Shown one piece after another: positions 1 to 64,000 of a stretch of 64,000 nucleotides of DNA. Under the pieces are notes generated by a model. That model was given only the letters and a program-made list of their open reading frames with translations, did no database searches and was not told the DNA's origin. This DNA is from an uncultured Phocaeicola sp. (GTDB lineage Bacteria > Bacteroidota > Bacteroidia > Bacteroidales > Bacteroidaceae): positions 62,001 through 126,000 of the forward strand of contig CANPVZ010000010.1 in assembly GCA_947581855.1 (NCBI GenBank), written 5' to 3'. Within the stretch, counting starts at the first letter, position 1; each line of letters opens with the position of its first letter. A program made the translations under genes and the position numbers.

Positions 1-4
1 AATA

Positions 5-32
5 AAGAATCTGGAAAAGAGATTCTTATTTT
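5..32 (+). terminator. Terminator-like hairpin at window start
   Basis: Perfect 8-bp stem (5-12 with 20-27), 7-base loop, followed on the + strand by ATTTTC. It probably ends a gene lying left of the window. Confidence 0.55.
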
Positions 33-194
33 CAATAACGGTGAAAAACAAAAGTCTTATTACATTCTTGCTTTAACGAAATGTTTCATGCGGATGTAAT
101 ATATTTAAACTTGAATTTATATTGAAAGTAACATTCTGGTTTATGCTTTGATACTCAAACCTTATGCCCGAATATAACACTTAAATAATGTACT

Positions 195-1496
195 ATGAAA
201 ACAATTCTTTTAGCTTTCTCTTTTTTAATAACTTTCTTCTTCTCTTTTGCCCAGACCGCTTATATGCCGAGTGTGGAGAACTTAAAAGCGCGTCAGGAGT
301 TTCAAGATGATAAGTTCGGCATTTTCCTACACTGGGGACTTTATAGTATGCTGGCTACCGGAGAATGGACCATGACAAACAATAATCTGAATTATAAGGA
401 ATATGCTAAGTTGGCCGGTGGTTTTTATCCATCTAAATTTAATGCTGCAGAATGGGTGGCTGCCATTAAAGCTTCCGGTGCCAGATATATTTGTTTTACT
501 ACACGGCATCATGAAGGATTTTCTATGTTCAACTCCCAGTATACCGATTACGATGTAGTGGATGCTACGCCTTTCCACCGTGATATTGTAAAGGAACTGG
601 CTGATGAGTGTCACAAACAAGGCATCCGTCTTCATTTTTATTATTCGCATATCGATTGGTATCGTGAAGATTGTCCGTGGGGACGCACGGGAAGAGGAAC
701 CGGACGACCCGATCCGAAAGGAAACTGGGATTCGTATTACCGGTTTATGAATAATCAGTTGACCGAGTTGCTGACTCATTACGGACCGGTTGGTGCCGTT
801 TGGTTCGATGGAGTGTGGGACCAAGACCGGAATCCGGAATTCGATTGGCAACTGGATGAACAGTATGCGTTGATACACCGTTTACAGCCGGCATGTCTGA
901 TAGGTAATAATCACCATCATGCTCCTTTGCCCGAAGAGGATATACAGATATTTGAGCGGGATCTTCCGGGAGAAAACAAAGCTGGCCTTTCCGGACAGGA
1001 TATCAGCCATTTGCCTCTGGAAACTTGTGAAACGATGAACGGTATGTGGGGATATAAAATAACCGATCAGAATTATAAATCGGCTAAAACGCTTATACAT
1101 TATTTGGTGAAAGCCGCCGGAAAGAACGCCAATCTATTAATGAATGTAGGTCCCCAGCCCAACGGTGAACTGCCGGCTACGGCTTTACAACGTTTAAAGG
1201 AAGTAGGAGAGTGGATGAAGCAATATGGGGAAACAATTTATGGTACACGAGGCGGTTTGGTAGCTCCCCGTGATTGGGGTGTGACTACTCAGAAAGGAAA
1301 TACGTTGTATGTGCATATTCTTAACTACCCCGATAAAGAGTTGGTATTGCCTTTGCAAGGACGAAAGGTGAAAAGGGCGGTTGTGTACAAAGATAAGACC
1401 CTTGTACGCTATTTGCATAGCCGTGACGGCATTATTCTGCAAATGAAAGACGTTCCTTCCGGTCCCGATTATATAATAGAGCTTACATTGGACTAA
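195..1496 (+). CDS. Alpha-L-fucosidase, GH29
   Basis: Exported fucosidase that removes terminal alpha-L-fucose from glycans. An N-terminal signal peptide (about residues 1-20, ending SFAQ) points to the periplasm or cell surface. The GH29 barrel is recognisable from FGIFLHWGLYS (41-51), TTRHHEGF (102-109) and VWFDGVWD (202-209). Asp205 matches the family's nucleophile position. At 433 residues it is a short GH29 with the catalytic domain and a small C-terminal beta domain but no extra binding module. It stands alone at the left edge of the pectin cluster, so its substrate could be a fucosylated plant side chain or a host glycan; the sequence does not decide this. Family assignment is firm, linkage preference is not. 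Confidence 0.93.
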   Translation: MKTILLAFSFLITFFFSFAQTAYMPSVENLKARQEFQDDKFGIFLHWGLYSMLATGEWTMTNNNLNYKEYAKLAGGFYPSKFNAAEWVAAIKASGARYICFTTRHHEGFSMFNSQYTDYDVVDATPFHRDIVKELADECHKQGIRLHFYYSHIDWYREDCPWGRTGRGTGRPDPKGNWDSYYRFMNNQLTELLTHYGPVGAVWFDGVWDQDRNPEFDWQLDEQYALIHRLQPACLIGNNHHHAPLPEEDIQIFERDLPGENKAGLSGQDISHLPLETCETMNGMWGYKITDQNYKSAKTLIHYLVKAAGKNANLLMNVGPQPNGELPATALQRLKEVGEWMKQYGETIYGTRGGLVAPRDWGVTTQKGNTLYVHILNYPDKELVLPLQGRKVKRAVVYKDKTLVRYLHSRDGIILQMKDVPSGPDYIIELTLD

Positions 1497-1556
1497 CATT
1501 TAGTCAAAACTTCCTAAAAATACGACAAGGATAGAGGTGTCATTTTTCTTTCTTAC

Positions 1557-1564
1557 TATATTTG
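1557..1564 (+). promoter_or_regulatory. Possible -7 promoter element
   Basis: TATATTTG matches the Bacteroidetes TAnnTTTG element, about 50 bases upstream of the metalloprotease start at 1616. No good -33 TTTG is seen. Confidence 0.45.
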
Positions 1565-1615
1565 GCATACGATTTGTATAATAACTAAAGAGTTAAACAT
1601 TAAAAAGATAATACA

Positions 1616-2296
1616 ATGGCAATTTATTGGATATTATTTATTGGAATAGCAGTGGTTAGTTATGCCGTACAGGCAAGCTTGCAGAGTAAATTTAAGAAAT
1701 ACTCAAAAATTCCTCTGTCCAATGGCATGACCGGCCGAGATGTTGCTGTGAAAATGTTGCATGACAACGGAATAGATGATGTTAAGGTTATAAGTACGGA
1801 AGGCATGTTGACCGACCACTATAATCCTGCAAACAAAACGGTTAATCTCAGTCAAGGAGTATATGGCAGTTGCAGTATTGCTGCTGCGGCCGTGGCGGCT
1901 CATGAATGCGGGCACGCTGTCCAGCATGCGAAAGCATACGCTCCTTTAAAGATGCGTTCGGCTTTAGTGCCGATAGTGCAGTTTTCCTCTTCTATTGTGA
2001 CATGGGTGCTGTTAGCCGGAATCTTGATGATCCAATCATTCCCCCAATTATTGTTGGCAGGCATTTGTCTTTTTGCCGTTACCACGTTATTTAGTTTCAT
2101 CACTTTACCGGTGGAGATTGATGCAAGCCGTCGGGCTTTGTCGTGGCTGAGCAGTGCAGGAATCACTAATTCTTACAATCACAATCAAGCTAAAGATGCG
2201 TTGAAGTCGGCAGCGTATACGTATGTTGTGGCAGCGTTAAGTTCTTTGGCTACTTTGATTTATTATGTTTCCATTTATATGGGACGTAGAAATTAG
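1616..2296 (+). CDS. YugP-type membrane zinc metallopeptidase
   Basis: Membrane-bound zinc peptidase of the YugP/Zn_peptidase_2 family. It has an N-terminal membrane segment (about 1-20), the zinc motif HECGH at 96-100, and further hydrophobic segments around 120-165 and 200-222. The length (226 residues) is typical. Physiological substrates are not established for this family, so a role in membrane protein turnover is only a guess. It is monocistronic: a possible promoter lies at 1557 and a very strong terminator follows at 2316. Confidence 0.9.
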   Translation: MAIYWILFIGIAVVSYAVQASLQSKFKKYSKIPLSNGMTGRDVAVKMLHDNGIDDVKVISTEGMLTDHYNPANKTVNLSQGVYGSCSIAAAAVAAHECGHAVQHAKAYAPLKMRSALVPIVQFSSSIVTWVLLAGILMIQSFPQLLLAGICLFAVTTLFSFITLPVEIDASRRALSWLSSAGITNSYNHNQAKDALKSAAYTYVVAALSSLATLIYYVSIYMGRRN

Positions 2297-2315
2297 TAAC
2301 ATAGCTTTTAGCAAG

Positions 2316-2372
2316 AAACGCTTTCCTTGTCATTTGTCGAGAGTCGGCATACTGACAAGGAAAGCGTTTTTT
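2316..2372 (+). terminator. Strong intrinsic terminator
   Basis: A 17-bp near-perfect stem (2316-2332 with 2353-2369), 20-base loop and a run of T at 2367-2372. It ends the metallopeptidase gene. The opposite strand also has a short T-rich tail, so it may act in both directions. Confidence 0.9.
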
Positions 2373-2791
2373 ATGTCGATAGGTATGGCCGGGATTTAGT
2401 ATTCTTTACTTATCCCTATACTCGACTCATTTACGGTGGGTAAAAGTGTCGATGCCTTTTAAAGCTGTTTTACTTTTACTTTCGTTTCGTTTGAAAATCT
2501 CCCGTTTTTCTTCCTATATTTACCTACCCTTTCCAATTAGAGCTGATCCATTTCTTTTATTGTAGCTCCAAATGTTCTACATTTCCCTCTTTTATACAAT
2601 ACATCTTTTGGCTTTTCACTCTCCGTCTTTTACCCTGATAGAGACCCTCTTCCGCTATACGATTCTGTGTGTTTTTGCTTAGTTATATAGTATTTTACCT
2701 TTCGCCTCTTTTATTTTTCCACGTAGCTATGAAGAGTAATAAAAAACTGGGGTATCAGAAGAAAGAGGTACATTGTGCCTATGTCTTGTTT
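2373..2791. other. Gene-free interval
   Basis: About 420 bases of pyrimidine-rich sequence between the terminator and the end of the HxlR gene. No gene, repeat or RNA was recognised. Confidence 0.5.
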
Positions 2792-3136
2792 TTATCTTCG
2801 TCTTCCTTCCAAAATCGTATCCATATGTTCCAGAGCCCATCCTACTAGAGAATTGATATGCGGCATCAGGCTGAGGCCGGTTTCGGTAAGAGCGTATTCC
2901 ACGCGCGGCGGTACTTCGGGATAAACTTTCCGACGGATGAGTCGGTCTTCTTCTAAAGAGCGGAGTGTAACGGTGAGCATGCGTTGCGAGATGTCGGCAA
3001 TGCTTTTTTGGATGTCGCTGAAACGCATCACGCCGTTAGCCTCCAAAGAAATCAATACCAGCATTGACCATTTGTCGCCCAAGCGGCTGAGCACGTCACG
3101 GATAGGGCAATTTTCTGTGTGATGAAAGTTTTTCAT
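2792..3136 (-). CDS. HxlR-family transcriptional regulator
   Basis: Small winged-helix DNA-binding regulator (114 residues) of the HxlR family. The N-terminal signature CPIRDVLSRLGDKW (10-23) is characteristic, with the conserved cysteine at position 10, followed by helix-turn-helix and wing regions. HxlR proteins often repress a divergent neighbouring gene and some sense redox or electrophile stress through that cysteine. Here the divergent neighbour is the DJ-1/ElbB-like gene at 3305, about 170 bases away, so regulation of that gene is a reasonable inference. A possible -7 box sits at 3248-3255. Confidence 0.93.
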   Translation of the reverse strand: MKNFHHTENCPIRDVLSRLGDKWSMLVLISLEANGVMRFSDIQKSIADISQRMLTVTLRSLEEDRLIRRKVYPEVPPRVEYALTETGLSLMPHINSLVGWALEHMDTILEGRRR

Positions 3137-3247
3137 TATTTAACGATTTGTATTTGTTTGAACCTCAGTAAAGGTTACACGGAGGTAACTTGCTTACAGA
3201 GAGGTGCCTTCTTGCTTGGAAGCCAGAAGATACCTACTTTCGCAATA

Positions 3248-3255
3248 CAAAGGTA
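3248..3255 (-). promoter_or_regulatory. Possible -7 promoter element of the HxlR gene
   Basis: TACCTTTG read on the minus strand (TAnnTTTG). It would give a leader of about 105 bases. No clear -33 element. Confidence 0.4.
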
Positions 3256-3304
3256 ATAAACTTACTGAAGATAACTATTGTTGTATTTAAAAACATGTAG
3301 AATT

Positions 3305-3835
3305 ATGGCAAAGAAAGTAGCGGTGTTAGCAGTGAATCCGGTAAACGGATGTGGATTGTTCCAATATTTGGAGGCATTCTTCGAGAACGGTATTTCTTAT
3401 AAAGTGTATGCGGTATCGGATAGTAAAGAGATTAAGACGAATTCCGGTATCACTCTTTTGGCGGATGATGTGATTGCCAACCTGAAAGGGCACGAAGAGG
3501 AGTTTGATGCTTTGGTGTTTTCGTGTGGAGATGCTGTTCCGGTGTTTGCCCAACATGCCGGAGAGCCTTACAATGTAACGTTATTTGAAGTGATTAAGGC
3601 TTTTACAGAGAAGGGCAAGATGATGATAGGTCATTGTGCGGCAGCGATGATGTTTGATATGGCGGGTGTTACCAAAGGCAAGAAACTTGCCGTTCATCCG
3701 TTAGCAAAGCCGGCGATAACGTTAGGTGAGGCTACTGATGCAGATTCGGAAATTGATGGTAACTTTTATACGGCGAAGGAAGAAAATCATATTTGGACTA
3801 TGATGCCGGAGATGATTAAGGCGTTGAAAGAGTAA
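3305..3835 (+). CDS. DJ-1/PfpI-like protein, ElbB type
   Basis: Cytosolic DJ-1/PfpI superfamily protein of 176 residues, closest in appearance to ElbB (glyoxalase-like, once called enhancing lycopene biosynthesis). The ATG at 3305 is preferred over an in-frame ATG at 3278 because MAKKVAVLAVNP begins directly with the family's first beta strand. Conserved features are a Cys-Gly-Asp segment (74-76) and the nucleophile elbow GHCAAAMM with Cys111, then a TKGKKLAVHP stretch. The divergent HxlR gene may control it, possibly in response to reactive carbonyl stress. The exact activity is uncertain. Confidence 0.85.
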   Translation: MAKKVAVLAVNPVNGCGLFQYLEAFFENGISYKVYAVSDSKEIKTNSGITLLADDVIANLKGHEEEFDALVFSCGDAVPVFAQHAGEPYNVTLFEVIKAFTEKGKMMIGHCAAAMMFDMAGVTKGKKLAVHPLAKPAITLGEATDADSEIDGNFYTAKEENHIWTMMPEMIKALKE

Positions 3836-4243
3836 TTTGATCTCGGACTGATGTTCCCGCTTGTGAGATTTGAGTAGCCAGACGCTTGCGCTGAATGAAC
3901 TAAGTAGTTTCTACCAATTAGCTATGGCATGTGGTTTAACTGACTGTATTGTCCAGACTAACTAATGAAATTGCAGAGAAGCTTTGGGAAGGTATGCTGC
4001 TGTGATTTAAATTGTGGCAAACAAAGGAAAATAAATCGTAATAAAGGCTATGTAGGGCAAGTAGAGAGAACGGTGTCACTAGTGAATTTTCTTTAAAGCT
4101 CATCGTTTTGGGAGTCACTGGCACTAAGAGGAGTAGAGCATAACCAAACCGTAATTTGAACTGTGCCGGCAAGGGAAAGAGCTAAATTAATAACTTTGCT
4201 GACACGGTTTTCAGTTGACTGATTATCAACCTATAGGTTCCCG

Positions 4244-4354
4244 TTGCGCAGTGTCGTGAGGTTGCGCTGTGTACATTATAACATTGCGCTGTCTACGTGG
4301 AAAGGTCGCGCTGTCTACGTCATGACACAGAGCTGTCTACGTCGGGAGGTTGCG
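4244..4354. repeat. Degenerate tandem array, 22-bp period
   Basis: Four contiguous 22-base units at 4262, 4284, 4306 and 4328, core GCGCTGTCTACGT, flanked by partial units at 4244 and 4350. Units 1 and 3 end in ACA and units 2 and 4 in AGG, so a 44-base double unit is suggested. There are no spacers between units. Confidence 0.85.
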
Positions 4355-4559
4355 AAGCAAATATGATATTCGTTTCTCTTGGGAGTTCCCGTTTGGTATT
4401 GTTTTGTCTGAAGTAAGTACTTTAGACTCTTTCGTTACAAGTAAGTAAAACAATTGGCTTTCCCTCCTGAGCGAAGAAATATATCCCATACGTTTTTTAC
4501 CATCTCTGTCACCTTTAAAATAAATAACCGTTTCCTATCCGTAACTGCTATAAAATGTT

Positions 4560-4567
4560 TAACTTTG
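4560..4567 (+). promoter_or_regulatory. Probable hisS -7 element
   Basis: TAACTTTG, followed by GCG, fits TAnnTTTG 33 bases upstream of the hisS start. The expected transcript start is near 4574. The -33 region is weak. Confidence 0.5.
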
Positions 4568-4599
4568 CGTCTCAATAATGTAACAAATCATTCAGAATT

Positions 4600-5967
4600 A
4601 TGGCAGCAAAACCAAGTATTCCTAAGGGAACCCGTGATTTTTCGCCTTTGGAAATGGCGAAACGTAACTATATATTCAATACCATTCGTGAAGTATTCCA
4701 TCTGTATGGATTCCAGCAAATAGAAACGCCCTCTATGGAGAACCTTTCCACGTTGATGGGAAAATATGGTGACGAAGGCGATAAACTCTTGTTCAAAATA
4801 CAAAACTCGGGCGATTACTTTTCTGGTATTACCGATGAGGAATTGCTGTCGCGCAACGCAGCCAAACTGGCAGGTAAGTTTTGCGAAAAAGGTTTGCGTT
4901 ACGATCTTACCGTCCCCTTTGCTCGGTATGTAGTAATGCATCGCGAGGAACTCACCTTTCCTTTCAAGCGTTATCAGATTCAGCCGGTTTGGAGAGCCGA
5001 CCGCCCTCAGAAAGGACGTTACCGCGAGTTCTATCAATGTGATGCCGATGTGGTAGGTAGCGATTCGTTGCTGAATGAGGTGGAGCTGGTGCAGATGATT
5101 GATGCGGTGTTCACTCGTTTCGGCGTGCGTGTAGCCATTAAAATCAACAACCGCAAGATACTTTCCGGTATAGCCGAAATCATAGGTGAAGCGGATAAAA
5201 TTGTGGATATTACCGTAGCTATCGACAAACTCGACAAGATAGGGCTCGATAATGTAAATGCCGAGTTGGCATCGAAAGGTATTCCACAGGAAGCCATTGA
5301 TAAGTTGCAGCCTATTATCCTGCTTAGCGGAACCAATGAGGAGAAAATATCCACGTTGAAGAATGTGCTGGCTACCAGCGAAACCGGATTGAAAGGGGTT
5401 GCAGAAAGCGAGTTTATTCTCAATGCTGTTGCCGGACTGGGCATTCATAGCGGAGTGGAACTGGATTTGACCCTGGCGCGTGGATTGAATTATTATACCG
5501 GTGCCATTTTTGAAGTGAAAGCGCTGGATGTGCAGATTGGAAGTATCAGCGGCGGCGGACGTTATGATAACCTGACAGGTGTCTTCGGTATGGCTGGTGT
5601 TTCGGGGGTAGGTATTTCATTTGGTGCCGACCGTATTTTCGATGTGCTTAACCAGTTGGATTTGTATCCGAAAGAAGCAGTGACGGGAACTCAGCTCTTG
5701 TTTGTTAATTTCGGAGAAAAAGAGGCTGCTTACTGTCTTCCCATTCTTGCCAAAGCCCGTGCTGCGGGCATCCGTGCGGAAATCTATCCGGATGCGGCGA
5801 AGATGAAGAAGCAAATGAGCTATGCCAACGACAAGAATATACCTTTTGTAGCTATCGTGGGAGAAAACGAAATGAATGCCGGACAGGTAATGTTGAAAAA
5901 TATGCTGACCGGTGAACAGGGATTGGCAGATGTCGACACCTTGTTAAGTAAGGTTCTCGGGGAGTAA
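4600..5967 (+). CDS. hisS: Histidyl-tRNA synthetase
   Basis: Class II aminoacyl-tRNA synthetase that charges tRNA-His in the cytosol. The start reads [16 protein letters not shown], the usual class II HisRS N-terminus. Motif 2 is seen as [21 protein letters not shown], and the histidine-binding [10 protein letters not shown] motif lies around residue 295. The C-terminal anticodon-binding alpha/beta domain covers roughly 360-455. At 455 residues it is the length usual for Bacteroidetes HisRS. It appears monocistronic. Confidence 0.97.
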
Positions 5968-6076
5968 CAATCTCTGAGAGCATATACGGATAAAAACGGT
6001 TTCTTCATTCAACCGGTAGATAAATCGGAATTTGGATGTAAGTTGGCTGGATAAACGACATACAGGACGAATCAGG

Positions 6077-7636
6077 ATGAAAACACTCATATTAATTCTT
6101 TGTATAGCAGCAACCTGCCAGCTTTCCTTTGCGCAGGATATCCCTGCCAGATGGGGCGATCAAGGTAACGGCACTTATATTAATCCGATTTTAAATGCCG
6201 ACTATTCCGATCCGGATGTGATTCGGGTAGGGAAGAAATTTTATATGGTAGCTTCCGATTTCCATTTTCTGGGCATGCAAGTGTTGGAATCGGAGGATAT
6301 GGTAAACTGGAAACTTATTTCGCAAATATATAAAAGGTTCGATTATCCCGGGTGGGATGAGAATAAGCAGTATGCAGGAGGCTCTTGGGCACCGTCTATC
6401 CGTTACCATGATAATAAGTTTTGGGTATTCTTTTGTACTCCCAAAGAAGGGTTGTTTATGTCGAATGCAGAAAACCCTACAGGTCCGTGGTCTCCGTTGC
6501 ATTTGGTCGAGAAAGTGGAAAAATGGGAAGACCCATGTCCCTTTTGGGATGAGGACGGGCAGGCTTATTTAGGACGGAGCCGTCATGGGGCAGGTCCTAT
6601 CATTATCCATAAGATGAGTGCCGACGGTACCCGTTTGCTCGATGAGGGAAGAACCGTTTATACAGGTCCGGTAGCGGAAGGAACCAAGATTTTTAAAAAG
6701 GACGGCTACTATTATATATCCATTCCTGAAGGAGGTGTGGGAGAAGGTTGGCAAACGGTGTTGCGCTCCCGTAATATATATGGCCCCTATGAAAAGAAAG
6801 TAGTGCTGGAACAAGGCTCTACAAATATAAACGGTCCCCATCAGGGAGCAATTGTCGATACGCCTGATGGGCAATGGGCTTTCTTCCACTTCCAGCACAA
6901 TGGCGCTTTGGGGCGTGTGGTGCATTTGCAGCCGATGTATTGGCACGACGGATGGCCTGTGATAGGTGTGGATATGAACCGTAATGGCATCGGCGAACCG
7001 GTTTATGTATGGAAGAAACCTATAGAAAGCACGAAAATCGTTGTTCCGCAGACGGATGATGAATTCTCATCCGAAACACTTTCCTTGCAATGGCAGTTCA
7101 ATCATAATCCGGTGGATGAAGCATGGTCGTTGACGTCACCTCGTGGTTGTCTGACACTTCAGGCGTTAATTGCCGCAAATGTGCGTCTGGCACGAAATAC
7201 AATCACACAGAAAGTAATGGGATATGTGGGTGAAGCTACGGTGGCCGTTGATTTATCCGGCATAGCTGAAGGACAACGTTGCGGAATGGCATGTATGGGT
7301 AAAGAAAACCAGTCGCTCGGTATTAAGATGGAGGATGGAAAACAGTGGCTTTATCAGTCCGACGATACGTTGGAAACTAATCTTGAGCTAATTAAGCGGA
7401 AGAAGATTTATTTACGGGTTACTATTGATATGCCGAATAAGCAGTTCCGTTTTGCATATAGTGTGGATAATGTCCGGTTCAAGTCCTGCGGCGATCCTTT
7501 CTTTGTCCGTTTCGGTAACTGGAAAGGTGTGCGTGTAGGGCTCTATTGTTTCAATAAGCAAGAAAAGGCGGGTCGCGTTTCGTTCCCGTGGTTTCACTAT
7601 AAACACGACGGACCGCAATCGGACCACACGGAATAG
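6077..7636 (+). CDS. GH43 beta-xylosidase/alpha-arabinofuranosidase
   Basis: Exported GH43 five-bladed propeller glycosidase with a C-terminal beta-sandwich (GH43 C2-type, about residues 330-515). The ATG at 6077 is chosen over 6032 because it gives a clean signal peptide ending LSFAQ (about 1-20). The three GH43 acids can be placed: Asp45 in DYSDPD (base), Asp152 in WEDPCPFWDEDG (pKa modulator) and Glu201 in GPVAEGTKIF (acid). The neighbouring pectin enzymes suggest arabinan or arabinogalactan side chains of rhamnogalacturonan I, but xylan-type linkages cannot be excluded. Confidence 0.9.
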   Translation: MKTLILILCIAATCQLSFAQDIPARWGDQGNGTYINPILNADYSDPDVIRVGKKFYMVASDFHFLGMQVLESEDMVNWKLISQIYKRFDYPGWDENKQYAGGSWAPSIRYHDNKFWVFFCTPKEGLFMSNAENPTGPWSPLHLVEKVEKWEDPCPFWDEDGQAYLGRSRHGAGPIIIHKMSADGTRLLDEGRTVYTGPVAEGTKIFKKDGYYYISIPEGGVGEGWQTVLRSRNIYGPYEKKVVLEQGSTNINGPHQGAIVDTPDGQWAFFHFQHNGALGRVVHLQPMYWHDGWPVIGVDMNRNGIGEPVYVWKKPIESTKIVVPQTDDEFSSETLSLQWQFNHNPVDEAWSLTSPRGCLTLQALIAANVRLARNTITQKVMGYVGEATVAVDLSGIAEGQRCGMACMGKENQSLGIKMEDGKQWLYQSDDTLETNLELIKRKKIYLRVTIDMPNKQFRFAYSVDNVRFKSCGDPFFVRFGNWKGVRVGLYCFNKQEKAGRVSFPWFHYKHDGPQSDHTE

Positions 7637-7702
7637 TTTTTAAAAGAACTGATAAAGAGAACGGTTATTATATACGTTGCTTTCCTAAAGTTGACCTTTA
7701 GC

Positions 7703-7732
7703 ACCTAAGCTTTTATAATCGTAAAGCTGAGG
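7703..7732. other. Hairpin downstream of GH43
   Basis: CCTAAGCTTT pairs with AAAGCTGAGG (9 of 10) across a loop of about 10 bases. Without a proper T-run it is only a possible transcript end for GH43. Confidence 0.35.
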
Positions 7733-8533
7733 TTTAGCATTCCAGTCTTTTTATTCACTCAATCCGCATAGTGTCTCTGTGCTCAGCTATATTCAGGCCA
7801 ATGCGCAACTGTACAAATTGTTTTCTGAAACGGCAAGGAAACGTTTCCGCAACTGCGTAAAAACTTCTTTCCTACTTCTTAAGTTACGGCATTTCCTGTT
7901 TAGTCTGTGGAGGCTACTTTCGATACACTACATTCCTGTCTATTCAAAAGCATAAATGGGTATTTCATGAGGCAGTAGAAAATCAATGAGGATACGCATG
8001 TTTTGCGCTCGATAATCATGGGAGAAAGGTTCGCGTTTTTTAGTTCCTACCTTGTGAATCATCCCTATAGAAAATATCTTTCCACACCTGCTTTTAATGT
8101 TTCACCCATCACCGATTTCCTTGATGAAATGGGGCATTCCGAGTGAAGGATAGGTTGTTTTCACGTTCGTAGGAGGTTTCGCCTCGGTTTCCTTTCACGG
8201 GTCCTTTCATCCTCCGTGAAAGCTCTTCCTGGATGATACCGGTGAATTGTTCCCTTCACCCGAAACACCTGTCGGAATTGGGGTTTCAGGTAAAAGGAAG
8301 CGCCGAAAGCACTTCCGGGCACGCTTCTTAACAGCTTTACCGTGAAATGTGTGTGAAACCGGGCATGTCTCACAGCAATCTACTGAACTGTAGATAATTA
8401 CTTCTTCACGTGACAGGATGAAACGGGGAAGAGCCAAACACCTTATAGGAAGGGGAGGAAGCGGCCAATTCGATGTGGGGATTTCCATTCGGTAAACTTC
8501 CTAGTTATCCTTGCCAAGCTCTGGGGTGAATCC

Positions 8534-8687
8534 TGCTAAATGCATAGTTAACTCTGCTAAGTGACGTGTTTAACAGTGTCAAGTGACGTGCTTAACTCTG
8601 CCGAGTGACGTGTTTAACAGTGTCAAGTGACGTGTTTAACTCTACTAAATGCCATGGTTATCCCTGCCAAGTGACGTACTCGGGAGG
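8534..8687. repeat. Degenerate tandem array, 22-bp period (7 units)
   Basis: Units start at 8534, 8555, 8577, 8599, 8621, 8643 and 8665, with lengths 21-23 (mostly 22). Core AAGTGACGTGTTTAAC. Units 2 and 4 end in CAG and units 3 and 5 in CTC, again suggesting a 44-base double unit. Confidence 0.9.
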
Positions 8688-8720
8688 AAGAATTTCCGGG
8701 CCTGCTTACAGCTAACTGAA

Positions 8721-8811
8721 TGACAGGCCTACGGTTACCTGAGCCACAAGCCTACGGCTACCCCTAGTGCCAAGCCTACGGCTTGGTAAGTGATAGGCTT
8801 GGCACTTAACA
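8721..8811. repeat. Degenerate tandem array, 23-bp period, palindromic core
   Basis: Units at 8721, 8744, 8768 and 8791 share AGCCTACGG. The third contains CCAAGCC-TAC-GGCTTGG, and an 11-bp inverted repeat (8766-8776 with 8797-8807) folds the right end into a hairpin. Confidence 0.8.
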
Positions 8812-8901
8812 TCAGCTATACTTGTCTAATTTGATTAGCTATACTTAAGTAACGGGATTAGATAGGTCTAAGTAATTCTATTAGTCATACCTGTCTGATG
8901 C
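8811..8901. repeat. Degenerate tandem array, 22-23-bp period
   Basis: Units at 8811 (22), 8833, 8856 and 8879 (23 each). They share a GATTAG/TATTAG start and a CTATACTT-like core, with more divergence than the 8534 array. Confidence 0.75.
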
Positions 8902-9116
8902 TTTGATTTCATTGTTTCCCCTCCCCATTCATTTTCTACTGCCCCTATTTTATATTGCATTTACGTTAAATTATTGTACTATAGTTGTTTTTGAAGATTC
9001 CGTTTCACCGAAATTACAGAAGAATCAATTCGGAAGAGTAATCGGTTGAAAAATACTTTGCCGGCCGGATAGGTGGCTGACAAGATTCAAACGTATTAAT
9101 AAGAAAAAAGATAACT

Positions 9117-10262
9117 ATGAGAATGCAAATTTCAATCATTTTATTGGGAATAGCCTGTATGGGGCTAGTGTCTTCGTGTAAAGCACAGAAGCAGGATAAA
9201 GAAATCATGGAAGTGCAGAATATCATTCGGAAAGTGAATGATTATTGGCAAAGTCATAATAGTTCGAAAACTTCGCCGTTTTGGCATTATGCGGCTTATC
9301 ATACCGGTAATATGGAGGCCTACTTTCTTACGAAAAATCCGGATTACTTGAAATATTCGCAGGACTGGGCTGAATATAACCAGTGGAAAGGCGCTAAATC
9401 CGATAATAAAGAAGAATGGAAGTATAGTTATGGAGAAACGGATGAATATGTGTTGTTTGGTGATTATCAGATATGTTTCCAAACGTATGCCGATTTATAC
9501 ATGCTTCATCCGGATGAAGAGAAAATTGCTCGTGCTCGTGAGGTGATGGAATATGAGATGAGTACGGATAAGAATGATTATTGGTGGTGGGCCGACGGAC
9601 TGTATATGGTGATGCCTGTCATGACTAAGATGTATAAGATTACCGGAAATGCTCTTTATCTGGATAAATTGTATGAATATCTTTCTTATGCAGAGAGCAT
9701 TATGTTGGATGAGGAGACGGGTATGTTCTACCGGGATGCTAAATATGTATACCCGCACCATCAAAGCGTAAATGGGAAGAAAGATTTCTGGGCTCGTGGA
9801 GACGGTTGGGTTCTAGCCGGTTTGGCAAAGGTGCTGAAAGAACTTCCGGTTGATAATAAGCACAGAGATCATTATTTAATGCGTTATAAGAAGTTGGCAA
9901 AATCCGTAGCTGAATGTCAACAACCGGAAGGATACTGGACACGCAGTTTACTTGATCCTGAACATGCTCCCGGACCGGAAACGAGCGGAACCGCATTTTT
10001 TACCTACGGTCTTTTATGGGGAATGAACAATGGTATTTTGGATAAAGCGATTTATCAACCTGTAGTAGAAAAAGCTTGGAACTATCTGGTGACAGTGTCT
10101 TTGCAACCGGACGGACGCATTGGTTATGTGCAGCCTATTGGCGAGAAAGCAATACCCGGACAAGTGGTGGATGCTAATTCTACGGCTGACTTCGGGGTAG
10201 GAGCTTTCTTATTGGCTGCCTGTGAACGGGTTCGCTTTTTACAGAATGATACGGAACGTTGA
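9117..10262 (+). CDS. GH105 unsaturated rhamnogalacturonyl/uronyl hydrolase lipoprotein
   Basis: GH105 enzyme that removes the 4,5-unsaturated galacturonate left at the non-reducing end of pectic oligosaccharides by lyases. The signal peptide ends in the lipobox LVSSC (Cys21), so it is a lipoprotein. The (alpha/alpha)6 barrel motifs YWWWADGLYM (155-164, Asp160 as proposed general acid) and FWARGDGWVL are clear. The length of 381 residues is normal. It complements the PL10 and PL1 lyases and KdgF nearby. It sits alone after a long repeat-filled non-coding stretch and before the guanine deaminase. Confidence 0.93.
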   Translation: MRMQISIILLGIACMGLVSSCKAQKQDKEIMEVQNIIRKVNDYWQSHNSSKTSPFWHYAAYHTGNMEAYFLTKNPDYLKYSQDWAEYNQWKGAKSDNKEEWKYSYGETDEYVLFGDYQICFQTYADLYMLHPDEEKIARAREVMEYEMSTDKNDYWWWADGLYMVMPVMTKMYKITGNALYLDKLYEYLSYAESIMLDEETGMFYRDAKYVYPHHQSVNGKKDFWARGDGWVLAGLAKVLKELPVDNKHRDHYLMRYKKLAKSVAECQQPEGYWTRSLLDPEHAPGPETSGTAFFTYGLLWGMNNGILDKAIYQPVVEKAWNYLVTVSLQPDGRIGYVQPIGEKAIPGQVVDANSTADFGVGAFLLAACERVRFLQNDTER

Positions 10263-10329
10263 AAATAATTATGGAGGCAATCTGCCTTCTTTTTATCTTA
10301 AAAAAGTTCTTCCGAAATGCTTTTTTTCA

Positions 10330-10337
10330 TAAGTTTG
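10330..10337 (+). promoter_or_regulatory. Probable -7 element of the deaminase gene
   Basis: TAAGTTTG lies 26 bases upstream of the ATG at 10363. The leader would be short and the -33 region is poor. Confidence 0.45.
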
Positions 10338-10362
10338 TTGAAGAAACTTAAAACTATCGGAT

Positions 10363-10827
10363 ATGAAAGAAGTATTTATGAGAAAAGCTATAGAGCTTTC
10401 AATAGAGAATGTAAAGAATGGGGGAGGTCCTTTCGGGGCGGTGATAGTTAAAGGTGATGAAGTGGTGGCTACTGGTGTAAACCGGGTGACGGCTAACTGT
10501 GATCCTACTGCTCATGCCGAGGTGAGTGCAATTCGTGAGGCTGCCCGGAAATTAGGAACCTTTGATTTAAGCGGATGTGAAATTTACACTTCCTGCGAAC
10601 CTTGTCCGATGTGTTTGGGAGCCATCTATTGGGCTCATCTGGATAAGATGTATTATGGTAATACCAAAGCAGACGCAAAAGAGATTGGTTTTGATGATTC
10701 CTTTATATATGATGAACTGGAATTGAAACCGGAAAACCGGAAGTTATATTCGGAGAATCTTTTGCATAATGAAGCCATCAAGGCTTTTGAAGCGTGGAGT
10801 GCTAAAGAAGATAAAATTGTATATTAA
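10363..10827 (+). CDS. guaD: Guanine deaminase, CDA superfamily
   Basis: Cytosolic zinc deaminase of the cytidine deaminase fold, 154 residues. Zinc ligands and proton shuttle are visible: His51 and Glu53 in TAHAEV, Cys81 and Cys84 in PCPMC. The PFGAVIVKG N-terminus, the length and the C-terminal LYSENLLHNEAIKAFEAW resemble the Bacillus-type GuaD (guanine to xanthine), rather than the tRNA adenosine deaminase TadA. That distinction is by overall resemblance and not proven. It interrupts the pectin gene run and has its own probable promoter at 10330. Confidence 0.82.
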   Translation: MKEVFMRKAIELSIENVKNGGGPFGAVIVKGDEVVATGVNRVTANCDPTAHAEVSAIREAARKLGTFDLSGCEIYTSCEPCPMCLGAIYWAHLDKMYYGNTKADAKEIGFDDSFIYDELELKPENRKLYSENLLHNEAIKAFEAWSAKEDKIVY

Positions 10828-11050
10828 AGAATCTGATAAGAATCTATAAGGAAAGCCAATACCGCATATATCATTCCATTTGCTTCCGTAAGGAATGAAG
10901 GCTTGATAAAGGAAGTTTGGGAAAGCGGAATGATTTTAAATGCCGGTTTGTCAAAAGACTATTTGTCTGGTTCTTTCGAAGAAATAGATGAAAAACGTTA
11001 TATTTCCCCTGTGAGAATTGTTTTTATATCCTGTGTCGGTATAAAATCTC

Positions 11051-11093
11051 GTTGGTTTTATTTACATTTGCCTCATCTGTAAATAAAACCAAC
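11051..11093. promoter_or_regulatory. Perfect 15-bp inverted repeat over a promoter element
   Basis: Arms 11051-11065 and 11079-11093 are exact reverse complements with a 13-base spacer. A -7 match, TACATTTG, lies at 11063-11070, at the junction of left arm and spacer. It ends 10 bases before the start codon of the PL10 fusion gene. It could be an operator, a leader hairpin, or a weak terminator of the upstream gene (only TTT follows). Confidence 0.6.
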
Positions 11094-11103
11094 TTTCAAT
11101 GCG

Positions 11104-14100
11104 ATGAAACATAGAACCTTTGCATGTGTAGTAGCATGTATAATTATGTCGGGATGGATAGCCAAGGCACAGACCGAACTGATTCCGACGGTAGAGATTC
11201 CTGCGGGAAGTTTTTATATGGGAACTTTAGGCGAGGAGGAGAATTACGATGAAGCTCCCATGCATAAAGTATATATTTCCAAACCTTTCAGGATGGGAGT
11301 GACGGAGGTTACCAACGCACAATATGAGATGTTCCGCCCCGAACATAAAGCTTTACGCGGTAAAAACGGCTTTTCCAAAGAAGACGATGAAGCAGTGGTG
11401 TGCGTAAGCTATGAAGACGCTATTGCCTTTTGCGAATGGCTGACGGAAAAAGAAGGTAAAATTTATCGCTTGCCTACTGAAGCGGAATGGGAATATGCTT
11501 GTAAAGCAGGCCGCTACTGGAATTTTTATATGGATGATAAGTTGCCGGTAGCCTTTCAGAAAAATCAGGTTATTACTTCTATCCCTCAGCCGGTGTCGCT
11601 GAAAGTAGGACAGACACCGCCCAATGAATGGGGATTATATGATATGTGCGGCAATGTGGAAGAGTGGTGCCTTGATTGGTATGGCCCTTATGTAACCGGA
11701 GACCAGGTAGATCCTGTGGGTTATCAGGATGGGATAGCAAGGGTGACACGAGGAGGTAGCCATAATACCCCGACGGAGTATCTGCGTTCGGCCAATCGGA
11801 TGGCTATGTTGCCAGATGATAAACATGTAATGACCGGCTTCAGGGTAGTGCAGGCCGATTATTCATTGGCTCCGCCCCTTATCCGGCCGCAAGATGACTA
11901 TAAAGTGGATCAGACGAAGTGGAACTGGCAAGCCGGCCGGACAAATAGTCCCGTGTTTACGGCTCCGCAAGTCTATGTGCATCAGCCCGAACCCGGATCG
12001 AAAGTACCTTTCTTCAAACATAATCACCAGCCGGCTCTGACTTGGTGCGATAATGGCGATTTATTGGCTATATGGTTTTCTACCAACGAAGAAAAAGGAC
12101 GCGAGATGGTAGTGCTTTCATCCCGTTTGCGTGCAGGAAGCAGTGAGTGGGAGAAGCCTCGCTTATTTTATCATGTGGCCGACCGGAACCTTACAGGTTC
12201 GTCTTTGCTAAACGACCGAGAGGGGACTCTTTATCATATTAACGGAGTGGAAGCGGCTGGTCGTTGGCGTAATTTGATGATGACATTACGTACCAGTACG
12301 GATAATGGGCAGACGTGGAGTGCTCCTCGTATTATTGCACCGGAACATACTGTGAGACATCAAGTGATAGCCGGAGCTTCCGTCACGAAGGAAGGTTGGC
12401 TTATTCAAGCTTGTGATGCCGGGCCAGGTGGAAGTGACGGTTCGGCAATTCATATTAGTAAGGACAAAGGAAAGACATGGAACGACCCTTGGGACGGAAC
12501 TCCTAAACCGGACTTTAAAGAAGGCGGAAACGGTACGACCATAGCAGGCATTCATGCAGGGGTGGTACAGCTGAAAGATGGAAAGTTAATGGCTCTGGGA
12601 CGTAACAACAGTATTCCTGATAAGGAGGGACGTTTGCGTATGCCGATGAGCATTTCCGATGATATGGGGAAAACATGGCGTTACTCGGCATCGGAGTTTC
12701 CTCCCATTGACGGAGGGCAACGTATCGTGCTGATGCGTTTGAATGAAGGACCCATTTTGCTGGTATCTTTTACGGAACATCCTTTCCGTACTCCGAAAGA
12801 AAATCGAGGAATGATGTTTGCGGATGAGTTCGGTAATCGTTTCAAAGGATACGGTATGTTTGCTGCGGTATCGTATGATGAAGGGAAAACCTGGCCTGTA
12901 AAACGCTTGCTTACAGATGGAGTCTATCGTTTTTTGAATGGAGGAGCGTGGACACAATTCTTTGAAATGGACGGGTCTCATGCGGAACCTCGTGGTTATT
13001 TGGCCGGAACACAAACTCCGGACAATATGATTCATTTGGTAACCAGTCGTTTCTATTATAAGTTTAATTTACCTTGGCTCGAAGAGGTAAAAGAGCCTGC
13101 TATCCCGTTAGATGCCTTTATGGATGGCATTCATCATTGGAACCTGGATCATAAAGAGCGCTCCTATCCCCGTTATTATGCCAATGATTTTGTTAGCATA
13201 GCCAATAATTTTGTTGCTTATCAAAATGAAGACGGAGGGTGGCCGAAGAATCTGGATTGGTTGGCGGCGCTTCCGGCCGATTCGGTGAAGGCGGCTTTGA
13301 AGGAACGTTACCGGATGAGTACGCTCGATAACCGGAACACTTTTCCTCAGATAGAATATCTGGCAGATGCTTATAAGTTGACGAAAGATGAACGTTATAG
13401 AAAAGCGGCCTTAAAAGGATTGAATTATTTGCTGGCAACTCAGAAAGAAAATGGAGGCTGGCGCGGATGGGATGTGGATGCCATTACTTTTAACGATGAG
13501 GTCACAACCGGAGCGCTGGAACTTTTCCAGAAAATTGTATGGGGTGATGACAGTTTCTCTTGGCTGGATGAGTCTGTTCGAACGAAGATAAGAAAAGGAT
13601 ATGACAAGGGGATTGATATGATATTAAATTGCCAGATTGTGCAAAACGGAGTGAAGACAGCTTGGGCACAACAGCATGACAATGTAACGTTTCTTCCGGT
13701 TAAGGCGCGTACGTATGAATTGCCCGGTATAACGGCTAATGAAAGCTGTGATGTATTAAGGTTGCTGATGAATATTCCAAATCCGTCAAAAGAAGTGGTA
13801 GAAGCCATCAAGGCAGGTATGGTTTGGTTGGATAAAGTAAAGATTACGGGATTGCGCATCGACAAAATAGCTTTGCCTGAAGAGAAAATAATTAATCATG
13901 AATATCCGTATGATCAGATAGAGGTAAGAGATAAAAAGGCGGAACCTATATGGGCACGTTATTATGAGGTATCCGATAATACCCCATTTTTATGTACGCG
14001 TGCCGGACAGAAAGTATGGAAGTTGGCCGATGTCAATGCGGAGCGTCGTACCGGATATGCTTGGTATGGTTATTGGCCGAAAGAGACATTCAAACTTTAT

Positions 14101-14136
14101 AAGGAGTGGTTGCGAAAGATTGAAGGTTCAAAATGA
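11104..14136 (+). CDS. SUMF1-like / BNR sialidase-like / PL10 pectate lyase fusion
   Basis: Exported three-domain protein of 1010 residues. Signal peptide about 1-22. Residues 25-250 form a formylglycine-generating-enzyme (SUMF1) fold, with RLPTEAEWEYA (122-132) and NEWGLYDMCGNVEEW. After RGGS (216-219), however, the catalytic Cys pair of true FGE is missing. Residues about 290-680 carry four Asp-box motifs of the form SxDxGxTW (near 398, 453, 518 and 589), typical of BNR/sialidase-like propellers. Residues about 695-1010 are a PL10 pectate lyase, shown by NEDGGWPKNLDW, AITFNDE, PIWARYYE and GYAWYGYWP. It should cleave de-esterified homogalacturonan; the two front domains may bind substrate or act on a side chain. 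Confidence 0.88.
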   Translation: MKHRTFACVVACIIMSGWIAKAQTELIPTVEIPAGSFYMGTLGEEENYDEAPMHKVYISKPFRMGVTEVTNAQYEMFRPEHKALRGKNGFSKEDDEAVVCVSYEDAIAFCEWLTEKEGKIYRLPTEAEWEYACKAGRYWNFYMDDKLPVAFQKNQVITSIPQPVSLKVGQTPPNEWGLYDMCGNVEEWCLDWYGPYVTGDQVDPVGYQDGIARVTRGGSHNTPTEYLRSANRMAMLPDDKHVMTGFRVVQADYSLAPPLIRPQDDYKVDQTKWNWQAGRTNSPVFTAPQVYVHQPEPGSKVPFFKHNHQPALTWCDNGDLLAIWFSTNEEKGREMVVLSSRLRAGSSEWEKPRLFYHVADRNLTGSSLLNDREGTLYHINGVEAAGRWRNLMMTLRTSTDNGQTWSAPRIIAPEHTVRHQVIAGASVTKEGWLIQACDAGPGGSDGSAIHISKDKGKTWNDPWDGTPKPDFKEGGNGTTIAGIHAGVVQLKDGKLMALGRNNSIPDKEGRLRMPMSISDDMGKTWRYSASEFPPIDGGQRIVLMRLNEGPILLVSFTEHPFRTPKENRGMMFADEFGNRFKGYGMFAAVSYDEGKTWPVKRLLTDGVYRFLNGGAWTQFFEMDGSHAEPRGYLAGTQTPDNMIHLVTSRFYYKFNLPWLEEVKEPAIPLDAFMDGIHHWNLDHKERSYPRYYANDFVSIANNFVAYQNEDGGWPKNLDWLAALPADSVKAALKERYRMSTLDNRNTFPQIEYLADAYKLTKDERYRKAALKGLNYLLATQKENGGWRGWDVDAITFNDEVTTGALELFQKIVWGDDSFSWLDESVRTKIRKGYDKGIDMILNCQIVQNGVKTAWAQQHDNVTFLPVKARTYELPGITANESCDVLRLLMNIPNPSKEVVEAIKAGMVWLDKVKITGLRIDKIALPEEKIINHEYPYDQIEVRDKKAEPIWARYYEVSDNTPFLCTRAGQKVWKLADVNAERRTGYAWYGYWPKETFKLYKEWLRKIEGSK

Positions 14137-14607
14137 TCTTTTATAATCTGACGTTCGTTGAGTCAGTGGTTTTCGCCTCTTGGCACGGATTGTTCACCGA
14201 TCGATGAGTTTGAGAGAAAAACATCTTATAGCATGGCTTATTTTATGTATTCTCAAGTGATTGTGTAGTTTCTCTTAATACTATCAAATAATTTTAATCC
14301 TTATAGGTTTCGTTTTCGAATTCAGTCTTGAGAGGGTCCTCGGCTCCTTTGAATTATGACGGTACATTCTTTGAGAGAAGTATACAAGGCAACTAATTCA
14401 TAGCAAGTTAGTAGCCTTGTATACTTCTTTAAACATTTCCACCTAGGGAAATAGGGTTTGACAGTCGGAATAGGAAGAATCTAAAATAGAATCACATAGC
14501 AAGGAGACCTGAAATCTCGTGAATGAAACCTACTTTAGAGACATTTGTCGAATATTCTTGTGAATCCTCAATAGGAAGCTTTTCGTAGTGAATTCTTTCA
14601 CTTCCGA
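14137..14607. other. Convergent intergenic interval
   Basis: 471 bases between the PL10 fusion (+) and kdgF (-). Apart from the hairpin at 14376-14428 nothing was recognised. Confidence 0.5.
14376..14430. terminator. Long bidirectional terminator-like hairpin
   Basis: A 15-bp perfect outer stem (14376-14390 with 14414-14428) continues after an A-A mismatch into 5 more pairs. TTT follows on +, and TCTC on the minus strand. It lies between convergent genes. Confidence 0.65.
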
Positions 14608-14949
14608 TTAATGAAGAAAGTCTGCACGCATGGGACTGAAACAGTCAATTAAGACTCCGGCTTCCAGACAAGTACATCCGTGTAGAACATCTGGTTCCAT
14701 GTAAATGCCATCTCCAGCCTCTACAATTTTAGTTTCATCGTTTATCGTAAATTCGAATTTACCGCTTGCCACATAAGTGGTTTGTGTGTGATAATGTGTA
14801 TGCGGAGCGCCTATTGCTCCTTTTTCGAACTTCACTTTTACCAACATTATTTGGCCGTCGTAACCCATAATCTGACGGGTAACTCCTTCTCCCGCAGGTT
14901 CCCATTGTTTTTCCTTTTCATAAAGGAATGTTTCACTTCTTGTTTTCAT
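14608..14949 (-). CDS. kdgF: KdgF-type cupin, unsaturated uronate linearisation
   Basis: Small single-domain cupin (113 residues) matching KdgF, which opens the ring of 4,5-unsaturated galacturonate to give 5-keto-4-deoxyuronate for the KDG pathway. Visible features are KQWEPAGEGVTRQIMGYDGQ near the start, the metal-binding cupin motif HTHYHTQTTY with its histidines, SGKFEFTI, AGDGIY and the C-terminal LIDCFSPMRADFL, all typical of KdgF. No signal peptide, so cytosolic. It is divergent from the PL10/CE operon at 15392, and both directions have promoter matches in the shared interval, so coordinated expression during pectin use is likely. Confidence 0.88.
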   Translation of the reverse strand: MKTRSETFLYEKEKQWEPAGEGVTRQIMGYDGQIMLVKVKFEKGAIGAPHTHYHTQTTYVASGKFEFTINDETKIVEAGDGIYMEPDVLHGCTCLEAGVLIDCFSPMRADFLH

Positions 14950-15062
14950 TGATTTCTTATTTATGTTTGAATGTTCTGTCTCGGTTTTACTCTTCGGATA
15001 GGAAAAGATAATCGCAATAGCTTTGTCTTTCTTACTGCCTTTACCTCCTTGTCAATCTCGGA

Positions 15063-15070
15063 CAAAGGTA
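15063..15070 (-). promoter_or_regulatory. Possible kdgF -7 element
   Basis: TACCTTTG on the minus strand, about 115 bases upstream of the kdgF start. The -33 region has TTTT instead of TTTG. Confidence 0.45.
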
Positions 15071-15108
15071 GTGATTTTGCTTTGGTTGTAAAAAATAGTA
15101 TTCAGATA

Positions 15109-15140
15109 TTTGTCGCTAAGCACGAAAACTCCTACTTTTG
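15109..15140 (+). promoter_or_regulatory. Sigma-ABfr-type promoter of the PL10/CE/PL1 run
   Basis: TTTG at 15109-15112, 20-base spacer and TACTTTTG at 15133-15140 form a full Bacteroidetes promoter. The expected start near 15147 leaves an untranslated leader of about 245 bases before the ATG at 15392; no known riboswitch was recognised in it. Confidence 0.68.
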
Positions 15141-15391
15141 GGGAAAATATGCTGACTAGGTTTTCGCAGGATAAATTCCGGAACTAAAGGAATAAAGAAG
15201 TCGTTATTGCCTGCTGTGGCTGTTTGAGGAATTAAAGCTGACCGTATACCGGTAATTGGTAAAGCATCTGGTTTTGATTCTGGACGGGGAGTGGAATGAT
15301 AACTTCCGAGTGACGAATAATCCTTATATTCTGTAGTTAGAATTTGTGAAACCTGAAATATACTAATACTGATATTACTCAAGAAAACACA

Positions 15392-17005
15392 ATGAGCAAA
15401 TTGGCATGTGCAGTAACGGGGATTATGATTACGGCTTTCTCATTGATATCCCTTTCGGCACAATCTCAGAAAAAGAATGAAGTCGTATTGGAAACAATGA
15501 AAAAAGCTACTCGCTTTATGATGGATAAGGTTAGTTACAAAGGAGGTTTCGTATGGGCGTATCTTCCTGACCTTTCGCGTTCATGGGGCGAGATGGAGGC
15601 TTATCGTACGATGGTATGGATTCAGGCGCCGGGCACTCCTTTGGTAGGGCAGCTTCTGTTGGATGCTTATCATGCTACCGGTGACGAATATTATTACGAA
15701 GAAGCCAAGAGAGTGGCGAATATTTTGATTTGGGGACAGGAACCTTGCGGAGGCTGGAATTATATGTTCGATATGGCCGGAGAAAATTCAATAAAACAAT
15801 GGTACGCTACCATAGGAAAGAGTGGATGGCGTATGGAAGAATTTCAGCATTATTATGGGAATGCCACTTTCGATGATTCTGTAACGAGTGATGTAGCCAA
15901 ATTCTTGTTGCGTATATATGTGGAAAAATATGATCCTGTTTTTCGTCCTGCATTAGATAAAGCCATTCATTTTATCCTCGAAAGTCAGTATCCGGCAGGA
16001 GGATGGCCGCAACGTTATCCTTTGAGATACGATCATGTATTTCGGGGACAGGCGGATTATTCCTCTTTTATTACGTTGAATGATGATGTGATTCCGGAGA
16101 ATATAGATTTTTTGGTGCAGTGTTATCAGGCATTGGGTTTGAAAGATGTAAAAGGACCGATTATGCGCGCTTTGAATTTGCTGATTTCATTGCAGCAGGG
16201 CGAACCGTATGCCGGTTGGGCCGATCAATATACAGTGGATGATTTGCAACCGGCACATGCCCGTTCGTATGAACCGCGCAGTATCAATGCCGGCACTACG
16301 GTAGGGATGATTTATAAATTATGCAATTATTACAAACTGACGGGTGAAACTAAATTTTTGGCCGGTATTCCGGCTGCGATAAGTTTTCTGGAATCAATGA
16401 AGCTTCCCGATTCGGAAGTCGTTCGTTTTGGTCGGCGTCCTTTAGAAGAGGGGCAGATACTGGTTCCCCGCTTTATTGATCCGGACGATGGAAAGCCTCT
16501 TTATGTACACAGGAAAGGAACGAATGTATGGAACGGAACTTATTATATTGATCAGGATATTACTCATACAATAGGTCATTACAGTTCGGCTTCCGTCATA
16601 GACATCGGAAAACTTCGCCGTTATTATGAAGAGGTGAAGGTTTTGTCGAAAGAAGAAGCTACAAAAGATTCTCCGTTATTACGTAGCGAGCCGACTCCTT
16701 TGCCCGAGTATTACGTTTCTTACCGTCCGCCTCGCCGAAATGCCCGACCCATGAGTGTGGAACAAATCATCCAATCCATGACAGAAGAGGGAAGCTGGCT
16801 AACACCTTTGACGGCGTACTCCCATCCATACAAGCCTTGCAAGGAGATGCAGCCGAGTGAAGAAACTCGTTATGGACAAACTTTTGTGGGAGACGAATAC
16901 GATACTTCTTGTTATCCGGCTACGGAAGAGGTGATGGGTATATCCACCCAAGTTTATGTATCCAATATGGCAAAATTAATTCAATATATAACAAATGAAA
17001 AGTAA
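15392..17005 (+). CDS. Pectate lyase, PL10-like
   Basis: Exported protein of 537 residues with a signal peptide ending ISLSAQ. The (alpha/alpha) toroid resembles the PL10 pectate lyase family (PF09492): AGGWPQRYPLRYD, FITLNDDV and a C-terminal helical region. It is only moderately like the PL10 domain of the gene at 11104, so the two are not recent duplicates. It should cleave polygalacturonate by beta-elimination in the periplasm or at the surface. Its last 11 bases overlap the CE12-CE8 gene, which implies translational coupling. Family assignment is good, the substrate variant is unknown. Confidence 0.8.
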   Translation: MSKLACAVTGIMITAFSLISLSAQSQKKNEVVLETMKKATRFMMDKVSYKGGFVWAYLPDLSRSWGEMEAYRTMVWIQAPGTPLVGQLLLDAYHATGDEYYYEEAKRVANILIWGQEPCGGWNYMFDMAGENSIKQWYATIGKSGWRMEEFQHYYGNATFDDSVTSDVAKFLLRIYVEKYDPVFRPALDKAIHFILESQYPAGGWPQRYPLRYDHVFRGQADYSSFITLNDDVIPENIDFLVQCYQALGLKDVKGPIMRALNLLISLQQGEPYAGWADQYTVDDLQPAHARSYEPRSINAGTTVGMIYKLCNYYKLTGETKFLAGIPAAISFLESMKLPDSEVVRFGRRPLEEGQILVPRFIDPDDGKPLYVHRKGTNVWNGTYYIDQDITHTIGHYSSASVIDIGKLRRYYEEVKVLSKEEATKDSPLLRSEPTPLPEYYVSYRPPRRNARPMSVEQIIQSMTEEGSWLTPLTAYSHPYKPCKEMQPSEETRYGQTFVGDEYDTSCYPATEEVMGISTQVYVSNMAKLIQYITNEK

Positions 17006-18719
17006 AATTGTTACGGCACTGGTTGCCTTGTTGCTTTTGTCCGCTTTTAAGACGGATACGAATGATACTATAACAGTGTTTATGATCGGAGATTCTACCA
17101 TGGCTAATAAGCCTTTGGGAGGGGATAATCCCGAGAGGGGATGGGGACAGATGCTTCCCGGTTTCTTTACGGAGCATATACGGGTGGATAACCATGCCCA
17201 GAACGGACGGAGCTCCAAGAGTTTTATTAATGAGAAACGGTGGGATGCCGTGCTTTCTAAAATACGGAAAGGCGATTATGTATTCATCCAGTTTGGGCAT
17301 AATGATGAGAAAGAGGGGGAGAAACGCCATACCGACCCAGGTACTACCTTTGATGAAAACCTGCGTAAGTTTGTAAACGAAACCCGTTCGAAAGGGGGTA
17401 TTCCCGTATTGTTCAATTCGATAGTTCGTCGTAATTTCGGTGAAAATAAGAATGCGGTGGCCGAGGACGACCTGCATGGAAAGGGTACTACTGAAATAAA
17501 AGAGGGGGATAAACTGATTGATACCCACGGAGCTTATCTGGATTCTCCGCGTAATGTGGCCAAAGAATTGGATGTGCCTTTTATTGACATGAACAAGATT
17601 ACACATGATTTGGTGGAAGGCCTGGGACCGGAAAAGTCGAAAGACATCTATTTGTGGATTGCGCCGAAAACTCTTGCCGCTTGTCCGGACGGGCGGAAAG
17701 ATAACACGCACCTTTCTGTATACGGAGGACGTACCATTACCAAACTTACCGTGGAGGCTATTGCCGAGGCTGTACCGGAATTGGGGAAATATGTTCGTTA
17801 TTATGATTATGTAGTGGCTAAGGATGGTAGTGGGGATTTCTTTACCGTACAGGAAGCAATTAATGCAGTTCCGGATTTCCGTAAGGATATCCGTACTACA
17901 ATTCTTGTCCGCCCGGGTGTGTATAGAGAAAAGTTGGTAGTACCGGAGTGTAAAATTAATATTTCGCTTATCGGACAGACCGGAGCTGTTATTTCGTATG
18001 ATGGATATGCAAGTAAGCTAAATGCGTTGGGATCTCCCATGTCGACTTCCGGTTCGGCGTCTTGCTATATTTATGCTCCGGATTTCTATGCGGAAAACAT
18101 TACTTTCGAGAATACGGCAGGTCGGGTAGGACAGGCTGTAGCTTGTTTTGTAAGCGGTGACCGGGCGTTCTTTAAGAATTGCCGTTTCCTGGGCAATCAA
18201 GATACGCTTTATACTTATGATAAAGACTCCAGACAGTATTATGAAGACTGTTATATTGAAGGAACAGTCGATTTCATCTTTGGTTGGTCTACGGCAGTAT
18301 TCAACCGTTGCACCATCCATAGTTTGGGAAACGGCTATCTTACCGCCCCGTCAACCGATAAGGGAAAGGAATACGGTTATGTATTTTATGATTGTAAGAT
18401 GACAGCGGCGGACGAGGCTACTTCGGTATATCTGTCCCGTCCGTGGCGTCCCTATGCACAAGCCGTATTTATTCGTTGCGACCTGGGCAAGCACATAGCA
18501 CCTGCAGGATGGAATAATTGGGGAAAGAAAGAGAATGAGTCGACTGTAACCTATGCTGAGTATCAGTGTAAAGGAGAAGGGGCTAATCCGAAATCTCGCG
18601 CCTCGTTTGGCAAACAATTGAAAGATATTTCACGCTATGATATGGCTAAAGTGTTGGGAGGCACAGATGGATGGAATCCGGCGAAAGACGGTAACCAGCT
18701 GTTGAGTGTGAAGCGCTAA
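16995..18719 (+). CDS. CE12 rhamnogalacturonan acetylesterase fused to CE8 pectin methylesterase
   Basis: Exported two-enzyme fusion of 574 residues. Residues 24-265 are an SGNH hydrolase of CE12 type: MIGDSTMANK with Ser34, GHND at 101-104, and DNTH with Asp236 and His239. Residues 270-560 are a CE8 beta-helix methylesterase: GQAVA (Gln380), NQDTLYT (Gln402, Asp403), GTVDFIFG (Asp426 as nucleophile) and LSRPWRPYAQ with the conserved Arg. One polypeptide can thus remove both acetyl and methyl esters, making pectin accessible to the flanking PL10 and PL1 lyases. It overlaps the upstream gene by 11 bases and ends at a strong terminator. Confidence 0.94.
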   Translation: MKSKIVTALVALLLLSAFKTDTNDTITVFMIGDSTMANKPLGGDNPERGWGQMLPGFFTEHIRVDNHAQNGRSSKSFINEKRWDAVLSKIRKGDYVFIQFGHNDEKEGEKRHTDPGTTFDENLRKFVNETRSKGGIPVLFNSIVRRNFGENKNAVAEDDLHGKGTTEIKEGDKLIDTHGAYLDSPRNVAKELDVPFIDMNKITHDLVEGLGPEKSKDIYLWIAPKTLAACPDGRKDNTHLSVYGGRTITKLTVEAIAEAVPELGKYVRYYDYVVAKDGSGDFFTVQEAINAVPDFRKDIRTTILVRPGVYREKLVVPECKINISLIGQTGAVISYDGYASKLNALGSPMSTSGSASCYIYAPDFYAENITFENTAGRVGQAVACFVSGDRAFFKNCRFLGNQDTLYTYDKDSRQYYEDCYIEGTVDFIFGWSTAVFNRCTIHSLGNGYLTAPSTDKGKEYGYVFYDCKMTAADEATSVYLSRPWRPYAQAVFIRCDLGKHIAPAGWNNWGKKENESTVTYAEYQCKGEGANPKSRASFGKQLKDISRYDMAKVLGGTDGWNPAKDGNQLLSVKR

Positions 18720-18745
18720 AATAGGCCATCTGTCATTTTGTAAGT

Positions 18746-18786
18746 AAAATACGCAGTTCGGGTATTAAACCTGAACTGCGTATTTT
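18746..18786 (+). terminator. Strong terminator after the esterase fusion
   Basis: An 18-bp stem with one G-T pair (18746-18763 with 18769-18786) and a 5-base loop, ending in TTTT. It separates the PL10-CE operon from the PL1 gene, whose ATG is 36 bases further on, so PL1 may depend on read-through. Confidence 0.85.
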
Positions 18787-18821
18787 GGTCTAAGCAAGTA
18801 TACAAACTAAAAGAAGCATAT

Positions 18822-21338
18822 ATGTTGAACACATTGAAGGGCATTCGATACGGACTTTTAAGCTCCGTTTTGCTCATTTCGAACGGGGTGCCGGTGATGG
18901 CACAAAAAAGTTTTGCGGATAAGTCCGCACAGTCTGCTTATAAAATAGACTGTAATGTATCCGGGCGCAGAAACGCCGAAGTAAATGAAGAAGGTTACAG
19001 GCCGTGGGCAATGGAAAATGGTACGGTTAATTCGCTTTCTCTTGACAAAAAGGTGCGGGTCACCCTAACTGTAAAAAACGGAGGACAGATGACATCCGGC
19101 TATTATAAAGCTGGTATTCAGGAACCTTATTTGGCCAGATTGGTGAGTGATGGCCTTTGTCTGAATAATTCGGGAGAACTGGAGATGCGTATTAGCGGTC
19201 TGCCTAAAGGAAATCATCTTATTCAAACGTATCACAATAATTATAGTGTGGATAATAAAGCAGACGTTCCCTCATTTGACGTGTACGCGCAGGGACGTTT
19301 GGTACATGCCGGCCAAAAGTGTACTCGACGTTCTTTGGTAAAAGAGGAAGCGCTTATCTTAAAAACAGAGGTGAGTGTGGCAAAAGATGGGGATGAAGTC
19401 GTGTTACGTTTTTTACCGAAAGGAAGTGCTGCGGATAAAGTATGTAGTGTTTATCTGAACGGCATAGAGATTGATACGCCGGACGTGCTGAAACAAGCCT
19501 GCCGCCCAACGCCTTTTGACGGCGATATGCATGCTGATGCGGATACGGGTACAATGCTTTTGAAATGGAATTCGGCAGCCGGAGCTGTCAAACATCATGT
19601 ATACATGGGTTGTGATTATGACGAATTGGAAAAGGCGACAACAGCTGACAGTAAATTGTATAAAGGAACTTTCGGGACACCTCAATACAAAATAAATAAT
19701 CTTTCTAATTTGAAAACTTATTATTGGAGAGTGGACGAGGAAGACCCGCAAGGGAATATTACGCGAGGCGCCATATGGAGTTTCAGACCTCGTCATCTGG
19801 CATTTTATGGAGCCGAAGGTTACGGACGTTTCGCTATTGGCGGTCGTGGAGGAAAAGTCGTATATGTAACCAATCTGAATGATGACGGACCGGGAAGTTT
19901 CCGCGAAGCTGTAACGAACGAAATCGGTCCCCGTACCATTGTGTTTGCCGTGTCGGGAACCATTCATTTGAAGTCGCGCCTTGCATGTTCTTCTCCTAAT
20001 GTGACGATTGCCGGACAAACAGCTCCGGGCAAAGGTATTTGTATCCAGGGCGCTCCGTTCGGAGTAGGCAGTGACGGTATTTGCCGTTTCATCCGTGTTC
20101 GGTTGGGCAAAGGCAGAACCTTTGACGGCATCGGCATGGCGGGAGCAAACCACAGCATTACCGACCATTGTTCTATTAGTTGGACTATTGATGAGGCTTT
20201 CAGTTCGCGTGGAGCTAAAAATATAACTTTGCAGAGGACATTAATTTCCGAAGCATTGAATGTGGCAGGCCATAAAAACTATCCCAAAGGCAAAGGACAT
20301 GGCTATGCGGCTACTATTGGAGGTAATGTAGGCTCGTTCCATCATAATTTGCTGGTACACTGTGCCGGACGTAACTGGAGTATGGGAGGCGGATTGGACG
20401 GAAACGGATATTATTCGGGTCGTTTGGATCTCTTCAATAATGTGGTATACAATTGGGGTGGACGTGCCACCGACGGAGGCGCTCACGAAGTGAACTTTGT
20501 AAACAACTATTATAAGGCTGGTCCCTCCACTACTCAAATGTTTATCCTGAGAGCCCAGTTGGAAGGTGTAGGTAAAGGTTCGCAAAGCTATTATTGCGCA
20601 GGTAATATCCTTCAGCATAGAGATGGTAAGCTGGTAACGGATAATGAACGGCTTCGCAGATATGAGCTTTCGCATGGTCAGATATTAGATTGGAATGTAT
20701 GGGTGGACAAGCCGTTTTTCCCTTCGTATGCCCGTATAGAACCGGCTGCGGAAGCTTATAAATCGGTACTTTCGGATGTTGGTTGCAACATGCCGGTGTT
20801 TGATGAGCACGATTCTCGTATTGTAAAAGAAGTTCTGGGTGGAACCTATACTTATACAGGTAGTATCGGTAAACTTCCGGGAATTATAGATGACGAACAA
20901 GATGCCGGAGGATATGAAAATTATCCGGCGGAAAAGAGAACTGCTGATTTTGATACTGACCGGGATGGTTTGCCCGATTGGTGGGAGAAGCTTCACGCAA
21001 CCAACCCCAACTCGGCTCCCAACGATTTCTCAGATGCCAATGCTGATGTGGACGGTGACGGATATACGGCTTTGGAGGACTATCTGGAGTGGATGTCGGT
21101 TCCTCATTATTATCTGAAATCCGGTAACGAAAAGAAAATAGATCTTTCAGTATATTTTGCTGGTTATAACGAACCATCGTATAAGGTTTCTTGTCCGGAT
21201 GCCGGCGTAGCAGTGAAGGGTGCGCAGCTTACCGTGCAGGCTACCGGAAAACGAAAAGGTATTGTGTATGTAGAAGTAAAAGCAACTGATAAGGAAAGCG
21301 GTAGTATGACACGGAGAATAGGTTTCTGCATAGAGTAA
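18822..21338 (+). CDS. Multidomain PL1 pectate lyase
   Basis: Exported 838-residue protein. Signal peptide about 1-27 (ends VMAQ). An N-terminal beta domain of unrecognised type covers about 35-225. A fibronectin III-like domain (about 228-325) contains TYYWRVDEEDPQGN. The PL1 right-handed beta-helix (about 328-680) begins GAEGYGRFAIGGRGG and includes IVFAVSGTIHL and ITDHCSISWTIDEAFSS. A calcium-binding TSP3/EF-like segment (about 705-755) has DTDRDGLPDWW and DVDGDGYTALEDY. An immunoglobulin-like tail follows. PL1 enzymes cut homogalacturonan using Ca2+. The modular ends suggest surface anchoring or polymer binding. Confidence 0.9.
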   Translation: MLNTLKGIRYGLLSSVLLISNGVPVMAQKSFADKSAQSAYKIDCNVSGRRNAEVNEEGYRPWAMENGTVNSLSLDKKVRVTLTVKNGGQMTSGYYKAGIQEPYLARLVSDGLCLNNSGELEMRISGLPKGNHLIQTYHNNYSVDNKADVPSFDVYAQGRLVHAGQKCTRRSLVKEEALILKTEVSVAKDGDEVVLRFLPKGSAADKVCSVYLNGIEIDTPDVLKQACRPTPFDGDMHADADTGTMLLKWNSAAGAVKHHVYMGCDYDELEKATTADSKLYKGTFGTPQYKINNLSNLKTYYWRVDEEDPQGNITRGAIWSFRPRHLAFYGAEGYGRFAIGGRGGKVVYVTNLNDDGPGSFREAVTNEIGPRTIVFAVSGTIHLKSRLACSSPNVTIAGQTAPGKGICIQGAPFGVGSDGICRFIRVRLGKGRTFDGIGMAGANHSITDHCSISWTIDEAFSSRGAKNITLQRTLISEALNVAGHKNYPKGKGHGYAATIGGNVGSFHHNLLVHCAGRNWSMGGGLDGNGYYSGRLDLFNNVVYNWGGRATDGGAHEVNFVNNYYKAGPSTTQMFILRAQLEGVGKGSQSYYCAGNILQHRDGKLVTDNERLRRYELSHGQILDWNVWVDKPFFPSYARIEPAAEAYKSVLSDVGCNMPVFDEHDSRIVKEVLGGTYTYTGSIGKLPGIIDDEQDAGGYENYPAEKRTADFDTDRDGLPDWWEKLHATNPNSAPNDFSDANADVDGDGYTALEDYLEWMSVPHYYLKSGNEKKIDLSVYFAGYNEPSYKVSCPDAGVAVKGAQLTVQATGKRKGIVYVEVKATDKESGSMTRRIGFCIE

Positions 21339-21421
21339 TAAAGTGGTAGTAATAGCTTACGATATGAATTAGGACGTTTCCGGCAGAACCGATTTATCTA
21401 TCTGTCGCAGATTGCTCCTAG

Positions 21422-21465
21422 AGTCCCGAATACATGCTTAAGTGACTGTGTTCGGGACTTTTTTT
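21422..21465 (+). terminator. Strong terminator after PL1
   Basis: AGTCCCGAA (21422-21430) pairs with TTCGGGACT (21451-21459), extendable inwards to 13 bp, followed by seven T. Confidence 0.88.
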
Positions 21466-21510
21466 GTGGCATTGTCTGTTGATGTAAGGATATTATTTAC
21501 TGACTTTTCA

Positions 21511-21620
21511 TAACATTACTAGTTTAAAATTGTAACATTATTAGTTACGCTTGATCGTATTATTAGTTGCGTTGAATAACATTATTAGTTATTTCAGATA
21601 ATAAGATTCGTTACTTCTTC
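21511..21620. repeat. Degenerate tandem array, 22-bp period (5 units)
   Basis: Units at 21511, 21533, 21555, 21577 and 21599, each exactly 22 bases. Core TAACATTATTAGTTA, with the last unit decayed. The same core reappears at 53953-53995. Confidence 0.9.
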
Positions 21621-21807
21621 CGGTTTTACTTGTTTTTATGATTAAATTCCGGAAAATCAGTTTTTTTCTTAAGTGAATGTAAAGAGGTTACAAGTAAATC
21701 ATTTTTTTATTCGTTGATTCACTTTCCTTATAGAGTGTTTTTTACAATAAAATCAAAAATCACAATAAAAACATCATTTTTAATAATTCCTTTCGTTCTG
21801 AATTATT

Positions 21808-21815
21808 TAGGTTTG
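21808..21815 (+). promoter_or_regulatory. Probable -7 element of the MG2/NVEALA locus
   Basis: TAGGTTTG, 20 bases upstream of the first gene's ATG. No clear -33 TTTG. Confidence 0.5.
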
Positions 21816-21834
21816 CAAAATCTAATATTTAAGT

Positions 21835-24459
21835 ATGATGAAGTTAAGGATTTTCGTATTCTTATATTTTGTGAGCTTTTGGTTTATGACTTCTTTCTCG
21901 CCACAAGCCTCTATCTACGCTCAGCACCCCGCCACCCAGCGTTTGGCAAATTACATCAAGCATATCAACCGCTTCGCAACGGATTGTCCTCAGGAAAAAG
22001 TATACCTACATTTCGATAACACGGGTTATTACGTGGGTGACACCATCTGGTTCAAAGCCTATACGGTATTTGCCGAAACTGTCAAACCTACCACCTTGAG
22101 CCGTGTGCTTCACGTAGAGCTGGTAACTCCCCGGGGTGAGATTGTGGACAGCCGTAAGTTGAAGATTGTGGACGGCCAGTGCCATGGTGAGTTTGCTTTA
22201 AGCGATGACTACCGTGGCGGTTTCTATGAGGTGCGCGCCTATACGCGGGGCATGCTGAACTTCGGGGATGATTATATCTTTTCTCGTGTATTTCCGGTAT
22301 ATAGCGCTCCGGAGATATCGGGTAACTATGAGGCGAAAGAGATGGACAGTTTCTTTGGTGAGAAGAAAGAGCGTCCTTCCCCTGCAACCTACGATAAAGT
22401 GAATCTAACTTTCTTCCCCGAGGGCGGTCATGCGGTAAAGGGTTTGCGTTCTAGGATTGCTTTTCGTTCGAGTGGAAGCAAAGGGGAGGATATCTGTGTG
22501 AGGGGTAACCTATATAATAAGTCGGGTGAGCAAGTGGCGGTATTGAATACCCTTCACCAGGGAATGGGCGTCTTTGAATTAACCCCTGAAGAAGATGAAT
22601 ACAAGGCTGTTTTGGAATATGACGGGAAGCAATATACGTTTCCTTTTAAAGAGGTACTTCCAGAAGGCTATACCATGCATGTTAACAACATGCGTTCGGA
22701 GAGTATACAAATTACACTTCAAAAATCTTCTTCGCTACCCTATGATACGGTGGCTGTTTCTGTGAGTTGTCGTGGACGCGTATATTCAGTAGAGGCATTC
22801 GGTTTGGGTGAAGAACCTTATACATTCAGCGTGTCGAAAGATCGGTTTCCTGCAGGTTGCCTGCAAATCACAGCTTTTAATGCGGATGGTGATATTCTGG
22901 CGGAACGTCTGGCATTTCATACCAAGCCCGACATGTACATTCCGATAAGAGTCACCCAGGACAAGCCTGTGTACAAACCCTTCGAGGAAATCAACATGGA
23001 GTTTGATATTCATGACATTGAAGGCAATCCGGTGGAGACCACCTTTTCTGTGGCGGTAAGGGATGCGGCCACTACTCCTGTGACAGGTTATCAGGACAAT
23101 ATGCTGACCAACCTGCTGTTATCTTCCGAGGTAAAGGGTTACATCGAAAATCCGCTTCAATACTTTACGGATACGAGCCGTTCGACGAGAAGGAAGTTGG
23201 ATTTATTGATGATGGTACAAGGCTGGCGTCGTTACAGTTGGCAGCAGATGTCGGGAGTGAAACCGTTTGCTGTAAATCACTTTGTGGAAGAGGGCTTGCC
23301 TCTTTGGGGGCGTGTGTTAACATTGGTAGGTAATAAGCCTCGCACAAATGCCGATATCCTGTTTTGGATGAAGAACACGAAAGGGAGTGAGATACATGGT
23401 AAAGGCCATACGGATGATAAAGGTAATTTTTATTGTATTCTGCCTGACAGTTTGGATATAACCGGTCGTTGGTTGTTGAATGTTTCCGTATCGGAGAAAG
23501 GCAAGCAGAAACATTCTCAAGTATTGATGAACCGTCATTTCTCTCCGAAGAGGCGTAGTTATACCTATTTGGATACGTTTGTAAGGGACAGTGTTGTGCT
23601 TTTAGCGGAAGAAGAGGATAGTTTGCATCGGCCTTCCCTAATGGAGACTCAGGTTATGAAAGAGGTGCAGGTGAAGCGTTACCGTCCTCGGAAACGTTTG
23701 GAACCGGAATTTGTATTCGATGTAGATAAAGATATCAATGAACGGTTGGATAAAGGAGAAGATGTGCCTTCAACGATTGGAGAGTATGTTGAACTACACC
23801 ATCCTAACATTATTTATGATAATGATTTTAATATATATACTTATGGAATAATAAATAAATGGGCACGGAATCCAACACTTAAATATGTATTATTCCGTTT
23901 AGTCTGCCGAAAAGAGGATAAACCTAAGTTCCGTCATATTCTTGTACATGAAATTAATATAGAATCTGTCCGTTCAATTAAGGTTTATGAAAAGAACATG
24001 CTTGAGTTGAAAGAGAGGTATATGGATGAAGGCGGACAAGATGATTTATATTTAAGGAAGTTTGCTCGTCAAGATTCTATATTAAAAAAAGAAGATGGTG
24101 CTTCTTCTCGATATATCAGTTTGGAAAAGGATATAGGAGATGATATCGTAGAAAAAATAGGTATGAAAAAGATATTAAAAGCGATTGTTATTGCCGAGTT
24201 ATATGATGAAGTATATAACGATACCCGTAAAGGTATCCGCCAAACGTATTATACCGGTTATTCTCCAGTAAGGGAATACTATAACTTGAAAAGTTCCGAC
24301 CAGGCGATGGATGATATCCACTATCGTCGCACGCTTTATTGGAATCCGGATATAAAGACTGACGCTTCAGGAAAAGCAAATATCCGTTTTTACAATAATG
24401 GAACTTGTAAGCGGATGAACGTGAGTATAGAGCATCTCAATTTTATAAAGAATATGTAA
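21835..24459 (+). CDS. MG2-like (alpha-2-macroglobulin-like) exported protein, copy 1
   Basis: Large exported protein of 874 residues with a signal peptide of about 30 residues ending YAQ. It reads as a string of macroglobulin-type beta domains: an MG2-like domain starting YLHFDNTGYYVGDTIWFKAY, a second with FFPEGGHAVKGLRSRIAFR, and KPVYKPFEEINMEFDI. No thioester motif or protease bait region was noticed. Residues about 29-641 are identical to copy 2. Residues about 642-780 are unrelated or strongly diverged, and a conserved tail returns at ELYDEVYNDTRKGIRQTYYTGY. A small Cys-rich secreted protein follows 36 bases downstream. Function unknown; a surface scaffold or receptor with variable recognition region is inferred. 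Confidence 0.8.
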   Translation: MMKLRIFVFLYFVSFWFMTSFSPQASIYAQHPATQRLANYIKHINRFATDCPQEKVYLHFDNTGYYVGDTIWFKAYTVFAETVKPTTLSRVLHVELVTPRGEIVDSRKLKIVDGQCHGEFALSDDYRGGFYEVRAYTRGMLNFGDDYIFSRVFPVYSAPEISGNYEAKEMDSFFGEKKERPSPATYDKVNLTFFPEGGHAVKGLRSRIAFRSSGSKGEDICVRGNLYNKSGEQVAVLNTLHQGMGVFELTPEEDEYKAVLEYDGKQYTFPFKEVLPEGYTMHVNNMRSESIQITLQKSSSLPYDTVAVSVSCRGRVYSVEAFGLGEEPYTFSVSKDRFPAGCLQITAFNADGDILAERLAFHTKPDMYIPIRVTQDKPVYKPFEEINMEFDIHDIEGNPVETTFSVAVRDAATTPVTGYQDNMLTNLLLSSEVKGYIENPLQYFTDTSRSTRRKLDLLMMVQGWRRYSWQQMSGVKPFAVNHFVEEGLPLWGRVLTLVGNKPRTNADILFWMKNTKGSEIHGKGHTDDKGNFYCILPDSLDITGRWLLNVSVSEKGKQKHSQVLMNRHFSPKRRSYTYLDTFVRDSVVLLAEEEDSLHRPSLMETQVMKEVQVKRYRPRKRLEPEFVFDVDKDINERLDKGEDVPSTIGEYVELHHPNIIYDNDFNIYTYGIINKWARNPTLKYVLFRLVCRKEDKPKFRHILVHEINIESVRSIKVYEKNMLELKERYMDEGGQDDLYLRKFARQDSILKKEDGASSRYISLEKDIGDDIVEKIGMKKILKAIVIAELYDEVYNDTRKGIRQTYYTGYSPVREYYNLKSSDQAMDDIHYRRTLYWNPDIKTDASGKANIRFYNNGTCKRMNVSIEHLNFIKNM
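21919..23756 (+). repeat. 1,838-bp direct repeat, copy A
   Basis: This segment reappears at 26924-28761 (offset 5,005 bases). No difference was seen in the portions compared, and both translations match throughout. The left edge coincides with the signal peptide cleavage codons and the right edge with the start of the variable C-terminal part. Confidence 0.93.
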
Positions 24460-24495
24460 AGTGTTTTTATAATATAAATATTAATTTAATTAGTT

Positions 24496-24924
24496 ATGAG
24501 TAGAAAACTGTTATTTTTATCTGTGGCGATTGTTGGATTATTGGCATTCATTACATTTCAGAATGGAGAAATATTGTTTAAGGAAGGGAAAAGTGTATCA
24601 TCAGTGAATATAGTTGCGTTGGCTGGTGACGAGTTCCATCATGAAACTTGGGATGATATGGAACTTGTGACTTATCTTTGTGATGATGGTGCTCATGATG
24701 GTAAAAGTTGTGAATTATCATCAGGGTATCCTAAAGGTTGTACTTATGCAGATGAGGAATATTGTCCTCCAACGAGTGGAGATAATGGAAATGGTGAGAC
24801 AGTAAAACCAAATCCTGATCTCCAATGTCCTGCAGGAGGTTATCATAATTGGAGAAGAGTTTATATAGGGGGTGTGCTTCAAAATAAATGTACAAAGTGT
24901 GGTATGTTAAAAGGTAATAACTAA
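24496..24924 (+). CDS. Small secreted seven-cysteine NVEALA-type protein 1
   Basis: 142-residue secreted protein. The hydrophobic N-terminus (about 5-22) is followed by NIVALAGDE, matching the NVEALA leader motif of a Bacteroidetes-specific small protein family of unknown function. The mature part has seven cysteines: CDDG, SCE, GCTYADEEYC, QC and a C-terminal CTKC. The cysteine order and spacing match the second family member at 29467. It directly follows the variable end of MG2 copy 1 and is followed by a strong terminator, so the two are probably co-transcribed. It could be a ligand, bacteriocin-like peptide or structural partner. Confidence 0.8.
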   Translation: MSRKLLFLSVAIVGLLAFITFQNGEILFKEGKSVSSVNIVALAGDEFHHETWDDMELVTYLCDDGAHDGKSCELSSGYPKGCTYADEEYCPPTSGDNGNGETVKPNPDLQCPAGGYHNWRRVYIGGVLQNKCTKCGMLKGNN

Positions 24925-24941
24925 TATTTTGAGTTATAACG

Positions 24942-24986
24942 ACTATTATAGATTTATATACCATATAAGTCTATAATAGTTTTTTA
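24942..24986 (+). terminator. Strong terminator after NVEALA protein 1
   Basis: An 11-bp outer stem (24942-24952 with 24970-24980), continuing inwards to an almost closed hairpin, then seven T. It splits the locus into transcription segments. Confidence 0.88.
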
Positions 24987-25010
24987 ATATTTGATAATTA
25001 AGAGAATGAT

Positions 25011-26216
25011 ATGAAGCAATTACTGAGCATTCATTTTTATGTAAAGCAAATTCTTTACCTATTTGCATTCTTTTTGTTTGCATGTAATGGAGGCAAACCT
25101 AAATACATCGTAAAAGATGCTCCTCAAGCAGATACCATCTGCGTAGATATAGATAAAGCAAAGGACGATTCCTTTCGTGATATGTTCGAAAAGATAGATT
25201 ATATTTTGATGCCTTACGACAGTGTATTTTGCATTGGTAAAGTGGATAAATTGGTGGTTACAGATAGTCTGTTGTTTGTGATGGATCGGAGAATATCAAG
25301 AGGTATTTATGCGTTGGATAGAAAAGGGAATTCTGTAATTGTGATTCATAAAACCGGTACTGCACCGGGAGAATATGTCGCAATGAAAGATATATCTTAT
25401 GATGAAAAGACGCAAGAGGTAAAGACATATTGTGTGGCACGAAAGAAACAGATACATTATACGTTGCAGGGACACTTTGTAAAAGAGAATGATATACCTT
25501 ATTTTTCTTTAAGGGTGGAGCCTATAGGGGATAATTACATATTGCATGCTGATTATGCAAAAAGTGAGGACCTGAAGTGGAATGGGAAATACCCGAACCT
25601 TATTCTTTGGAATCCGAAGGAAAATGTTGTACTGTTTGCTGCCGACTATTTTAAGGCTCCGGCAGCAAAGGCCACTTTGATTACTTCCCAACCTCAATTC
25701 TCTAAACTTAACGATACATTGTACAGCATTAAACCGGATCATTGCAATACGGTTTACCATATTACACCGCATCAGATTTATCCGGCTTACCAGTTGGATT
25801 TCGGACCTTATAACTTGGATGAGGATTTTTGGAATATGGCTTCCAAGAAGCGGATGAAGTTTAAGACGCTGGATAATTACAGCGACAGCCGGGAACTTTG
25901 CGAGGCGTTTCGTTTTTTGGAGGGAAAGGATTTCCTTTATTTCGTATGTAAGCAACGGAAAACGGTGACGCATGTCTTTTATTCCAAGAAGACGAAGAGG
26001 CTGAGGCAAATAGCAAAATTTAAAAATGATATGGATTATGTCACGTTGTTCCGTCCGATTGCCATTCATGATGATAAGTTGTATTGCCTGCTGGATTCGG
26101 AAGAGGTATATAAAATGAAAGAAGAATTGACAGGTGTTCTGCCGGATAGGCTTCTGGAGAATGTACAAGAATTTGGGAATCCGATAATTGCGATCTTTAC
26201 TTTAAAACCTTTTTAA
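25011..26216 (+). CDS. 6-bladed beta-propeller lipoprotein
   Basis: 401-residue protein with a lipobox FLFAC (Cys25) after a hydrophobic N-terminus, so membrane-anchored. The rest resembles the Bacteroidetes 6-bladed beta-propeller family (PF17170): ICVDIDKAKDDSF at the start, then repeated blades such as LLFVMDRRISRGIYALDRKGNSV and TGTAPGEYVAMKDISYD. Members are often found beside NVEALA genes; their biochemical role is unknown and binding is the usual assumption. Only 3 bases separate it from the thioredoxin-like gene, so these two form an operon. Confidence 0.82.
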   Translation: MKQLLSIHFYVKQILYLFAFFLFACNGGKPKYIVKDAPQADTICVDIDKAKDDSFRDMFEKIDYILMPYDSVFCIGKVDKLVVTDSLLFVMDRRISRGIYALDRKGNSVIVIHKTGTAPGEYVAMKDISYDEKTQEVKTYCVARKKQIHYTLQGHFVKENDIPYFSLRVEPIGDNYILHADYAKSEDLKWNGKYPNLILWNPKENVVLFAADYFKAPAAKATLITSQPQFSKLNDTLYSIKPDHCNTVYHITPHQIYPAYQLDFGPYNLDEDFWNMASKKRMKFKTLDNYSDSRELCEAFRFLEGKDFLYFVCKQRKTVTHVFYSKKTKRLRQIAKFKNDMDYVTLFRPIAIHDDKLYCLLDSEEVYKMKEELTGVLPDRLLENVQEFGNPIIAIFTLKPF

Positions 26217-26219
26217 GAA

Positions 26220-26861
26220 ATGAAGATGATAACGTGGGTGCTGGCGACGGGCTTTGTTCTCGTGGTGGCGCTTAATTTTGTATTGCTTGATAAGTATAAA
26301 CAGGAGCGGGAAGCGAATGTGCATAAAGCAGAGACACTGGAAAGAGTTTCTGTCAATGAATTGACATTGCAGGAGAATATGTTGTTCCAGTATGCGGCGG
26401 AGGCTATGCCGTGTCCGGATGTGGAGTTGAGAAACCCGAAAACGAAAGGAGTACTTAAATTGTCGGAACTGGTGGAAGGAAAATCTCCGAAGCTGTTTTT
26501 CCGTTTTAAAGAAACGGATTGTGATGCCTGTATCCAACAGGCGTTGAGACTGCTGAAAGAAATCACGGCGGAGTTTCCGGATTTGCCGGTAACCATATTG
26601 AGTGGTTATGCCAATACCCGACAGTTTTATGCGTATGCAAACAGTGAAAACAAGTCTTATGAAATTTACAATGTCAGCAGTTTCCCTGTTGTGCCCGAAG
26701 AGCAGGACAAGCCTTATTTCTTTGTATTGAATGGGCGGGCAGCGATGGAGAGTGTTTATATCTTTACGCAGGGAAACAGCCGCCTTTCACGGGAATACCT
26801 GAAATGTATGCGGCATAAATATGGTTATTGTGGGGAAAAACATGATTATGAATATAAATAA
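26220..26861 (+). CDS. Membrane-anchored thioredoxin-like protein
   Basis: 213-residue protein with one N-terminal membrane anchor (about 4-23) and a periplasmic thioredoxin-like domain. The possible active site is CDAC in FKETDCDACIQQALRLL (around residues 101-105), followed by a LPVTILSGY strand and a FPVVPEEQDKPYFFVLN region where the cis-Pro loop is expected. A disulfide-exchange role is inferred from the CxxC. The natural candidates are the flanking seven-cysteine NVEALA proteins. It ends 8 bases before MG2 copy 2, indicating co-transcription. It is not a classical TlpA: the WCxxC tryptophan is absent. Confidence 0.75.
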   Translation: MKMITWVLATGFVLVVALNFVLLDKYKQEREANVHKAETLERVSVNELTLQENMLFQYAAEAMPCPDVELRNPKTKGVLKLSELVEGKSPKLFFRFKETDCDACIQQALRLLKEITAEFPDLPVTILSGYANTRQFYAYANSENKSYEIYNVSSFPVVPEEQDKPYFFVLNGRAAMESVYIFTQGNSRLSREYLKCMRHKYGYCGEKHDYEYK

Positions 26862-26869
26862 GATATCTT

Positions 26870-29308
26870 ATGAAAGTTCTGGTTATCCTCTTTGTAATAT
26901 TGGGTATGATAGGTCATTCTTTTGCTCAGCACCCCGCCACCCAGCGTTTGGCAAATTACATCAAGCATATCAACCGCTTCGCAACGGATTGTCCTCAGGA
27001 AAAAGTATACCTACATTTCGATAACACGGGTTATTACGTGGGTGACACCATCTGGTTCAAAGCCTATACGGTATTTGCCGAAACTGTCAAACCTACCACC
27101 TTGAGCCGTGTGCTTCACGTAGAGCTGGTAACTCCCCGGGGTGAGATTGTGGACAGCCGTAAGTTGAAGATTGTGGACGGCCAGTGCCATGGTGAGTTTG
27201 CTTTAAGCGATGACTACCGTGGCGGTTTCTATGAGGTGCGCGCCTATACGCGGGGCATGCTGAACTTCGGGGATGATTATATCTTTTCTCGTGTATTTCC
27301 GGTATATAGCGCTCCGGAGATATCGGGTAACTATGAGGCGAAAGAGATGGACAGTTTCTTTGGTGAGAAGAAAGAGCGTCCTTCCCCTGCAACCTACGAT
27401 AAAGTGAATCTAACTTTCTTCCCCGAGGGCGGTCATGCGGTAAAGGGTTTGCGTTCTAGGATTGCTTTTCGTTCGAGTGGAAGCAAAGGGGAGGATATCT
27501 GTGTGAGGGGTAACCTATATAATAAGTCGGGTGAGCAAGTGGCGGTATTGAATACCCTTCACCAGGGAATGGGCGTCTTTGAATTAACCCCTGAAGAAGA
27601 TGAATACAAGGCTGTTTTGGAATATGACGGGAAGCAATATACGTTTCCTTTTAAAGAGGTACTTCCAGAAGGCTATACCATGCATGTTAACAACATGCGT
27701 TCGGAGAGTATACAAATTACACTTCAAAAATCTTCTTCGCTACCCTATGATACGGTGGCTGTTTCTGTGAGTTGTCGTGGACGCGTATATTCAGTAGAGG
27801 CATTCGGTTTGGGTGAAGAACCTTATACATTCAGCGTGTCGAAAGATCGGTTTCCTGCAGGTTGCCTGCAAATCACAGCTTTTAATGCGGATGGTGATAT
27901 TCTGGCGGAACGTCTGGCATTTCATACCAAGCCCGACATGTACATTCCGATAAGAGTCACCCAGGACAAGCCTGTGTACAAACCCTTCGAGGAAATCAAC
28001 ATGGAGTTTGATATTCATGACATTGAAGGCAATCCGGTGGAGACCACCTTTTCTGTGGCGGTAAGGGATGCGGCCACTACTCCTGTGACAGGTTATCAGG
28101 ACAATATGCTGACCAACCTGCTGTTATCTTCCGAGGTAAAGGGTTACATCGAAAATCCGCTTCAATACTTTACGGATACGAGCCGTTCGACGAGAAGGAA
28201 GTTGGATTTATTGATGATGGTACAAGGCTGGCGTCGTTACAGTTGGCAGCAGATGTCGGGAGTGAAACCGTTTGCTGTAAATCACTTTGTGGAAGAGGGC
28301 TTGCCTCTTTGGGGGCGTGTGTTAACATTGGTAGGTAATAAGCCTCGCACAAATGCCGATATCCTGTTTTGGATGAAGAACACGAAAGGGAGTGAGATAC
28401 ATGGTAAAGGCCATACGGATGATAAAGGTAATTTTTATTGTATTCTGCCTGACAGTTTGGATATAACCGGTCGTTGGTTGTTGAATGTTTCCGTATCGGA
28501 GAAAGGCAAGCAGAAACATTCTCAAGTATTGATGAACCGTCATTTCTCTCCGAAGAGGCGTAGTTATACCTATTTGGATACGTTTGTAAGGGACAGTGTT
28601 GTGCTTTTAGCGGAAGAAGAGGATAGTTTGCATCGGCCTTCCCTAATGGAGACTCAGGTTATGAAAGAGGTGCAGGTGAAGCGTTACCGTCCTCGGAAAC
28701 GTTTGGAACCGGAATTTGTATTCGATGTAGATAAAGATATCAATGAACGGTTGGATAAAGGGGAATATATTCCGGCTACAGTGCAAGAGTATGCAGAATG
28801 GAAATATCCAATTTTGCAAAATTCTGGATTGAAGTTGATACAAATATATTTGTTAACTTGTAGAACTGAGGATGTGCCGAAGTTTCGACATATAGACGCC
28901 AAGGAAATAGATATAACCAATGTGAAACGATTGTTGATGTATCGTAAGAATATTACAGAACTTGTTAATAATCTTTCAAAATTTAATGCGGGGGTTGAAA
29001 CTTTGGTTATAAATGAAAAGAAGAACTACATACTTATTGTTTCGGAATTATATGATGAAGTCTATAACGATACCCGCAAAGGAATTCGCCAGACCTATTA
29101 TACCGGTTATTCTCTAGTAAGGGAATGTTATAATAATTTAACCGAGGACCAGGCGATGGATGATATCCACTATCGTCGTACTCTTTATTGGAATCCGGAG
29201 GTAAAGACGGATTCGACAGGCAAAGCAACTGTTCGCTTTTACAATAATGGAAATTGTAGGCAGATGGATGTGAGTGCAGAAAGGGGTATAACGAAGGATG
29301 AGAAGTAA
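26870..29308 (+). CDS. MG2-like exported protein, copy 2
   Basis: 812-residue paralogue of the 21835 protein. Its signal peptide (MKVLVILFVILGMIGHSFAQ) differs from copy 1, but from the cleavage site to about residue 632 the two are identical. It then diverges for about 110 residues (YIPATVQEYAEW onward) before returning to the shared tail ELYDEVYNDTRKGIRQTYYTGY and RRTLYWNPEVKTD. The variable block is shorter than in copy 1, which accounts for most of the length difference. It is co-transcribed with the propeller and thioredoxin-like genes upstream, and its own Cys-rich partner lies 158 bases downstream. Confidence 0.8.
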   Translation: MKVLVILFVILGMIGHSFAQHPATQRLANYIKHINRFATDCPQEKVYLHFDNTGYYVGDTIWFKAYTVFAETVKPTTLSRVLHVELVTPRGEIVDSRKLKIVDGQCHGEFALSDDYRGGFYEVRAYTRGMLNFGDDYIFSRVFPVYSAPEISGNYEAKEMDSFFGEKKERPSPATYDKVNLTFFPEGGHAVKGLRSRIAFRSSGSKGEDICVRGNLYNKSGEQVAVLNTLHQGMGVFELTPEEDEYKAVLEYDGKQYTFPFKEVLPEGYTMHVNNMRSESIQITLQKSSSLPYDTVAVSVSCRGRVYSVEAFGLGEEPYTFSVSKDRFPAGCLQITAFNADGDILAERLAFHTKPDMYIPIRVTQDKPVYKPFEEINMEFDIHDIEGNPVETTFSVAVRDAATTPVTGYQDNMLTNLLLSSEVKGYIENPLQYFTDTSRSTRRKLDLLMMVQGWRRYSWQQMSGVKPFAVNHFVEEGLPLWGRVLTLVGNKPRTNADILFWMKNTKGSEIHGKGHTDDKGNFYCILPDSLDITGRWLLNVSVSEKGKQKHSQVLMNRHFSPKRRSYTYLDTFVRDSVVLLAEEEDSLHRPSLMETQVMKEVQVKRYRPRKRLEPEFVFDVDKDINERLDKGEYIPATVQEYAEWKYPILQNSGLKLIQIYLLTCRTEDVPKFRHIDAKEIDITNVKRLLMYRKNITELVNNLSKFNAGVETLVINEKKNYILIVSELYDEVYNDTRKGIRQTYYTGYSLVRECYNNLTEDQAMDDIHYRRTLYWNPEVKTDSTGKATVRFYNNGNCRQMDVSAERGITKDEK
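26924..28761 (+). repeat. 1,838-bp direct repeat, copy B
   Basis: Second copy of 21919-23756, same orientation. Homologous recombination between A and B would delete 5,005 bases and leave one intact hybrid gene with copy 1's signal peptide and copy 2's C-terminus. Confidence 0.93.
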
Positions 29309-29466
29309 TACAGAATATGGAAATAAGATTGGGAGAATATTCTCTCTTGCCAGGCCTGATATTCCAAATCTTATTGATATAAAGTATGTAGTTAATAGTT
29401 TAAGTGGTATAAGCAAAACAAGAGAGTAAGAAGTGAATAGTCTAACCAAGTTAAAATTTTATCAAA

Positions 29467-29847
29467 ATGAAAAGTAAAAGTCTGATTGTTTTAAGCGTTT
29501 TAATAGCTTCAATTGCTATAACCTTAAAAAATATGGAGATTCTTAGAGATGTCAATGAATCGGGAATAGTTCTAAAAGAGCTTGATATGCAAGCTGGAGC
29601 TGCCTCTGAGGATGTTTGGCATTACACAAATGCAGAACCTTATACAGTGTACTGTGATGATGGATTTACATCTTATACGGCTTGCGAGAGTTCTTTAAAT
29701 GCAGGAAGTTGTGATGCTGGAGATGAAACGGATTGTCCTGGATATGATGGCCCATGTTCGTCTAGCCCGAATAAAGAACATGTATGGTTTTATATAAATA
29801 AAAAGCCTGTTTATTGTATCTATTGTAAAGCAGATTATTCTGATTGA
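29467..29847 (+). CDS. Small secreted seven-cysteine NVEALA-like protein 2
   Basis: 126-residue protein with a hydrophobic N-terminus (about 5-20) and a degenerate NVEALA-like segment ELDMQAGAASE. Seven cysteines follow the same plan as protein 1: CDDG, AC, SC, DC, PC, then a C-terminal CIYC. Outside the cysteines and CDDG the two diverge, as do the variable ends of their upstream MG2 partners. A terminator hairpin follows at 29862. Function is not known. Pairing with MG2 copy 2 is inferred from position. Confidence 0.72.
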   Translation: MKSKSLIVLSVLIASIAITLKNMEILRDVNESGIVLKELDMQAGAASEDVWHYTNAEPYTVYCDDGFTSYTACESSLNAGSCDAGDETDCPGYDGPCSSSPNKEHVWFYINKKPVYCIYCKADYSD

Positions 29848-29861
29848 AAGTAATGATAGTG

Positions 29862-29905
29862 GAGTGAAAAGAAATAGGATTATAATTCCTTTCTTTTCAC
29901 TCTTT
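29862..29905 (+). terminator. Terminator after NVEALA protein 2
   Basis: A 12-bp stem (29862-29873 with 29891-29902) with a bulge and inner pairs, followed by TTT. Confidence 0.7.
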
Positions 29906-29962
29906 GAATGGAATATAATTGTTATGTATTTAACGAAATTTCATTGATAGAATGGTGGGACA

Positions 29963-31879
29963 ATGGAATTATGGTATATCAACAAAAGAAATTATTTTTT
30001 TATTGTTCTTTTATATTTGGTGTTTGTCGCTTGCAACAATAGTAAGGAATCCCAAATACAATCTACTTTGGAAGTAGCCGAAAGTAACCGTTCCGAACTG
30101 GAGAAAGTGCTTTCTTACTTTGAGAATGAAAAACCGGATAAGCTAAAACGGGAGGCTGCCCGTTACCTGCTTGCCAATATGAGTGGGCATACTTCCATGC
30201 AGGGAAGACGCATGGAAGTATACAAAGAAATGGTGAGGACGGCGAAGAAACCGATTCCGAAGGATACACTGGAAGCTATATGGGAGAGGGCGAAAGCTAT
30301 AAAAGGCGGCATGGACGAAGAAGAGGACGCGGTGTTGATTTCTTCCGATTATTTAATCCGTCATATAGAGCAATCGGTGGAGGGATGGAAGCATGCACCT
30401 TGGAAGGATAGGGTTTCTTTCGAGGACTTTTGCCGTTATATATTGCCGTATCGGGTAAACACCGAACAGTTGGCTTCCGGGTGGATAGATTCTTTGCGGA
30501 CAAGATACGCTCCAGCAATAGAGGGAATAAAAGATATGAAGACGGCCTATATGGCTGTTCTTAAAAAGTTGGATAAGGAGTATCGAGAGTCGGAGGTCTC
30601 TTGTCCCTATACGCCGGATATCCTTACTTTGGACAATATGAAGATGGGGCCTTGCAAAGATCAGTGTATGCTGGCGGCAGCCGTATTGCGGGCGTTGTCC
30701 ATTCCGGCGGTTTACGATTATGTGACGCATTGGACAAACTATAGCAGAGTGGGGCATTCTTGGGTGGCGTTAGTGGATGGCGGAGAGACCTATACCTGGG
30801 AGAAGAAAGATACGAAGGTGAGGAAAGCGGTCCGGATTCCTGCTTCGGTGATGAAAGCAGAGGCTGTTCCCGAGAAAGATTACCCGTATTCGGTAGATAC
30901 ATTGAAGAGGGTTTCAAAGGTTTACCGCATTCTTTATACAACGAACACGCCGGAGGATGTTTCGGAAACTTATCAGTTAAAGGGATATTGTAAGATGGAG
31001 GTTCCCGAAGCTGTGGAAGCCGTATATCTGTGTACATTTCGTACCGGACGGGATTGGGAACCGGTGGATGCTGCTTATGTGAGAAGAGGAGAATGCCGGT
31101 TTGCAAATTTGGGATGTGGAACCGTATATCTGTTGATGAAGAAAGAATGTGGCAGGTTGTTTTCTGTTTCTGTACCGTTTATTCTTCATGAGAATGGAAA
31201 GATAGAGAGGCTCGTAGCGGATAAACAAACGAGAGAGACTGTTGTGCTGACCCGCAAATATCCGTTGATGGGAAATTGGATCAGCCAGTGGCATAAGATG
31301 ATTGGCGGAAAGTTGGAAGCAAGTAATCGTCCCGACTTTCAGCCGGCAACCGTGTTGGACAGCATTGTGGAAACTCCGGTATATAAGAACCGGTTTCGGA
31401 TACCTCATGTCGAAGAGGCTTACAGGTATGTGCGGTATGTATGTCCCGATAATTGCCGGACCCCGTTGGCGGAACTGGAATTTTATGAGGCCTCTACGGG
31501 AAAGCTGTTGATAGGAGAACCAATAGGTTCGGAGAGGCTGTCGGAAAGGTCGATGCGGCAAACTTTCGACAGGGATTTAATGAGTGTATGCAGTTCTAAG
31601 AAGAAATATTGGGTGGGACTGGATTTGAAAACAAAACGCCGGATAGGAGAAGTGGTGCTGTATCCGAAGAATGACGGAAACTTTATAGATATAGGTGACT
31701 GTTATGAACTGTTCTATTACGATAAGGGTTGGGTATCGTTGGGCAGACAGACAGCCTCCGGCTTGTCCTTGGTTTATCGGAATGTGCCGAAAGGTTCCCT
31801 GTTACTTCTGAAAGACCATACCAAAGGGAAAGAGGAGCGTGTCTTTGTTTACCGACACGACCGACAGGTTTGGGGATGA
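29963..31879 (+). CDS. Transglutaminase-like lipoprotein with C-terminal beta-sandwich
   Basis: 638-residue lipoprotein (lipobox LVFVAC, Cys24). An alpha-helical region (about 40-210) precedes a transglutaminase-like papain-fold core: GPCKDQCMLAAAVLRAL with Cys231 as likely nucleophile, and VGHSWVAL with His265. The C-terminal 150 residues (CPDNCRTPLAELEFYE, YWVGLDLKTKRRIGEVVLYPK) resemble a discoidin/F5-8C-type sandwich, which often binds glycans. Such enzymes can be proteases, amidases or crosslinkers; which applies here is unknown. Its position at the end of the MG2/NVEALA run suggests it could process or attach those exported proteins, but that is inference. Confidence 0.78.
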   Translation: MELWYINKRNYFFIVLLYLVFVACNNSKESQIQSTLEVAESNRSELEKVLSYFENEKPDKLKREAARYLLANMSGHTSMQGRRMEVYKEMVRTAKKPIPKDTLEAIWERAKAIKGGMDEEEDAVLISSDYLIRHIEQSVEGWKHAPWKDRVSFEDFCRYILPYRVNTEQLASGWIDSLRTRYAPAIEGIKDMKTAYMAVLKKLDKEYRESEVSCPYTPDILTLDNMKMGPCKDQCMLAAAVLRALSIPAVYDYVTHWTNYSRVGHSWVALVDGGETYTWEKKDTKVRKAVRIPASVMKAEAVPEKDYPYSVDTLKRVSKVYRILYTTNTPEDVSETYQLKGYCKMEVPEAVEAVYLCTFRTGRDWEPVDAAYVRRGECRFANLGCGTVYLLMKKECGRLFSVSVPFILHENGKIERLVADKQTRETVVLTRKYPLMGNWISQWHKMIGGKLEASNRPDFQPATVLDSIVETPVYKNRFRIPHVEEAYRYVRYVCPDNCRTPLAELEFYEASTGKLLIGEPIGSERLSERSMRQTFDRDLMSVCSSKKKYWVGLDLKTKRRIGEVVLYPKNDGNFIDIGDCYELFYYDKGWVSLGRQTASGLSLVYRNVPKGSLLLLKDHTKGKEERVFVYRHDRQVWG

Positions 31880-32504
31880 CGCTACCTATGACCGAGGTAT
31901 AAAAAGCTTCTTTAGATTTACTTGGTTTATTAAGAACCTATAAGTCTTTGCCATAATTCCTGTATCTAGGTAGTTAGATTGCAAAACCTCCTAAGTTGTC
32001 GTGTTTGACTCTTAGGCTTAGCTATCTTTTTTGCAACACACTTTCTGCATTTATATGCCCTTACTTGCTGATAACCCATATAGTTTACCTGCATTTTGAA
32101 GGAGCTATCTAAAAAGTAAAAATTGAATTAGTTAAAGTTATAGATTGTAACTGAATAAATAAAGAGTGCCACTTTAACCCATGAGAATTAGGTGTGAAGT
32201 GGCGCTTTTTTCTGTACTTGGAGCTTGCCAGTCGTAAATCGAAAGTTTTAATTTAAACTTTCAGACTTTTTGGACAGCTCTACTTCCTTTTTTCCTGTTG
32301 CCATTGTTTCTTTGAGGAAGTAATCTAAAACGGATATTACGGAAAAACATGTATTCATAGGGACGTTGTTTTCGAGTTTGCGGTAGGGGTATCTCCTCAC
32401 TTCAACCCATATCTATGAAAAAGGTTTCTATGTATGGTATTCCCATTTTCAATCTCTGTTTTGAGACAGGTTGTCGTTATATCCGTTATGAGTGGAAGAG
32501 AGGT
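31880..32504. other. 625-bp intergenic interval
   Basis: No gene recognised. It holds a terminator at 32165-32211 and an 8-bp inverted repeat at 32241-32262 followed by ACTTTTT. Confidence 0.5.
32165..32211 (+). terminator. Intrinsic terminator
   Basis: AGTGCCACTT (32165-32174) pairs with AAGTGGCGCT (32197-32206) with one G-T pair, followed by six T. It lies about 290 bases after the transglutaminase gene, so either that transcript is long or a short unrecognised transcript ends here. Confidence 0.75.
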
Positions 32505-33671
32505 TTATCTTCCGAACCATTTCCGGAAGAATCGCAGCGTCTCTTCCTGCATTTCTTTGCTGAAGAAATGAGGTGAATCGTAGAAGCGGGTAAGGAGCTT
32601 GTCGCCCGCCTGTTGGCTGTCCCATACTTCGTGCATCTGCCGGTAAGCCTCTTTCACTCCCTCTACAGGGAAGAGTTTGTCGCGTGTGCCGTTGATAAAA
32701 AACATCGGTTTGGGGCAGGCCAGCGAGGCTACGTGGGGATAATCCAGATAGCGGCGCAGGTTGGGGATAATCATGGAGTAAGCTGAGCCGCCTTTGTTTT
32801 GGTTGTTGGTAAGCGTCATCAGCGAGTCCGTCGTGTTCATCCAGCAGACAGCTACGGCGGCTTTCACTTTATCGGTGGCGGCTGCGGTCATCCAGGCGCG
32901 GTGTGCACCCATGGAAAATCCCAGTACGGCAATCCGTTCCGTGTCGACGTAGGGCAGGGTGGCGATGAAATCGACGCTGCGGATATCGTCCCATGCTATC
33001 AGCGCGCCCCACGACATGCCCAACTGTAACAGATTAGCGGAAAGCGCTTGTTGCGAATCGTAACGTACTCCTTCCTTGCGTCCTCTGTCGCCCCAGAAGA
33101 GGGCGTCTGCCGATAATACTACGTAACCGTTGCGTGCGTAATAGTCGCCCGTATATTGTCCGTCGTAACACTTTACCGACCATTCGTCCGCATCGGCCAG
33201 CACGGTGTCCGCTACATGGAACGGGCGTACCATTTTCTCTTTGCCGATGGAGAAGTGTGCTCCGTGATCGTGGAACATGACGATGGCGGGAAAAGGGCCT
33301 TTTCCGTCGGGGACCAGCAGGTAGGCGGAAACGCGGGAGTATCCGGAAAGATTGACGCATATCTTGTGTGCCTTATAACCTTCGCGTTGTTCCGTATCAA
33401 TGATTTCCATCCGGAAGTTGGCTTCCGGCGTAGCAGGCTCAAGGCATCGGAAGAGTGCCTCACGCGCTTCTTTTTTCCAAGTGTTGAATGCTTTATCCCG
33501 GTTGTTTTGCCAGGCAAGCGGATAGGTGAGCCGTGCTTTCATTTTATCGTAGAAAAGAGGCATATCTTTTACGGTTTCGTATCCGGCTGTGTTGTTTTGT
33601 GCCTCTGTTTGTTGGGCAAGCGCTCCCGAAACGGAGAGGACTGCAAACAGAGAGAGGATGAATGTTTTCAT
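32505..33671 (-). CDS. Exported alpha/beta hydrolase, acetyl esterase-like
   Basis: 388-residue exported esterase of the dienelactone hydrolase/acetyl-xylan-esterase-like group. Signal peptide about 1-19 (ends ALAQ). The triad can be placed: Ser253 in LGFSMGAH, Asp331 in INGTRDKLF, His368 in DSPHFF. The HDHGAHF segment (134-140) probably shapes the oxyanion hole. This type is found in Bacteroidetes carbohydrate clusters and is thought to remove acetyl or other acyl groups from glycans, but no glycosidase sits beside it here. It is preceded by a 23-bp repeat array at 33782. Substrate unknown. Confidence 0.82.
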   Translation of the reverse strand: MKTFILSLFAVLSVSGALAQQTEAQNNTAGYETVKDMPLFYDKMKARLTYPLAWQNNRDKAFNTWKKEAREALFRCLEPATPEANFRMEIIDTEQREGYKAHKICVNLSGYSRVSAYLLVPDGKGPFPAIVMFHDHGAHFSIGKEKMVRPFHVADTVLADADEWSVKCYDGQYTGDYYARNGYVVLSADALFWGDRGRKEGVRYDSQQALSANLLQLGMSWGALIAWDDIRSVDFIATLPYVDTERIAVLGFSMGAHRAWMTAAATDKVKAAVAVCWMNTTDSLMTLTNNQNKGGSAYSMIIPNLRRYLDYPHVASLACPKPMFFINGTRDKLFPVEGVKEAYRQMHEVWDSQQAGDKLLTRFYDSPHFFSKEMQEETLRFFRKWFGR

Positions 33672-34053
33672 TAGTATCTGATTTATTGGTTATTGTTCTT
33701 TAAGTAATGACAGGTGATCTAGTAGGGCAGACAAGGTAACATAGGGCTGTCTGCCAGGTGATGCCACGCTGGCGGCATGCTTGTGCCAATATCTGTGTCA
33801 CACTTGTGCCAACGCTTTTGTCACACTTGTGCCAATATGTGTGTCACAGGTGTGCCAATGCTGTGGCACTAATTCGGAGCACGCTTCTCTTGTTTTATTC
33901 CGACTATGCCTGCAAACAGTTTACACTTACTCCTGTTTGCATTCTTAAGGCACTATACAGAAAACAGGTTTACAACCCACAGGACCGTCTTCCTTCACGC
34001 TCTCCTGTTTGCTTCCTAATTCACCATACAGAAAGCTGAAAGTTTTCCTTGTT
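33672..34053. other. Intergenic interval with hairpins and array
   Basis: Contains a 7-bp inverted repeat (33726-33732 with 33749-33755), the 23-bp array at 33782-33873, an 8-bp inverted repeat GCAAACAG/CTGTTTGC (33912-33940), and a diverged duplication of a CTCCTGTTTGC-ATACAGAAA segment 72 bases apart (33930 and 34002). No gene supported. Confidence 0.6.
33782..33873. repeat. Degenerate tandem array, 23-bp period (4 units)
   Basis: Units at 33782, 33805, 33828 and 33851, each 23 bases, starting TGTGCCAA with GTCACA in the second half. The last unit closes as GTGCCA-ATGCTG-TGGCAC, a small hairpin. Confidence 0.88.
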
Positions 34054-34425
34054 TTATTCCCGCCGAACGGTTATTTCAATTCCCGCCCCGTCGCAGTCGG
34101 CACCCATCGGCGGGTTCTGCTTGATGAGCTTTAGCCGGATGCTTTGAATGGCGGGAAAGTCGCGAAACAGCCGATAGGCAATACGTCCTCCGGCATGTTC
34201 CAGCAGGCGGGAAGGAATCTGCATTTCCTCCTTTACGGCCTCGTATACGGAGGCATAATTCACAGTTCCGTCCAGCTCGTCTGTTTCCAGTGCGCGGCTG
34301 AAGTCCGTTTCAAGTTTCAGATCCACGGTAAACATGGCTCCTACGGCGGTTTCTTGCGGATCTACACCGTGGCGGGCGTAGATCCGCAAACCTTGCAATA
34401 GGATTGAAGTGTTTTGTATTCTCAT
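34054..34425 (-). CDS. folB: Dihydroneopterin aldolase
   Basis: Cytosolic folate biosynthesis enzyme converting 7,8-dihydroneopterin to 6-hydroxymethyl-dihydropterin and glycolaldehyde. 123 residues, the usual size. Recognisable motifs: YARHGVDPQE with catalytic Glu25, TVNYASVYEAV with the conserved tyrosine, LLEHAGGRIA, and KLIKQNPPMGA with the catalytic lysine. It starts 4 bases after the malQ stop codon, so it is the second gene of a malQ-folB operon, an unusual functional pairing that probably reflects convenience. Confidence 0.95.
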   Translation of the reverse strand: MRIQNTSILLQGLRIYARHGVDPQETAVGAMFTVDLKLETDFSRALETDELDGTVNYASVYEAVKEEMQIPSRLLEHAGGRIAYRLFRDFPAIQSIRLKLIKQNPPMGADCDGAGIEITVRRE

Positions 34426-34429
34426 CTTT

Positions 34430-37129
34430 TTAAAATTCCTGATTCCGTCCGTTTTCGTTAATCATCCGGCGGATACGCTCGTTCAGAGAGTCCGCCTGTA
34501 GTAAGTCTTCCAATGTGAGATGCATGCGGTATCGCCAGTAATGGCGGGGTTGCGAAGGAATATTGATGCGTTCGGCATCTGCATCGGGGAAGCGGATGGC
34601 TTCGTCCATGGATAACCAATCCTGAAAAGCCAGAATGGATAGCATCGAATTGCTTCGCAAATGCTGGCGTATCACCTCTTCGCAAATAGCTCCGGTAGCT
34701 TCCTCCGGTGCTTTCCCCTGATGTTGCAGTTCGTGGTTGTAGAACCGTTGTATCTGTGAAGGACTCTCTTTCCACCATCCGCGCAACGTGGACATGTCAT
34801 GGGTGGAGATGGTGCAAACCGAGCGGTAGGGATATTGGTCCAATTGTCCGAACTCGTGGTAGGGGTCTTTAGGCATCCGTTGTATTTCGAGACTCAGAAT
34901 TTGTAAATCGTTCATCACCCAGCCTACACATTCGGGAATCATGCCTAAATCTTCGCCACACACCAGCATCCGGGTGGAACCTGTCAGACCGGGGAGTTTC
35001 TTCATGGCTTGTTGTTGCCAGAATTGATTGTGTCGATGGTAATAGTATTGGTTATAAAGGTGGTTGAAGGCAGTTTTCTCATTTTCGGTGAGGATGCTGA
35101 AAATGTAATCTTTTTGTACGCTGATGCGTGGATGATACATATTGCGGTTTTTGTTGTCGCGGATAAACAACACATTACTGATTAATGTATAGAGCCCGTC
35201 ACGTATCAGTATGTTCTGCGGGTTATCGGTCTTGTCGTGGAAAAAGGCTTCTACTTTACGTTGCGTGTCGAATTCGGGGCGTAATGTATAGCGGTCCTTC
35301 TCCGTCATAGGCTCAAGGAATTGGGCAATGATTTCTTCTTTCCGGTCGCCGAACAGGTCACTGAGAAACAGGGTATGGATGTAGGGTTGGGTGAACAGTT
35401 CTTCGTTGAAAGTGAGTCCGTAACTTTCAATTTCTTCGCGGCTCAAGGGTAGTGACGGGACAAACTGTCCGAGCAATCCGTGGACAGCATGCATCGGTAT
35501 CTCCCATATGCGGAAGAATCCCAAAATATGGTCTATCCGGTAAGCGTCGAAGTATTCGGACATTTTTCCGAACCGGCGCATCCACCAGCGGTAACCGTCT
35601 TTCTCCATTTCTTCCCAATTGTAAGTAGGGAATCCCCAATTTTGTCCGTTCACGGAGAAGTCATCGGGAGGAGCTCCGGCTTGGCCGTTCATATTGAAGT
35701 AATGGGGTTCCGCCCATGCTTCCACGCTGCAACGGCTGATTCCGATAGGGATGTCTCCTTTTAAAATAACACCGTGTTGCCGGGCATACGTACTTGCCGC
35801 CAGCAGTTGGCGGTGCAGATGGAATTGCAGATAATAGAAGAAAGCTATTTCTTTGTATTGAGACTCGCACAGCTTTGCAATCTCTTCTGCTTGGAACACG
35901 CTGTGCTGGGGCCATGTACGGAAATCTGCCGTACGGTAAAGGTCGCGTAGATAGCTATAGGCGGCATAAGGTTGCAGCCAGTCGCTATTAGCCTCATAAA
36001 AGGTTTTGAATTCAGGGGAGGAGAGTGTTTGTTCTCCATCTTGTGCATAGAACGCATGGAAAATCTCCCATTTGACATGTTCAACGGCCTCATAGTCAAT
36101 CTGCGGCAAACTGTTCAGCTCTTTCTGTTTTATATCGAAAAGCTTTTGTTGTTCGGTATCTTGGAGCGTTCCCAACTGCTTTACATCCAGATAGACCGGA
36201 TGCAAGGCGAAAATGGAGATACTGTTATACGGGTACGAATCCATCCAGGTGTGCGACATGGTGGTATCGTTAATCGGAAGTATCTGCACAATCTTTTGAT
36301 GAGTCTGTACCGCCCAGTCTATCATCAGTTTTAGGTCGCCAAAATCTCCGATACCGAAGCTTTGGGTAGAGCGTAGCGAAAATATCGGAATGGCTACGCC
36401 GGCTCCTTTCCACTGCGGCTGGTCGAAATAAGCATAATGGTCGGCCAGTATAATTGTTTCGTTGTCTGTTATTTCAAGATGATTGACATATCGGTTGTCA
36501 TGTATTTCCCAAGCTTCCACTTGATGCGTCTTCAAGTTGATGAGCGCAAATTTGTATTCTAAAGGAAAGCACAGGGAGGAGGCGTCCAGATTGACTTGCC
36601 ATTCGGGGGCGTTTCGGTCGTTTAAAATCACAGCTTTTTCGGTATCCCAGTTTCCCAAAACATCTTGATTACCGCAAATACCCAAAGCATAGTCGCTGTG
36701 TACCCGCGGACAATGCACTTTGATGGTTAACTCTTTGTTATAATGGGCAAGTGGCGCACTTTCGCCGTGCCGTGCCATTAAACATTCGGTGAAGGCTGAA
36801 CTATAGAAATGAAGTTGCCCGGAAACCATTTTCCATTGGTCGTAAGTATGGTAGATTCTTTGTCCGTTTTCCACTTGTATATACCGTGGAAACATCTTCC
36901 ATTCTTCCGTAACGAGTTGACGGTTCTTTACAATGCTGTAGTAATAATGGATTTTGTCTGTTTCGGACGAATTGATTGCAACGGTGCCATACCAGTGTAT
37001 ACCATCGTTTGTTTGAAGCGGAAATCCGTCCTCTACGGTGAAATTTCCTAATTCCGGGACAGAACCGAGTACTCTGAGTTCTTCTCCCCATGTCGTCCGG
37101 TATTCAATATGGAACGTAATATGTATCAT
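34430..37129 (-). CDS. malQ: 4-alpha-glucanotransferase (amylomaltase) with two CBM20 domains
   Basis: GH77 enzyme transferring alpha-1,4-glucan segments, used in maltodextrin and glycogen metabolism in the cytosol (no signal peptide). 899 residues, far longer than E. coli MalQ because two CBM20 starch-binding domains lie in front (about 1-110 and 130-235; WGEELRVLGSVPELGNF in the first). Catalytic residues: Asp533 in YRIDHILGF (nucleophile), Glu726 in VCGEDLGMIP (acid/base), Asp778 in TISTHDMSTLRG. This architecture is standard in Bacteroidetes and resembles plant DPE2. folB follows 4 bases downstream. Confidence 0.95.
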   Translation of the reverse strand: MIHITFHIEYRTTWGEELRVLGSVPELGNFTVEDGFPLQTNDGIHWYGTVAINSSETDKIHYYYSIVKNRQLVTEEWKMFPRYIQVENGQRIYHTYDQWKMVSGQLHFYSSAFTECLMARHGESAPLAHYNKELTIKVHCPRVHSDYALGICGNQDVLGNWDTEKAVILNDRNAPEWQVNLDASSLCFPLEYKFALINLKTHQVEAWEIHDNRYVNHLEITDNETIILADHYAYFDQPQWKGAGVAIPIFSLRSTQSFGIGDFGDLKLMIDWAVQTHQKIVQILPINDTTMSHTWMDSYPYNSISIFALHPVYLDVKQLGTLQDTEQQKLFDIKQKELNSLPQIDYEAVEHVKWEIFHAFYAQDGEQTLSSPEFKTFYEANSDWLQPYAAYSYLRDLYRTADFRTWPQHSVFQAEEIAKLCESQYKEIAFFYYLQFHLHRQLLAASTYARQHGVILKGDIPIGISRCSVEAWAEPHYFNMNGQAGAPPDDFSVNGQNWGFPTYNWEEMEKDGYRWWMRRFGKMSEYFDAYRIDHILGFFRIWEIPMHAVHGLLGQFVPSLPLSREEIESYGLTFNEELFTQPYIHTLFLSDLFGDRKEEIIAQFLEPMTEKDRYTLRPEFDTQRKVEAFFHDKTDNPQNILIRDGLYTLISNVLFIRDNKNRNMYHPRISVQKDYIFSILTENEKTAFNHLYNQYYYHRHNQFWQQQAMKKLPGLTGSTRMLVCGEDLGMIPECVGWVMNDLQILSLEIQRMPKDPYHEFGQLDQYPYRSVCTISTHDMSTLRGWWKESPSQIQRFYNHELQHQGKAPEEATGAICEEVIRQHLRSNSMLSILAFQDWLSMDEAIRFPDADAERINIPSQPRHYWRYRMHLTLEDLLQADSLNERIRRMINENGRNQEF

Positions 37130-37240
37130 AGTTTTAAGGTTGTTAATAGGAATCGCAAGTTAAAGGCCGGCTGCTTCCTGATATTTCCTGAGGAAACGGC
37201 AACTTCTTCAACTGCTGATTCGCATTATTAATAAACGGTT

Positions 37241-37288
37241 AAAAAAATACCATCCTGAAGAATGTCCTTTACATTACTCAGGATGGTA
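37241..37288 (-). terminator. nrdJ terminator
   Basis: An 11-bp perfect stem (37248-37258 with 37278-37288). Read on the minus strand it is followed by seven T (37241-37247), 22 bases after the nrdJ stop. Confidence 0.9.
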
Positions 37289-37309
37289 CAAAGATATGAC
37301 TTTATTTGA

Positions 37310-39850
37310 TTAACCGCATCGTGAAGCGCCACAAGTTTTGCAAATCAGGCATCCTTCTTGATATACTAAGGTTTCATGACCGCAATTGGGGCATTTCTGT
37401 CCTTTTGCTTCGGTTCCGTCGGTAACATATTTCTTCAAAGCACGTTCTACACCGTTCTTCCAGGTGTTAATGCTTTCGCTGTTTAGTTGGAGAGACCCTA
37501 CGAGCTTGATAACCTGCTCGATAGGCATACGATAGCGAAGTACACCGGAAATCAGTTTGGCATAGTTCCAATACTCTTTATTGAATTTCTCAGACAATCC
37601 TTCGATGGTGGTTTTGTATCCGCGCTTGTTCTCGAATTGGAAATCGTAGCGTTTATTCCCATTTTCATCTATATTTTTGATGATACGCCCACTAGTGACG
37701 GATTTAGGCAATAAGATACCTTCGTCATCATCTTGCAGACCGGTAAAGATTTCGTAAGGATGTCCGTCGAGTAAGCCCACGAAAGCCACCCATTTTTCTT
37801 TATTATTCTGGAAACGAACCACATCGCATTCCAATACGGTAGGACGTATTTCTACTACCGTAGGCGGTTTGCAAGGGGGCAGCTCATCTTTTTTCTTATT
37901 GCTTTTTGTTGAAAGAAGGACTCCTGCTCGGGAGCCGTCGCGATAAACCGTACAACCTTTACAACCGGACTTCCATGCTTCCACGTATAGGCGGTTCACC
38001 AAATCTTCGTCTACTGAATTCGGGAGATTGATAGTTACGCTGATAGAGTGGTCCACCCACTTTTGTATGCGTCCTTGCATTTTCACTTTCATCAGCCAGT
38101 CCACATCATTGGATGTAGCTTTATAATAAGGTGATTTTGATACAAGTTCGTCGATTTCCTCTTGAGTATACTGCTTGGAAGTATCCAGTCCGTTAACTTC
38201 CATCCATGTAAGGAATTTATGATGGTAGACAATATATTCTTCGAAAGCGTCGCCTGTTTCGTCCACATAATCGATGTGAGCCTCTGGGTCATTCGGGTTT
38301 ACTTTTCTTCTGCGTTTGTATACAGGCATAAACACAGGTTCGATACCCGATGTGGTCTGTGTCATCAAACTGGTGGTTCCGGTGGGAGCAATGGTAAGGC
38401 AGGCAATGTTACGCCGACCGTATTTTGCCATCTCTTCATACAAAGCCGGATCAGCTTCTTTGATACGATTGATAAACGGATTATTCTTCTCACGTTCCGT
38501 ATCGTATATTTCAAAAGCTCCTCGTTCTTTAGCCATCTGTACTGAAGATCGGTAAGCTTCCACTGCAATCGTTTTGTGCACCTGTTCAGAAAATTCGGTT
38601 GCCTCTTCCGTGCCGTAGCGCAATCCCATAGCGGCAAGCATATCACCTTCTGCAGTGATACCCACCCCGGTACGTCTTCCTTGCCCGCTCTTCTTGTAAA
38701 TCTTTTTCCATAAATGTCTTTCGGAACTTTTCACCTCTTCCGTTTCCGGATCGTTATCTATCTTTTCCAGAATACGATCTATCTTTTCAAGTTCCAGATC
38801 AATGATATCGTCCATGATACGTTGTGCCAGTCCGACATGTTTTTTGAACAAATCGAAATCGAAGTAAGCATCTTTGGTAAACGGATTTACTACGTATGAA
38901 TAAAGGTTGATAGCCAGTAAACGGCAAGAATCATAAGGACATAATGGGATTTCACCGCAAGGATTGGTGGACACTGTTTTGTATCCTAAGTCGGCATAAC
39001 AGTCGGGAACCGACTCACGTATAATGGTGTCCCAAAATAAAACTCCCGGTTCGGCTGATTTCCATGCGTTGTGAACGATTTTCTTCCATAAAGCCGATGC
39101 ATCGATCTCTTTTTCATAGCTGGGTTTATCAGACTCGATAGGGAATTGCTGCATGTAAGGACGCCCTTCGGTAGCGGCTTTCATAAATTCATCGTCCAGT
39201 TTTACCGAAACATTGGCGCCGGTTACTTTGCCTTCGGTCATCTTGGCATCGATAAAAGATTCCGAATCCGGATGTTTAATAGAAACGCTCAACATCAATG
39301 CGCCTCGCCGGCCATCTTGTGCCACTTCGCGGGTGGAGTTGGAATAACGCTCCATAAAAGGAACCAGACCAGTAGAAGTCAGTGCCGAATTCTTTACGGG
39401 AGAGCCTTTCGGTCGAATATGCGATAAATCGTGTCCTACACCTCCGCGACGTTTCATAAGTTGTACCTGCTCTTCATCAATACGGATGATAGCTCCGTAA
39501 GAGTCCGCTTTCCCGTCCATTCCGATTACAAAGCAGTTGGATAAGGACGCTACTTGAAAATCGTTTCCGATTCCCGTCATTGGGCTTCCTTGCGGTACAA
39601 TATATTTGAAATGATTCATTAAATCATAAAGTTCTTTTGGACTTAACGCATTAGGATACTTTGATTCGATGCGTGCCACTTCATTGGCTATACGCCAATG
39701 CATATCTTCGGGGGATTTTTCGTAAATATTCCCGAATGAATCTTTCACTGCATATTTGTTTACCCAAACACGCGCCGCCAGTTCATCGCCTTTAAAGTAC
39801 TTCAAAGAGGCTTCAAAAGCTTCGTCATAAGAATACTTCTGTTGTTCCAC
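37310..39850 (-). CDS. nrdJ: Adenosylcobalamin-dependent ribonucleotide reductase (class II)
   Basis: B12-dependent reductase making deoxynucleotides from ribonucleotides, oxygen-independent in mechanism. 846 residues. Seen: SNCFVIG (Cys106), STNPCGEIPL with Asn296, Cys298 and Glu300 forming the radical/active-site loop, GVGHDLSHIRPKGSPV, and CKGCTVYRDGSR. A C-terminal zinc-ribbon-like tail starts about residue 818, with CPNCG and CLICKTCGASRCG supplying the cysteines. Its promoter is well defined at 40005-40035, giving a leader of about 150 bases. No cobalamin riboswitch was recognised. Position near dnaA with a nitroreductase between is familiar for Bacteroidales. Confidence 0.95.
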   Translation of the reverse strand: MEQQKYSYDEAFEASLKYFKGDELAARVWVNKYAVKDSFGNIYEKSPEDMHWRIANEVARIESKYPNALSPKELYDLMNHFKYIVPQGSPMTGIGNDFQVASLSNCFVIGMDGKADSYGAIIRIDEEQVQLMKRRGGVGHDLSHIRPKGSPVKNSALTSTGLVPFMERYSNSTREVAQDGRRGALMLSVSIKHPDSESFIDAKMTEGKVTGANVSVKLDDEFMKAATEGRPYMQQFPIESDKPSYEKEIDASALWKKIVHNAWKSAEPGVLFWDTIIRESVPDCYADLGYKTVSTNPCGEIPLCPYDSCRLLAINLYSYVVNPFTKDAYFDFDLFKKHVGLAQRIMDDIIDLELEKIDRILEKIDNDPETEEVKSSERHLWKKIYKKSGQGRRTGVGITAEGDMLAAMGLRYGTEEATEFSEQVHKTIAVEAYRSSVQMAKERGAFEIYDTEREKNNPFINRIKEADPALYEEMAKYGRRNIACLTIAPTGTTSLMTQTTSGIEPVFMPVYKRRRKVNPNDPEAHIDYVDETGDAFEEYIVYHHKFLTWMEVNGLDTSKQYTQEEIDELVSKSPYYKATSNDVDWLMKVKMQGRIQKWVDHSISVTINLPNSVDEDLVNRLYVEAWKSGCKGCTVYRDGSRAGVLLSTKSNKKKDELPPCKPPTVVEIRPTVLECDVVRFQNNKEKWVAFVGLLDGHPYEIFTGLQDDDEGILLPKSVTSGRIIKNIDENGNKRYDFQFENKRGYKTTIEGLSEKFNKEYWNYAKLISGVLRYRMPIEQVIKLVGSLQLNSESINTWKNGVERALKKYVTDGTEAKGQKCPNCGHETLVYQEGCLICKTCGASRCG

Positions 39851-40004
39851 TGTATCTTTTTTAATTTAAATGTCGTAAGTTTTGTTAATTAACTCCTTAC
39901 CTTTATCTCCTAAAGATGGGAAGTATACAAAACTTAGTTTTTAATTTTATAATGTTTATCTGTCCTTTTTGTAGAAGTCTGGACATTGGTTAACAAATGT
40001 GCGG

Positions 40005-40035
40005 CAAAACTATACATGTTTTTCTTTATAACAAA
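40005..40035 (-). promoter_or_regulatory. nrdJ promoter, sigma-ABfr type
   Basis: On the minus strand, TTTG at 40035-40032, 19-base spacer, TAGTTTTG at 40012-40005. Spacing and both elements fit the Bacteroidetes consensus. Confidence 0.68.
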
Positions 40036-40247
40036 ATTTTCCTCGAAAAAGTTATCAACAATTTCAAAGTTTTCCATTCTTACTTATTAAATAATTGATT
40101 TACAGTATATATTCTTTATTGAGATGGTTAGTAAGTTATCTGTTTTAGAAAACTTTTGTCTTAGTTTAAACGTTATATCTTGATATAAAAGTAAATGTGA
40201 AAGAGAAAAAAGATAATGTTACTTCTCCGAATTATCCGAGAAATGTC

Positions 40248-40255
40248 TACATTTG
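40248..40255 (+). promoter_or_regulatory. Possible nitroreductase -7 element
   Basis: TACATTTG about 94 bases upstream of the ATG. No clear -33 element. Confidence 0.45.
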
Positions 40256-40348
40256 CATGGCGAAAGATTTAGGTTTAGTTATCGAGATCTCTATTACATC
40301 GGCTTTCTGTGAAGATACCCTGATTTTTTAGCTTTAAAAAATATAAAT

Positions 40349-41086
40349 ATGGAAAATGTAAAACAAAGAAGAACGATACGCAAATATGCTACGCAGGATA
40401 TTGCTCCCGATTTGTTGGATGAGTTGCTTGAAACATCTTGCAGAGCGTCTACAATGGGAAATTTACAACTATATAGTGTGGTGGTAACACGGGATAAGAA
40501 GATGAAGGAGCGGTTGGCTCCTGCGCATTTTAATCAACCTATGGTAACGAATGCTCCTGTGGTACTTACTTTTTGCGCTGATTTTCATCGTACTTCAGTA
40601 TGGTGCGAAGAGCGGAAGGCTGTACCTGGATATAATAATTTTCTTTCGTTTATCAATGCTTCTACCGATGCATTATTAATAGCGCAGACTTTTTGCACTT
40701 TAGCCGAAGAAAAAGGATTGGGTATCTGTTATTTAGGAACAACTGTTTATAATCCCGACTTGATTATCGAAACGTTGAAATTGCCGAAGTTGGTGATGCC
40801 TGTCGCTACGGTAACGGTAGGGTATCCTGCCGAGCATCCTGCACAGCCGGATCGTTTGCCGTTGGAAGCCATTATGCATGAAGAAGAGTATCATGATTAT
40901 ACGCGTGCGGACATCGACCGCTTGTATGCTTATAAAGAGTCGTTGCCGGAAAATGATTTCTTTGTAAAAGAAAACAATAAAGAGACTTTGGCTCAGGTGT
41001 TTGCGGAGGTGCGTTATACTAAAAAGGATAATGAATCAATGTCTGAGACATTTTTAAATACTTTAAAGAAACAAGGATTTATTTAG
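40349..41086 (+). CDS. Nitroreductase-family flavoprotein
   Basis: Cytosolic FMN-dependent oxidoreductase of the nitroreductase superfamily, 245 residues. N-terminal RRTIRKYATQDI and CRASTMGNLQLYSVVV contain the FMN phosphate and ring contacts; KGLGICYLGTTVYNP and ATVTVGYPAEHPAQPDRLPLEAI are the characteristic later motifs (the latter as in NfsA/FRP-like enzymes). It may reduce quinones or nitro compounds and could activate nitroimidazole drugs, but the natural substrate is unknown. The dnaA-nitroreductase-nrdJ order is a familiar Bacteroidales neighbourhood. Confidence 0.9.
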   Translation: MENVKQRRTIRKYATQDIAPDLLDELLETSCRASTMGNLQLYSVVVTRDKKMKERLAPAHFNQPMVTNAPVVLTFCADFHRTSVWCEERKAVPGYNNFLSFINASTDALLIAQTFCTLAEEKGLGICYLGTTVYNPDLIIETLKLPKLVMPVATVTVGYPAEHPAQPDRLPLEAIMHEEEYHDYTRADIDRLYAYKESLPENDFFVKENNKETLAQVFAEVRYTKKDNESMSETFLNTLKKQGFI

Positions 41087-41219
41087 CTTGTATATTTTCT
41101 AACGCGGATTAGCGCAGATTTAATAAATCATTCCACTTTAACTCTTAAGCCTGCTGTAAAGCAGGCTATATTTTTATTTTCCGAACGAAGTGTAAATCCT
41201 TTATTTCACAGTACGAAGC

Positions 41220-42623
41220 TTAATGCTTTAATTCAGCTTCGATATCTTCAAGTTGAGCGCGCAGTTCTTTATCTACGTCTAACTGGTTTCTTACCATCTT
41301 ACAAGAGTGTAACACTGTTGCATGATCTTTTTTTCCAATGGCTGAACCGATCTGGGCAGAGGAGGCTTCCGTGTATTTCTTTGCCAGATACATGGCTATT
41401 TGGCGTGCTTGTACGATTTCGCGTTTCCGGGAACGGCTTTGTATAGAAATCGTGTCCACATCAAAATGAGCGCATACTTTCGTAATAATATTCTCGATGG
41501 TCAGTTGTTTCTTTTCTACCTTCACTACTTTCTTTACCACGCATTCCGCTAAATCAAGGTCTACATCTCTATTGTAAACAACGGAATAGGCCATCAGGGA
41601 GTTGACAATGCCTTCCAAGTCGCGAACGCTCTCGCTTACATTTTCGGCTATGTAATTAACTACTGAGTCCGGGAACTTCAATCCGTCACGATACATTTTG
41701 TTCTTTAAAATGCTCTTGCGCAATTCGGTATTCGGTCGTTCCAGTTCTGCCAGCAATCCCCATTTGAAACGGGTCAGCAAGCGGTCTTCCATTCCTTGCA
41801 ACATTACCGGCGAGCGGTCGGAAGTCAAAATTAATTGCTTTCCGTTCTGGTGCAAGTGATTGAATATGTGGAAGAACGTATTTTGAGTCTTGGTCAAACT
41901 GGCAAATTCCTGTACGTCATCAATAATCAACACGTCGATAGTCTGGTAGAAGTTAATAAAATCGTTGACCGTATTGTTACGTACAGAGTCGGTATATTGT
42001 ACCTGAAATAAATGTGCGGATACATATAACACTCGTTTGGAAGGGTCAGTAGCTTTAATTTTGTTACCGATAGCGTTAACCAAGTGCGTTTTTCCCAATC
42101 CCGACGGGCCATATATAAATAAAGGATTGAAAGCTGTTTTACCTGGATTTTGTGCAACGGTTTCCGCTGCTACGCGAGGTAACTTATTGCTTGCGCCTTC
42201 AATAAAATTTTCGAAGGTATAAGTTGCTTTTAAGCGCGGGTCTAAATCCTGTGGTGCGGGAGCATCCATGGGCGAGGGACCTTTGCGTGCATCTTTTGTT
42301 TGAACATACGTGCCGGGTATGGAACGATTATCCGAAGGAATTTCCACTTTTCCCGGATCATTGCCTTTTGTTGTTAGGATACTATACATCAACTGCGTGC
42401 CCTCACCTATACCTTTATATAGTGCGGAACGCAACAATCCCAAAAACTTTTCTTCAATGAATTCATAAAAGAACTGACTTGGGACTCCTACAGTCAACGT
42501 GTTTCCTTCGTACTGTAGTGGTTTGATTGGAACAAACCACGTGTTAAATGTCGGCTCGGGAACATTGTCTCTTATCACTTTAAGACAGCGGTTCCAAAGT
42601 TCAACATGATTGTTTTCAATCAT
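41220..42623 (-). CDS. dnaA: Chromosomal replication initiator DnaA
   Basis: AAA+ initiator that binds DnaA boxes and opens the replication origin. 467 residues. Domain I about 1-85 ([14 protein letters not shown]...FNTWF), a short linker, AAA+ core with Walker A GPSGLGKT (172-179) and Walker B VLIIDDVQ (231-238), sensor region LTSDRSP, and the C-terminal helix-turn-helix signature [13 protein letters not shown] (about 434-446) for DnaA-box recognition. Not part of a dnaA-dnaN operon here: the convergent nitroreductase follows and a 610-bp gene-free interval precedes it. Confidence 0.97.
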
Positions 42624-43233
42624 AAGGCTATCGCTACATTTATTAATTGTCTAAAACTTCTACGTATGCAAAATTGGGAATCTTATTTTAGAAAAACAAT
42701 AGGAGCTTTTTCTTGCAAATGTGTGAAAAATAATAATAGGCTAACTTTCAGTGCTTTAAAAGAAATACATCCAAGGTACTTTCTGAAACACTTTTGTAAT
42801 ATTCGAAGAACCTGAGAATGAGTGTATTTGAACCTGTTTATTCTTGGATGGCTAAATCTTCTTAAAAAGAATAAAGCCTTTTTTTGTAGGTGTATTAGGA
42901 CTTTACAGCCGTTTTATATTTAAAGATGGAAAAGCCTATTATTTAGACAAAATCTATATAAGCTTTTCCATTGCTTAAATTTCGCAAGCTTCGCTTGTCA
43001 GTAGTTAAATGAGCTATCGCTTCACTTAGTTCTTCATAAGGAGTTAGAGTCTCCTGGTTTTACTGCTGTTTATAATATTTCGTTTTAGCTTTTAACTTAT
43101 TTATTACTTCGGTTTTAGTTACTTTATTTTTCCTGATCACTTCGCAGTGAACTGGTAAACCACTAAACGGCTATCTCCTTCACCTACTTTTCTTATTTTC
43201 TTTAGCTCTGTTACTCCTTGCTTTCTTTGAATG
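42624..43233. other. Interval upstream of dnaA
   Basis: 610 AT-rich bases. An 8-bp inverted repeat GGAAAAGC/GCTTTTCC spans 42928-42969. No convincing DnaA-box cluster, gene or RNA was found, so an origin is not called here. Confidence 0.5.
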
Positions 43234-44127
43234 TTACTTATCTTTTTTGCCAAATATAGAAAAGTGAACGTATCGTTTAGGATGTGCCTTCAAGTCTTCA
43301 AAAAGAGCGGCTGCGTTCGCACTTGTGGCATTCAGATTGTTATAGAAAGATGGATCGTTCAGTAGTAATCCGATTGAATTGTCTTTCCGATTCAGTTTTT
43401 CAGTAATCAGTTGTATATTATATAAGGTAGTATCTACTTTTTGGAAGGTTGAGGCATAGTTAATACCTTTCAAATTATCGCTGATGGTTACGAAATTGTC
43501 TGTAATCGTGTGCAGGTTATTCGTAAGGTGTGGAAGGTCATTATCCATCATCTGGTTTAGCTGGCGAGTAGTTGTTTCCAGATTGGCTGTGATACGTTCC
43601 GTGTTGTGCAGCGTACCCGATAAGGCTGGGTCGGCTAATAATTGGTTTAATGAAGAAACGATAGAGTCGAGCTGGGGAAGCATTTTTGCCATTTTAGGAA
43701 CTAATCGGGCTGCTTCTTCTACCAAGCCTCCATTTACATAACCAGGGATGGTGTCGCCTGCTGCGTACCATGTTTGGGCATCTTTGTTCAGCAGAAGATT
43801 CATTTTAATGGTTCCCAACATCTCGGTAACCAGTTCACCCGAACTGCCTTCCGGCATTCTGAACTCTTTGTCTACCTCAATTTCTACTATTACGTGTCCC
43901 GGACGTTGATAGTTATAGGTAATGTCGCGTACGATACCGATGCCATAGCCGTTGGCATATACCGGACTGGATTTAGTTAATCCCGCCACGTTTTCGAACT
44001 CTACATAATAGTAGTTGGTTGCTTTTAACATATTAATGCCTTTCAGGAATTTGATTCCGAAGAACAACACGGCAACGGCTATGATACCTGCCAATCCTAT
44101 TTTTACCTCTTTTGTGAATAAGTTCAT
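43234..44127 (-). CDS. MlaD/MCE-domain substrate-binding protein
   Basis: Periplasmic MCE protein anchored by one N-terminal membrane segment (about 9-28), 297 residues. The MCE domain (about 38-115) has YYYVEFENVAGLTKSSPVY and GIGIVRDITYN. A helical, coiled-coil-rich tail (about 150-290) follows. MCE proteins carry lipids between inner and outer membranes with an Mla-type ABC transporter; the ATPase and permease are not in this window. It follows the amidase gene by 12 bases, an arrangement suggesting an envelope-maintenance operon. Confidence 0.9.
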   Translation of the reverse strand: MNLFTKEVKIGLAGIIAVAVLFFGIKFLKGINMLKATNYYYVEFENVAGLTKSSPVYANGYGIGIVRDITYNYQRPGHVIVEIEVDKEFRMPEGSSGELVTEMLGTIKMNLLLNKDAQTWYAAGDTIPGYVNGGLVEEAARLVPKMAKMLPQLDSIVSSLNQLLADPALSGTLHNTERITANLETTTRQLNQMMDNDLPHLTNNLHTITDNFVTISDNLKGINYASTFQKVDTTLYNIQLITEKLNRKDNSIGLLLNDPSFYNNLNATSANAAALFEDLKAHPKRYVHFSIFGKKDK

Positions 44128-44139
44128 TTTTTAGTCTTT

Positions 44140-45480
44140 TTATCTATTGCGTTTAAATTCTTGTATAGCTTCTTGCACATTCATCTTTTTTCCGTTACGG
44201 AATGCTATAATAAATGCATCTTTAAATGTTGCGCTTGTTTTTCTTTTTAAGCGGAGAATATCGTTATAATTGGTAGATTCTCCATACGTATACTTGTAGA
44301 CTCCATTTTCCTTATAATAATTAACCGGACTATAACCTTTTAGTTTACGGTCGTTCTTTTTTAATAAGGTGGAGGAAGTTAATATTTGTATCTTGAAAAC
44401 AGGCTTATTTGTTTCTGGCGGATTGTTTTTTTTATTGTTTAGTGATTGAACTTTTATCCGACTATTCTCTGTGCTTTTAGTCTCAGGTTTGGTTTGAGCA
44501 ATTGCTTTGTTTTTGTTCGAGACGTTATTCGTCTTGCTTCCTCTCTGAGGTCTCGCTTGATTTCTACCAGTGCTTTTTGCTTGAGCAGGAGTTGAAGGAC
44601 GGAATGTGTCCGCCTTTCCGGTTGTGCTTTCTTGAGGCAGGTCGGAAATCTTTGCTTCTGGTATCGATTCGATAGACTCCGCAACAGTTGCCAGAGAAGA
44701 AGAACCGGTTTGAGCATTTTTGTAATTTAATACAGCCTGACAGATGCTGCGACTCATGGCATTGACTCCTGTTTGGGAGTTCAGATATCTTTCTTCTTCA
44801 GGAGTGGATATGTAACCTAATTCAACCAGAACACTTGGCATACAAGTAGCGTGGAGCACCAGAAATCCTGCTTGGCGCACCCCACGGTCGATACGGCGTG
44901 CCGTACTTTTGAATTGTTTCTGAATGAGGGTGGCAAGTTGTACACTTTGCTTCATGTTTTTATCTTGCATGAACTCGAACATAATATAACTTTCGGAAGA
45001 ATTGGGGTTGAACCCGGCATAGCGGGCTTGATAATCATCTTCTATCAGGATAACAGAGTTTTCTTTTTTTGCTACCTCTAGATTTTCCTGCGTACGGTGT
45101 AGTCCGAGAGTGTAAGTTTCGGTACCTTGTATGGTTCGCCCTTTAGCCAAGGCGTTGGTATGTATTGAGATGAAAAGGTCCGCTTTGTTCTTGTTGGCGA
45201 CTTGCGCTCGTTCCTGAAGGGTAACGAAGACATCTTTTTTTCGGGTATAAATAACCTTGATATTCCGGTCACTATTTTCTATGAGTCTACCTACGGCAAG
45301 TGCTACTTTCAGATTAATGTTTTTTTCTTTGGAAGTTTTGCCTACGGCTCCGGCATCATGCCCACCGTGTCCGGCATCAATAACCACGACAAAGTCTTTG
45401 GCTGAGACGACGTTGAACCAAGTAGAAAAGCATCCCCAGCTTACGATCAGTAATACTATTTTTAAGTGCAGTGCGCGCAT
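44140..45480 (-). CDS. N-acetylmuramoyl-L-alanine amidase (Amidase_3)
   Basis: Peptidoglycan amidase cleaving the bond between N-acetylmuramate and the stem peptide, used in cell separation. The ATG at 45480 is preferred; a longer frame reaches a TTG at 45501. Signal peptide about 1-27. Zinc ligands His38 (DAGHGGHDAG), Glu52 (KEKNINL) and His107 (ISIHTNA), and catalytic Glu in PSVLVELGY (near 221), are all present. A long Ser/Thr/Lys/Asn-rich linker (about 255-355) leads to a SPOR-like C-terminal domain (about 360-446), which would target denuded glycan at the septum. Confidence 0.92.
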   Translation of the reverse strand: MRALHLKIVLLIVSWGCFSTWFNVVSAKDFVVVIDAGHGGHDAGAVGKTSKEKNINLKVALAVGRLIENSDRNIKVIYTRKKDVFVTLQERAQVANKNKADLFISIHTNALAKGRTIQGTETYTLGLHRTQENLEVAKKENSVILIEDDYQARYAGFNPNSSESYIMFEFMQDKNMKQSVQLATLIQKQFKSTARRIDRGVRQAGFLVLHATCMPSVLVELGYISTPEEERYLNSQTGVNAMSRSICQAVLNYKNAQTGSSSLATVAESIESIPEAKISDLPQESTTGKADTFRPSTPAQAKSTGRNQARPQRGSKTNNVSNKNKAIAQTKPETKSTENSRIKVQSLNNKKNNPPETNKPVFKIQILTSSTLLKKNDRKLKGYSPVNYYKENGVYKYTYGESTNYNDILRLKRKTSATFKDAFIIAFRNGKKMNVQEAIQEFKRNR

Positions 45481-45607
45481 TATGAACATATAGTTGTGCA
45501 AAAATAATGGATTTTTATAGAAAACTCGACATTTGCCTTTAAGTTTTCATTGATTTTAGCAAAATAAGGAGAAAACGTAAATTGTACGGGTTGAAGGGAA
45601 GAATGGG

Positions 45608-45659
45608 AAAAAGTTTTCCGCCGCAAGATGAAAGTCTTTGGAATCATCTTGTGGCGGAA
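45608..45659 (-). terminator. Terminator of the TonB receptor gene
   Basis: A 16-bp stem with one G-T pair (45616-45631 with 45644-45659), followed on the minus strand by AACTTTTT. Confidence 0.75.
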
Positions 45660-45675
45660 TATAATAAAAAAGTAA

Positions 45676-47730
45676 TCAGAGATTAAACCGGTAACTTATT
45701 CCTCCTCGTATCCAGATACCGGGTTGTGGAATGTTACCGTGGTCATAGTGCGTTTTGTCGAATAAATTATTTGCCTCTATATACAGTTGGTAAGCAGGGG
45801 CGGTCCACTGTAATTTTACATCCAACATCGAATAAGGGTGGTATGAGTTTTGTACTCCTTCCTTATTCGTTGAGTAATCCGTATAGTTACCCATCCGTTC
45901 CTGCCAGCGGAAAGCCCAACTTGCCGTCAACTGTTTCCAGATGCGATGGTTTAAGCTGGCAACAAACTTGTGGCGCAGATATTCCAGTGCATAAAGCGAT
46001 TCGTATGTTTTCTCTTCTGCCTTGTTCCGGTTTATGTAACTGTAACCCACATTAACGGAAGTGAACGGGAAGTTCTTGTTGACTAACTTTGTCAAATTAA
46101 AGGTTGCCGAAACCTCTACGCCGGTGGTATTAATTTTTGTATGATTCAACGAGTAATAAATGGTTTCGTCAATAGGTCGGATCCAGTCAATCAAATCTTT
46201 TCCGCGATGATGGTATACGCTCAGTACTCCCTGTAAGCCTGGAGTCTGATATTTTAGTCCTGCTTCGTAAGCCTGCATTTTTTCGGGAGTTAAATCTTTA
46301 TTTCCCTGATGCGTTTCGTTAGTACTGTAATAAAGTTCTGTGAAGGTGGGCATACGCAGAGAGGTACTCCAGGAAGCATACGCTTTCAGTTGTGGAGTAA
46401 ACCAATACGAGGCGTCAATGCCCGGGAAGAAATGAAATTCTTTGTCCCAATCCGTATTCATCGTAGCGATGAAACCTGCAGATAAGGTAAATTGTGAAAG
46501 TAATACGGTGTGTTCTGCATGAAAACTGACATGAGTACGGTTACGTCCTTTATCGTAGAGGCGGTTGCTTCCCGAAATCGCTTGCGGACTTTTCAACGGT
46601 TCGCCCAATACGGTACTTATCACGTCTTCGTTTCGTACTTCCGTTCCGAAAGCTGTTTTACCGAGATTGCTTGTAAAGTAACTGTTCAGATTTAGTCCGT
46701 AAATGCTGGTACGGTGATAATTGAACGGCACTTTACTTTCATCCCCGCGAATGAGTTCGAAACGGTCGTCTGCCTGTGTCCAGTAAACTGAAGGGAGCAG
46801 ATGAAAGAATCCTTTCGTCTCTGCCTGTATCGAAGCAAAATACTTGCGTGTATGTTCAAATTGGTCGGCATATTTAGGACTATAGAATGTGTTTGCACCA
46901 TAATCTTTGTTTGAATAACCTGCCTGCCACTTTACATCTACTTGCGAATGAGTGAAACATCCCTGATAGAATGCATGCTGTGTTTTAAAATCACTGTTGT
47001 CCGTCGCTCCGTCGCTTCGGTTCATATTTCCTGAAATCTGGTTGCTTACTTTTCCTTTGGTAAAGTTGAAGCGTATTCCTCCTCCTATCAAACCGTAAGA
47101 ACCGCCGTCCACATGTGCCGCAACATGACTCTGTTTATCGGTTTGGGTTACGATATTGATAGCTCCCAGCAATGAGGATGTACCATATACACGTCCGGCG
47201 GGACCTTCAAGAATCTCGATGCGTTCAATATCATTTAAATCTACTGGAAAATCGGCGGCGTTATGCCCAGTTTGCGGGTCGCAGATGTTTACGCCGTTTA
47301 AAAGGAGAGTAATTTGGTCGAACGTGCCTCCACGTATGCTGATGTCTGTTTGAATTCCGAGGTCTCCTCGTTGGCGGACATCCACGCCAATAACATACTT
47401 CAATAAATCGTTAACACTTTGTACGGGGGCAGCGGCAATTGCTTCGCGGTCCAGTACAGTTACCATTCTCGCCGCCTGATTCAGCGTAAGTGGTACACGT
47501 GAAGCCGTGACTTCCACTTCCTGCATCTCCACGTCTGCTGTCTGAGTGTTGAGGGAAACATGGTTCACCGTCTGTGCCGACACGCTGCCTGTATTGGCAT
47601 AAGCCAAGGTGGCAAAAGCCAGCACGCCGATACGTACCTCCTTCTTCAAACTACAGAACACGGAGTACGACTTACGGTTCAGTTGCCGAAACAGTGCGGT
47701 CATCCGTTGGTTTTGTCTTTGTTTATACAT
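45676..47730 (-). CDS. TonB-dependent outer membrane receptor (BtuB/CirA-like)
   Basis: Outer membrane gated beta-barrel for uptake of a metal complex or cofactor. The ATG at 47730 is preferred over 47757 because MYKQRQNQRMTALFRQLNRK starts an extended leader often seen in Bacteroidetes receptors; the signal ends near GSVSAQ. The plug domain (about residues 75-185) has DLLKYVIGVDVRQRG, ISIRGGTFDQ and LEGPAGRVYGTSSLLGAINI. A 22-strand barrel ends with aromatic YRFNL. It lacks the carboxypeptidase-like N-terminal domain of SusC proteins, so it is unlikely to be a glycan transporter. No cobalamin riboswitch was recognised upstream. Substrate unknown. Confidence 0.9.
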   Translation of the reverse strand: MYKQRQNQRMTALFRQLNRKSYSVFCSLKKEVRIGVLAFATLAYANTGSVSAQTVNHVSLNTQTADVEMQEVEVTASRVPLTLNQAARMVTVLDREAIAAAPVQSVNDLLKYVIGVDVRQRGDLGIQTDISIRGGTFDQITLLLNGVNICDPQTGHNAADFPVDLNDIERIEILEGPAGRVYGTSSLLGAINIVTQTDKQSHVAAHVDGGSYGLIGGGIRFNFTKGKVSNQISGNMNRSDGATDNSDFKTQHAFYQGCFTHSQVDVKWQAGYSNKDYGANTFYSPKYADQFEHTRKYFASIQAETKGFFHLLPSVYWTQADDRFELIRGDESKVPFNYHRTSIYGLNLNSYFTSNLGKTAFGTEVRNEDVISTVLGEPLKSPQAISGSNRLYDKGRNRTHVSFHAEHTVLLSQFTLSAGFIATMNTDWDKEFHFFPGIDASYWFTPQLKAYASWSTSLRMPTFTELYYSTNETHQGNKDLTPEKMQAYEAGLKYQTPGLQGVLSVYHHRGKDLIDWIRPIDETIYYSLNHTKINTTGVEVSATFNLTKLVNKNFPFTSVNVGYSYINRNKAEEKTYESLYALEYLRHKFVASLNHRIWKQLTASWAFRWQERMGNYTDYSTNKEGVQNSYHPYSMLDVKLQWTAPAYQLYIEANNLFDKTHYDHGNIPQPGIWIRGGISYRFNL

Positions 47731-48173
47731 AAATGAATTATTTATTTTGTTTTGCAAAATTGCGGGGCAAAGATAAACAAATCTTGTTAAAAAGTACTAC
47801 TTTTGTACCGCTTATTCTGGAGAAGAGGGATCGCTTCGATTGGGGTAAATAAGTTATTGATTCGCTTAAAAGTTAAAGTGAAGTAGGGAAGATAAAAAGG
47901 ATAATGCTTTTATTCGGAGGGTAAATATTTTCACGCTTTGTCTGGAAATTTATGAGGCGTGTGAAACCAACAGTTGGTTGATGTTTAAGGATATGAGACA
48001 TTCGCTCTGTACACTTCACGGTATACCGATATAATCATGTTTATAACTTCTTTAATTCTTATAGATCCTTCATACTCCTTGGAAAAATAAATCATCTGCG
48101 GAAGTCTGCGTTAATCCATATTTAGAAAATGGTAAGGACAAAATGGACGAATCCGCATTTAAATAAAAAGAAT
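47731..48173. other. Divergent interval between receptor and transporter
   Basis: About 440 bases. Apart from the -7 match at 47768 nothing was recognised; specifically no B12-box-like motif on the minus strand. Confidence 0.5.
47768..47775 (-). promoter_or_regulatory. Probable -7 element of the TonB receptor gene
   Basis: TATCTTTG followed by CCCC on the minus strand, 37 bases before the ATG at 47730. The -33 element is not clear. Confidence 0.5.
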
Positions 48174-49112
48174 ATGTTGAAGTTCCTTAAGAATTGGACG
48201 CTGCCCGTGGCCATGCTGACGGGAGTTTTTGTTTATTTGTTTTTTGCAAATGTCTCATTGATGTCACCACTAAAGCCGGTGCTTCGTGCCATTATTGATT
48301 ATCTCACTCCCATGTTGATATTTGTTATGCTTTTTGTTACTTTCTGTAAGATATCTCCGCGTGAGTTGCATCTCCGCCCTTGGCATATATGGCTTTCTAT
48401 TATTCAAATAATAGGATGTGTGGTGGTGTATCACTTGTTGCTTCCGTTCGACAGGATTGTGGCGCAGGCAGGTTTGGTATGTGTTATTTGTCCTACGGCT
48501 ACTGCAGCAGCAGTTATTACCGGCAAGTTGGGCGGTAGCGCTTCAAGCCTTACTACCTATACTTTGTTATCTAACCTGTTGACGACCATAATTGTTCCCC
48601 TTATCTTTCCGTTAGTGGAACCTCATGCTGGAAGCGGCTTTTTTACTGCTTTCCTGTTAATTCTCGCCAAGATATTTCCATTACTTATTTGTCCATTCCT
48701 TGCCGCCTGCATCATGCAATATGTTTTTCCGAAAATGAATGCCCGCATTACTGCCGTACGTGATTTGGCCTTTTATCTTTGGGCTGTATCATTGGCTATT
48801 GTGACCGGAGAAACGGTAAAGTCTCTGATGCACAGCAATGCCGATCCGAATGTAGAAATATGGATTGCCGTGGTAGCGCTCGTGGTATGTTGCCTGCAAT
48901 TCTTTTTGGGTAAAACCATCGGTAGTCATTACAACGACCGCATCAGTGCTGGACAGGCGCTCGGACAGAAAAATACCGTGTTGGCTATCTGGATGGCATA
49001 CACTTTCCTTGCCCCTTTGTCGTCGGTAGGTCCGGGTTCCTACGTGTTGTGGCAAAACATTATCAATAGTTGGCAGCTGTGGAAGAAGAGAAAGAATGAG
49101 CTAAAACAATGA
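48174..49112 (+). CDS. Bile acid:sodium symporter-like (BASS) transporter
   Basis: Inner membrane transporter of 312 residues with about nine or ten hydrophobic segments. The ATG at 48174 (MLKFLKNWTLPVAML) is chosen because the 15 residues in front of it are polar and unlike the family. It resembles the BASS/ACR3 fold: FCKISPRELHLRPWH, VICPTATAAAVITGKLGG with the TATAA-type crossover segment, and a late AGQALGQKNTVLAIWMAY. Members carry bile acids, pantoate, pyruvate or other organic anions with sodium; no substrate can be assigned. Confidence 0.82.
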   Translation: MLKFLKNWTLPVAMLTGVFVYLFFANVSLMSPLKPVLRAIIDYLTPMLIFVMLFVTFCKISPRELHLRPWHIWLSIIQIIGCVVVYHLLLPFDRIVAQAGLVCVICPTATAAAVITGKLGGSASSLTTYTLLSNLLTTIIVPLIFPLVEPHAGSGFFTAFLLILAKIFPLLICPFLAACIMQYVFPKMNARITAVRDLAFYLWAVSLAIVTGETVKSLMHSNADPNVEIWIAVVALVVCCLQFFLGKTIGSHYNDRISAGQALGQKNTVLAIWMAYTFLAPLSSVGPGSYVLWQNIINSWQLWKKRKNELKQ

Positions 49113-50030
49113 ATATAAGATATTGATTTATAGAGGATGTTTGCTTGTCTCTGCTTTATTTGTTTTGCTGTAGTTTCTTTTCAATTCCATTGAAGAGGAT
49201 TTATGACTCACTTGATAAAGATGGGGGTTACCTCTATTATAAGTAAGGTCCACCGGTTTCCGCTGGATTAACAGTCGGATATATATCTTAACACATCTTT
49301 TCTGGGAAGTATTTCTTTCAGTTTGGATAAGAGATTGATTTCTAACAGTTTGTCTTTTTGTTTGAAAGCAGGGTTCCAAAGCCGGAAAACAATGACTTTG
49401 GGCTAAAGAGAGATGTGCTGGTTTCCAGTAGGTTAGAGTCCGTAGGATTCTGAGCGGTCTATTGGTAAGCAAAATCTGCACTCATTTGCCCTACCTGTGC
49501 CACCAGTCTTTTACAAGCCTTCTTTCACGTTCATTAACCCTTCAAGTGTCGAAATTAGAAATTATACGCTTTACGAGTACAACGTCACCCTACTTTTTAC
49601 CGTTGTTCAGCAGAAGTTTGACTACTGCGCAGAAGAGTTTCCATTAAAATCTCTTCAAGGTTCCGGTCGTAACTCTACTGCGTGACGTGTGTAATTCAGT
49701 AGAAGTTGGATGTAACTTTAAAAGAAATTGTCCCTGTCTACCCTTGTTCTTTTACATTTTTTATAGTTTGATTCTCCGTAAGCATAAGCACTTGAAGAAT
49801 CGTTTTTTTCGGGGTAGCAGAGAAGATGAGCGTTTTCATTGCAACCATTCGTGTTAGGAAATGTGAATTTTTAAGGGCCTATTCTGTTAGTTTATTAACA
49901 ATTCATCTGTTAGCCATCCTTCTATAGCATACGGAGTTTGTAGGGCGAGCGGGATTTATTAGAGTTGGATAAAAAATATCTTCCTGTACTTTTATTGAAT
50001 TTACTTGTTTGTTGCTTATTTGTTCCTGCA
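49113..50030. other. 918-bp gene-free interval
   Basis: No frame here resembles a known protein and no tandem array was seen. It may contain decayed coding sequence, but none is recognisable. Confidence 0.45.
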
Positions 50031-50516
50031 TTAATGAACGCGTTTGCATTTGCCGCTGAATCTTAACACGTTCAGCCGGATGATTTCGGTCCGGTGAAAG
50101 GATTTTTCCGCATACTTCATTCCCGTTACCAGGTCGTCCGGCGAGTACTTTGCCAGAAACAGTCGAAGGGCGTGCATCCGTTCTTCGGGAAGCAAACCGG
50201 TGCAAGCATGGCAGGTGATTACAATGCTTTCGTACTCGGTGGTGAATTTGTTTGATATTACATTCGTACGTCCTACCACACAGAAAGATACTTCCGGATG
50301 TTGGGAGATACTTCGTAACTTTTCGCCTTCCGGAGCACAATGCAGGTAAATGGTTTCCGTGCCGTCCCATACATAATTAATAGGAATACCATACGCATCT
50401 CCGTTGTCTTTTACCATAGATAAAACGCCGAATTCACCGTTGCGAAGTAAATGATAAGCGTTTTCCTCTTCCAGTAATCTGTCTTGTCTTCTTACACATT
50501 CATTTATATAGTTCAT
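50031..50516 (-). CDS. Nim-like pyridoxamine 5'-phosphate oxidase-fold flavoprotein
   Basis: Cytosolic split-barrel flavin-binding protein of 161 residues. The overall pattern RRQDRLLEEENAYHLL, GDAYGIPINYVW, IYLHCAPEGEKLRSI, VSFCVVGRTNVISNKFTTEY and LAKYSPDD closely follows the Nim (5-nitroimidazole resistance) and PdxH-like families. True nim genes reduce nitroimidazoles to inactive amines; many chromosomal relatives do not confer resistance. The natural substrate is unknown and resistance is not claimed. It is separated from ogt by about 180 bases on the same strand. Confidence 0.8.
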   Translation of the reverse strand: MNYINECVRRQDRLLEEENAYHLLRNGEFGVLSMVKDNGDAYGIPINYVWDGTETIYLHCAPEGEKLRSISQHPEVSFCVVGRTNVISNKFTTEYESIVITCHACTGLLPEERMHALRLFLAKYSPDDLVTGMKYAEKSFHRTEIIRLNVLRFSGKCKRVH

Positions 50517-50697
50517 AATTCAATTATTAAGCGTTTGATGTAAAATAGATATTATACTTGTTCCTTTGTTTTTTCGGTGAAAGAACCGTGATTTTAATGC
50601 ACTAAGATGAAGGATGCCGGTGCATGAGGATTACTGTTCTTTTTGCCGGGATTGTTTTATGGATGTTTTTTCCGTTCTTGCTTGGATGAATGCCGGA

Positions 50698-51225
50698 CTA
50701 TTTAAAGAACAGCGTGCTCGTGTCTGCTTGTTCCAAAGTCAATAAACTTATCTTTCTGTCAATGCCTCCCGCATATCCGGTCAGACTGCCGTTACAACCG
50801 ATCACCCGATGACAAGGAATAAGGATGCTGATGGGATTGTGTCCTACTGCGTTCCCTACAGCTTGTGCCGACATGCTCCGTAGTCCTTTCGACAGGGCAA
50901 TAGTTTCCGCAATTTCTTTGTAAGTGACTGTTTTTCCGTAAGGTATTCCTTTTAGTATCTCCCATATCTCGAGACGGAACGGTGTACCCGTTAAGTGCAA
51001 GTCCGGAGTGAAATCCGGCACTTTTCCGCTGAAATAACAGTTCAGCCATGCTTTGGTTTGTTCGAAGACGGGCAGCGATTTTTGTTCGTATTCGTTTGTT
51101 AAAGTGCTTCCGAAATACTTTTGTCCGTCAAACCACACGCCCGTCAGGCAAGGACCATTGCTTGCAAGAGTCAGTTCTCCAATCGGGGAAGAATAAGTGG
51201 AAATATATTGCGTAGTATTTTTCAT
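50698..51225 (-). CDS. ogt: Methylated-DNA--protein-cysteine methyltransferase
   Basis: Suicide DNA repair protein that takes the methyl group from O6-methylguanine onto a cysteine. 175 residues, the size of Ogt/Ada C-terminal proteins. N-terminal ribonuclease-H-like region (YSSPIGELTLASN) and the active-site motif ILIPCHRVIG with Cys138; GNAVGHNP precedes it and TGYAGGIDRKISLL follows. The helix-turn-helix for minor-groove binding lies at about 100-130. Nothing suggests it is part of an adaptive response operon. Confidence 0.95.
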   Translation of the reverse strand: MKNTTQYISTYSSPIGELTLASNGPCLTGVWFDGQKYFGSTLTNEYEQKSLPVFEQTKAWLNCYFSGKVPDFTPDLHLTGTPFRLEIWEILKGIPYGKTVTYKEIAETIALSKGLRSMSAQAVGNAVGHNPISILIPCHRVIGCNGSLTGYAGGIDRKISLLTLEQADTSTLFFK

Positions 51226-51530
51226 TCTTTTAAAATGATCTATTCGGCGAAAATAATTAATTTTTTGTGGTGAGCAAGTATGAAGTGCCGGATAATTCTT
51301 TTTTAGGTAAATGGAGTTGTTTGCAGAAGGGGTAAGATATCGTTATATGCTGGGTCAGATTGTATCAACGATGCATCCGGTTGAAACCGGTTGGCGGACC
51401 GCTCCTTATGCAAATTGGAATGTGTTTTCTTTTTCTAGAGAATAGTCTTACTGCCATAAAAGAGAAATGGTATTGGTCTTTTTGCGGTTCGTCCGGCTTT
51501 TGCTATCTTTGTCCCCTTGATTTGTCACAA
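51226..51530. other. Divergent interval between ogt and the MFS gene
   Basis: About 305 bases. The promoter at 51481 is the only element recognised. Confidence 0.5.
51481..51511 (+). promoter_or_regulatory. Promoter of the MFS transporter unit, sigma-ABfr type
   Basis: TTTG at 51481-51484, 19-base spacer, TATCTTTG at 51504-51511. A close match to consensus with ideal spacing. Transcript start expected near 51518. Confidence 0.75.
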
Positions 51531-51614
51531 ATGGATGTTTACAAGAAGTCAGACACTGAAGCCCTGGTGGATGAGGCATTGACTATGGAAGAAACGATTA
51601 AATTTAAAGTATAA
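51531..51614 (+). CDS. Possible 27-residue leader peptide upstream of the MFS gene
   Basis: Starting about 13 bases after the predicted transcript start, an ATG opens a frame encoding MDVYKKSDTEALVDEALTME and seven more residues, ending with a stop 2 bases before the MFS start. Its placement on the same transcript suggests translational coupling or a leader. The same frame extends upstream to 51360, but that part precedes the promoter. No homology is known to me, so it may be chance. Confidence 0.4.
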   Translation: MDVYKKSDTEALVDEALTMEETIKFKV

Positions 51615-51616
51615 CA

Positions 51617-52822
51617 ATGAATCAGAACTCAAGGTGGGGGATGACCCGCACGGCGATGGGAATTTTGTTTGCGTTGAGCCTTTCCCATTGTCTGAATGAT
51701 TTGCTTCAATCTATTATTATGGCGGTTTATCCGTTGTTGAAAGAAGATTTGCTGTTGAATTTCGCCCAAATCGGTTTGATAACATTGGTTTATCAGATAG
51801 CGGCATCGGTTTTTCAACCTGTCGTGGGTTTGTATTTGGATAAGAAGCCGAATCCTTGGTTCTTGCTTGTGGGAATGGGATTTACTATGCTGGGACTGAT
51901 GAACCTTGCTTTTGCCACGACTTTGTGGTGGGTATTACTTTCCGTATTTTTCGTAGGAATAGGCTCTTCCATTCTTCATCCGGAAGCCTCACGTCTTACT
52001 TTTTTGGCTTCGGGCGGCAAACGCGGTTTCGCGCAATCTATCTTCCAGGTGGGCGGTAACTTAGGCGGTTCATTGGGACCATTGCTGGTTGCGTTGGTGG
52101 TGGCTCCTTATGGCCGGCAGAATATCGTTATTCTCTGTGTATTCTGTGTTATAGCTATGGTAAGCATGATTCCGATATGCCGTTGGTATAAACGGGTATT
52201 ACGGGTAATGAAACGGAAGCATCAGGTAGCGGAAGTACAGAGTGAATCGCCTTTATCGAAAAGAATGACGGTGTTTGCTATCGGTATTCTGCTACTGCTG
52301 ATTTTTTCCAAATATATTTATATGGCAAGTCTAAGTAGTTATTATACGTTTTATCTGATTCATAAATTCGGGGTTAGTGTGCAAGCATCGCAACTGTTCT
52401 TGTTTGTGTTTCTGTTTGCTACGGCAGCCGGTACGATGGTCGGAGGTCCGTTAGGTGATAAGATAGGGCGGAAATACGTTATTTGGATATCTATTCTGGG
52501 TACGGCGCCTTTTAGTTTGCTAATGCCTCATGTCGGATTGGCATGGACTTGCGTACTAAGTTTTCTTATCGGTCTTATCCTGTCATCTGCTTTTCCGGCT
52601 ATTCTTTTATACGCTCAAGAACTTTTGCCTTATAAATTAGGTTTGGTTTCCGGCTTGTTCTTTGGTTTTGCGTTCGGTATAGCGGGTATTGCTTCGGCGG
52701 TATTAGGGAACATGGCAGATTTACATGGTATAGAAGCCGTTTATGACGTATGTGCTTATATGCCTTTATTAGGACTCGTAACTTATTTTCTACCAAATTT
52801 GAAAGCTAAAGCGCAGAAGTAG
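51617..52822 (+). CDS. MFS transporter, fosmidomycin-resistance (Fsr)-like
   Basis: Inner membrane major facilitator of 401 residues with 12 predicted membrane segments in two halves around a central loop (about 195-220). N-terminal ALSLSHCLNDLLQSIIMAVYPLL is the typical opening of the Fsr group, and GGPLGDKIGRKYVIW is the MFS loop motif in the second half. Fsr exports fosmidomycin in E. coli; the natural substrate is uncertain. It has a strong promoter at 51481 and a beta-lactamase gene follows 56 bases after its stop, so they could share a transcript. Confidence 0.88.
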   Translation: MNQNSRWGMTRTAMGILFALSLSHCLNDLLQSIIMAVYPLLKEDLLLNFAQIGLITLVYQIAASVFQPVVGLYLDKKPNPWFLLVGMGFTMLGLMNLAFATTLWWVLLSVFFVGIGSSILHPEASRLTFLASGGKRGFAQSIFQVGGNLGGSLGPLLVALVVAPYGRQNIVILCVFCVIAMVSMIPICRWYKRVLRVMKRKHQVAEVQSESPLSKRMTVFAIGILLLLIFSKYIYMASLSSYYTFYLIHKFGVSVQASQLFLFVFLFATAAGTMVGGPLGDKIGRKYVIWISILGTAPFSLLMPHVGLAWTCVLSFLIGLILSSAFPAILLYAQELLPYKLGLVSGLFFGFAFGIAGIASAVLGNMADLHGIEAVYDVCAYMPLLGLVTYFLPNLKAKAQK

Positions 52823-52878
52823 GTTCATTATTCCTTGTTTGTTAGTGCTTTGCGATTTTTTAAATGTATATTATAAAT

Positions 52879-53892
52879 ATGATGAATCGACTGATTTTAT
52901 TTTTATGTTTTGTGTGGATGATTCCTTGTTCCGAACTTCTATCTGTTTCTTGGGAGAACGTGGTGCTAATGTGGAGCGCAGGTGGAGCTAAAGCCAAGGA
53001 TATCGTCTGTATTGGATCTATGAAAATGAGAACTTGTCAGATGGTGGCGCAAGCGGGAGATTTGACTTCGGAAATAAGGGAAGTGATGAAAGGAAAGAAA
53101 GCCCAAGTAGGTGTAGCGGTTATTCTGAATGGTAAAGATACAGTGACGGTGAACAACGATTGCCGCTATCCAATGTTGAGTGTATTTAAATTCCATCAAG
53201 CTTTGACTGTGGCAGACTCTCTCCAGCGTAATGGATTGCCGTTAGATGCAGAGATTTTTATCCGCAAAGAAGAGTTAAGGCAGGATACGTACAGTCCTTT
53301 GCGCGACAGGTATCCCGAAGGAGGAATCGTGTTGCCGGTAAAGGAACTGCTGAAATATACATTACAGTTAAGTGACAATAATGCTTGCGATATTTTGTTT
53401 GCCCGTTCAGGCGGACCACAAGCAACGGACCGCTACATCCGTTCATTAGGTGGAGTGCGATTTGCCGTTGTTGCCGATGAGAATGCTATGCATAAAGACC
53501 TATCGTTATGTTATCGGAATTGGACTACTCCGCTTGAAGCAGCAGTTTTATTTCAGAATTTATTTACCCGAAGATTGTTTGGAAAGCCATATCAAGATTT
53601 CCTGAAACGAACACTGGTAGAGTGTGAAACTGGAAAAGACCGTTTGGTAAAACCTTTGGAGAATACCGGAGCGGTGATAGGGCATAAGACTGGAACAGGC
53701 GATTTGAATGCAAAAGGGCAGATTATCGGTTTAAATGATGTGGGTTTTGTATGCCTGCCGGATGGGAATTATTATGCCATTGCCGTCTTCATTAAAGATT
53801 CGGAAGAAAACAGTCATGTCACGGCGCAGCTTATTGCGGATATTTCGGAGGCGGTATACCGTTATGTAGTGCAAAACATGTCGGTTAAATAG
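52879..53892 (+). CDS. Class A beta-lactamase, CfxA/CepA-like (subclass A2)
   Basis: Exported serine beta-lactamase. Catalytic motifs: SVFK (Ser101-Lys104), SDN (165-167), an omega-loop glutamate in ADENAMHKDL (about 201) and KTGTG (270-274). The DEN-MHKD omega loop and general pattern resemble the Bacteroidetes subclass A2 enzymes (CfxA, CepA, CblA, PER), mostly cephalosporinases. The ATG at 52879 is used; 52864 is also in frame. The N-terminal stretch between the signal peptide and the enzyme fold is rather long (about 20-60). No mobile element is adjacent, so it looks chromosomal. Activity is not proven. Confidence 0.9.
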   Translation: MMNRLILFLCFVWMIPCSELLSVSWENVVLMWSAGGAKAKDIVCIGSMKMRTCQMVAQAGDLTSEIREVMKGKKAQVGVAVILNGKDTVTVNNDCRYPMLSVFKFHQALTVADSLQRNGLPLDAEIFIRKEELRQDTYSPLRDRYPEGGIVLPVKELLKYTLQLSDNNACDILFARSGGPQATDRYIRSLGGVRFAVVADENAMHKDLSLCYRNWTTPLEAAVLFQNLFTRRLFGKPYQDFLKRTLVECETGKDRLVKPLENTGAVIGHKTGTGDLNAKGQIIGLNDVGFVCLPDGNYYAIAVFIKDSEENSHVTAQLIADISEAVYRYVVQNMSVK

Positions 53893-53908
53893 CTATTTTA
53901 TACGTTGT

Positions 53909-53997
53909 AAAATAACTAATGATGTTGAACCTTGTAGCATTATAGGTTAATTAAATAACTAATAATGTCAGACGCGCTAACATTATTAGTTATTTAA
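53909..53997. repeat. Short array ending in an 18-bp hairpin, shares core with 21.5 kb array
   Basis: Three degenerate 22-base units read on the minus strand, plus an inverted unit, so that 53951-53968 and 53980-53997 form an 18-bp perfect stem with an 11-base loop. The core TAACATTATTAGTTATTT is identical to unit 4 of the 21511-21620 array. Lying between convergent genes, it may also end transcription in both directions. Confidence 0.85.
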
Positions 53998-54024
53998 AGA
54001 GTGAGAAATTTGAGCGTGCAAGGG

Positions 54025-54360
54025 CTATTTGCCTCTTCTCTGGTGTCTTTGCGGGCGCATGCTCTGGTACTTCTTATACTGTTCTTCGGTGAGGATGCTT
54101 TTCATCTTTTCATCCATTTTCTTCCGTTGCGCTTCCATTTTTTCGCGCGAAGGTCTTTCTCCTGAATTATTTTTTGCGGGTCTCATCTCTTCCATGGCTT
54201 CTTTGAACTGTTTGGCCTGGGTTTCGTTCAACCCGAGTTCGGTAATCATCTGCTCCATACGTTGTGAGCGATTCGGTCTTTGTCTTTTTTGATCTTGGGC
54301 CATACATGCAGTCGAACTGATAAGCAGTGCAATGGCTAAACTGAAAATTTGTTTCTTCAT
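54025..54360 (-). CDS. Exported DUF4890/Spy-like small protein
   Basis: 111-residue exported protein, using the ATG at 54360 (MKKQIFSLAIALLISS) with a signal peptide ending ACMAQ; a longer frame starts at 54384. The mature part is very basic and helical (RQRPNRSQRMEQMITELGLN, LTEEQYKKYQSM), resembling DUF4890 and the LTxxQ pattern of Spy/CpxP periplasmic chaperones. A periplasmic or envelope-stress chaperone role is an inference from that resemblance. Confidence 0.75.
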   Translation of the reverse strand: MKKQIFSLAIALLISSTACMAQDQKRQRPNRSQRMEQMITELGLNETQAKQFKEAMEEMRPAKNNSGERPSREKMEAQRKKMDEKMKSILTEEQYKKYQSMRPQRHQRRGK

Positions 54361-54502
54361 AATTGCTTCATTTATTAGTTTCATAACATACTTATGACCC
54401 TCTTGGTTGGCTAAAGTTTATTCTTTGTGTACCAATAATCTACGAATGCCTGAAATCTATCGACTAAACGGTTGCAAAAACTCTCTTAAGCGTATGAAAC
54501 AT

Positions 54503-54537
54503 AAAAAAAGAAGGGGCTACCCGAAAAGCCCCTTCTT
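54503..54537 (-). terminator. Terminator of the SusCD operon
   Basis: AAGAAGGGGCT (54508-54518) and its exact complement (54527-54537) with an 8-base loop; seven T follow on the minus strand. It lies 22 bases after the SusD stop. Confidence 0.9.
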
Positions 54538-54558
54538 CATACCAAACTATACTATATA

Positions 54559-56544
54559 TTAATAACCCGGATTTTGTCCGTATTCCGTTGCATTATAAAT
54601 GGCATCCAGGAATTTTTGTGGAATAGGACGAAGGTAGTTGGTCGGTTTAAAGCTTTTCGCTGCACGTGGATTGTAAGCTTTTAAACGCGCTTCGAAAGCA
54701 TGGTTACGCTTTAACAGGTACCAGCGGCTGAATTCTCCGCATAATTCCCTTGCGTATTCATCGTAAATGTAGTTCATATCTATAGACGTAGGGGCTTGGG
54801 TTGCTCCGGCACGATGACGCAATACATTCAGATATTGGGCGGCATCGTTTTTTCCTAAACGGACGGAAGCTTCTGCGGCTATCAGATATACTTCGGCAAA
54901 ACGCATGATGGTCATATCAACCGTTTTCCGTTGTACGTTCGAACCAAAAAACTCCTTGCCCGGCATGTTGAATTTGGAAAGTGCCGGATAGATAGAAGTT
55001 TCTAGTTCCACAACAGAACCATTAATTGTGGTAGTGGTTTTGGGAGTGCCGTCGGCTTCATATAAATCGAATGCGTTGACTACAAAACAGGGATATTGCG
55101 CCTTCTGTTCCGGTGTTAAATTTTTCATCGATACGTAAACGGCATATTGCCAGTCTTCGTCCGCACCGGGTGCCGGCATAGGAATGTCCGGATGAAGAAT
55201 ATTTCCGTCGGTTTCGTCCTGATTGATGTAAGCCGTACCGTCTGCGTTCCATATTCCCAGTTCGTCGGTGGAGTTATTGATCAGTTCGAAGTGGGGGTAG
55301 AGTTTGGCGCCTATCCATTTTTTATCGATACCAAACTTGTTGCATTTATTTTCTGTCAGCTGATAGGTTTCTCCCCAAGTTTCATAGCTGTACGGATAGT
55401 TCCAGTTCGGTTTCCCTTTGTCGTCATAAAGTGGACCGCTATTATAATACAGCAAGCACGACCAAGCGGAGTAAGCTGTAATAAATGAATATTGGAAACG
55501 TTTGTCTTTGGGATCGGCCATCATACATTCCAATAAATATTTAGAGGGAAGGAAAATATTGCTGTTTGGGCGTCCGTATACAAAGTTGTTCGTTTTGTCT
55601 ACCAGTCCCAAATCCGTATAGGTTCCTAAAGAAGGCAAGAAATGGCGGAATACTTCCGATTGGGTATATCCTGCATTATAAGCTTCCGAATTACGGTTGG
55701 CGCCTGCTGCGATAAATAACGCTTCCTTATTATTACGGTTGTTCTTTTCGTTGAATACGTCGGCGAAGTCAGGATATAGGTAAGCACCGTACTGATCTTT
55801 TTCCGCGATAAATCGGGTCGCAGTTTCGTAAGCCAGTTCCAGATATGATTTTCCCTCGTCGGTCAGGTTGTGGGAAGCACCCTGAATATAGGCACGGCAA
55901 AGTAGCCCTAAAGCGGATTTTTTAGTTACACGTGCATAACTGTCGTTCCATGAAGTAGGTAGATTGGCAACGGCGTATTTTAAATCCGAAATAATAGTTG
56001 CATAAATATCTGCATAAGAGCTACGTGTAGGGTACAATTCCGGTCCGGAAGTAGCCTCGTTCAGCGATAACGTGATTTCGCCGAATTGTTCCACCAATAC
56101 CGAGTAGTAGTAAGCGCGGAGGCAACGTGCCTGGGCTATGCATTGCACCAGCGTATTGGGGTCGGCGTCCGTTACTTTGGGAGCCCGATCGACAACGGCG
56201 TTACACATATTGATCGTATTGTATCCGAAAGTCCATACTTTCTCTACATATGATTTGTTGGCAGGCAGATTCTCGTAATAAAGGATTTCACTGGAATTAG
56301 TTCCATTTTTAGGTGATTGCCATAAGTCTGTGCCACCTTCGGTCATTATGATATAATCGCTGCTTTGGTAAAAAGTATTAATAAGCGGCGTATAACATTG
56401 ATTTACCAAGCCGTTGTAAATTTCGAATGTTTCCAGCTTTTCGTCGCCGGTCACTTCATTCGGGTTGTATTCGTCCAGTTCGCAGGCATTCATCATGAAA
56501 GCGGAACCGGCAAAGAGTGTCCATTTGAATATCTTGTTTTTCAT
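54559..56544 (-). CDS. SusD/RagB-family glycan-binding lipoprotein
   Basis: Surface lipoprotein of 661 residues that binds oligosaccharide and caps its SusC partner. The ATG at 56544 (MKNKIFKWTLFAG) gives a proper lipoprotein signal with the lipobox MMNAC (Cys21); an in-frame ATG at 56556 overlaps the end of SusC. Typical parts are the helical TPR-like repeats around 90-250 (AQARCLRAYYYSVLVEQFGE) and the RagB C-terminal part with MRFAEVYLIAAEASVRLGK. It follows the SusC gene with about 12 bases between them and ends at a strong terminator. Confidence 0.95.
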   Translation of the reverse strand: MKNKIFKWTLFAGSAFMMNACELDEYNPNEVTGDEKLETFEIYNGLVNQCYTPLINTFYQSSDYIIMTEGGTDLWQSPKNGTNSSEILYYENLPANKSYVEKVWTFGYNTINMCNAVVDRAPKVTDADPNTLVQCIAQARCLRAYYYSVLVEQFGEITLSLNEATSGPELYPTRSSYADIYATIISDLKYAVANLPTSWNDSYARVTKKSALGLLCRAYIQGASHNLTDEGKSYLELAYETATRFIAEKDQYGAYLYPDFADVFNEKNNRNNKEALFIAAGANRNSEAYNAGYTQSEVFRHFLPSLGTYTDLGLVDKTNNFVYGRPNSNIFLPSKYLLECMMADPKDKRFQYSFITAYSAWSCLLYYNSGPLYDDKGKPNWNYPYSYETWGETYQLTENKCNKFGIDKKWIGAKLYPHFELINNSTDELGIWNADGTAYINQDETDGNILHPDIPMPAPGADEDWQYAVYVSMKNLTPEQKAQYPCFVVNAFDLYEADGTPKTTTTINGSVVELETSIYPALSKFNMPGKEFFGSNVQRKTVDMTIMRFAEVYLIAAEASVRLGKNDAAQYLNVLRHRAGATQAPTSIDMNYIYDEYARELCGEFSRWYLLKRNHAFEARLKAYNPRAAKSFKPTNYLRPIPQKFLDAIYNATEYGQNPGY

Positions 56545-56556
56545 TATTGTTGTCAT

Positions 56557-59500
56557 TTAAAAAGTTAAGTTTACACCGAATACTAATTCTTTCGATAACG
56601 GGAAGTTTACACTTCCGTCCATTTCCGGGTCGTAATCTTTCACATATTTGCTAGGTGAGAAAACAAACAGGTTGGTGATGGTACCATACACACGGAGATT
56701 GGTAATACCTATACTATTACAATATTTCCGAGGCAAGGTATAACCTAGAGTCACATTTTTGATTTTCCAGAACGAACCGTTTATGTAATACATACTTGTA
56801 TAGTTGTCGTAATCCTGGAAACTTGTGTTGGCTTTTGCCGCCGGAAACAGTACGTGTTGGTCGGCTTCTATCGTGGAATCATAGTAAGTGAAATAGGTTG
56901 GGAAATTATAGGTGGTACCGGCTGGGTCGTATAAACCGATAATCTTGTCATATTTCATCATTTGTCCCCATCGTGCGTATAGGAATATGGACAAATCGAA
57001 GCCCTTGTAAGTAAAGGTATTTTTGAAACCTCCTGTCCAGTTTGGGTTTTTGTGCCCTAACACTTGGCGGTCCACACCATCCCTTTGGGTATACGGATTC
57101 TCTGCCGTAATGTCCACTCGTTTCATTGTCGGATTTCCGTTACTGTCTTTCGTTTCTTCTTCGTAATAATAACCATTTGCATCCTGTTTTACACTGGCAT
57201 ATTCAACCCTTACGTCACCCGGTTTGCAACCGAATAAGGCTGCGGTTTCCGCTTCGCTGTGTTGCCAGATACCGATGAATTTGTAACCGTAATACGAGTA
57301 TATCGGGGATCCTAGTTTCCACACTAAATCGTTGTTTTTGGCGTTAATCATCATATCTTGTCCTTCGGTAAGCGCTGTAATCTTCTCTTTATTTTTGGCG
57401 AAGGTGAGGGTCGATGTCCAGGTAAAGTCCCGATTAGTAATGTTATGAGTAGTAAGTGCCAGTTCCACACCACGGTTCTGGGTTTTGCCCAAGTTGGCAT
57501 TCATGGTATAAGGTGTAGACGCATTGTAACCTCCCATTGTATTCGGCATATTGACACTCATAATCACATCTTTGGTGATGGTATTATAGTAATCGATAGT
57601 AAGGTCGATACGGTTGTTCAAGAAAGAAGCGTCCAATCCAATGTTTGTATTAGAAGAACGTTCCCAAGTTAGTCGTGGGTTGGCTATAACCTTGGAAAAT
57701 AAGGTCGTAGGAACCTTCTGCCCGCTGATGTTGGTAGCGCTCTGTTCAATTCCCGATACGGAAGAATAAGGATTGATACCTGCCGTGGTTCCGGAAATAC
57801 CCCATCCGATACGTATTTTCAAATTATCCAGCCAACTTTTGGTACTTTCCATAAAAGTTTCGTCTGAGATTCTCCATCCGGCGGATACGGCAGGGAAGCT
57901 GTCCCATCGGTTATCTTTGGCTAAGCGAGAAGAACCGTCCCAACGACAGGAAGCAGAGAACAGATATCTGCCTTTATAACTATAATTGACGCGTGCTACA
58001 AATCCCATACCTTTCGACATGGAATATTTGCTGGTCAAAGTTTTGTTATTAATATTGTCGCCGCTCAAACCATACCATAACAGTTTGTTGTCTGCAATAT
58101 TGGTTCCGTACATAGAGTAATCTTCCGACTGGTTGTGGTTATAGGTGGTTACTCCGGTAAGAGTAATATCATGATCATCATCGATAACTGTATGATAAGT
58201 AAAGATGTTCTCCCATTTATAATTATATGAATTCGGAGTGGATACCGTGGCGTTAATTTGGTCCGTACCGCCACCGTTTTTTAAATAATTGTAAGAGTTT
58301 ACACCGACAAATTTGCCTGTACGTGTACCGGAATAAGAACCTCCTAACATGGAACGTATAGAGAGCCCTTCGATAGGTTTGTAGTCTATGTAAGCGTCGA
58401 TGTATAATCTGGCTACGTTCGATTGGTTTTTGTATACTCCCGGTTGTTCGTCCGCCAGGATACTGGGGCTGGTATTCGTGTTTCCTGCTACAGGATATAA
58501 ATTAATGTTCCCGTTTTCGTCATATAATTGTCCCAAAGGTATTGCTCGTAATGCGTCTTCCAGTACTCCGTTCCGTGCGTTGCGGTGAGTATATGAAGCT
58601 TGTATATTGATACCCGTATCAATCCATTTATTAATGTTTTGGTCGATACGGAGGCGGCTCGAATAGACCTTGTAGTTATCATTCTTATACATGCTTCGTT
58701 CATCGGAAAAATTCAGGGAGAAGTAAGCTTTTGTTTTTTCTGTTCCTCCCGAAACGGAAAGACTATAATTTTGTTCGAATCCTTTATTCAATACTGCATC
58801 AGCCCAGTCGATCCAATGATTATCTTGTACGGCGGCCAGTTCGGAAGCGTTGTTGAATAAATCTGTTAGTTCGGTACTGGCACCGATAGCCCGTGCTGCA
58901 TCGCGGCGAACCTGTATAAACGATTCTCCCGAACGCATTTTCGGTAATGATTCCCATCCTGTAAATCCGGCATAAGCATTGAAATTAATGGTTGCTTTTC
59001 CTGTTTTCGCTCCTTTGGTGGTGACTATTATTACACCGTTTGCTCCACTCGAACCGTATACGGCGGTAGACGAAGCATCTTTTAATATCTCTATCGATTC
59101 AATGTCGTTAGGATTAAGAGTATTGATGTCTCCAGGCATTCCATCGATAATATAGGTAGGACCTCCTCCGGTGGCTTTTCCGTTATCATCCATTTGTAGA
59201 GAACGGGTTCCGCGCAATTGAATGGTACTGTTAACTCCTGCTTGTCCGGATGATTTGGTAATATCCAATCCGGCAATTTTTCCCTGTAAGGCATCCATAG
59301 GTCTTGAACCCGGATTCAAGGTAATATCATCTCCTTTTACAGAAGCTACCGCACCGGTCAGATCACGCCTTTTAACCGTTCCATAACCGATTACCACCAC
59401 TTCATCGAGTAACTTGTTGTCCGGTTGCATTTTAATATTTAGCGGCGCATTGCCGATAGTTACATCTTGGGTTTTATAACCGATGTAAGAGATCTCCAAT

Positions 59501-59811
59501 GTTTTATGTCCCGCAGGAACCTCGAGAGAAAATTTGCCGTCGAAATCAGTTATGGTGCCGGTACTGGTACCTTTTACTAAAACCGAGACACCGATCAACG
59601 GTTCCCCTTTTTCGTCGACAATACTACCTTTTACTATCCTTTGCTGTTGTTGTACGGCATGGGTTGCCGTTACATTGTTTTTAGCCGCAAAAGAACTCAT
59701 TGGAATTGCCAGGCAGAAAACTGCCGATAAGCCCCAAACAGTTGGGATGGCACGTAGGGCGTGGCCCCAGGCGTCTTTAGAGAAGACGCAATCATTTTGC
59801 TCTTGTTTCAT
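56557..59811 (-). CDS. SusC/RagA-family TonB-dependent transporter
   Basis: Outer membrane TonB-dependent transporter of 1084 residues for import of oligosaccharides or peptides. The N-terminus has a long signal region, then a carboxypeptidase-like regulatory domain (about 58-130, IVKGSIVDEKGEPLIGVSVL), a TonB-contact/plug segment (VVVIGYGTVKRRDLTGAV; LQGKIAGLDITKSSG; IESIEILKDASSTAVYGSSG) and the barrel. It pairs with the SusD gene directly downstream. No glycoside hydrolase, sensor or anti-sigma factor is adjacent, so its substrate cannot be inferred and it is an orphan pair within this window. Confidence 0.96.
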   Translation of the reverse strand: MKQEQNDCVFSKDAWGHALRAIPTVWGLSAVFCLAIPMSSFAAKNNVTATHAVQQQQRIVKGSIVDEKGEPLIGVSVLVKGTSTGTITDFDGKFSLEVPAGHKTLEISYIGYKTQDVTIGNAPLNIKMQPDNKLLDEVVVIGYGTVKRRDLTGAVASVKGDDITLNPGSRPMDALQGKIAGLDITKSSGQAGVNSTIQLRGTRSLQMDDNGKATGGGPTYIIDGMPGDINTLNPNDIESIEILKDASSTAVYGSSGANGVIIVTTKGAKTGKATINFNAYAGFTGWESLPKMRSGESFIQVRRDAARAIGASTELTDLFNNASELAAVQDNHWIDWADAVLNKGFEQNYSLSVSGGTEKTKAYFSLNFSDERSMYKNDNYKVYSSRLRIDQNINKWIDTGINIQASYTHRNARNGVLEDALRAIPLGQLYDENGNINLYPVAGNTNTSPSILADEQPGVYKNQSNVARLYIDAYIDYKPIEGLSIRSMLGGSYSGTRTGKFVGVNSYNYLKNGGGTDQINATVSTPNSYNYKWENIFTYHTVIDDDHDITLTGVTTYNHNQSEDYSMYGTNIADNKLLWYGLSGDNINNKTLTSKYSMSKGMGFVARVNYSYKGRYLFSASCRWDGSSRLAKDNRWDSFPAVSAGWRISDETFMESTKSWLDNLKIRIGWGISGTTAGINPYSSVSGIEQSATNISGQKVPTTLFSKVIANPRLTWERSSNTNIGLDASFLNNRIDLTIDYYNTITKDVIMSVNMPNTMGGYNASTPYTMNANLGKTQNRGVELALTTHNITNRDFTWTSTLTFAKNKEKITALTEGQDMMINAKNNDLVWKLGSPIYSYYGYKFIGIWQHSEAETAALFGCKPGDVRVEYASVKQDANGYYYEEETKDSNGNPTMKRVDITAENPYTQRDGVDRQVLGHKNPNWTGGFKNTFTYKGFDLSIFLYARWGQMMKYDKIIGLYDPAGTTYNFPTYFTYYDSTIEADQHVLFPAAKANTSFQDYDNYTSMYYINGSFWKIKNVTLGYTLPRKYCNSIGITNLRVYGTITNLFVFSPSKYVKDYDPEMDGSVNFPLSKELVFGVNLTF

Positions 59812-60119
59812 CTTTCTGGGTTAACAAAATAGTTTGTAATACTTGTTGATTGTTCGCATACATTTTTACGATGTGTAATGTTTCTTATCTTTTTTAATCG
59901 GATTTATATAAGAATAACAAATAACTCGTAAAATGTTTCACAAAAAGATAAAATTTCTTTGTTGCCTAGATGGTTGATAAGGAGGGAAAAAGGGGAGAAT
60001 TGGATACAAAACTAGCCCGGAATATCTAGAAAGTGTTACAATATATGCTGTAATAGATAAATGTTTTTATGCAAGAATATTTCGGGCTGTTATAAAGTAC
60101 AGAGGAAATGTAGATGTGG
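59812..60119. other. Upstream region of SusCD
   Basis: About 310 AT-rich bases. A TAGTTTTG match read on the minus strand lies at 60007-60014, about 190 bases before the SusC start, with no -33 partner. Nothing else seen. Confidence 0.4.
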
Positions 60120-60395
60120 TTATTTTCTTTTAATACCCACAATCATATTGCTGTTTCGTACTTTATCATTACAAGGGAAGCAATAGCCATACATTTCCAG
60201 TTCGGCTTTTAAAACTTTCTTTTTAGGTAAAATGTAACGGAACTGGAAAGCAGAGTTAATGACTTTCATTCGGTCGGAGCGGAAAGTAGGGTCACTTACC
60301 TGTTCTAACTCCTGCATTAAATAATAGATGTCTGTTTCAGTTAATTCTTTTACATTTTCAAAGGTAATGTCTTTTAAATTAATTTTGCTATTCAT
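60120..60395 (-). CDS. Small hypothetical protein
   Basis: 91 residues, no signal peptide or membrane segment. The sequence alternates acidic and basic regions (LTETDIYYLMQELEQVSDP, RYILPKKKVLKAELEM) with two cysteines (CFPC, a CxxC) near residues 72-75. A possible -7 element lies 37 bases upstream at 60432-60439. I do not recognise the family. Coding use looks normal and the promoter match supports it being real. Confidence 0.6.
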   Translation of the reverse strand: MNSKINLKDITFENVKELTETDIYYLMQELEQVSDPTFRSDRMKVINSAFQFRYILPKKKVLKAELEMYGYCFPCNDKVRNSNMIVGIKRK

Positions 60396-60924
60396 GGTGA
60401 TTACATAGTCGCTTTTTACGACTTCCTATTACAAAATTAATCAAAAGAAACTATTTCTCGAACGTTTATAAGTATTGCTTTTAGAAAAGTTTAACTTTTT
60501 GCAACCTGTTGATAATCTTTTGTTTGTACTTCTGTTATGAAGCCTTTGAAGTCTGGGAACCGCTTGCTAAAACGAATTAAATTGTTAATTTTGTTCTCGG
60601 AACCAAGTAGCATAACTATGTAGGTAAAATATGGAAAGTATAGAAAAAATGATACATAAAAATGCAGTTGTAAAGGCACTGTATAATTTATGTTATGGCA
60701 AAAATAAATGAAGTGTTGTAAGTTGTCGGTGGTTAAACTACTGTATGGTAGTGCATTCTTGTGCAAGAATACATGACTGGTTTGCGGGCGACATTTTTTT
60801 ATGTTCCGGAAGAGAGAAATTATAAGCGGAATCATCAAACCAGACTTCACGATTGATAACAAATATGTGTAATGTAAGGAGCACCTGAAAATCCTTATTT
60901 ATTTTAAATAATAGAGAAACGATT
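60396..60924. other. 529-bp interval between small genes
   Basis: Contains the upstream gene's -7 match and a perfect 16-base palindrome, ATTCTTGTGCAAGAAT (60755-60770). No gene supported. Confidence 0.5.
60432..60439 (-). promoter_or_regulatory. Possible -7 element of the 60120 gene
   Basis: TAATTTTG on the minus strand, giving a leader of about 30 bases. No -33 partner. Confidence 0.4.
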
Positions 60925-61236
60925 ATGTCAAAAGTGTATTTAGAGAAAGTGCAGAAGGCACACATGCTGGTAGCCGGTATGAGAAAGAATTATGAGTTGA
61001 TTAAAGATTTAGGCATCACTTCAGAACAGATAGACCTGTTGGAGAGGAATGCCAGTGAGGCTGCTGTATACAATGAAGAGCTGGAAAAATTGCGAGAAGA
61101 GGTGAGTGCTAAAGTGTCGTGCGCAAATAAGAAAATGGATGAAATAAAGGAGATTGTAACAATGGCCAAAAAACTTATTAAGCGTAAGTTCGACCAAACA
61201 GAGTGGAGGAATTTCGGTATTGCTGACAAGCGTTGA
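60925..61236 (+). CDS. Small coiled-coil hypothetical protein
   Basis: 103 residues, no signal peptide, almost entirely helical with heptad-like spacing (ITSEQIDLLERNASEAAVYN, LEKLREEVSAKV) and a lysine-rich end (KKLIKRKFDQTEW). It could form an oligomerising coiled coil. I do not recognise the family. Confidence 0.62.
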   Translation: MSKVYLEKVQKAHMLVAGMRKNYELIKDLGITSEQIDLLERNASEAAVYNEELEKLREEVSAKVSCANKKMDEIKEIVTMAKKLIKRKFDQTEWRNFGIADKR

Positions 61237-61318
61237 GAATTATATGTGGTAGAGGAGATAGAAAGAAGTTTTTGCTTTTTTCTCTCCTTTCTCCGTTATC
61301 TATTTTGCGTTTTTTGTG

Positions 61319-61326
61319 TACTTTTG
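61319..61326 (+). promoter_or_regulatory. Possible -7 element of the efflux operon
   Basis: TACTTTTG followed by CAGCC. It would give a leader of about 265 bases, which contains a hairpin at 61418-61447 (11 of 12 pairs with G-T). Confidence 0.45.
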
Positions 61327-61596
61327 CAGCCGAAGGGGCATATAGTCTCTTCTTAAGTAAATGAAAAAGTTAGAAATTATATCTTTTCTTTATTTCTGTC
61401 ATTCAATTCAATTACGCCTCTCACTTTTCCATCAATGGGGAAGAGAGAACTCCGATTGAACCAATAAAAAATCTTGTATAATGTGTGATTCATTTTAATT
61501 CTGCCGTTTTTGTTATTTACATAATCGGACAGACTTGTTTTGTGCAATATATAATCAATCTTATAATTTTATTTTTTAATTCATAAACCATAATGT

Positions 61597-62916
61597 ATGA
61601 ACAAATTCTTTTTGCTCATAATGGCGTTTTGTGCGTCATTATGTTCCGGAGATTTGTATGCTCAGGTAGAGCATGATCGGGTGATGACTATTGAAGAGAT
61701 ATTTTCACTTGCCGATCGGAACAGCAAATCCATCCGCTCATTTATAACAGGAATCCGTGAAGCACAGGAAGAAGTCAATGTGGCTAAAAATGCCCGTTTG
61801 CCGGAAATCGAAGCTTCATTGTCATTTAGCTTTTTAGGTAACGGTTGCTTGATTGAACGTAATCTTTCTCATGGAATGAAAGCGCCGATACCGCATTTGG
61901 GAAATAATTTTGCTATCGAGGCTTCACAGGCTGTTTACACAGGCGGAGCCATTACACATAGCATAGCCTTGGCAAAGTTACAGGAACAGAGTGCCCGCTT
62001 GAGTCTGGACGTAAACCGTAATCAAGTACGGTTTATTTTAGTTGGGTATTACCTCGACTTGTTCAAACAGAGCAACTTGTTGCAAGTATATGAGAAGAAT
62101 ATTGAATTGGCCCGTCAGGTGCTGAGAGATATTCAGGTAAAGAATTCCGAGGGATTGGTGCTAAAGAATGATGTTACCCGTTATGAGCTATTGTTAGCAA
62201 ATCTTGAACTCGCCCGTATTCAGATACGGAATTCTTTGGCTATACTGAATGCCAATTTGCTTACTACCTTGGGGTTACCAGAGGAAATCCGTATTCAACC
62301 GGATACTTCTTTAGTCGATCGTTCTCTGCCGGTAGAAAACAAAGATTATTGGATGAATAGAGCTCGTATGCATGCTCCTTTGTTGAAACAAGGAGCGCTA
62401 AGTGTGGAAATGAGCAAACATCAGGACAAACTTATTAAATCAGAACGTCTGCCTAAATTGGCTCTGGTTGCTGGAAATCATTTTGATGGCCCTATTATAA
62501 TAGAAGTGCCGCCCATTAATCAGAATTTTAATTATTGGTATATAGGTGTTGGTTTGAAGTATAATATCTCTTCGCTTTATAAGACTAATAAGTCGGTTCG
62601 TCGCAGCCGTTTTTCCATGCAGCGGGTCACAGAACAATATGATGACGTAAAGGAACAAACGGAACTGGCAGTAAAAGCGGACTATATAAAATATTTGGAG
62701 GCTTACGAGCAACTGAATACGTTGTTGAAAAGCGTGGAACTTGCCAATCAGAATTATGCCGTAATACATAATCGTTATAAGAATGATATGGCCTTGATCA
62801 CTGATATGCTGGATGCAAGTAATGCCAAACTTTCCGCCGAAGTGGAGCTGATAAACGCCCGCATTCATATTATCTTCAGTTATTACAAACTGCTTTATGT
62901 TTCAGGTATATTGTAA
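61597..62916 (+). CDS. TolC-family outer membrane efflux protein
   Basis: Outer membrane channel component of a tripartite efflux or secretion system, 439 residues. Signal peptide ends DLYAQ (about 23). Two long helical hairpin repeats typical of the OEP family are visible: EEIFSLADRNSKSIRSFITG to about 220, then a second starting near NKDYWMNRARMHAPLLKQGALSVEM. Strand segments such as LPEIEASLSFSF and FNYWYIGVGLKYNIS complete the barrel. The HlyD gene follows 78 bases downstream, so they form an operon. Confidence 0.93.
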   Translation: MNKFFLLIMAFCASLCSGDLYAQVEHDRVMTIEEIFSLADRNSKSIRSFITGIREAQEEVNVAKNARLPEIEASLSFSFLGNGCLIERNLSHGMKAPIPHLGNNFAIEASQAVYTGGAITHSIALAKLQEQSARLSLDVNRNQVRFILVGYYLDLFKQSNLLQVYEKNIELARQVLRDIQVKNSEGLVLKNDVTRYELLLANLELARIQIRNSLAILNANLLTTLGLPEEIRIQPDTSLVDRSLPVENKDYWMNRARMHAPLLKQGALSVEMSKHQDKLIKSERLPKLALVAGNHFDGPIIIEVPPINQNFNYWYIGVGLKYNISSLYKTNKSVRRSRFSMQRVTEQYDDVKEQTELAVKADYIKYLEAYEQLNTLLKSVELANQNYAVIHNRYKNDMALITDMLDASNAKLSAEVELINARIHIIFSYYKLLYVSGIL

Positions 62917-62994
62917 GACGAAGGGAGATTGCTTTGTCCGTCAGGAAAAAGAGAAGAAAAAGGAATTAAGGATGAAAGATTAAAATAAAATGTT

Positions 62995-64000
62995 ATGAAT
63001 AAGAAAACTAAAAAGTTAGTGGCGAATGTAACCATCGTGTGTGTATTATCTTTAGGCTTATTGTGGGTTTGCTCTCATTTTGTGCATCTTGGAAGTGTAG
63101 AATTTACTGATAATGCGCAAGTACGCCAACATATTGTGCCGGTAAATTGCCGCATACAAGGTTTTATTAAGAAGCTTTATTTTTCCGAATATGAGGAGGT
63201 ACATCAGGGGGATACGTTGGCTTTGATAGAAGATATGGAGTTTCGTTTCCGATTGGCTCAGGCTGAGGCTGATTATCAAAATGCATTGGCTGGTAAAACA
63301 GTAATGAATACCTCCGTTCATGCTACTCAGAATAATATAGCCGTGTCCGATGCCAGTGTACGGGAAGCTGGAATTCGGTTGGCCAATGCGGAACGCGAAT
63401 ATAACCGTTATAAGAATTTATTGGCGCAGGATGCCGTTACTCAACAACAATATGATGGTGTAAAAACGGAATATGAAGCCTCTAAAGCACGCTACGAACT
63501 ATTGTTACACCAGAAACAGACGACCGCATTGGTGAAGAAAGAGCAGACCCAACGTTTAGAACAAACCGAAGCTAGTATTGAATTGGCTGCCGCTGCAGTA
63601 GAATTGGCGCGTTTGAATCTTTCGTATACTGTGATTTTGGCTCCATGCAGCGGTACTACCGGAAGGAAAGAAGTGAAAGAAGGACAGTTGATTCAACCTG
63701 GGCAGACATTGGTCGATTTGGTGGACGAGAATGAGAAATGGGTGGTAGCTAATTATAAGGAAACGCAGACTGCACAAATTCGTGAAGGGCAACCGGTGGA
63801 AATGGAGGTGGATGCCGTACCCGGTGTGGTGTTTAGAGGGACGGTGAAAGCAATGTCTCGTGCTACCGGGGCTAGCTTCTCCTTGATTCCACAGGACAAT
63901 TCGGCGGGAAACTTTGTGAAGGTAGAGCAACGGATTCCCGTAAGGATTGAATTCTCGAAAGAAAACCGTGCCGAAGATATGAAACGCTTACGCGCAGGTA
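62995..64000 (+). CDS. HlyD/EmrA-type membrane fusion protein, partial
   Basis: Periplasmic adaptor of an efflux system, cut by the window's right edge. From the ATG at 62995 the frame stays open to base 64000 (about 335 residues). One N-terminal membrane anchor (about 7-28), then a lipoyl-like domain half (VEFTDNAQVRQHIVPVNCRIQGFI), a coiled-coil hairpin (about 80-200) and a beta-barrel region (LNLSYTVILAPCSGTTGRKE, GQLIQPGQTLVDLVDENEKW). EmrA-type proteins usually pair with an MFS pump such as EmrB; the partner is expected just beyond the window. Confidence 0.9.
   Translation, partial: MNKKTKKLVANVTIVCVLSLGLLWVCSHFVHLGSVEFTDNAQVRQHIVPVNCRIQGFIKKLYFSEYEEVHQGDTLALIEDMEFRFRLAQAEADYQNALAGKTVMNTSVHATQNNIAVSDASVREAGIRLANAEREYNRYKNLLAQDAVTQQQYDGVKTEYEASKARYELLLHQKQTTALVKKEQTQRLEQTEASIELAAAAVELARLNLSYTVILAPCSGTTGRKEVKEGQLIQPGQTLVDLVDENEKWVVANYKETQTAQIREGQPVEMEVDAVPGVVFRGTVKAMSRATGASFSLIPQDNSAGNFVKVEQRIPVRIEFSKENRAEDMKRLRAG

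Follow-up and report, generated by a model that had tools for sequence, protein, structure and literature searches.

The window analysed here is a stretch of 64,000 nucleotides from an uncultured Phocaeicola species (contig CANPVZ010000010.1 of assembly GCA_947581855.1). The source genome, a draft assembly in 39 contigs with 88% completeness, represents one strain of the species. Seven consecutive ORFs lie on one strand of the window, at coordinates that agree with those placed by an earlier sequence-only reading (Table 1). As that reading had also described, each of two large MG2 genes, here called A and B, is followed by a different secreted protein with seven cysteines apiece (cysA and cysB).

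Table 1. Features of the seven-gene locus; positions refer to the window unless given as residues
Feature	Position	Strand	Basis
22-bp direct repeats, five copies, 5' of the first MG2 gene; possible regulatory element	21511..21620	+	Repeat search and shuffles
MG2 gene A, 874 aa: signal peptide, MG-like domains, plug-like block, conserved tail	21835..24459	+	ORF and profiles
Gene A homogenised core, 1 mismatch in 1842 bp against gene B	21919..23760	+	DNA comparison
Block A, Plug-like, aa 642-786	23758..24192	+	Plug matches of three relatives in the same alignment columns
Gene A shared tail	24193..24456	+	DNA and protein comparison
cysA, exported 7-Cys protein, 142 aa; NVEALA-like layout, without PF14055 match	24496..24924	+	Profile searches
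Six-bladed propeller lipoprotein, 401 aa	25011..26216	+	PF17170, 124.9 bits; distant 4raa match; lipobox by eye
Membrane-anchored thioredoxin-like protein, CxxC, 213 aa	26220..26861	+	Homologue searches; without Pfam thioredoxin family
MG2 gene B, 812 aa	26870..29308	+	ORF and profile
Gene B homogenised core	26924..28765	+	DNA comparison
Block B, Plug-like, aa 632-724	28763..29041	+	Alignment
Gene B shared tail	29042..29305	+	DNA and protein comparison
cysB, exported 7-Cys protein, 126 aa, cysA homologue	29467..29847	+	Sequence comparison
Transglutaminase-like lipoprotein, 638 aa	29963..31879	+	Transglut_core, 20.6 bits, below cut-off; lipobox by eye
Carbohydrate-binding-like stretch of the transglutaminase-like lipoprotein	aa 444-513	+	2yb7 match, E 3.6e-5

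The core common to the two MG2 genes, previously put at nearly 1.84 kb, spans 1842 bp with a single, silent mismatch, and a repeat of this kind cannot have arisen by chance. The identity starts directly after the signal peptide predicted by eye and stops at the block. At the protein level, A and B agree at 612/612 positions in the core, 34/92 (37%) in the block and 63/87 in the tail, where DNA identity is 83%, and the return to a shared tail 3' of the diverged block is thereby borne out. The divergent C-terminal block itself was also recovered, though the 110-140 residues stated for it are only approximate, as it is 145 aa long in A and 93 aa in B. Synonymous divergence (pS) was 0.003 in the core, 0.74 in the block and 0.47 in the tail. 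The jump from 0.003 to 0.74 points to gene conversion round a preserved block and not to relaxed constraint, which the synonymous values contradict for this pair. The description of a constant scaffold with a variable block therefore stands: the flanks are homogenised while the block stays different, and the same was seen in a congener and in a genome of another family (G083).

In the congener, another Phocaeicola (G010, locus L015), both MG2 genes are found in tandem. Its own two cores share 92.6% protein identity and 92.9% DNA identity over 1779 bp, but only about 69% protein identity with the window cores. When the blocks were compared across the two species, A matched A at 57/116 positions and B matched B at 44/85, while the A-B comparisons gave 28/93 and 25/87. 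A tree of the core groups the genes by genome, whereas within-genome grouping of the blocks was rejected (AU p 0.0155 and 0.019), with weak support for the A-A clade (42/8) and support of 88/94 for B-B. For the tail it was A-A and B-B grouping that was rejected (p 0.00024 and 0.00115); the two G010 tails formed no clade in the best tree, and such a clade was not rejected (p 0.45). pS in core, block and tail of the congener pair was 0.23, 0.85 and 0.38, so that synonymous divergence is low in the scaffold and near saturation in the block, as it also is in the pair at L215. The simplest reading would be that body and tail were gene-converted around a preserved block. Taken together, the trees and synonymous sites show near-identical bodies that appear to be the product of gene conversion, with the A and B block types kept. 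Between the two MG2 genes of L015 lies a minus-strand gene pair (12472-13243) that looks toxin-antitoxin-like by eye.

A search of the window's own genome and 100 relatives found proteins of the MG2/plug family in 56 of the 101. Among 139 MG2 proteins there were 13 within-genome pairs with a core identity of at least 60%, and eight with at least 75%. Duplicates (L009-L014, L093, L096-L102, L104, L115, L116, L132 and L133) were dropped from this comparison, along with proteins shorter than 650 or longer than 1100 aa and pairs in which too few columns aligned, and genome labels for the within/between split were assigned by hand. The eight within-genome pairs with a core of at least 75%, from six genomes, had median identities of 89% in the core, 39% in the block and 86% in the tail, against 90, 83 and 89% for 23 between-genome pairs at the same threshold (rank test p 3.9e-5, for pairs that are not independent). 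The block lay at least 20 points under the core in 8/8 within-genome and 2/23 between-genome pairs, and the median core-block difference between genomes was 3 points (n=23). Among the congeneric orthologues L095, L151, L153 and L154 the block was more conserved than the core in all six pairs, and in the four pairs that these form with L155 it was slightly less so. On these alignments, block and core are mostly conserved to a like degree in close orthologues, and paralogues differ in the block.

The pattern is also found in G083, where five MG2 genes on four contigs share a core of ~2.0-2.2 kb at 80-94% DNA identity, followed by a variable stretch and then by tails that, where aligned, are 78-90% identical in DNA. 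pS in core, block and tail of a G083 pair was 0.19, 0.64 and 0.30. At L041 (12614-15186) a second MG2 copy spans two overlapping frames, with the break close to the variable block, and over 1915 bp its core shares 97.9% identity with that of the first copy.

The MG2 matches of the window proteins (31.8 and 32.0 bits) are just below the cut-off of 32.8, and 48 of 54 family members match MG2 at E<=0.01. Weak matches to bMG3 (4), MG4 (2) and the bait region (1) were also found among the 54, while Pfam scans of the window proteins and relatives detected no thioester domain family. PF07715 (Plug) was above cut-off in three of ten relatives scanned (L074, L083 and L122), in all three cases in the block columns, and matched 4/54 family members at E<=0.01. 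A plug-like signature is readable by eye in G083. Blocks A and B of the window had no PF07715 match in the Pfam scan, and we call them plug-like from the relatives that align with them. CarboxypepD_reg was present in 11/54 members, upstream of the block position, and the two domains occurred in one protein, weakly, at L071 (Plug E 0.097). The 812- and 874-aa window proteins terminate in the conserved tail, and Pfam scans of the window proteins and the 54 members found no beta-barrel family. No solved structure matched the family profile at E<=0.1, no lipobox was seen by eye in the MG2 scaffold, and a literature search by title found no study of the family.

Ten proteins neighbouring MG2 genes at six loci were scanned. 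At L016 the MG2 gene lies behind a TonB receptor (L016:5023, CarboxypepD_reg - Plug - barrel) and one further, unassigned protein, and at L036 it lies near SusD. GH38 and GxGYxYP accompany MG2 at L041, GxGYxYP at L048, GH92 and a peptidase at L031, and a heparinase-like gene at L023.

cysA and cysB are homologous (E 4e-6, 34% identity), and their assignment to the NVEALA type could not be upheld. Neither matched PF14055 or any NCBIfam model at E<=1, nor, at E<=10, an HMM built from 12 of the genome's own NVEALA proteins, and only their layout is NVEALA-like. A congener homologue of the small proteins matched PF14055 at E 0.03, below cut-off. By profile, the cysA/cysB subfamily was found in two of 399 genomes of the family, the window's own and G006. 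Both proteins and the congener protein L144:7616 have in common a Cys pattern, noted by eye, with H-x-[WF] and CxxC near the end, which may resemble a zinc knuckle. True NVEALA clusters of the window's own genome (L124 and L126) carry propeller and/or transglutaminase-like homologues. A signal peptidase I-like gene was observed in the NVEALA clusters at L124, L125, L143, L144 and L148 (with a PF10502 match at L144) and an O-antigen-ligase/TPR protein at L144 and L148; the A-x-A at the end of the NVEALA motif resembles, by eye, a signal peptidase site. A literature search by title returned nothing relevant on NVEALA, and the terms DUF5128, PF17170 and PF14055 gave apparent Plasmodium gene numbers.

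The remaining neighbours largely conform to their first description. The propeller lipoprotein matches PF17170 (DUF5128) far above the cut-off of 22.9 bits and has a lipobox by eye. The anchored thioredoxin-like protein has its CxxC (CDAC, by eye) and lacks a Pfam thioredoxin match. For the transglutaminase-like lipoprotein the Transglut_core cut-off is 23 bits. Matches to the thioredoxin-like protein, at least 39 in all, came from 32 of 399 genomes. Twenty loci, from 19 genomes that belong to other genera than the window's, were sampled from the 39 matches listed, and three congeneric genomes with MG2 in the module were counted apart. The propeller adjoins the thioredoxin in 19/20 of these loci, and a small Cys candidate lies upstream in 18/20 by script, or convincingly in 16/20 after L196 and L200 (short) were discounted. 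A transglutaminase-like gene is present in 7/20 and MG2 in 0/20 of the fetched loci. The order cysA-propeller-thioredoxin in the window is the order of this triad. L190-L209 show a small-Cys/propeller/thioredoxin operon conserved across the family, the small protein being the most variable by eye.

Within the genus, the thioredoxin occurs in three of 15 genomes and MG2 is in the same module in all three, which makes a functional link there likely. The local association of MG2 with the triad is real, yet both halves also occur apart. A propeller was found within 3 kb of only 7 of the 78 MG2 genes with 3-kb flanks, so it is not a general partner and the window neighbourhood is untypical of the MG2 family. 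At L134, two propeller lipoproteins (270-1511 and 7369-8652) with near-identical ends and a diverged middle flank a mosaic MG2 pair.

Short direct repeats were a further feature. Twenty shuffles of the window gave a mean of 0 chains of at least three copies for comparison with the array at 21511-21620. Arrays of at least four short direct repeats, spaced at 21-23 bp and differing in motif from array to array, also occur in the window at 4264-4351, 8555-8642 and 33780-33871, and elsewhere at L015 (9738), L051 (9146), L048 (8092), L210 (4224) and L153 (13409). In a scan of the collected loci, minus twelve short own-genome ones, lags of 21, 22 and 23 bp gave 7, 22 and 9 matches, with some arrays counted repeatedly, against 1, 0, 0, 0 and 0 at lags of 17, 19, 20, 24 and 27. 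Both MG2 pairs, in the window and at L015, have one array upstream. The 22-bp repeats were considered as a regulator shared with the NVEALA clusters and rejected, the window motif being absent from L124-L126 at the strictness used. Intergenic direct repeats of another kind have reportedly been seen in Beggiatoaceae (PMC4679880).

The account we favour, to which we give a probability of about 0.6, is that two gene sets adjoin at this locus, a gene-converted scaffold pair with a specificity block and a small-Cys/propeller/thioredoxin triad. The scaffold pair would be old and would consist of MG-like domains, a barrel-less plug-like domain (judged from relatives) and a conserved C-terminal domain, with a carboxypeptidase-regulatory-like domain before the plug-like domain in some relatives. 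Gene conversion would keep the bodies of A and B almost identical, while the plug-like block would be too diverged for conversion and would persist as two long-lived types. The triad would comprise a small Cys-rich exported protein, the propeller lipoprotein and the membrane-anchored thioredoxin, sometimes with the transglutaminase-like lipoprotein, and in the window's genus the MG2 genes would have been placed beside it. That the bodies are homogenised and one plug-like domain is kept different suggests that the block sets binding specificity and so what each scaffold binds. Exported by Sec, the scaffold would act in the periplasm or at the outer membrane, its body serving as a common chassis and its block docking one envelope partner. 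That partner would most likely be an outer-membrane import complex, which we infer from the plug-like domain and the glycan loci, or in some loci the propeller. The small Cys-rich proteins would more probably serve the propeller/thioredoxin unit as substrates or ligands than be obligate block partners. A bolder version, in which barrel-less plug proteins with a uniform MG chassis and exchangeable plug cassettes are adaptors that dock or gate different import complexes in trans, we hold to be doubtful; one genome, G083, does have five MG2 genes with a shared core.

The sequence-only reading had instead proposed that each block has the Cys-rich protein next to it as its cognate partner, in a polymorphic system of recognition or antagonism. 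cysA and cysB do stand 3' of A and B and are about as diverged (34%) as the blocks (37%), and MG2, a small Cys protein, propeller and thioredoxin are found together in the congeners L143 and L144. However, G010 keeps both the A and B blocks but has neither a convincing small Cys gene within 1.5 kb of them nor a subfamily member by profile, although three true NVEALA matches on another contig make a partner in trans possible. Convincing small Cys genes were likewise missing within 1.5 kb of the mosaic pairs at L134 and L041 and of four of the six members of a congeneric variable-block group (L140, L141, L146 and L147), another member of which, L145, has short flanks. At L144 the small gene is upstream of its MG2, not downstream, and cysA belongs to a triad conserved without MG2 in 20/20 loci outside the genus. 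The likeness to antagonism systems found no backing either, with no toxin, immunity or defence family matched in Pfam, NCBIfam and defence searches, which leaves room for an unknown toxin fold. The adjacent small protein is not needed to keep two block types and the triad is not dependent on MG2; the small neighbours are probably not obligate partners of the block, and a cognate pairing is decidedly improbable. It is also unlikely that the propeller is the variable partner and co-diverges with the MG2 block. The two propellers flanking the tandem MG2 pair of G083 are mosaic too, with near-identical ends and a diverged middle, and a propeller is within 3 kb of an MG2 gene also at L019, L071, L123, L143 and L144. 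Yet the window has one propeller for two MG2 genes, three of the five family members in G083 have no propeller match in the fetched stretch, and the 7/78 noted above tells against it as a rule.

Near-identical 1.84-kb repeats are hard to assemble and the genome is a draft; the pair could in principle be an assembly artefact, or a recent tandem duplication with a swapped block, in place of old converted paralogues. We think this very unlikely, since the congener has the same two block types with its own homogenised, non-identical core, and G083 repeats the pattern on separate contigs. That the block is merely fast-evolving and weakly constrained is barely credible. Between the species of L140, L141 and L144-L147, too, the block has diverged much further than core and tail, and the two between-genome pairs with a gap of at least 20 points are L147/L140 and L110/L106; against this stand the 3-point median gap between genomes, the six pairs in which the block is the better conserved part, and the abrupt shift of synonymous sites at the core/block boundary. 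The reading of a converted scaffold pair beside a separate triad has the merit of keeping apart two sets that annotation by neighbourhood would merge. Under it, the conversion pattern indicates which residues are expected to govern specificity, so that partner choice could be tested directly.

Parts of the locus resemble several known systems. Like NVEALA clusters (PF14055), it has small proteins with a hydrophobic N-terminus and several Cys, a VALAGDE-like motif behind the N-terminus of cysA, and the propeller and transglutaminase-like neighbours of the true clusters of its own genome; unlike them, cysA and cysB have another Cys/His pattern and no PF14055 match, and no signal peptidase was seen among the seven window genes. 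The MG2 domain in 48/54 members and the weak bMG3, MG4 and bait-region matches recall the alpha-2-macroglobulin family, from which the window proteins differ in their MG2 scores below cut-off, the absence of a thioester match and the presence of a domain that appears plug-like. With SusC-type TonB-dependent receptors some relatives share a Plug in the block position, and other members a CarboxypepD_reg ahead of it, whereas the MG2 proteins have no barrel, carry MG-like domains before the plug and end in a different conserved C-terminal domain. Mosaic surface proteins of Porphyromonas gingivalis, for which gene conversion is discussed in one report (PMC5266723), are likewise exported by a member of the Bacteroidales and combine constant parts with exchanged domains. 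The variation described there is between strains, whereas here paralogues of the same genome are homogenised round the block.
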